A stretch of 20,454 bases of DNA from Thermoplasmata archaeon (lineage in GTDB: Archaea > Thermoplasmatota > Thermoplasmata > UBA10834). The stretch is taken from positions 1 to 20,454 of the forward strand of contig JALOTO010000007.1 in the NCBI GenBank assembly GCA_025457845.1, read 5' to 3'. The position numbers and the translations under genes are program-made. Under the pieces are notes generated by a model that searched no databases, was not told where the DNA came from, and worked only from the letters and a program-made list of their open reading frames with translations. This document shows, piece by piece, positions 1 through 20,454 of this stretch (position 1 is its first letter; each line of letters opens with the position of its first letter).

Positions 1-1519
1 GATCTCGCTCGTCAGCCAGCAGCTCAGGGCGCCTCCCATCGGCTCAGGGCCCCAGCCCCAGTGCCAGACCCATATGTCGTAGTCGCACTTGTACCACGCG
101 ATGTTGGTCATGACACCCTCGGACAGCTGGGCGGCCTCTAGGCCTATTCCCGCCGCCGTGGCGTTGCCCTGCCAGACCTGAGCCACATAGAAGTAGTTCG
201 GGTCAGTGTCCGGTGCCTGGCATCTTATCCCTGAAAGCTCGTCGCCCTCGTCGCACCATCCCTCATCGACGGCTAAGGCATCGGGTCCTGCTTCGAGCAG
301 GCCATCGCCGTCGTCGTCCTGGTCATAGCCAGCGTCGATCAGCACCTGCCTAGCTGCGATAGGGTCATATGGCAGCTGGTTCAGAGGCGAGTAGTACCAG
401 TCGTTGGGCTGGACGACTGAGTCAGCCATCACAGGGAGCCCCTTCAGCATGTAGTTCACGATGTAGTCCTTGTTCAGGCACATCATTATGGCCTTCCTGA
501 CGGCCGGGTCTCTCAGCACGGGGTTCCCATCGTAGTATGTGGGTGTGTCGAAGCACTCGGGTATCGCGTTGATGGCGACATCCGTTATGCCCGGCTCCTG
601 GACTGCCTGCTTGATTATTCCAGGCGCGTCGAGCGTGCTTGTGAAGGTGTTGATGTCACCGTACAGGTTGATCGTGTCCAGGAGTCCGTCCTCCATCGCG
701 ATGGCGATGGAGTTGGAGTCCGTGTACAAGGTGTACATTATGCCGTCGAAGTCGATGTCCCTGTCCTCGCCGTAGTCGGCCGCACCGTGGTAGTTGGGGG
801 CCGTCCTGAACAGCCACCAGCTGTTGGACAGCTCGCTGTCGTACATGAACGGACCAGAGCCGTACATGTCGGCGCCGTCAAGGGTCCCGAGCGGGTTCGA
901 CAGAGTGGACCAGTAATCCTCGCTGAGGATGGGCACCATCGATAGGTCATCAATCAGCGTGGCCTTTGTGTAGTCCGTGTCAATCCTGACCTGGTAGTCG
1001 CTGACCGCGGTGACCGAGGTGATGTTGCTCAGGGACCGAGGTGATGTTGCTCAGGTACCAGTCGAACGTGAACCCTGGATTGTCCATGATCAGTTCGAAC
1101 GTGTACACGACGTCGCTCGCGATCAGGTTGTCCGCCTCTGAAGTCGGGTCGTCGGCGTTCCTGAAGAACGCGTTCTCAGTGATGTTGACAATCGTGGTCA
1201 TGCTGTCGTCGGCGTGGATGGTCTGGTTCCAGGTGAGAGCAAGGTCGCCGACAGGGCCACCCCAGTCCTCATCGTAGTACCAGAGGCTGCTGTACATCAG
1301 ATAGCAGACGACATAGTCCTCGATCATCTCAATCTTCAGTGGGTTCCAGTTCTGAACTTCCCCGTTCAGCCAGCCCACGTTCACGATGGCCTCATCCTGC
1401 GCCTTGACCTCTTCGACCGGGGAAGAGACCCCGATCATCGACGGCGCGACGGAGACGAGGACGAACATCGCAACGAATATTGCTAGCACACGAGTTGCTC
1501 TCTGCAAATATTCACTCAT
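1..1519 (-). pseudogene. ABC transporter family-5 solute-binding protein, frameshifted and partial
   Basis: This encodes an extracytoplasmic binding protein of the peptide/nickel (SBP_bac_5) class, which would deliver a ligand to an ABC importer. The N-terminus has a charged start followed by a hydrophobic signal segment (about residues 10-30) and a short acidic linker; no lipobox Cys is visible. Family-like phrases include NVGWLNGEVQNWNP near the mature start, the SNITSV / VSDYQVRIDTDY strand pair, NPLGTLDGADMYGSGPF, and DPAVRKAIMMCLNKDYIVNYML. The frame from the ATG at 1519 is lost at about 1033, where a perfect 22-bp tandem duplication shifts reading by one base. Removing one copy joins SNITSV to TAVSDYQV and gives 499 open codons to base 1, so the C-terminus lies outside the window. 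GAGGGG stands 5 nt before the ATG. No transporter permease or ATPase for it is visible. It is either a recent pseudogene or an assembly error. The family call is firm; the ligand is unknown. Confidence 0.85.
1012..1055. repeat. 22-bp perfect tandem duplication inside the binding-protein gene
   Basis: Bases 1012-1033 and 1034-1055 are identical, with no mismatch and no spacer. The bases on either side do not extend the match. Because 22 is not a multiple of three, the copy shifts the frame of the minus-strand gene. Excising either copy restores one continuous frame. Confidence 0.95.
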
Positions 1520-1558
1520 ACAGTCCCCTCAAACAAACGCTTATCAGGGGTCTCTCCT

Positions 1559-1577
1559 CCGGCCCCTGTGGGGCCGG
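1559..1577. promoter_or_regulatory. 8-3-8 perfect inverted repeat in the binding-protein leader
   Basis: CCGGCCCC-TGT-GGGGCCGG is a perfect stem with a 3-nt loop. It lies 15-33 nt downstream (minus strand) of the TATA-like box at 1593-1600 and 40 nt before the ATG at 1519. It therefore overlaps the expected transcription start or first leader bases. It could be an operator or a leader hairpin; the sequence does not decide which. Confidence 0.5.
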
Positions 1578-1592
1578 CATTGAACTTGATGC

Positions 1593-1600
1593 TATATAAA
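1593..1600 (-). promoter_or_regulatory. TATA box for the binding-protein gene
   Basis: On the minus strand this reads TTTATATA, an excellent match to the archaeal TATA consensus. It predicts a start near 1571 and a leader of about 50 nt before the ATG at 1519. Confidence 0.65.
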
Positions 1601-1765
1601 GGGTTGGCGTTTTTGGACTGCTGGCTAACGTCCTGTTATGGGCACCATTCGGAGTGCGCGGGACGCAAGCCCTGACCGCCGCTAGCCAACATAGTCAGGA
1701 CTTGACACGTTGCGGGGTGTCATCCGGCCCTTCCCCGGCGCCCTCTGCGACCATAGTGCGGTCCG

Positions 1766-1772
1766 AAAAAAA
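1766..1772 (-). terminator. Possible T-tract terminator after the M20 gene
   Basis: On the minus strand a run of seven T residues begins about 30 nt after the M20 stop at 1804. Archaeal transcription often ends at T tracts. The rest of the 1604-1803 interval shows no gene I can support on either strand. Confidence 0.4.
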
Positions 1773-1803
1773 TACCGCCGTTACCGGGTTCGTACCGGAC
1801 GGT

Positions 1804-3234
1804 TCACGAGCGTCTTCCGCGCCCCTTCCTCCTCGAGGACCGCTCCATCTGCGCGTACAGGTGCATGGCCGTCACGAAGCTCTTCTCGAAGGCCCTCATC
1901 CCCTCGACGACCGCGTACTCGTTCGGCGAGTGTGCCCCCGACGCGTGCCCCAGCCCGCCGCAGCCGTACGGTATGCCCAGCACCTGGTCGAAGAGGTAGA
2001 ACGGCGCGGACCCAGTCATCATCGGCCAGACCTCGGGCTCCTTGCCGTGGTACCTCATGGCCTCTATGCTGGCCTGGGACGCGACCGAGTCCAGTGGGGT
2101 CTTGCTCCACGGGTAGTCGATGTAGTTCCTCATCGTTATGTCGGTGAACCCCCTCCTCCTGAGGTGCTGCATGACCTTCCTCCTCGTCCCCTCGATGGTC
2201 ATGTCCGGGACGATCCGGATGTCGAGCTTCGCCTTGGCGTATCCGGGCAGGATGGTCTTGGTGCCGTCCTCGGTGTAGCCGGCTATGATCCCGTCGATGT
2301 TGACCGACGGGCGGAACAGGTACTTGGTCAGGACCTCCTCCTTCGTCCCCTCCGCCTTCAGCCTCTTCACGCTGAGGGACCTCTTGAAGTCCTCGAGGTC
2401 GATAGCCCTCGCGAGCCTCCGGATCAGCCCGAGGTCGTCCTCGGTCGGCGGCTCCACGTCGTCGGAGAGGCCGTCTATCGCGGGGTCCTGGTCGTCGTCC
2501 ACCATCGTCGAGAGGGCCTGGACCAGCCGCCAGACCGGGCTGTGGATGACGACGGCGTCCGCGCTGTGCACGTCCCCCTCGAGCGGTCCTCCTGCGGGAC
2601 CGCCCCTGACCTCGAGGTCGAAGTAGACGCACCCCTTCATCCCCAGGACGAAGGCGGGCACCCCCTTCTCGTTCTCCATGTAGTCGAAACCCCACGCGGA
2701 GTCCGCTCTCCCCAGGGCCGCCTTGTTCTTGATGACGTACTTCGGGAGGCTCTCGCCCCCGAGCTCCTCCTCGCCCTCGATCAGGAATGTCAGGTTCAGG
2801 GGCAGCTCCCCCTCGTCCACCATGGTCCTCGTGGCTAGGAGCATCCCTGCGAGGGAGCCCTTCGAGTTGCACGCGCCCCTGGCGACGACCACGTCGCCGA
2901 AAAGCTTCTTCTTGACGATGTCCGCCCCGAACGGCGGATGGTCCCAAAGCGCGAGGTCCCCTACGGGCTGCACGTCGTACATCCCGTAGACGATCCCCGT
3001 GACGTCGGAGCCCACGTCGAGGTGCCCGACGACGAGCGGGTGGCTCCTCCTGTTGGCCTTGAAGAGCCTGGTCCTCGCCCCCATGCCCTCGAGCATGTCG
3101 GTGAGCTTCCCCGCCATCTCGGCTATCCCCTCGCCAGTCATGGACACGCTCGGCGTCCTGAGGAGCGATCTGGTCTCCTCGAGGTGCGCGGGCCATCTGC
3201 GGTCTATCTCCCTGTGAAGGTCCTCCAACGGCAT
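1804..3234 (-). CDS. M20-family metallohydrolase (dipeptidase/deacylase-like), 476 aa
   Basis: This is a cytosolic M20/ArgE/DapE-type zinc hydrolase, most like the carboxypeptidase/dipeptidase branch. Recognisable pieces are MYDVQPV at 85-91, the W..PPF context at 97-102, RGACNSKG at 119-126, the catalytic glutamates in EGEEELGGESL (E155-E157), the dimerisation-domain strand CVYFDLEVRGGPAGG, and the last metal histidine in GAHSPNEY (H435). Two usual metal positions differ. The His of the family's GHYDVQP is Met85, and the bridging Asp of GAxDDKG is Asn123. I recall other M20 proteins with MYDV and NSKG, so this may be a divergent subfamily rather than a dead enzyme. GGAGG lies 8 nt before the ATG at 3234. 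It is last in the same-strand run that begins with hdrC. The C-terminus is unusually Arg/Lys-rich. The substrate cannot be told. Confidence 0.85.
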   Translation of the reverse strand: MPLEDLHREIDRRWPAHLEETRSLLRTPSVSMTGEGIAEMAGKLTDMLEGMGARTRLFKANRRSHPLVVGHLDVGSDVTGIVYGMYDVQPVGDLALWDHPPFGADIVKKKLFGDVVVARGACNSKGSLAGMLLATRTMVDEGELPLNLTFLIEGEEELGGESLPKYVIKNKAALGRADSAWGFDYMENEKGVPAFVLGMKGCVYFDLEVRGGPAGGPLEGDVHSADAVVIHSPVWRLVQALSTMVDDDQDPAIDGLSDDVEPPTEDDLGLIRRLARAIDLEDFKRSLSVKRLKAEGTKEEVLTKYLFRPSVNIDGIIAGYTEDGTKTILPGYAKAKLDIRIVPDMTIEGTRRKVMQHLRRRGFTDITMRNYIDYPWSKTPLDSVASQASIEAMRYHGKEPEVWPMMTGSAPFYLFDQVLGIPYGCGGLGHASGAHSPNEYAVVEGMRAFEKSFVTAMHLYAQMERSSRRKGRGRRS

Positions 3235-3279
3235 CGACGTCGCCTCCGCTGCTGCTACCCCGCCTCTAGAACTCCGGGC

Positions 3280-3420
3280 TCAGTTGCCCAGGAACTTCGG
3301 TTTCGAGCGCCCCTCTTGGACGATGACCGCCTGGACCGGCGCGTCGTGGCAGGCGATGGCCTTCTCCTCGGTGTCGTACTCCTTCCCGCACACGAAGCAC
3401 TTGAACAACTTCCGCGCCAA
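3280..3420 (-). CDS. 46-aa Cys/His microprotein with TTG start
   Basis: Translation from TTG at 3420 gives 46 residues beginning MARKLFKCFVCGKEYDTEE and ending KFLGN. Cys8, Cys11, Cys24 and His25 form a C-x2-C-x12-CH pattern suited to one zinc ion. An in-frame TGA four codons upstream of the first TTG limits the start. AGGTGA lies 6 nt before that TTG, which supports it over the second TTG four codons later. It sits between the 90-aa protein downstream of hdrB (74 nt upstream) and the M20 gene (45 nt downstream) on the same strand. I do not recognise the family. Function is unknown; nucleic-acid binding or a structural zinc role are possibilities only. Confidence 0.6.
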   Translation of the reverse strand: MARKLFKCFVCGKEYDTEEKAIACHDAPVQAVIVQEGRSKPKFLGN

Positions 3421-3494
3421 CTGGGTTCACCTTCCCGGGCAGCTCCCGTTCTCGGTACTGGATAGCGCAAGGCCCGTAATGAAGTTTCCCCGGC

Positions 3495-3767
3495 TCACGG
3501 GCCCATGTGCCTCGCGAGCGCGGCCTTGGTGTCCGCCGCGAGGACCGCGTCCTGGGCCTTCAGGGCCTTCTCGAGTTCGGCCATGCTCGGCATCCCCTTG
3601 AGGAAAACGGGGACGTAGCTCGTGGTCGTGTCTATGACCAGGACGGCCACGAGCTCCTTGTCGTCGAGCTTGCGGTCCTCGACCGCCGCCTTGAAATCGA
3701 CGAAAGGACGGGTCTCCGGGGGCACGTTCGCTGCCTCGGTTATGACTACGAGCTTGGCGACATGCAT
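3495..3767 (-). CDS. Unknown 90-aa protein in the hdrCB operon
   Basis: I do not recognise this protein. It begins MHVAKLVVITEAANVPPE, then has a charged helical segment (VEDRKLDDKEL), a hydrophobic strand (VAVLVIDTTTSYVPVFL) and a C-terminal Ala/Lys-rich helix. It has no Cys, no membrane segment and no signal peptide. The ATG at 3767 is chosen because GGAGG from the hdrB end lies 9 nt upstream. A GTG at 3776 would give three more residues but abuts the Shine-Dalgarno. It starts 15 nt after the hdrB stop, so it is very probably co-transcribed and co-translated with hdrCB. An accessory role for the reductase is inference from position only. Confidence 0.7.
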   Translation of the reverse strand: MHVAKLVVITEAANVPPETRPFVDFKAAVEDRKLDDKELVAVLVIDTTTSYVPVFLKGMPSMAELEKALKAQDAVLAADTKAALARHMGP

Positions 3768-3782
3768 CCCCGGCACCCTCCT

Positions 3783-4637
3783 CTAGAGGTTTACCTTGGT
3801 CTGGTGGACTTCCAGCCCGAGCTTCTCCTTGGGCAGCCCGAAGGCCAGTCCGAGGATCTGCATCAGGTGCAGCACGGGTATGGCGAACTCGCCCTTGAGG
3901 GCGGCCTGCCCCGCGTCGTACTGCAGGTGGCAGAACGGGCAGCAGTCGACTATGACATCCGCGCCGGCGTTCTTCATGTTGACCAGGTTCTCCCTGGTCA
4001 TCTTGAGCGCCACGTCCGGGGTCCTGGCCCTGACGCCTCCGCCCGCGCCGCAGCACATGCCCTTGTCCTTGTACACGACGCTGGTCATTCCCGCGGCCTC
4101 GACTATGTCGTCGAAGACGTGCGGCCTCTCGGCGTCGTCTATCTTCTTGATGTTGCTGGGCTTCAGGAAGTGGCAGCCGTAGTGGACCGCTGCCTTGAGG
4201 TTCCGGCCTCCCTTGGCCTTGGCCCTGATCGCCTCGACGCCGACGTCCCTGTACAGGAGCTCGACGAAGTGGCGGACGTTGACCGTCCCGTTGTACTCCA
4301 TCCCGGTGGCGTCCTTGAGGATCTTGTTGACCTTCTTCCTCAGCTCCGGGTCGTGGTTCAGCTTGTGGGCGACCTCGAACAGCGTGTCGAAGCAGCCGTT
4401 GCAGATGGTGACTATGTCGACGCCCATCTTCTCGGCGATGGCGAGGTTGCGTGCCGCGACGCTCATCCAGTAGGTCTGGTCGAAGGACCTCATGACCCCT
4501 GGCGCGGGGCAGCAGCTCGCGCCCTTCATGTCGACGATCTCGACGCCCAGCGAGCTGAAGACCTCGCGCGACGAGGACTCGATGCCCGGGTACCTGAGCG
4601 GCATTATGCATCCTAGGAAGAATCCGTACTTGGCCAT
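3783..4637 (-). CDS. hdrB: Heterodisulfide reductase subunit B
   Basis: HdrB is the catalytic subunit that reduces disulfides (CoM-S-S-CoB in methanogens) at two non-cubane [4Fe-4S] clusters. Both CCG domains are complete. The first has C10, C42-C43, C79 and C82; the second has C155, C195-C196, C233 and C236. Spacing is C-x31-CC-x35-C-x2-C and C-x39-CC-x36-C-x2-C, inside the range known for cluster-binding HdrB. Length (284 aa) is normal. The ATG at 4637 starts one base after the hdrC stop, with GGAGG inside the end of hdrC, so the two are translationally coupled. No hdrA or mvhD lies in the window. Partner electron donor and true substrate are therefore unresolved, and HdrB-like proteins also occur in non-methanogens. 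Confidence 0.95.
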   Translation of the reverse strand: MAKYGFFLGCIMPLRYPGIESSSREVFSSLGVEIVDMKGASCCPAPGVMRSFDQTYWMSVAARNLAIAEKMGVDIVTICNGCFDTLFEVAHKLNHDPELRKKVNKILKDATGMEYNGTVNVRHFVELLYRDVGVEAIRAKAKGGRNLKAAVHYGCHFLKPSNIKKIDDAERPHVFDDIVEAAGMTSVVYKDKGMCCGAGGGVRARTPDVALKMTRENLVNMKNAGADVIVDCCPFCHLQYDAGQAALKGEFAIPVLHLMQILGLAFGLPKEKLGLEVHQTKVNL

Positions 4638-4638
4638 C

Positions 4639-5163
4639 TCACTTGCCTCCTGTCTGGACGAGCTTGTCGAAGCCGCAGATCGCTGCGATCTTCTTGACCT
4701 CCTCGAGCGCCTTCGGGTCGGAGAAGACGGTCGGCGGGGTCCCCTCGAGCCCGAGCTTGGACCTGAGCGCCTTGTCCTCGTCCCTGAGGGTCACGAGGTG
4801 GCCGGTCTTGGAGATGAGCTCTGCGACCTTCCTGTGCGGCTCGGCCATGTAGCCCTTCCTGACCGCCAGGTTCCTGAGGGCCATTATCACGTCGACTATC
4901 TCGACGCCCCTCGGGCAGCGCTCGTAGCATGTGAAGCATGTGGTGCACAGCCACAGGTCATCGGATGGCAGGACGTCCTCCTCGAACCCCAGCTGCGCGC
5001 GCCTGACGAGCTTCCTGACCCTGAAGGCGGTCTGCCTCCCTGACGGGCAGGAGCCAGTGCACGTGCCACACTGGAAGCACAGGTTGACTGTCTTGCCCCC
5101 TCCTTCGACTACCTTCCTCGTGAACTCGGGGTTCGGTTCCTTCGCCTCCGGCAAGATATTCAC
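4639..5163 (-). CDS. hdrC: Heterodisulfide reductase subunit C
   Basis: This is the iron-sulfur electron-transfer subunit that relays electrons to HdrB. It carries two cubane [4Fe-4S] motifs: C29-x2-C32-x2-C35-x3-C39-P and C73-x2-C76-x2-C79-x3-C83-P. It has no membrane segment, so it is the cytosolic HdrBC type rather than HdrDE. The C-terminal third is a helical domain. The longest start is GTG at 5163, 23 nt after a TATA-like TTATAC, which fits a leaderless message. A TTG three codons later (5154) is preceded by AGGTGA at 5-nt spacing and is the alternative start. It is the first gene of the run hdrC-hdrB-90 aa-46 aa-M20. Family assignment is secure; the start is not. Confidence 0.93.
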   Translation of the reverse strand: MNILPEAKEPNPEFTRKVVEGGGKTVNLCFQCGTCTGSCPSGRQTAFRVRKLVRRAQLGFEEDVLPSDDLWLCTTCFTCYERCPRGVEIVDVIMALRNLAVRKGYMAEPHRKVAELISKTGHLVTLRDEDKALRSKLGLEGTPPTVFSDPKALEEVKKIAAICGFDKLVQTGGK

Positions 5164-5186
5164 CTGGGCATGGGACCGACGGCGCC

Positions 5187-5193
5187 GTATAAG
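5187..5193 (-). promoter_or_regulatory. TATA-like box upstream of hdrC
   Basis: The minus strand reads CTTATAC, with its last base 23 nt before the GTG at 5163. This spacing would place the transcript start at or next to the GTG. The box is a moderate, not a perfect, match. Confidence 0.4.
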
Positions 5194-5215
5194 ACGGTTT
5201 TGCTGAAAAGGCTCA

Positions 5216-5239
5216 GGCTTTACCCTTTAGGATAAAGCC
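5216..5239. terminator. Inverted repeat across the stop codon of the ModE-like gene
   Basis: GGCTTTA (5216-5222) and TAAAGCC (5233-5239) are perfect arms around a 10-nt loop, with the TAA stop (5220-5222) in one arm. On the minus strand a short T run (CCTTTTC) follows. It may end transcription of the exporter operon before the hdrC promoter. Confidence 0.3.
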
Positions 5240-6050
5240 CCACCCTCCTGGCCTCGGCCATGAACGCGGGGAGGTCGGGGTGTCGTGAGCACTCCAGGGC
5301 GATGATGGAGTGCACGGACCACCTCTGCTCCTTGGCCCCGGAGGCCTTCACGACCCCCCTCCGCACGAGGCTCTTGTTGACGAAGTAGCTGTGGTCGGTC
5401 GAGTCGAGCAGGGCGGGCTCCCAGACCGTCCTGGCCACCTCGTACCCGGTCCCCCGCTGCTCGAGCTGCCTGAAGCCCAGCCTCTGTGCGCCGAACGCCA
5501 GCCGGTCGTAGCAGCAGCCCGCGTCCCTGTGGAGCAGGACATCGGAGGATATCTCCGACCCTGGCGCCTCCGGCGCCCTTTCCATGGCGTACATGGCGTC
5601 GTCCAGGACGACGCAGTCGACCCTCATCTCGTCCATCGCCCGGAGGTTCGCCTCGTCGTCCGAGATGGAGACCCGGCACTGGAGCCCTTTCTCCGAGAGC
5701 GCCGTCGCTGCCGTTAGGACGCACCTCTCAGAGACGAGGGTCCCGGCCACCTTGAGTGGAGCCTCGTCGGAGAGCCGGAGCTCGCACGCCCTGAACATGT
5801 GCAGGAGGTCCAGCCCGTCGGCGGTGAGCCGGCTCCCCCTGCTCGTCGAGTTCACGAGGCTCACGCCCGCCTTCTCCTCCGCCTCCTTTACGTACTTGTA
5901 TAGTACGGGGGTGGAGACGCCGAGGGCTCTCGCCGCCTTCGTCATGGTCCCCGTCCCATGGAGCGCTGCGATCGCCTCGAGCTGCCTGCGCGTGATCTCG
6001 TGCCCCTCGGAGACGAAGACCACCCTGGGCGTCAGCGGCATGCGGCTCAT
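5220..6050 (-). CDS. ModE/LysR-like DNA-binding regulator, 276 aa
   Basis: This is a transcription regulator. After about 18 residues comes a ModE/LysR-type winged helix: ITRRQLEAIAALH, then GTMTKAARALGVSTPVLYKYV (recognition helix), then EEKAGVSLV and RGSRLTADG, the usual wing and linker. The remaining 190 or so residues look like a small-molecule-binding fold: LKVAGTLVSE opens it and VDCVVLDD matches the strand seen in LysR or periplasmic-binding-like effector domains. A conspicuous Cys pair (GCCYD) lies mid-domain. The ATG at 6050 is chosen because it overlaps the permease stop (ATGA); a longer upstream frame would lie inside the permease. It closes the TetR-ABC-ABC2 operon. The ligand is unknown, and the domain split of the C-terminal half is inference. 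Confidence 0.8.
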   Translation of the reverse strand: MSRMPLTPRVVFVSEGHEITRRQLEAIAALHGTGTMTKAARALGVSTPVLYKYVKEAEEKAGVSLVNSTSRGSRLTADGLDLLHMFRACELRLSDEAPLKVAGTLVSERCVLTAATALSEKGLQCRVSISDDEANLRAMDEMRVDCVVLDDAMYAMERAPEAPGSEISSDVLLHRDAGCCYDRLAFGAQRLGFRQLEQRGTGYEVARTVWEPALLDSTDHSYFVNKSLVRRGVVKASGAKEQRWSVHSIIALECSRHPDLPAFMAEARRVGLYPKG

Positions 6051-7189
6051 CTCCTCCTCTTCAGGCTCACGGCGCTCAGGGAGAGCATGACGACCGCGAA
6101 GGCGATGAGTATCAGCACCTGGAGCCAGACATCTCCGATCCCCCATCCGCGTATCATGACCGACCTGCACCCGTCCACCGCGTAGGTCAGCGGGACGAAG
6201 TACGAGACGGGCCTGAGCAGCTCGGGCACCGCCTCCAGCGGCCAGAAGACCCCTGCCAGCAGTATCGACGGGAAGAGTATCACGGGCATGAACTGGACCG
6301 CCTGGAACTCGCTCTTGGCGAGCGAGGAGAGCAGGAACCCGAGCCCCTGGTTCCCCACTCCGAGGAGGAAGATGACCACCAGGACGAGCAGGGGGTTGCC
6401 CACGATCTGGATGTCGAACAGGAGTACGGCGGCCACGAGGATGACGGTCGACTGGATCAGCGCCACCACGCCGAAGGCCATCGCGTATCCGGCGACGACC
6501 TCGCCCTCGGTGACGGGCGTGGTGAGGACCCTGTCGAGGGTGTGGGTCGAGCGTTCGTGGACGAACGTTATGATGGACAGCATGAACGTGACCATCATCG
6601 CGGCGAGGCCCATGACCCCGGGGGCGAAGAAGTCGATGAACTCCGCGTCCTCCCCGTAGACGTTCACGGTCGCCATCCCAATGGGGGCGGTCAGCCCGAG
6701 CTCGACGACGCTCACTGACTGGAGGGCGACGATGACCTCCTTGACTATGGCCGAGGCTATGTTCGGGTTGGAGCTGTCCAGGTAGAGCGTCGCCATCGCG
6801 AGGGCGGTGACCGGCTCACCGGACGTGATCGCCTCGGTCGCCGCGAGCGCCTTCTCGCTGAAGTCGGAGGGGATGTAGACGGTCGCCCACACATCCCCGT
6901 CCCTAACCTTCTGGACGCCGTCGTCCAGGGAGGATGTCCGGTCCACCACCTCCACGGTCCCGCTCTGGGTGAGCGCGGCGACCACGACGGCGCCGAGGGT
7001 CTGGTTGTCCGCTCCCTCGTCGAGGTCCACCACGCAGATCCTGACGTCCTTCAGCTCCCCGCCGAAGGTGTATCCGAACAGGGTGATCATGAACAGGGGG
7101 ATCAGGAGTAGGAAGGCGATGGTGCGCCTGTCGTGCCTGAGCCCCGTCAGCGCCCTCCTGGCGACCGCCAGGGTCCGGTCGGCCCTCAT
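6047..7189 (-). CDS. ABC-2 type exporter permease, 380 aa
   Basis: This is the membrane subunit of an ABC-2 exporter of the YhhJ/DrrB kind. One transmembrane helix near residues 22-43 is followed by a large extracytoplasmic domain (about 45-185) and then five C-terminal helices. The sequence around HERSTHTLDRVLTTPVTEGEVV is the cytoplasmic coupling segment that meets the ATPase in this family. FGYTFGG after the first helix and the C-terminal PLTYAVDG are also typical. Its start overlaps the ATPase stop by 4 nt, and its stop overlaps the next regulator's start by 4 nt, so subunits and regulator are coupled. The substrate cannot be read from sequence; drug or lipid export is usual for the family. 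Confidence 0.92.
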   Translation of the reverse strand: MRADRTLAVARRALTGLRHDRRTIAFLLLIPLFMITLFGYTFGGELKDVRICVVDLDEGADNQTLGAVVVAALTQSGTVEVVDRTSSLDDGVQKVRDGDVWATVYIPSDFSEKALAATEAITSGEPVTALAMATLYLDSSNPNIASAIVKEVIVALQSVSVVELGLTAPIGMATVNVYGEDAEFIDFFAPGVMGLAAMMVTFMLSIITFVHERSTHTLDRVLTTPVTEGEVVAGYAMAFGVVALIQSTVILVAAVLLFDIQIVGNPLLVLVVIFLLGVGNQGLGFLLSSLAKSEFQAVQFMPVILFPSILLAGVFWPLEAVPELLRPVSYFVPLTYAVDGCRSVMIRGWGIGDVWLQVLILIAFAVVMLSLSAVSLKRRR

Positions 7190-7959
7190 GCCTTCGCCCC
7201 CCTGGCGAACGCCATGAATGCGTCCTCGAGCCCTGCCGTGTCGGTCCTGCGCATGAGGTCAGCCGGCGTCCCCTCCGCTATGAGGACCCCCTGGCGCATC
7301 ATGCCCACGACATCGCACCTGACGGCCTCGTCCATGTAGTGCGTGGTGAGGACGATGGTCTTCCCAGCGGCCTTGAGCCCGGCGAAGTAGGCCCAGAAGC
7401 CGGCGCGCAGCTCGGGGTCCACGCCGACCGTGGGCTCGTCGAGGAACACGAGCTCAGGGTCGTGCATCAGGGCGCACGCGAGCGAGACCCTGTGCCTCAT
7501 CCCTCCGCTCAGCTGGCCGACCAGGCTGTCCACCCGGTCTGTCAGGCCTATGACCTCGAGGAGCTGCTCCTCCCGCTTGCGAGTGTGCTCGGCCCCCATC
7601 GAGTATAGCCCGGCGAAGAACCCCATGTTCTCGCGGACCGTCAGGTCGTCGTAGACGGCCATCTCCTGGGGCATGTAGCCGATCCTGCAGACCTTGTCGG
7701 AGAGGGGGACCTCCTCGCCGAGCAGCCTGGCCTTCCCTGCCGACGGCCTGAGCAGCCCGACGAGCATCTTGATGGCCGTGGTCTTCCCGGAGCCGTTGGG
7801 GCCGATCATGCCGTACACCACGCCCTTCCCTATCCTCAGGTCGAGCGAGTCCACCGCCACGAGCCCGTCGAACTCCTTCCTCAGCCCCGTCGTCTCGACG
7901 GTGGGCGTATCCCTCCCGACGTCGACAGCCGCGGTCACCTTCCTCCCCTTCGTGCTCAT
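7186..7959 (-). CDS. ABC exporter ATP-binding subunit, 257 aa
   Basis: This is the cytoplasmic ATPase that powers the adjacent ABC-2 permease (CcmA/DrrA-like). Walker A is GPNGSGKTT near residues 53-61, the Q-loop is YMPQE, the signature is LSGGM, Walker B is LVFLDEP with PTVGVDP, and the H-loop is TTHYMDEA. All catalytic elements are intact and the length is normal. It begins with an ATG overlapping the TetR stop by 4 nt and ends overlapping the permease start by 4 nt. It is probably controlled by the upstream TetR gene product. Confidence 0.95.
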   Translation of the reverse strand: MSTKGRKVTAAVDVGRDTPTVETTGLRKEFDGLVAVDSLDLRIGKGVVYGMIGPNGSGKTTAIKMLVGLLRPSAGKARLLGEEVPLSDKVCRIGYMPQEMAVYDDLTVRENMGFFAGLYSMGAEHTRKREEQLLEVIGLTDRVDSLVGQLSGGMRHRVSLACALMHDPELVFLDEPTVGVDPELRAGFWAYFAGLKAAGKTIVLTTHYMDEAVRCDVVGMMRQGVLIAEGTPADLMRRTDTAGLEDAFMAFARGAKA

Positions 7960-8576
7960 GCCTCCTCACCTCCGGCCCTCATGCCGTCCAAGAACAGGGA
8001 GACGAACCCCCTGATGATCCTCTCGTCCTCCTCCGGCGTTGGCCGCTTCCCCGCGAGGAGCTCCGTCGTGATGAAGTACGCCTGGACCATGCCCATCAGC
8101 GCCCTCGCCGTCACCACTGGATCTGCCTTCCGCAGCCTGCCGGCGTCCATCTGGGAGGAGATGAATGAGGCGACGAGCGCCAGCCCTTTGTCGACAGCCA
8201 CCTCTGCGACCATCGCCCTGGTCTTCGGATGGCGCCAAGCGTCCCCTAGCAGGACCATGAACAGGTGCCGGTGCTGCCTGAGGGTGTGGAGTACCGTCCT
8301 GATGTTGTTCGCGATCTGCGCGTCGACACTGCCCTTCGACTCGAGGGTGACGGCCTCCACGACGGCGCCGAGGGGCCCGCGCTCGGCGATGACGGCGGCG
8401 AACAGCCCCTTCTTCGACCCGAAGAGCCTGAAGAGGGTGACCTCGTTGACGCCCGCGAGGTCGGCGATCTCCTTCGTCGTCGTGCCGTCGAACCCCTTCT
8501 CGCCGAACGCCTTGAGTGCGGCGTCCAGCGCCCGGTCCCTCGCGGAAGCGCTCGCCCTCCTGCCTGGTGCTCTCAT
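7956..8576 (-). CDS. TetR-family transcriptional regulator, 206 aa
   Basis: This is a one-component repressor. The N-terminal helix-turn-helix is clear: DAALKAFGEKGFDGTTTKEIADLAGVN, then VTLFRLFGSKKGLFAAV, the standard TetR_N pattern. The remainder is an all-helical ligand and dimer domain. The ATG at 8576 is preferred over a TTG at 8588, because the TATA-like box at 8601-8608 would start transcription about at the ATG, giving a leaderless message. It is first in the exporter operon. Palindromes at 8579-8598 overlap its own start region, so autorepression and ligand-induced export are likely. That is the usual TetR-exporter arrangement, not something shown here. Confidence 0.92.
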   Translation of the reverse strand: MRAPGRRASASARDRALDAALKAFGEKGFDGTTTKEIADLAGVNEVTLFRLFGSKKGLFAAVIAERGPLGAVVEAVTLESKGSVDAQIANNIRTVLHTLRQHRHLFMVLLGDAWRHPKTRAMVAEVAVDKGLALVASFISSQMDAGRLRKADPVVTARALMGMVQAYFITTELLAGKRPTPEEDERIIRGFVSLFLDGMRAGGEEA

Positions 8577-8578
8577 CG

Positions 8579-8598
8579 ATGCAAGCAAGCACTTGCAT
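8579..8598. promoter_or_regulatory. Candidate TetR operator overlapping the tetR start
   Basis: ATGCAAG (8579-8585) and CTTGCAT (8592-8598) are perfect inverted arms with a 6-nt spacer. A second 12-bp near-palindrome, GCAAG-CA-CTTGC (8585-8596), overlaps it. The site lies between the TATA-like box and the ATG at 8576, where a bound dimer would block transcription. Confidence 0.55.
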
Positions 8599-8600
8599 GC

Positions 8601-8608
8601 ATAAATAG
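8601..8608 (-). promoter_or_regulatory. TATA box for the tetR-exporter operon
   Basis: The minus strand reads CTATTTAT, centred about 28 nt before the ATG at 8576. This spacing predicts a leaderless or nearly leaderless message. Confidence 0.55.
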
Positions 8609-8681
8609 CTTGTCCGGGCGTCCCGCGGGGAGCGCGGTCGGGATTCTCCCGAGGTCACTGACGCACCTGTTTCTCAGGTCG

Positions 8682-8695
8682 ATGCATCGATGCAT
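8682..8695. promoter_or_regulatory. 14-bp perfect palindrome upstream of the GTPase promoter
   Basis: ATGCATCGATGCAT is its own reverse complement. It ends 5 nt before the TATA-like GTTAAATA at 8701-8708, a natural position for an activator or repressor. It shares the ATGCA half-site with the candidate TetR operator about 90 bp away in the same divergent intergenic region. Confidence 0.45.
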
Positions 8696-8700
8696 GAACG

Positions 8701-8708
8701 GTTAAATA
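8701..8708 (+). promoter_or_regulatory. TATA box for the GTPase operon
   Basis: GTTAAATA is centred about 34 nt before the ATG at 8739. It predicts a start near 8731 and a leader of under 10 nt with no Shine-Dalgarno. Confidence 0.55.
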
Positions 8709-8738
8709 GCCAACTGAGCATTCGATTGCTGTTCTGAG

Positions 8739-9251
8739 ATGGCCTCTCGAAAGTACATCCTCAAGGTGTGCCTCCTAGGAGACGGCGCGGTCGGGAAGAC
8801 CAGCCTCATACGGAGGTACGTCTTCGACGCGTTCGACGACAAGTACCTCGTCTCCTTCGGGACGAAGGTCTCGAAGAAGCTCGTGACGGTCGACGACGCA
8901 GAGGTCGACCTGATGATATGGGACATACTCGGCCAGAGGACCAACGAGTCGCTCCACGCGGCCTACTACAGGGGCGCCGCGGCCGCGCTGGCCGTATGCG
9001 ATTTCACCAGGCCCGCCACCATGGATTCGCTCAGCTCGTGGCTGACGAGCTTCAGGTCGGTGGTCGGAGACGCGCCTGTCATCATCCTAGCGAACAAGAG
9101 CGACCTTGAGCGGCAACTCACCATGGACGACCTCAAGGCTTTCGGGCAGTCCACGTCGTGCGACGTCCTCGAGACCAGTGCCAAGACGGGGCAGAACGTC
9201 GAGGAGGCCTTCTCCGCGATCTGCAGGAAGCTCGTGGGGGCCCCGAAATGA
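8739..9251 (+). CDS. Rab/Ras-like small GTPase, 170 aa
   Basis: This is a Ras-superfamily molecular switch, closest in look to Rab. G1 is GDGAVGKTS (14-22), G3 is WDILGQ (61-66) with the catalytic Gln66, G4 is NKSD (119-122) and G5 is ETSAK (145-149). The Rab hallmark YYRGA follows switch II at 76-80. The G2 position reads SFG where Rabs have TIG, so Ser39 probably replaces the effector-loop Thr. The protein ends GAPK, without Cys residues for prenylation, and has no membrane segment, so it is cytosolic unless a partner recruits it. It is first in its operon. Its stop overlaps the start of the V4R-DUF835 gene (ATGA), so the two products are made together. The GTPase assignment is secure; process and partners are inference. 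Confidence 0.93.
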   Translation: MASRKYILKVCLLGDGAVGKTSLIRRYVFDAFDDKYLVSFGTKVSKKLVTVDDAEVDLMIWDILGQRTNESLHAAYYRGAAAALAVCDFTRPATMDSLSSWLTSFRSVVGDAPVIILANKSDLERQLTMDDLKAFGQSTSCDVLETSAKTGQNVEEAFSAICRKLVGAPK

Positions 9252-10180
9252 GGACCATCCCCTTCTTCGTCATGCCAGGCGTGGCCCTGGCCCACCTCCG
9301 GGAGGAGCTGGAGATCGAGGAGGGGGAGAGCAAGGCGAAGCTCATGCTCTACAGGTACGGTCAGCGGTGTGGCACCGCTCTAGTCGAGAGCTACGGCCTC
9401 TCGTGCGCCAACCTCGGTGAGGTCAGGTCCGTCATCGAACCGATATGGATGGAGGCCGGCCTGAGCAGGATCCGCATCGACACCGCCGAGGAGGCCGACA
9501 TGATGGTCAACCTCGAGGACTCGATCGAGGCGAAGGAGGGCAACAGCTGCGAGTTCGCCAGGGGCTACCTCGCGGGCATAGTCTCCGCCCTCACCGGCAA
9601 GAGGTTCGAGGTCGAGGAGGTCGAGTGCGTCAGCCAGGGGTACATCTCATGCGTCATGCAGGTGTACGAGGTCGCCGACCAGCTCAGGCCCGTCAAGCAC
9701 ACGGACCTCGAGACGGCGAGGAAGTACACCCTCGACACCGGCTACTCCTACATCATCAAGGAGGAGATCCCGGACCAGGCCTTCGACATATTCGTCGACG
9801 CGGCCAAGCACGGAATCCCCGCGCTCTGCGTCACCAGGGAGTACCCTGAGAAGGTCAAGGAACGCTGGGACATCAGGGGAACGCCCTTCCTGTGGCTCTC
9901 GATGGACCAGGAGAAGGACTTCTCCAGGGACCCTTCCAACCTCGCCCTGCTCTACTCGGACATGAAGACCTTCATAACCGGGAACAGGGGCTGCATCGTC
10001 CTTCTCTCAGGGATCGAGTACCTCGTCTCCCAGAACGGCTTCAGCAAGGTGCTCAAGCTGCTCCAGCACCTCAACGACAAGATAGCGGTCACGGAATCCA
10101 CGCTCATCGTCCCTGTCAGCCCTCTCACGCTAGCTGAGCCCGAGCTCAAGATGCTGGAGAAGGAGCTGCGCTCGTTCTAA
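9248..10180 (+). CDS. V4R-DUF835 two-domain protein, 310 aa
   Basis: This is a soluble putative regulatory protein. Residues about 1-145 form a V4R (4-vinyl-reductase type) domain. Helical segments rich in MLYRYGQRCGTALVE lead to the diagnostic block EGNSCEFARGYLAGIVSAL, then VEEVECVSQGYISCVMQV, with Cys101, Cys127 and Cys135 as possible metal or ligand residues. Residues about 165-307 match DUF835: YIIKEEIPDQAFDIFVDAAKHG, then a FLWLS strand and GCIVLLSGIEYLVSQNGF, then a final PVSPLTLAEPEL segment. No signal peptide or membrane helix is present. The ATG at 9248 overlaps the GTPase stop by 4 nt, which is why the longer frame beginning inside the GTPase was not used. V4R is related to the TRAPP subunit Bet3, so action on the neighbouring GTPase is a reasonable hypothesis. 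DUF835 has no established activity that I know of. Confidence 0.85.
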   Translation: MRTIPFFVMPGVALAHLREELEIEEGESKAKLMLYRYGQRCGTALVESYGLSCANLGEVRSVIEPIWMEAGLSRIRIDTAEEADMMVNLEDSIEAKEGNSCEFARGYLAGIVSALTGKRFEVEEVECVSQGYISCVMQVYEVADQLRPVKHTDLETARKYTLDTGYSYIIKEEIPDQAFDIFVDAAKHGIPALCVTREYPEKVKERWDIRGTPFLWLSMDQEKDFSRDPSNLALLYSDMKTFITGNRGCIVLLSGIEYLVSQNGFSKVLKLLQHLNDKIAVTESTLIVPVSPLTLAEPELKMLEKELRSF

Positions 10181-10191
10181 GGTCGTCTTCC

Positions 10192-10644
10192 ATGAGGTAC
10201 GCTGTGATAGTCTGCCCCGCATGCGGGAAGGCGCGGGGAGTGGAGTCGGGGAGGAAGACCACGGCCTGCCAGTGCGGCAAGGAGATAGACGTCCAGAAGG
10301 TCAAGTTCCAGTACGAGACCGACTCCCCGATGGACCTCGCGAACGCCGTCGCGCAGGCGAACGCCCTCATCCTCGGGGGGGAGAGGCTCAGGAAGGAGCG
10401 CCGCTCGAAGAAGAAGGACCCGTTCGCGGCGGTCGCGGAGAAGGCGAAGGTCTTCAAGGACCCGCTCGAGAGGCTGAAGGCGGTCGCCCGCGAGCTGACC
10501 TCGGCGGGAGGGGACTTCGGGGTCGAGGAGCTGAAGAAGGTCGCGCCGCTCCTCGGAAGGATGACCGCCGAGGACATGGCCGCGAGGATGCTCGAGCACG
10601 GGATCGTCTACGAGACGGCCGACGGAAGGTTCAGGCTGGTCTGA
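10192..10644 (+). CDS. DUF1922-like zinc-ribbon protein with C-terminal winged helix, 150 aa
   Basis: The N-terminus (about 1-45) is a zinc ribbon. It has CPACGK at 8-13 and CQC at 26-28, set in an archaeal DUF1922-like context (VIVCPACGKA, then a K-TTACQCGKEIDVQKVKF strand). A highly charged Arg/Lys-rich stretch follows (LRKERRSKKKDP). The C-terminal 50 residues (GVEELKKVAPLLGRMTAEDMAARMLEHGIVYE) resemble a winged-helix DNA- or protein-binding module. It starts 11 nt after the V4R-DUF835 stop on the same strand, so it is third in the GTPase operon. The stop lies 3 nt from the convergent membrane-protein stop. The zinc site is seen; the winged helix and any nucleic-acid role are inference. 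Confidence 0.75.
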   Translation: MRYAVIVCPACGKARGVESGRKTTACQCGKEIDVQKVKFQYETDSPMDLANAVAQANALILGGERLRKERRSKKKDPFAAVAEKAKVFKDPLERLKAVARELTSAGGDFGVEELKKVAPLLGRMTAEDMAARMLEHGIVYETADGRFRLV

Positions 10645-10647
10645 GCC

Positions 10648-11316
10648 TCACTTCTTCTTCTGCTGCTGGAGCTTCTTGGCGTCCTGGATGAGCACGGGCA
10701 GGGAGAGCGTGTGGACCTTGTAGTAGGCGTAGATGACCACCGCCGACGCCGCCACCAGGCCGAGGTAGTTCAGGGGCGGCTCTATGATCTCGTACATGAA
10801 GAACGGGACCATGAACATGTTGTAGCCCAGGTGGACGAGGAGCGCCTCGGAGAGGTACGGCTTGACCTTCCCCCTGGCGACGCCGATGCCTATCATGGCG
10901 GTGGTGGAGCCGTGGAGGAGGACCAGCTGGACCCCGAGGAACGAGAACGCCAGCATGTCGATCACCCCGACATCGGCCACGGCGAGCGCGCTCGCGTAGA
11001 CCGTCGCGAAGGTGTACGTGGCCGCGATGCCAAGGCCGAAGGACAGCCCGTAGAACCCCGTGTCGATCTTGCGCTGGAACCTCTTGAGGTTGAGGACCGC
11101 AAGCTTGAGCAGGCATTCCATGAGGGCGAAGCCGACGATGAGGACGATCAGGGTCTCGGTCGACGACGCCGTCTGCCCCCACGACTCGAAGGCGAACAGG
11201 ACCATGCCGATGACTATCCCGAACGCGAAGAACGCGAAGATCTTCCTGTCGTCGAAGAACGGCTGCTGGACGGCGGGGTATGTGTAGTCCTTGAGGGTGA
11301 AGAAGAGGAGGGCCAT
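10648..11316 (-). CDS. PrsW-like multi-pass membrane protein, 222 aa or slightly longer
   Basis: This integral membrane protein has about six to seven hydrophobic helices and a Lys/Gln-rich cytosolic tail. It recalls the PrsW/CPBP intramembrane protease group: MECLLKL (E67, K71) for the EExxK motif, GFYGLSFGLGIAATYTF for motif II, LVLLHG (H135) for motif III and LLVHLGYNMF (H162, N166) for motif IV. The Glu normally ending motif II is absent, so activity is doubtful. The ATG at 11316 is the first canonical start, but the open frame continues 19 codons upstream through a hydrophobic stretch (LISIAAGIGFGPAM). It stops just at a perfect GGAGGTGA Shine-Dalgarno (11374-11381), so the real start may be non-canonical near 11367. 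It is divergent from the 11465 gene. The family call is tentative. Confidence 0.7.
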   Translation of the reverse strand: MALLFFTLKDYTYPAVQQPFFDDRKIFAFFAFGIVIGMVLFAFESWGQTASSTETLIVLIVGFALMECLLKLAVLNLKRFQRKIDTGFYGLSFGLGIAATYTFATVYASALAVADVGVIDMLAFSFLGVQLVLLHGSTTAMIGIGVARGKVKPYLSEALLVHLGYNMFMVPFFMYEIIEPPLNYLGLVAASAVVIYAYYKVHTLSLPVLIQDAKKLQQQKKK

Positions 11317-11373
11317 GGCCGGTCCGAAGCCAGCGATGCCCGCGGCTATGCTTATCAGGTCCGCCGTCGGGAC

Positions 11374-11381
11374 TCACCTCC
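11374..11381 (-). promoter_or_regulatory. Perfect Shine-Dalgarno without a canonical start codon
   Basis: The minus strand reads GGAGGTGA, a full anti-SD match. The next canonical start in the PrsW-like frame is the ATG at 11316, about 57 nt on. At normal spacing (6 nt) the codon is ACG (11367-11365). Confidence 0.6.
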
Positions 11382-11418
11382 GTCCATCGAGGATACCGGA
11401 AGTGCTCTTCGTTGATAA

Positions 11419-11426
11419 CTTTATAG
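11419..11426 (+). promoter_or_regulatory. TATA box for the 90-aa zinc-ribbon gene
   Basis: CTTTATAG predicts a start near 11449, leaving a leader of about 15 nt that contains GGAGTGA before the ATG at 11465. A 10-bp direct repeat, TAGGCTCCCC, lies at 11424-11433 and 11439-11448, straddling the region up to the start site. Read on the minus strand, the same A/T segment could serve the divergent PrsW-like gene. Confidence 0.5.
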
Positions 11427-11464
11427 GCTCCCCGGGCCTAGGCTCCCCCAAGGGAGTGAAGAGA

Positions 11465-11737
11465 ATGGTGAAGTGTTCCAGATGCGGTAAGAGCATCGGG
11501 GCGACCAAGGTGTGCCCCCACTGCGGCCACGGGCCGAGCCAGAGCGTCATGAGCAAGAGCGTCAAGAGGGTCGGGAAGGTCACGGGCGAGGTCATAGACA
11601 CGAGCCTGGACGTCACCGAGAAGGTCGTCAAGGGCGCGAAACCCGTCGTGAAGACCGTCCTCGAAGTCGGCAAGAGGGGCGCCCGCAGGGCAAGGGACGA
11701 GGCCAAGAGGATCGCGAAGGAAATGAGGGAAGACTGA
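11465..11737 (+). CDS. Small zinc-ribbon protein with helical tail, 90 aa
   Basis: The N-terminus MVKCSRCGKSIGATKVCPHCGHG is a compact zinc ribbon with two CxxC knuckles (Cys4/Cys7 and Cys17/Cys20). The rest is a long amphipathic, Lys/Arg-rich helical region (VGKVTGEVIDTSLDVTEKVVKGAKPVVKTV, then an Arg-rich end). No membrane helix is visible. The ATG at 11465 is supported by GGAGTGA 5 nt upstream and a TATA box 40 nt upstream. A longer in-frame start at 11291 would run through the divergent promoter and is rejected. The stop faces the PAPS-reductase gene with 2 nt between. I do not recognise a characterised family. Confidence 0.75.
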   Translation: MVKCSRCGKSIGATKVCPHCGHGPSQSVMSKSVKRVGKVTGEVIDTSLDVTEKVVKGAKPVVKTVLEVGKRGARRARDEAKRIAKEMRED

Positions 11738-11739
11738 GC

Positions 11740-13680
11740 CTAGCCTTCCCTCTTCTTCTTCGTCTTGTCAGTCTTCTTCGGAGCGGGGGCCGAGAGGTCG
11801 CCCGCCAGCTTGTCGAAGTAGTGCGCCACCACGCAGCTCTCGGCGCACTTGCCGCACATGTCGCACCGCTCCTCGTCGACAGTAATTCCTTCCTTGAGAG
11901 CGATGGCGCCCTTCTCGCAGGCCCTGACGCAGATTCCGCACTTGGTGCACATGTTCGCCCTGAGGACCGCCCGCGCCACGGCGTCGAAGTACCTCGATGC
12001 GTCCTCCGGGCTGTCGCCGACGGACGCGATCTGTCCGCCCGCGAAGACCTTCGCGTTGGCCCTCCTCGAGCCGACCATGACCACGCCGAACTCGTCGACC
12101 AGGTGGACATCCCCGACGGTCTTGAGCAGCTCGGAGGCCTGCTTCAGCCCCGCCGACGACGGGGTCATGAGCACCGCCTCTACGGAGTACCCTCCCGCGA
12201 CGCATGGGCTGATCCCCTTGAGCACCCTCATGGTGGCGGTGTCGGCCCTCCGCTCCTTCACCTCGATCCCGAGCCTGGACGCAAGCTCGTGCATCTTGGG
12301 CGGGAGCTGCTTCCATCTCCAGAACCCGTGTGTGGCGAACTCCTTGGGCAGGCCGTTCTCCTTGGCCCAGTCCTCGAGCCTGGCCTCCCACGCCTTGGCC
12401 ATGTCCGGGTTGAGCCTCGAGACCTCCGCGGCCTCGCTCGCCAGCGAGGATGGGCACATCCAGCAGCCGACCCTCTCGATGTCCTCGTCGTAGAGCCGGT
12501 TGTAGTCGAGCTTCCTCATGAGTATGTGCAGCCAGACGTCGAGGGCCGTCCAGTCGCGTATCGGGTTGACTATGACCTGCCCTGGGACGAACGGGTTCTC
12601 CTCTATCAGGTCCGTGTGGGCCCTGGTGAACGACTCGAGCCGCCTGTTCCCCTCGATGGTGAGGGTGCCGCTCGGGAAGTGCTCGCCTATGGCCTTCGTC
12701 ACGGGGGCGAGCTTGCAGACCTTGCAGCACCATCTGAAGTCCTTGGCCGGAGGTCCGAACGCCCCGAAGTTCTCGTCGAAGGCGTTCCCCGCGTGGGCGG
12801 TTATGAGCCGCAGCCCGTGCTCGTGGGCGTAGCGCTTGACATAGGACCTGGTCGTCGGGTGCTCGAGCCCGGTGTCGATGAATATGACCGCGAAATCCTT
12901 CGCGACGGACGAGACGAGGTCGAGTACAACGAGGCTGTCCTTCCCCCCGCTGAAGGAGACGCTCACGGGCAGTTTCCTCTCGGCGATGGCGTCCCTGACC
13001 TCGTGCTCGGCCTTCGCCCTCTTGGCGGCGAGGTACTGCAGGTTCGCCTTGATGACATCCTTCGGCCACGCCCTCTTCCTGGGGAGCAGCGGGCCCGCCT
13101 GCGTGAGGTCCCTGACCTTGATCCCCTTCTCGGCCGTGCGCAGGTCCTTGGCGTCGACCTTGGCCGAGCCGCAGCCGATGAACTTGCCCATCTGGATGAC
13201 GACCTCGTCCCCCGCCCTGATGCCAGGGTCGAACGACTCGATGGCGTCGGGGGGCAGGTACTTGCCCTTCATGTGCCCGTCGGCCTTCCTCAGCTTGACC
13301 ATCCTCTTCGGGTTCATGAGCGCGAGCATGCGCGCCCCGTCCATCCTGAGGGTGAGCGAGTAGTCCCTCTTCTCGAGGTCGTATGTGAGGAGCGCGACCC
13401 TCCTCCCGTCGATTATGACCTCGTCCGCGCGGTCCTCGCCGGAGCTCTTGTTAAGGACGAATATGTCCGGCACGAGCTGCTGGACGCCGAAGTGCTTCAG
13501 GAACAGGTACCTCAGCCTGCGCTTGGTGCCGTCGAGGGCTATCCTGACATCCCCGGGCGGGGAGAGGTCTATCTGCCAGCCCGGCTCGCCGCACTTTCCG
13601 CAGGTGCTCCCCACCAGGGGGACGTTGCACCTGTCGCACCAGAAGAGGGCGGGCCTGGCCTGGCCGTGTTGATGGTCCAC
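11740..13680 (-). CDS. PUA / PAPS-reductase-like / ferredoxin fusion protein, 646 aa
   Basis: This is an archaeal multidomain PP-loop protein. In order: a zinc ribbon (Cys15, Cys18, Cys27, Cys30); a basic linker; a PUA-like RNA-binding domain (about 85-175); a phosphoadenosine-phosphosulfate-reductase-type domain with the PP-loop SFSGGKDS (242-249), IDTGLEHP, and the cluster-type cysteines Cys318-Cys319-x2-Cys322 with GCWMCP (Cys406, Cys409); then a C-terminal 2x[4Fe-4S] ferredoxin (Cys578, 581, 584, 588 and Cys606, 609, 612, 616). The tail is Lys-rich. It starts with GTG at 13680, about 28 nt from a TATA-like box, so the message is probably leaderless. The PUA plus PP-loop plus Fe-S layout suggests sulfur transfer to, or reduction on, an RNA or protein. 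Sulfate assimilation is the other option. Exact chemistry is not established by the sequence. Confidence 0.88.
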   Translation of the reverse strand: MDHQHGQARPALFWCDRCNVPLVGSTCGKCGEPGWQIDLSPPGDVRIALDGTKRRLRYLFLKHFGVQQLVPDIFVLNKSSGEDRADEVIIDGRRVALLTYDLEKRDYSLTLRMDGARMLALMNPKRMVKLRKADGHMKGKYLPPDAIESFDPGIRAGDEVVIQMGKFIGCGSAKVDAKDLRTAEKGIKVRDLTQAGPLLPRKRAWPKDVIKANLQYLAAKRAKAEHEVRDAIAERKLPVSVSFSGGKDSLVVLDLVSSVAKDFAVIFIDTGLEHPTTRSYVKRYAHEHGLRLITAHAGNAFDENFGAFGPPAKDFRWCCKVCKLAPVTKAIGEHFPSGTLTIEGNRRLESFTRAHTDLIEENPFVPGQVIVNPIRDWTALDVWLHILMRKLDYNRLYDEDIERVGCWMCPSSLASEAAEVSRLNPDMAKAWEARLEDWAKENGLPKEFATHGFWRWKQLPPKMHELASRLGIEVKERRADTATMRVLKGISPCVAGGYSVEAVLMTPSSAGLKQASELLKTVGDVHLVDEFGVVMVGSRRANAKVFAGGQIASVGDSPEDASRYFDAVARAVLRANMCTKCGICVRACEKGAIALKEGITVDEERCDMCGKCAESCVVAHYFDKLAGDLSAPAPKKTDKTKKKREG

Positions 13681-13704
13681 GGGCCTGGCTATGCGGCGGC
13701 CATG

Positions 13705-13711
13705 TAAATAA
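13705..13711 (-). promoter_or_regulatory. TATA box for the PUA/PAPS-reductase gene
   Basis: The minus strand reads TTATTTA, centred 28 nt before the GTG at 13680. This spacing puts the transcript start at the initiation codon, supporting GTG as a leaderless start. Confidence 0.55.
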
Positions 13712-13759
13712 CTTATCCACCCTGACCTCGGCCGACAACGCCCGGCGGTCCTGAGGAAG

Positions 13760-13766
13760 TTTTATG
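13760..13766 (+). promoter_or_regulatory. TATA-like box for the M50 protease gene
   Basis: TTTTATG is centred about 30 nt before the ATG at 13793 and gives a predicted leader of only a few bases. GCCGG/CCGGC arms (13769-13773 and 13785-13789) flank the expected start site. Confidence 0.45.
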
Positions 13767-13792
13767 AGCCGGCTAGGGGTCATCCGGCCCCG

Positions 13793-14488
13793 ATGCCAAG
13801 GGACTTCGATGGCCAATTCGAGATCATCGAACAGCCTCCCACGTATACGTATGAACTGCAGCCTATGACGTTCGGTTACAGGACCGTGCGCGCGCCCGCG
13901 GGCGGGCCGTTCTTCAGCCGGACGGAGCTGCGGCACATAGGCATCGCGGTCGCAGTCCTCATCGCCGCCTTCACCGTGGTCATCTCCCCTTCGTACGACA
14001 CCCTCGCCATGGCGCTGCTCGTCTCGGTGCTGTCCGTCGTCGCGGGCTTCTTCGTCCACGAGATGGCCCACAAGGTCGTCGCCAGGAAGTACGGCTGCTG
14101 GGCAGAGTTCAGGGCGGACTACACCGGCCTGCTCATGGCCATGGTGGTGTCGTTCTTCGGGTTCCTCTTCGCCGCCCCGGGCGCGGTGTACATCCGCGGG
14201 AACATAACACGGGAGGAGAACGGGAAGATCAGCCTCGCCGGTCCCGCGTCGAACCTCGCGATAGCGCTCGCGTGCGCGCCCTTCGCCATGATCTCCATGT
14301 CGTTCGTGCCGGACGCGGTCGCGGGCCTCGCGTACGGGCTCTACTTCTTCAGCACGTTCCTGGCGCTGTTCAACATGATCCCGCTCGGCCCCATGGATGG
14401 CAGGAAGATATGGGCGTGGAACAAGCCCCTCTACATAGCCTCCATGGCCGCCTGCGTCGCCCTGTTCCTACTCGCTTGGACCGTCTGA
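13793..14488 (+). CDS. M50 / site-2-protease-like membrane metalloprotease, 231 aa
   Basis: This is an intramembrane zinc protease fold. The zinc motif HEMAH (H89, E90, H93) sits at the end of a hydrophobic helix. GKISLAGPASN follows in the middle, and NMIPLGPMDG (N194 to G203) provides the third zinc ligand, Asp202. About five to six membrane helices are visible and no PDZ domain, so it is a minimal archaeal S2P. A 45-residue soluble N-terminus precedes the first helix. The ATG at 13793 is about 30 nt from a TATA-like box and has no Shine-Dalgarno. Its 3' end overlaps the convergent FAD-oxidase gene by 21 nt. The substrate, perhaps a membrane-anchored factor, is unknown. Confidence 0.9.
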   Translation: MPRDFDGQFEIIEQPPTYTYELQPMTFGYRTVRAPAGGPFFSRTELRHIGIAVAVLIAAFTVVISPSYDTLAMALLVSVLSVVAGFFVHEMAHKVVARKYGCWAEFRADYTGLLMAMVVSFFGFLFAAPGAVYIRGNITREENGKISLAGPASNLAIALACAPFAMISMSFVPDAVAGLAYGLYFFSTFLALFNMIPLGPMDGRKIWAWNKPLYIASMAACVALFLLAWTV

Positions 14489-15937
14489 GGAAGGGGGCTT
14501 GCACCCGCCCGTGCCCGTGAACGCCGGGTACCTGAGATGGCTTATGATCGTGCCTTCCCAGTCGAACATCTTCCCAGGGTTCATTATGTTCTTCGGGTCG
14601 AGGGCCTTCTTGATGGCCTTCATGGCCGCGATGGAGTCGGCGCGCTCCTTCTGCATGTACGGCGCCTTCGTGATGGAGACCCCGTGCTCACCGGTGACGG
14701 TCCCGCCCAGCTCTATGACCTTGTCGAAGATCTGCCCGACGGCCTTCTCTCCCCTGGTCCAGCTGTCGTCCGAGTAGGGCTCGACGAGCATCTTCGTGTG
14801 CAGGTTCCCGTCGGCCGAGTGGCCGTATGTGCCCACGATGACCCCGTTGCTCTCGGCGATCCTCTGGAACGCGACCACGGCCTCGGGTATCTTGGATATC
14901 GGGACGGACATGTCGTCCGCGAGGGCGACGGAGACGAACTTCTCCCCGTACCTGCTCAGCGAGGGCATGATGGCCTTCCTGGCATAGGTCCAGTAGTCTA
15001 TCCTCTTCTTGTCCTTGGACGCCTCGGTCGTGACCGCCCCGTTCTGCCGCGCGATGTCCTCGACGATCTTGAGCTCCTCGTCGACCGCGGTAGGGTGCCC
15101 ATCCACCTCGATCATGCAGATGGCGGCGACGTCGGGCAGTCCGACGTTCATGCACTTGTTGACCGCCTTGATGCAGACGGAGTCCATCAGCTCGATGGCC
15201 GACGGCATGAGAGGCTTCGCGATGATGGCGGACACGCATCTCCCTGCGTCCTCGAGGGAGTTGAAGGCCGCGAGCGTCATGGCGGACGCCTTCGGCTTGA
15301 ACGCGAGCTTGAGCGTGATCTCGGTGACGATGCCCAGAGTGCCCTCGCTCCCGACCATCAGCCTATCTATCTGGTATCCGGACGAGTTCTTGAGGGTCCT
15401 CGTGCCGGTGTGTATGATGTCGCCCGTGGGGAGGACGACCTCGAGCCCGAGGACGTAGTCCCTCGTGGCACCGTACTTGATGGCCCTCATCCCGGATGCG
15501 TTGGTCACGACCATCCCGCCGATGGTGCATGCCTCCCCGCTCCCGGGGGTGGTCGGGAACCAGAACCCTTTCGGTGCCAGGGCGGCGTTGAGCTTGTCGT
15601 ATATGACCCCGGGTTCGACGACGCAGTAGAGGTCCTCTATCCGGACCTCCTTGATCTTGTTCATCGCAGTCATGTCGATGATGATCCCGCCCTTGACCGG
15701 GACCGTGTGGCCGCACATGGCCGTGCCCGCCCCCCTCGGGACTATGGGCGTCCTGGTCCTGTTCGCCAGCTTGACGATCTCGGAGACCTCGAGGGAGTTA
15801 AGCGGCCTGACTATGACGTCCGGGGTCTTGTGGTGTATCGAGGCGTCGAAGCCGTAGACATAGAGGTCCGCCGTCTTCGTGGACATGCGTTCCTTTCCGA
15901 CGATCTTCTCAAGCTCCTCGAGAACCACTTTCTTCAT
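14468..15937 (-). CDS. glcD: FAD-linked oxidase, GlcD / D-lactate dehydrogenase type, 489 aa
   Basis: This flavoprotein of the glycolate oxidase GlcD / D-lactate dehydrogenase family would oxidise a 2-hydroxyacid. The PCMH-type FAD domain shows PRGAGTAMCGHTVPVKGG (67-84), the GSGEACTIGGMVVTNASGMRAIKYG segment and DYVLGLEVVLPTGD. The C-terminal domain has the metal-site signature YGHSADGNLH, then TGEHGVS and NIMNPGKMF near the end. Length is normal. The ATG at 15937 follows a TATA-like box by about 34 nt. No iron-sulfur partner (GlcF or HdrD-like CCG subunit) is adjacent. The HdrB in this window is about 10 kb away and may or may not be related. The exact hydroxyacid is not readable; the symbol is by family only. 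Confidence 0.9.
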   Translation of the reverse strand: MKKVVLEELEKIVGKERMSTKTADLYVYGFDASIHHKTPDVIVRPLNSLEVSEIVKLANRTRTPIVPRGAGTAMCGHTVPVKGGIIIDMTAMNKIKEVRIEDLYCVVEPGVIYDKLNAALAPKGFWFPTTPGSGEACTIGGMVVTNASGMRAIKYGATRDYVLGLEVVLPTGDIIHTGTRTLKNSSGYQIDRLMVGSEGTLGIVTEITLKLAFKPKASAMTLAAFNSLEDAGRCVSAIIAKPLMPSAIELMDSVCIKAVNKCMNVGLPDVAAICMIEVDGHPTAVDEELKIVEDIARQNGAVTTEASKDKKRIDYWTYARKAIMPSLSRYGEKFVSVALADDMSVPISKIPEAVVAFQRIAESNGVIVGTYGHSADGNLHTKMLVEPYSDDSWTRGEKAVGQIFDKVIELGGTVTGEHGVSITKAPYMQKERADSIAAMKAIKKALDPKNIMNPGKMFDWEGTIISHLRYPAFTGTGGCKPPSSDGPSE

Positions 15938-15966
15938 GCGGACCAGCGATGGCTAACGTTGACTCC

Positions 15967-15976
15967 GCATAAAACG
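15967..15976 (-). promoter_or_regulatory. TATA-like box for the FAD oxidase gene
   Basis: The minus strand reads CGTTTTATGC, centred about 34 nt before the ATG at 15937. It predicts a leader of about 9 nt with no Shine-Dalgarno. Confidence 0.5.
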
Positions 15977-16077
15977 ATTTTCACATACGGGAGAGGGTGG
16001 ACACATCTGGTCGTCGGACCGCCCCCTTCTGACAACCAATAAGTACACCCTCTCAGATGCTTCGGCCCGGTCTTAGC

Positions 16078-16719
16078 ATGATGAAGCTCATCATATTCGG
16101 TCCGCCGAGCGCCGGCAAGGGCACTCAGGCGCAGAGGCTGTCGAAGAAGTACGGGATACCTCAGGTCGCGACGGGCGACCTCCTCAGGGAGGCGGTCGCG
16201 AAGAAGACCCCTCTCGGCGTGAAGATCAAGTCCTACCTGGACACGGGCAAGCTCGGCCCGGACGACCTCATAGTCCAGCTCATAAGGGACCGCGTCTCGC
16301 TCCCTGACTGCGCTGATGGCTACCTGCTCGACGGCTTCCCCAGGACCATGGGCCAGGCCAAGGAGCTCGACAAGATGACCCAGGTCGACCTCGTCCTGAA
16401 CATCGTGGTCGACATGGAGGTCCTGGTGGAGCGCGCGATCGGCAGGAGGATATGCCCCAAGTGCGCCGCGGTGTACCACGTGAAGTTCAACAAGTCCAAG
16501 AAGGAAGGCGTCTGCGACAAGTGCGGCACCTCCCTGATACAGCGCGACGACGACAAGGAGGAGACCGTCAGGAAGAGGCTCAAGGTCTACCAGGAGCAGA
16601 CCGCCCCTTTGGTGGAGCACTTCAAGGCCAAGGGGAACCTGGTCGCGGTCGACGGTTCCAAGGGCATCGAGGACGTCTTCGCCCAGATGACCACCGCCAT
16701 CGACCGCCTGAAGAAGTGA
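16078..16719 (+). CDS. adk: Adenylate kinase with zinc-binding LID, 213 aa
   Basis: The enzyme interconverts AMP and ATP with two ADP in the cytosol. P-loop GPPSAGKGT occupies residues 8-16, the AMP-binding region has ATGDLLREAV and DGFPRT (85-90), and the LID begins GRRICPKC. The LID carries four Cys (126, 129, 146, 149) that would hold a structural zinc. This is the bacterial-type long-LID Adk, not the trimeric archaeal AdkA. The ATG at 16078 (or the next codon) is preferred over an ATG at 16057, because the latter sits too close to the only A/T-rich promoter candidate (16037-16046). A perfect hairpin follows the stop. Confidence 0.93.
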   Translation: MMKLIIFGPPSAGKGTQAQRLSKKYGIPQVATGDLLREAVAKKTPLGVKIKSYLDTGKLGPDDLIVQLIRDRVSLPDCADGYLLDGFPRTMGQAKELDKMTQVDLVLNIVVDMEVLVERAIGRRICPKCAAVYHVKFNKSKKEGVCDKCGTSLIQRDDDKEETVRKRLKVYQEQTAPLVEHFKAKGNLVAVDGSKGIEDVFAQMTTAIDRLKK

Positions 16720-16725
16720 GGACCA

Positions 16726-16748
16726 GGACCCGCCGACCATGCGGGTCC
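16726..16748 (+). terminator. Hairpin after adk
   Basis: GGACCCGC (16726-16733) and GCGGGTCC (16741-16748) are perfect 8-bp arms around a 7-nt loop, 6 nt after the adk stop. A pyrimidine-rich CCTCTAACCTCTT follows. It would separate adk from the tRNA gene. Confidence 0.5.
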
Positions 16749-16759
16749 CCTCTAACCTC

Positions 16760-16767
16760 TTAAATAT
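16760..16767 (+). promoter_or_regulatory. TATA box for tRNA-Gln
   Basis: TTAAATAT is a strong archaeal TATA match, centred 35 nt before the mature tRNA 5' end at 16799. It implies a short 5' leader of about 9 nt for RNase P to remove. Confidence 0.6.
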
Positions 16768-16798
16768 GAGTACCGGAATAGCGAACCCCAACCACGGC

Positions 16799-16890
16799 AG
16801 CCCCGTAGTGTAGTGGTCAATCATGCGGGACTCTGGATTGCTCCTGCAAGGAGAGATCCTGCGACGGAGGTTCGAATCCTCCCGGGGCTA
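16799..16890 (+). tRNA. tRNA-Gln, anticodon CTG, with 19-nt intron
   Basis: The cloverleaf is complete once the intron is removed. Acceptor arms AGCCCCG (16799-16805) and CGGGGCT (16883-16889) pair, with discriminator A16890 and no encoded CCA. The anticodon arm is CGGGA-CTCTGGA-TCCTG with anticodon CTG at 16833-16835. The T arm is GGAGG-TTCGAAT-CCTCC (16866-16882). The intron at 16837-16855 lies between positions 37 and 38, the canonical site. It contains CTCCT-GCA-AGGAG, a perfect small stem, consistent with a bulge-helix-bulge splicing substrate. Confidence 0.95.
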
Positions 16891-16894
16891 CTTC

Positions 16895-17101
16895 TCATCT
16901 CTTCCCACGGCTCGCTCCGACGTCGTCCCCTCTGAAGAATTCCAGCAGCTCGGGGTCCTTCTGCAGCCTCTCGCGCCACCATGCGGCCCGGACCCTCGGG
17001 TCGAGCTTGGAGGCTGCTGCGACATACTGCTTGAACCTGGTCTCCTTGCCCTCGACGACACCGAAGTCCTCGAGGCGCGTCATCCCATCGCGCTTCGACA
17101 T
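16895..17101 (-). CDS. Small protein downstream of RNase HI, 68 aa
   Basis: I do not recognise this protein. It starts MSKRDGMTRLEDFGVVEGKE, is highly charged, and has a helical middle (QYVAAASKLDPRVRAAWWRERL) with a Trp pair. It ends with an acidic-then-basic tail. It has no Cys, signal or membrane segment. GGGATGGG directly precedes the ATG at 17101. The alternative start is Met7 at 17083. It begins 32 nt after the rnhA stop on the same strand, so the two are probably co-transcribed. Its stop is 4 nt from the 3' end of the convergent tRNA gene. The composition looks like a real protein rather than a shadow, but support is moderate. Confidence 0.6.
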   Translation of the reverse strand: MSKRDGMTRLEDFGVVEGKETRFKQYVAAASKLDPRVRAAWWRERLQKDPELLEFFRGDDVGASRGKR

Positions 17102-17133
17102 CCCATCCCTACCGGCGAATAGGTCAGTGGCCT

Positions 17134-17565
17134 TTAGAAACCTTCCCTGTCGAGGGCGTCGTTGACCAGCCCGTCGACAAGCTGTATCCTCGGATCCTCG
17201 CGGGGGACGTGCACGATCCTGAACTTGTGGAACGCCCCGGCGGCGACCTGCACCCGCGCGACGAGCTCCTTGAGGTGGTCCTTCTTGACCTGGTACCTGC
17301 CGCTGACCTGGCGGACCATCAGTTCGCTGTCCGAGTGGAACAGCACGCTGCCGTCCGTGTACCCTCTCGCCCTTTCGATCGCCCAGAGGAGCGCCTCGTA
17401 CTCGGCGACGTTGTTGGTCGTGACGCCTATGCATCTGGCGTTGCGCTCCAGCTCCTCCCCCGTCGGTCTGAAGATCGCGTATCCCGAAGCGGCCCTCCCG
17501 GGGTTGTTCCTGGACGCGCCGTCGGTGAATATCAGCAGGTCCGGCCTCTCGGCCATCTGTCCCAT
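17134..17565 (-). CDS. rnhA: Ribonuclease HI, about 143 aa
   Basis: The enzyme cuts the RNA strand of RNA-DNA hybrids. The sequence shows the first catalytic Asp in IFTDGASRNNPG, the Glu in NNVAEYEAL, the second Asp in LFHSDSELMVRQVSG, and the last Asp in the C-terminal VDGLVNDALD helix. It is the short archaeal/bacterial RNase HI form without the basic-protrusion loop of the E. coli enzyme. ATG at 17565 or 17556 are both possible: the first would be nearly leaderless from the TATA-like box at 17590-17599, the second has GGAG 9 nt upstream. A longer frame from 17694 crosses the promoter and part of mutS and is rejected. It is divergent from mutS. Confidence 0.92.
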   Translation of the reverse strand: MGQMAERPDLLIFTDGASRNNPGRAASGYAIFRPTGEELERNARCIGVTTNNVAEYEALLWAIERARGYTDGSVLFHSDSELMVRQVSGRYQVKKDHLKELVARVQVAAGAFHKFRIVHVPREDPRIQLVDGLVNDALDREGF

Positions 17566-17581
17566 CTCCGTCACGCCTAAC

Positions 17582-17639
17582 GCGCGCGGGCATAGAAATA
17601 CGTGCGCATCGCGCGGACGCCCGCGCAATAGATAGAAAT
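17582..17639. promoter_or_regulatory. Divergent rnhA-mutS promoter region with paired repeats
   Basis: GCGCGGGC (17582-17589) and GCCCGCGC (17617-17624) form a perfect 8-bp inverted repeat with a 27-bp spacer. ATAGAAATAC occurs twice as a direct repeat (17590-17599 and 17630-17639). The first copy read on the minus strand is the TATA-like box for rnhA; the second lies at the right distance for mutS initiation near 17663. Roles are inference. Confidence 0.45.
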
Positions 17640-17675
17640 ACCATGCCCATGGTTCTTCGTCCGGGGAGCAGGACA

Positions 17676-20273
17676 GTGGCAAGAGCGACGACACCGCTGA
17701 TGGAGCAGTACTTCAGCATCAAGGAGCGCCACAGGGACTGCCTCCTCCTCTTCAGGCTGGGGGACTTCTACGAGATGTTCGGCGACGACGCCGTCACGGG
17801 CTCCAAGGTCCTCGGCATCACGCTCACATCCAGGGACAAGGGGAAGAAGGAACGCATCCCACTGTGCGGCGTGCCGTGGCACGCCCTCGACTCCTACCTC
17901 CCCAAACTGCTGAGGAAGGGCTACAAGGTGGCCATCTGCGAGCAGCTGGAGGACCCGAAGCACGCCAAGGGCATAGTCGACCGCGATGTCGTCAGGATCG
18001 TCACGCCGGGCACGGTGATGGAGAGCAGCGCGCTCGACAGCCGCTCGAACAACTATCTCATGGCGATCGCCGGCTCCGAATCCGCATACGGCCTCTCCTT
18101 CGTCGACGTCTCCACGGGGGAGTTCGTGACGACCGAGGTGTCGGGGGAGGACGCGGAGACGAAGGTCCTCGCCGAGGTCGCCCAGCGCGCGCCGAAGGAG
18201 ATACTCCACCCCGAGGGCTACGGCTCCGAGCATCTGTTGGAGGAGTTCCGCCTGGCGGGCGCGACGCTGACCCCTGTCGACGAGGTCGCCTTCATAAGGG
18301 AGTCCGCTGAGTCGATGCTCAGGAGGCACTTCAGGCTCCAGACGCTCGACGGGCTGGCCGTCGCCGGGAGACCGCTGGCGATCTCGAGCGCGGGGGCCGT
18401 GCTGAGATACCTCGAGTCCACCCAGAAACGGGACCTCGGCTTCCTCTCGCCGCCCAGGTTCGTCTCCACATCAGACAAGCTCGTCCTCGACCAGACGACG
18501 ATACGCAACCTGGAACTGGTCCGGAACGTCCGGGACATGACGGACGAGAACACCCTCGTCTCGGTGCTGGACAGGACGCTCACCCCGATGGGCTCCCGCC
18601 TCCTCAAGGGATGGCTCATGGAGCCTCTGACGGACGTCGAGGCCATCGACCGCAGGCTGGACGCCGTGCAGGAGCTCGTCTCGTCCACGGCCGTCAGGAC
18701 CGGACTCGGCAGCTCCCTCGAGCAGGTCCGGGACCTCGAGCGGCTGATATCGAAGACCATGCACGGGAGCGCCAACGCGAGGGACCTGGTCGCCATACGG
18801 TCCTGCCTTGAGGCCGTGCCCTCCATCAGGTCCGAGCTGTCGAGGTCGTCCTCGGCGATGCTCAGGGACGTCTCCTTCAGGCTGGAGGACCTGTCCGAGG
18901 TCTCTTCCCTGATCGCGAAGGCCATAGCCGACGACCCGCCTGCCGTGCTCAAGGAGGGCGGGCTCATCAAGCCTGGCTTCGACCCCGCCCTCGACGAGCT
19001 GAGGGGCACGGCCAGGGATGCCAAGGACTGGATCGCGGCCCTCGAGGAGGGCGAGCGCGCCAGGACCGGCATCAAGAACCTGAAGGTCGGGTTCAACTCG
19101 GTCTTCGGGTACTACATCGAGGTCACCAAGCCGAACCTGAGGCTCGTCCCGGCGACATACGAACGCAAGCAGACGGTCGCGGGCGGCGAGAGGTTCGTCA
19201 CCCCTGAGCTGAAGGAGAAGGAGCGGGTCGTGCTCACCGCGCAGGAGCGGTCACACTCCCTCGAGTACGACGCGTTCATACGCGTCAGGGACGAGGTGGC
19301 CAGGAAGGGGAAAGAGGTCCGGGCGGTCGCCCACGCCATAGCCGAGGCCGACGCGCTGAGGTCCTTCGCCGAGGCCGCGGTGGTGCACAGGTACTCGAGG
19401 CCCGAGGTCGACGAGTCCGATTCGCTCTTCGTCAAGGACGGCAGGCACCCTGTCGTGGAGCGCGTGCTCCACGGGGCCTTCGTCCCCAACGACACGCACC
19501 TCGACACGAACCTTAACAGGCTGATCATCCTGACCGGGCCGAACATGGCGGGGAAGTCCACCTACCTGCGACAGATAGCGTGCATGGTCATCATGGCGCA
19601 GGCGGGGTCGTTCGTCCCCGCCTCTGAGGCAAGGATCGGCGTCGTCGACAGGGTCTTCACGAGGGTCGGGGCGTTCGACGACCTCGCCCGCGGCCAGTCC
19701 ACGTTCATGGTCGAGATGACGGAGCTGGCCAACATACTGAACAGCGCCACGAGGAGGAGCCTCATACTCCTGGACGAGGTCGGACGCGGGACCAGCACCT
19801 TCGACGGGCTGGCCATCGCGTGGGCCGTCTCGGAGTACCTGTACGACCACTCCAACGTGGGCGCCAAGACGATGTTCGCGACGCACTATCACCATCTCAC
19901 CGAGCTCGCGGAGACCCTCGAGGGGGTCAAGAACTACTCCATGTCCGTGAAGGAGGAGGGGCGCGAGGTCGTCTTCCTCAGGAAGGTGGTGCCGGGGAGG
20001 GCGAGCAAGAGCTACGGCATCCACGTCGCGAAGCTGGCGGGCGTGCCCTCGAAGGTGCTCGACCGCGCGGAGCAGGTCCTCGGGCAGATCGAGGAGGAGA
20101 ACATGCTCGAGGTGAAGGCCGGGAAGAGGGTGCACCAGCAGACCATGCTCGTTCAGAAGGAGGAGGCCGCCGCCTCGCAGCTCGAGGCGGAACTGAGGAA
20201 GATGGACCTGGGTAAGCTCACGCCCATGGAGGCGTACCTGAAGCTGAGCGAGCTGAAGAAGCGGCTCCGATGA
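17676..20273 (+). CDS. mutS: DNA mismatch repair protein MutS
   Basis: This ATPase recognises mismatched DNA. The mismatch-binding motif FYEMF is in GDFYEMFGDDA, about 30 residues in. Connector, lever and clamp domains follow. Walker A is GPNMAGKST (19536-19562) and Walker B is LILLDEVGRGTS (from about 19758). The conserved ATHYHHLTEL and the C-terminal LTPMEAYLKLSELKKRL dimer segment are present. Length (865 aa) is that of full bacterial-type MutS1. GTG at 17676 is chosen because GGGGAG lies 7 nt upstream and family homology begins right after it (TTPLMEQY). ATGs at 17643 and 17649 would add 11 or 9 residues without a Shine-Dalgarno. mutL follows 62 nt later. Confidence 0.95.
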   Translation: MARATTPLMEQYFSIKERHRDCLLLFRLGDFYEMFGDDAVTGSKVLGITLTSRDKGKKERIPLCGVPWHALDSYLPKLLRKGYKVAICEQLEDPKHAKGIVDRDVVRIVTPGTVMESSALDSRSNNYLMAIAGSESAYGLSFVDVSTGEFVTTEVSGEDAETKVLAEVAQRAPKEILHPEGYGSEHLLEEFRLAGATLTPVDEVAFIRESAESMLRRHFRLQTLDGLAVAGRPLAISSAGAVLRYLESTQKRDLGFLSPPRFVSTSDKLVLDQTTIRNLELVRNVRDMTDENTLVSVLDRTLTPMGSRLLKGWLMEPLTDVEAIDRRLDAVQELVSSTAVRTGLGSSLEQVRDLERLISKTMHGSANARDLVAIRSCLEAVPSIRSELSRSSSAMLRDVSFRLEDLSEVSSLIAKAIADDPPAVLKEGGLIKPGFDPALDELRGTARDAKDWIAALEEGERARTGIKNLKVGFNSVFGYYIEVTKPNLRLVPATYERKQTVAGGERFVTPELKEKERVVLTAQERSHSLEYDAFIRVRDEVARKGKEVRAVAHAIAEADALRSFAEAAVVHRYSRPEVDESDSLFVKDGRHPVVERVLHGAFVPNDTHLDTNLNRLIILTGPNMAGKSTYLRQIACMVIMAQAGSFVPASEARIGVVDRVFTRVGAFDDLARGQSTFMVEMTELANILNSATRRSLILLDEVGRGTSTFDGLAIAWAVSEYLYDHSNVGAKTMFATHYHHLTELAETLEGVKNYSMSVKEEGREVVFLRKVVPGRASKSYGIHVAKLAGVPSKVLDRAEQVLGQIEEENMLEVKAGKRVHQQTMLVQKEEAAASQLEAELRKMDLGKLTPMEAYLKLSELKKRLR

Positions 20274-20290
20274 CCCGCCGAGGACTGAAT

Positions 20291-20300
20291 GGTTTAAACC
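20291..20300 (+). promoter_or_regulatory. Possible TATA element between mutS and mutL
   Basis: GGTTTAAACC, a perfect palindrome with a TTTAAA core, is centred about 40 nt before the mutL ATG. It predicts a start near 20322 and a short leader carrying AGGTG. mutL may thus have its own promoter besides read-through from mutS. Confidence 0.4.
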
Positions 20301-20335
20301 GACGAACGCGATAACCGGCCAGTCAGGTGCACCGA

Positions 20336-20454
20336 ATGGGCAGGATCGCCGTACTCGACGACGCCACCATCAACAAGATAGCAGCAGGTGAGGTCATCGA
20401 GAGGCCGTCCTCCGTCGTGAAGGAGCTCGTCGAGAACGCCCTCGATGCGGGGGC
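20336..20454 (+). CDS. mutL: DNA mismatch repair protein MutL, N-terminal fragment
   Basis: Only the first 39 codons are in the window. They read [20 protein letters not shown], then [19 protein letters not shown], the classic MutL N-terminus that begins the GHKL ATPase fold; the Glu and Asn of [10 protein letters not shown] are the ATP/Mg residues of motif I. The ATG at 20336 has AGGTG 6 nt upstream. An in-frame GTG at 20327 lies within that Shine-Dalgarno and is less likely. Adjacent to mutS on the same strand, it completes the MutS-MutL pair. The gene runs off the right edge. Confidence 0.95.

What the first reader, a model, noticed from the sequence alone, without database searches (positions are those of the whole stretch)
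8739..10180. Rab-like GTPase translationally coupled to a V4R (Bet3-superfamily) DUF835 protein
Seen: a GTPase with G1, G3, G4, G5 motifs and the Rab hallmark YYRGA overlaps by 4 nt the start of a V4R-DUF835 gene. Known: V4R is in the same superfamily as TRAPP subunit Bet3 and has been proposed as its ancestor; TRAPP is the exchange factor for the Rab1/Ypt1 GTPase. Inference: the V4R protein may be a regulator (exchange factor, scaffold or sensor) of the GTPase, giving a prokaryotic two-gene unit that mirrors the TRAPP-Rab partnership. I know of no described function for such a pair.
Basis: partly seen in the sequence, partly recalled or inferred. Interest (0 to 1): 0.8.

Follow-up and report, generated by a model that had tools for sequence, protein, structure and literature searches.

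The report
Archaeal GTPase paired with V4R-KaiC-like protein
In Thermoplasmata-type archaea a small Ras-like switch protein is made together with one particular partner, whose first half resembles a eukaryotic vesicle-tethering subunit; the pairing is widely kept and looks like a dedicated two-part signalling device, but what it switches is unknown.

Summary
A 170-aa Ras-family GTPase (8739-9251) overlaps by ATGA a 310-aa V4R-DUF835 protein (9248-10180), predicted as a V4R/Bet3-fold domain (best match: phenol sensors MopR/PoxR) plus a KaiC/FlaH-fold domain without Walker A.

The pairing is far beyond chance. Of 73 V4R-DUF835 loci examined (70 genomes of this class and phylum), 68 have a Ras-like GTPase gene directly upstream, one directly downstream, one is a natural GTPase-V4R-DUF835 fusion, two lack it, one ends at a contig edge. 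Other neighbours differ between groups while the pair stays. In four genomes the paired GTPase is the only Ras-family match; 0 of 13 other V4R genes in five genomes have one nearby.

So the V4R-DUF835 protein is very probably the GTPase's dedicated partner. Exchange factor, GAP, effector or scaffold cannot be told apart here. The TRAPP-Rab reading is partly supported: nearest solved relatives of the GTPase are Rabs, but it lacks a C-terminal cysteine and the tree does not resolve its kinship to Rab; the V4R half is nearer to bacterial sensors than to Bet3; no longin or roadblock gene is in the unit. Eight searches of open-licence papers did not find the pair described.

The parts
8739..9251 (+). 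Ras-family small GTPase gene, 170 aa, no C-terminal cysteine
8778..8804 (+). G1/P-loop GDGAVGKTS (aa 14-22)
   Evidence: sequence; K20 and T21 59 of 59 pairs
8853..8855 (+). G2 Ser39 (switch I); S in 33, T in 26 of 59 pairs
   Evidence: placed by the alignment to Thor-Rab
8919..8936 (+). G3 WDILGQ (aa 61-66) with the catalytic-type Gln66
   Evidence: W61, D62, L64, G65, Q66 59 of 59
8937..8978 (+). switch II (aa 67-80), L72-H73...Y76-Y77-R-G-A: holds 5 of the 9 positions conserved in paired but not in unpaired GTPases
9093..9104 (+). G4 NKSD (aa 119-122)
   Evidence: N119, K120, D122 59 of 59
9174..9185 (+). G5 TSAK (aa 146-149)
   Evidence: T146, S147, A148 at 1.00 of 59
9248..9251 (+). ATGA overlap of GTPase stop and V4R-DUF835 start
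   Evidence: an overlap in 43 of 60 pairs, exactly 4 nt in 32, by the start codon nearest to the GTPase stop
9248..10180 (+). V4R-DUF835 partner gene, 310 aa
9248..9679 (+). V4R/Bet3-fold domain (about aa 1-144; Pfam V4R aa 92-139)
   Evidence: Gly pairs G38/G42 and G106/G110 59 of 59
9548..9652 (+). putative zinc site C101 (9548-9550), E124 (9617-9619), C127 (9626-9628), C135 (9650-9652)
   Evidence: same spacing as C151/E174/C177/C185 of the PoxR chain in the alignment; 56, 56, 58, 56 of 59 pairs; that these residues bind zinc in PoxR/MopR is recalled
9716..10177 (+). DUF835 domain, KaiC/FlaH fold (aa 157-310), no Walker A
   Evidence: listed as inactivated KaiC in PMC5847659
10192..10644 (+). 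third ORF of the unit, 150 aa, zinc-ribbon start (DUF5817/DUF1922-like, below cut-off)
   Evidence: 20 of 20 group A and 14 of 22 group B loci

Best explanation
The two genes encode a dedicated two-protein switch. The V4R-DUF835 protein binds the GTPase and controls its nucleotide state in response to a ligand. Shown by tools: the genes stay together, often overlap and are once fused; the partner is predicted as a V4R sensor-fold domain with a mostly conserved Cys3/Glu site followed by a KaiC-fold domain without a P-loop; the GTPase has intact nucleotide-binding motifs and a switch II that differs from unpaired GTPases. Inferred: the V4R pocket binds a hydrophobic molecule, as in PoxR/MopR; the protein works as a dimer, as V4R/Bet3 proteins do; it touches switch II and more likely promotes GDP release or stabilises one nucleotide state than supplies catalysis, because the GTPase keeps its own Gln; the KaiC-fold half passes the state on.
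For: Adjacency: 19 of 19 close loci; 60 of 64 in the wider set, which includes those 19; 9 of 9 further loci, one of them downstream. Natural fusion P0241 with Ras (1.1e-17) and DUF835 (4.8e-30) in one 527-aa frame and helices and strands of V4R type between them. Of the 40 largest neighbour clusters listed, only the GTPase and the partner (and antisense frames over them) are shared by groups A/B and C, and only these two with D. Single Ras-family match, the paired one, in G156, G075, G164, G196. Control: 0 of 13 other V4R matches in G001-G005 have a Ras match within 2 kb, against 5 of 5 V4R-DUF835 (coordinates). Folds. K20, T21, D62, Q66, N119, K120, D122 59 of 59. Positions conserved in paired but not unpaired GTPases lie in the switches: 6 of 32 against 3 of 138 elsewhere, Fisher p 0.0016.
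Against: No contact is shown: the fusion model gives no confident domain arrangement (pTM 0.47, 17 sequences). The switch enrichment is not corrected for kinship, and most paired rows are one group in the tree; H73 also occurs in 7 of 28 unpaired rows, 4 of the 5 G092 paralogues among them, and is Q in the fusion. Two loci have the partner without a GTPase (L058, L065). The Pfam V4R match and the cysteines are lost in the fusion, and the Cys/Glu site is incomplete in L081 of group D. Group D GTPases branch with paralogues of one of their own genomes (SH-aLRT 98). Upstream regulator versus downstream effector is not decided by any result here.
Confidence: 0.5

Rival explanations
1. Effector or scaffold: the GTPase is set by something else, and its GTP form binds the V4R-DUF835 protein and recruits or releases it. 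The KaiC-fold half is the output.
For: The same linkage, fusion and switch-II data fit. DUF835 is listed among output domains of archaeal response regulators in PMC5847659 (passages). Some units have two GTPase genes around one partner (L137, L138, L151; tandems in group C), which fits a platform. Roadblock proteins, a known kind of GTPase regulator (PMC10933270 passages), are present in 14 of 15 genomes.
Against: In none of the 14 genomes of that set with a pair or fusion does a roadblock match lie within 10 kb of it (coordinates); the V4R fold is better known as an input sensor.
Confidence: 0.35
2. TRAPP-Rab homologue: the pair is a direct forerunner of the Bet3-Rab1 partnership, with exchange activity of the V4R protein.
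Against: MopR/PoxR is the closer fold match; the tree does not join the paired GTPases to the Rab landmarks (deep forks unresolved); no C-terminal Cys in 56 of 59; no longin or roadblock in the unit; the KaiC-fold half has no TRAPP counterpart known to me.
Confidence: 0.1
3. The genes are neighbours only through old shared gene order; there is no joint function.
For: Groups A and B share many other neighbours, so their loci are not independent; the distance matrices of GTPase and partner correlate at 0.91, as vertical inheritance alone would give.
Against: Groups C and D share only the pair with A and B among the clusters listed; sandwich, downstream and fused arrangements; 0 of 13 other V4R genes beside a GTPase.
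Confidence: 0.05

Closest known systems
MglA-MglB (small GTPase with roadblock partner, bacteria and archaea)
   Same: Ras-superfamily GTPase often encoded beside a dedicated small partner (PMC4316618 passages: 404 of 488 MglA sequences coupled to MglB)
   Different: Partner fold is V4R plus KaiC-like, not roadblock; no roadblock match within 10 kb of this pair in 14 genomes; separate Ras-roadblock neighbours exist at G032:C26 and G067:C9
Group 1 Rup GTPase neighbourhoods
   Same: Prokaryotic Ras-like GTPase with conserved signalling neighbours (PMC4316618 passages)
   Different: Those neighbours are a coiled-coil protein, an OmpA-type protein and a c-di-GMP or kinase protein, and Group 1 Rup lack the G3 Gln; here Gln66 is 59 of 59
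TRAPP (Bet3/TRAPPC3) with Rab1/Ypt1
   Same: Bet3 fold and glycine pairs; a Ras-superfamily neighbour whose best solved relatives are Rabs
   Different: No longin subunits in the unit, no C-terminal Cys, extra KaiC-like domain, MopR/PoxR closer by fold
V4R sensors PoxR, MopR, DmpR and MJ1460 (COG1719)
   Different: Attached to a KaiC-like domain and next to a GTPase; PoxR, MopR and DmpR are transcription activators (titles; recalled)
DUF835 / iKaiC signalling domains of archaea
   Same: Pfam match, KaiC/FlaH fold, no Walker A
   Different: The examples seen in PMC5847659 are response regulators (REC-DUF835, REC-PAS-PAS-DUF835); here it is joined to V4R and linked to a GTPase

Membership tests
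Ras superfamily of small GTPases (PF00071) | G1-G5 motifs, Pfam over cut-off | tested here: met
Rab family | nearest solved relatives are Rabs | tested here: met
   7ezb Thor-Rab and Rab14 lead; the rows of the best 60 (of 851) that bear a family name are Rab, Ypt or Sec4
Rab family | C-terminal prenylated cysteine motif | tested here: not met
   window GTPase ends KLVGAPK; only 3 of 59 paired GTPases have any Cys in the last 6 residues
Rab family | groups with Rabs rather than with other archaeal GTPases | tested here: inconclusive
   quick tree, 58 rows: the two Rab landmarks pair with each other (99) outside the paired group, but both hang on an unresolved fork of 49 rows
Rab family | RabF motifs | tested here: inconclusive
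   YYRGA and WDxxGQ present, IGVDF replaced by FGTKV; motif list recalled, read by eye
MglA family | coupled to a roadblock (MglB) gene | tested here: not met
   no Robl_LC7 match within 10 kb of the pair or fusion in 14 of 14 such genomes (of 15 searched; no pair was found in G067)
V4R domain (PF02830, COG1719) | Pfam over cut-off, V4R fold | tested here: met
Bet3/TRAPPC3 | fold with glycine pairs in helices 2 and 5 | tested here: met
   G38/G42 and G106/G110 59 of 59; definition in PMC2253512, which gives it for V4R too
Bet3/TRAPPC3 | assembles with longin subunits into a Rab exchange factor | not testable with these tools
   no longin or roadblock gene in the unit
DUF835 / inactivated KaiC | Pfam over cut-off, KaiC fold, no Walker A | tested here: met
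   pattern GxxxxGK[ST] found in 0 of 59

The most novel reading that the evidence does not exclude
A V4R protein is a ligand-gated nucleotide-exchange regulator of a Ras-like GTPase in non-Asgard archaea. The client relation between the Bet3 fold and small GTPases would then predate TRAPP, and the V4R-roadblock gene unit of the same genomes would be the second half of a TRAPP-like machine acting on this GTPase.
Probability: 0.15. Interest if true: 0.92.

Novelty: new variant of a known kind. Interest (0 to 1): 0.66.

Why it matters
V4R has been proposed as the ancestor of Bet3 (PMC2253512), but that paper names no GTPase partner for prokaryotic V4R, and the Asgard study PMC10933270 (passages) suggests ligand binding. 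A conserved and once fused GTPase-V4R unit gives a small two-gene system in which it can be tested directly whether Bet3-fold proteins worked with Ras-like GTPases outside eukaryotes. It also links small GTPases to the KaiC-like signalling domains of archaea.

Tried and rejected
Own-genome search: none held. A larger mixed alignment for the fusion (A4) placed GTPases on the V4R part, and A5 split their last third; both were dropped. The fusion model gave pTM 0.47, so no interface is claimed. A complex model of the two window proteins was not run: the tool takes single chains. Coevolution between the two proteins was not attempted; about 70 pairs are too few. The search with the fusion found only itself and one 315-aa DUF835 protein, and scored only the 7995 candidates sharing most words, so how common fusions are is open. 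The distance correlation of 0.91 was rejected as evidence of contact. H73 as a mark of pairing was weakened: 7 of 28 unpaired rows have it too. Asgard and other phyla were not tested: no handle to their genomes was obtained. The lists are capped, so diverged members may be missing; I took every listed match that spans both domains, plus the truncated L080.

Papers: PMC2253512 whole text; PMC10933270, PMC4915359, PMC5468417, PMC4316618, PMC5847659 passages only; others listing only. mBio.01959-17 is not held. 'Not in print' means only that these eight searches of open-licence papers found no such pair.

Full report
Observation. Pfam finds Ras, V4R and DUF835 over cut-off. The GTPase has complete G motifs and the catalytic-type Gln66; its best solved relatives are Rabs. 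No whole genome is held for the window. Named relatives of the partner are called Thermoplasmata archaeon, Methanobacteriota archaeon and once Bathyarchaeota archaeon, and the 19 related loci bear Thermoplasmata, Thermoplasmatota or Euryarchaeota titles, so the host is probably of that kind.

Conservation of the pair. A scan of genome contigs gave 19 loci, all with the GTPase directly upstream. A search of 400 genomes of the class of G002 extended the family to about 29-31% identity. Of 64 loci counted (L001-L019, L034, L040-L083; 62 genomes), 60 have a GTPase directly upstream on the same strand, 43 of these 60 overlapping, gaps from -11 to +61 nt, the start codon nearest to the GTPase stop being taken. 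The other four: L068 has only 99 nt upstream of the match; L083 is a fusion; L058 and L065 lack a GTPase and lie in genomes G032 and G011, which hold other pairs (L079, L152) or the fusion. A phylum search with an alignment (389 genomes) gave nine more loci, eight in new genomes; eight have a GTPase upstream within about 100 nt, one (L149) directly downstream with 89 nt between. In all, 73 loci in 70 genomes: 68 upstream, 1 downstream, 1 fused, 2 without, 1 untestable. In L137, L138 and L151 a second GTPase follows the partner; in L151 the genes overlap on both sides. In group C two GTPases stand in tandem upstream. The fusion P0241 (G011) carries Ras and DUF835 over cut-off; its middle has no Pfam V4R match but aligns to the family from residue 6 to 309 at 29.5% and is predicted with helices and strands in V4R order.

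Is it more than gene order? One search compared neighbours within 6 kb in 53 loci. Groups A (20, the window among them) and B (22) share a wide block, so they are not independent. Among the 40 largest clusters listed (5 or more loci), groups C (8) and D (2) share with A and B only the GTPase and the partner, apart from antisense open frames over these genes. In G156, G075, G164 and G196 the single Ras-family match is the paired gene (completeness of the genomes is not told). In G001-G005, 5 of 18 V4R matches are the paired ones and 0 of the other 13 has a Ras match within 2 kb (coordinates).

The GTPase. In a quick tree of 58 rows, paired GTPases of A, B and C fall together (SH-aLRT 83, with L101, which is the same gene as L079). 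Group D GTPases branch with G092 paralogues (98), the two Rab landmarks pair with each other (99) on an unresolved deep fork, and the fusion is a long unsure branch. Pairing may have arisen more than once or diverged early. Comparing 57 paired rows with 28 unpaired (23 paralogues, 5 first tandem genes), nine positions are conserved only in the paired set, five in switch II and one in switch I (Fisher p 0.0016, kinship not corrected). H73 is 59 of 59 in the paired set by alignment, and all nine new neighbours (eight upstream, L149 downstream) have H there. Against this as a mark: 7 of 28 unpaired rows have H too, 4 of 5 G092 paralogues among them. The five first tandem genes, the downstream GTPase of L151 and the fusion have Q.

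Mechanism. Linkage, fusion and a partner-specific switch II make direct partnership likely (about 0.88, my estimate). The direction is open. I lean to a ligand-sensing regulator because V4R is best known as an input fold and the GTPase keeps its own Gln; an effector or scaffold is nearly as likely, as DUF835 is also an output domain. The fusion model (17 sequences, pTM 0.47) cannot place the domains.

The TRAPP reading. For it: Rabs as nearest solved relatives, the Bet3 fold, the glycine pairs. Against it: no C-terminal Cys in the last six residues of 56 of 59, MopR/PoxR closer by fold, and no longin or roadblock gene in the unit. Roadblock matches occur in 14 of 15 genomes, none within 10 kb of the pair or fusion in the 14 genomes that have one. 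In G001-G005 one lies beside a V4R-only match in 5 of 5, read as two genes 1 nt apart in L119, about 12-18 kb from the pair in four and about 830 kb in G002. That V4R-roadblock unit is closer in composition to TRAPP than the pair itself, and the two together are the boldest reading that I leave open.

Known work. PMC2253512 (whole text) relates V4R to Bet3 and names no GTPase partner in prokaryotes. In PMC4316618 the word V4R does not occur. PMC4915359 (passages; V4R and TRAPP do not occur) notes single Rab-like proteins in a Thermoplasmatales archaeon and Aciduliprofundum; whether these are the paired kind was not tested. Searches found no description of the pair.

Noticed in passing
L119:3154-3913 (G005); also near G001:C11:311142, G002:C1:177999, G003:C1:1005755, G004:C1:1508917: A V4R-only gene (136 aa) followed after 1 nt by a roadblock/LC7 gene (115 aa) in L119: a two-gene unit with TRAPP-like composition; V4R and roadblock matches are neighbours in 5 of 5 genomes checked.
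   Followed up: partly
L067, L071, L074, L076, L079 (first GTPase of the tandem): The outer GTPase of the tandem carries a C-terminal extension of about 90 aa of unknown kind; the inner one does not.
   Followed up: no
L151:623-3184: Three overlapping genes GTPase, V4R-DUF835, GTPase; a V4R-like short gene lies nearby on the other strand (4541-4948, by eye).
   Followed up: partly
window 1-1519 (- strand): A peptide-binding-type protein (by eye) is read in two frames (980-1519 and 1-939), which suggests a frame break, real or from sequencing.
   Followed up: no
window 3783-5163 (- strand): HdrB- and HdrC-like subunits over NCBIfam cut-offs, found upstream in 29 and 30 of 42 group A and B loci; other methanogenesis genes were not looked for.
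   Followed up: no
window 11740-13680 (- strand): PAPS-reductase-like protein with PUA and 4Fe-4S domains (PRK13795 type, below NCBIfam cut-off), in 33 of 42 group A and B neighbourhoods.
   Followed up: no
group B loci (such as L040, L050), between V4R-DUF835 and the zinc-ribbon gene: A gene of about 156 aa that looks like pyruvoyl-dependent arginine decarboxylase (by eye) follows the partner in 16 of 22 group B loci.
   Followed up: no
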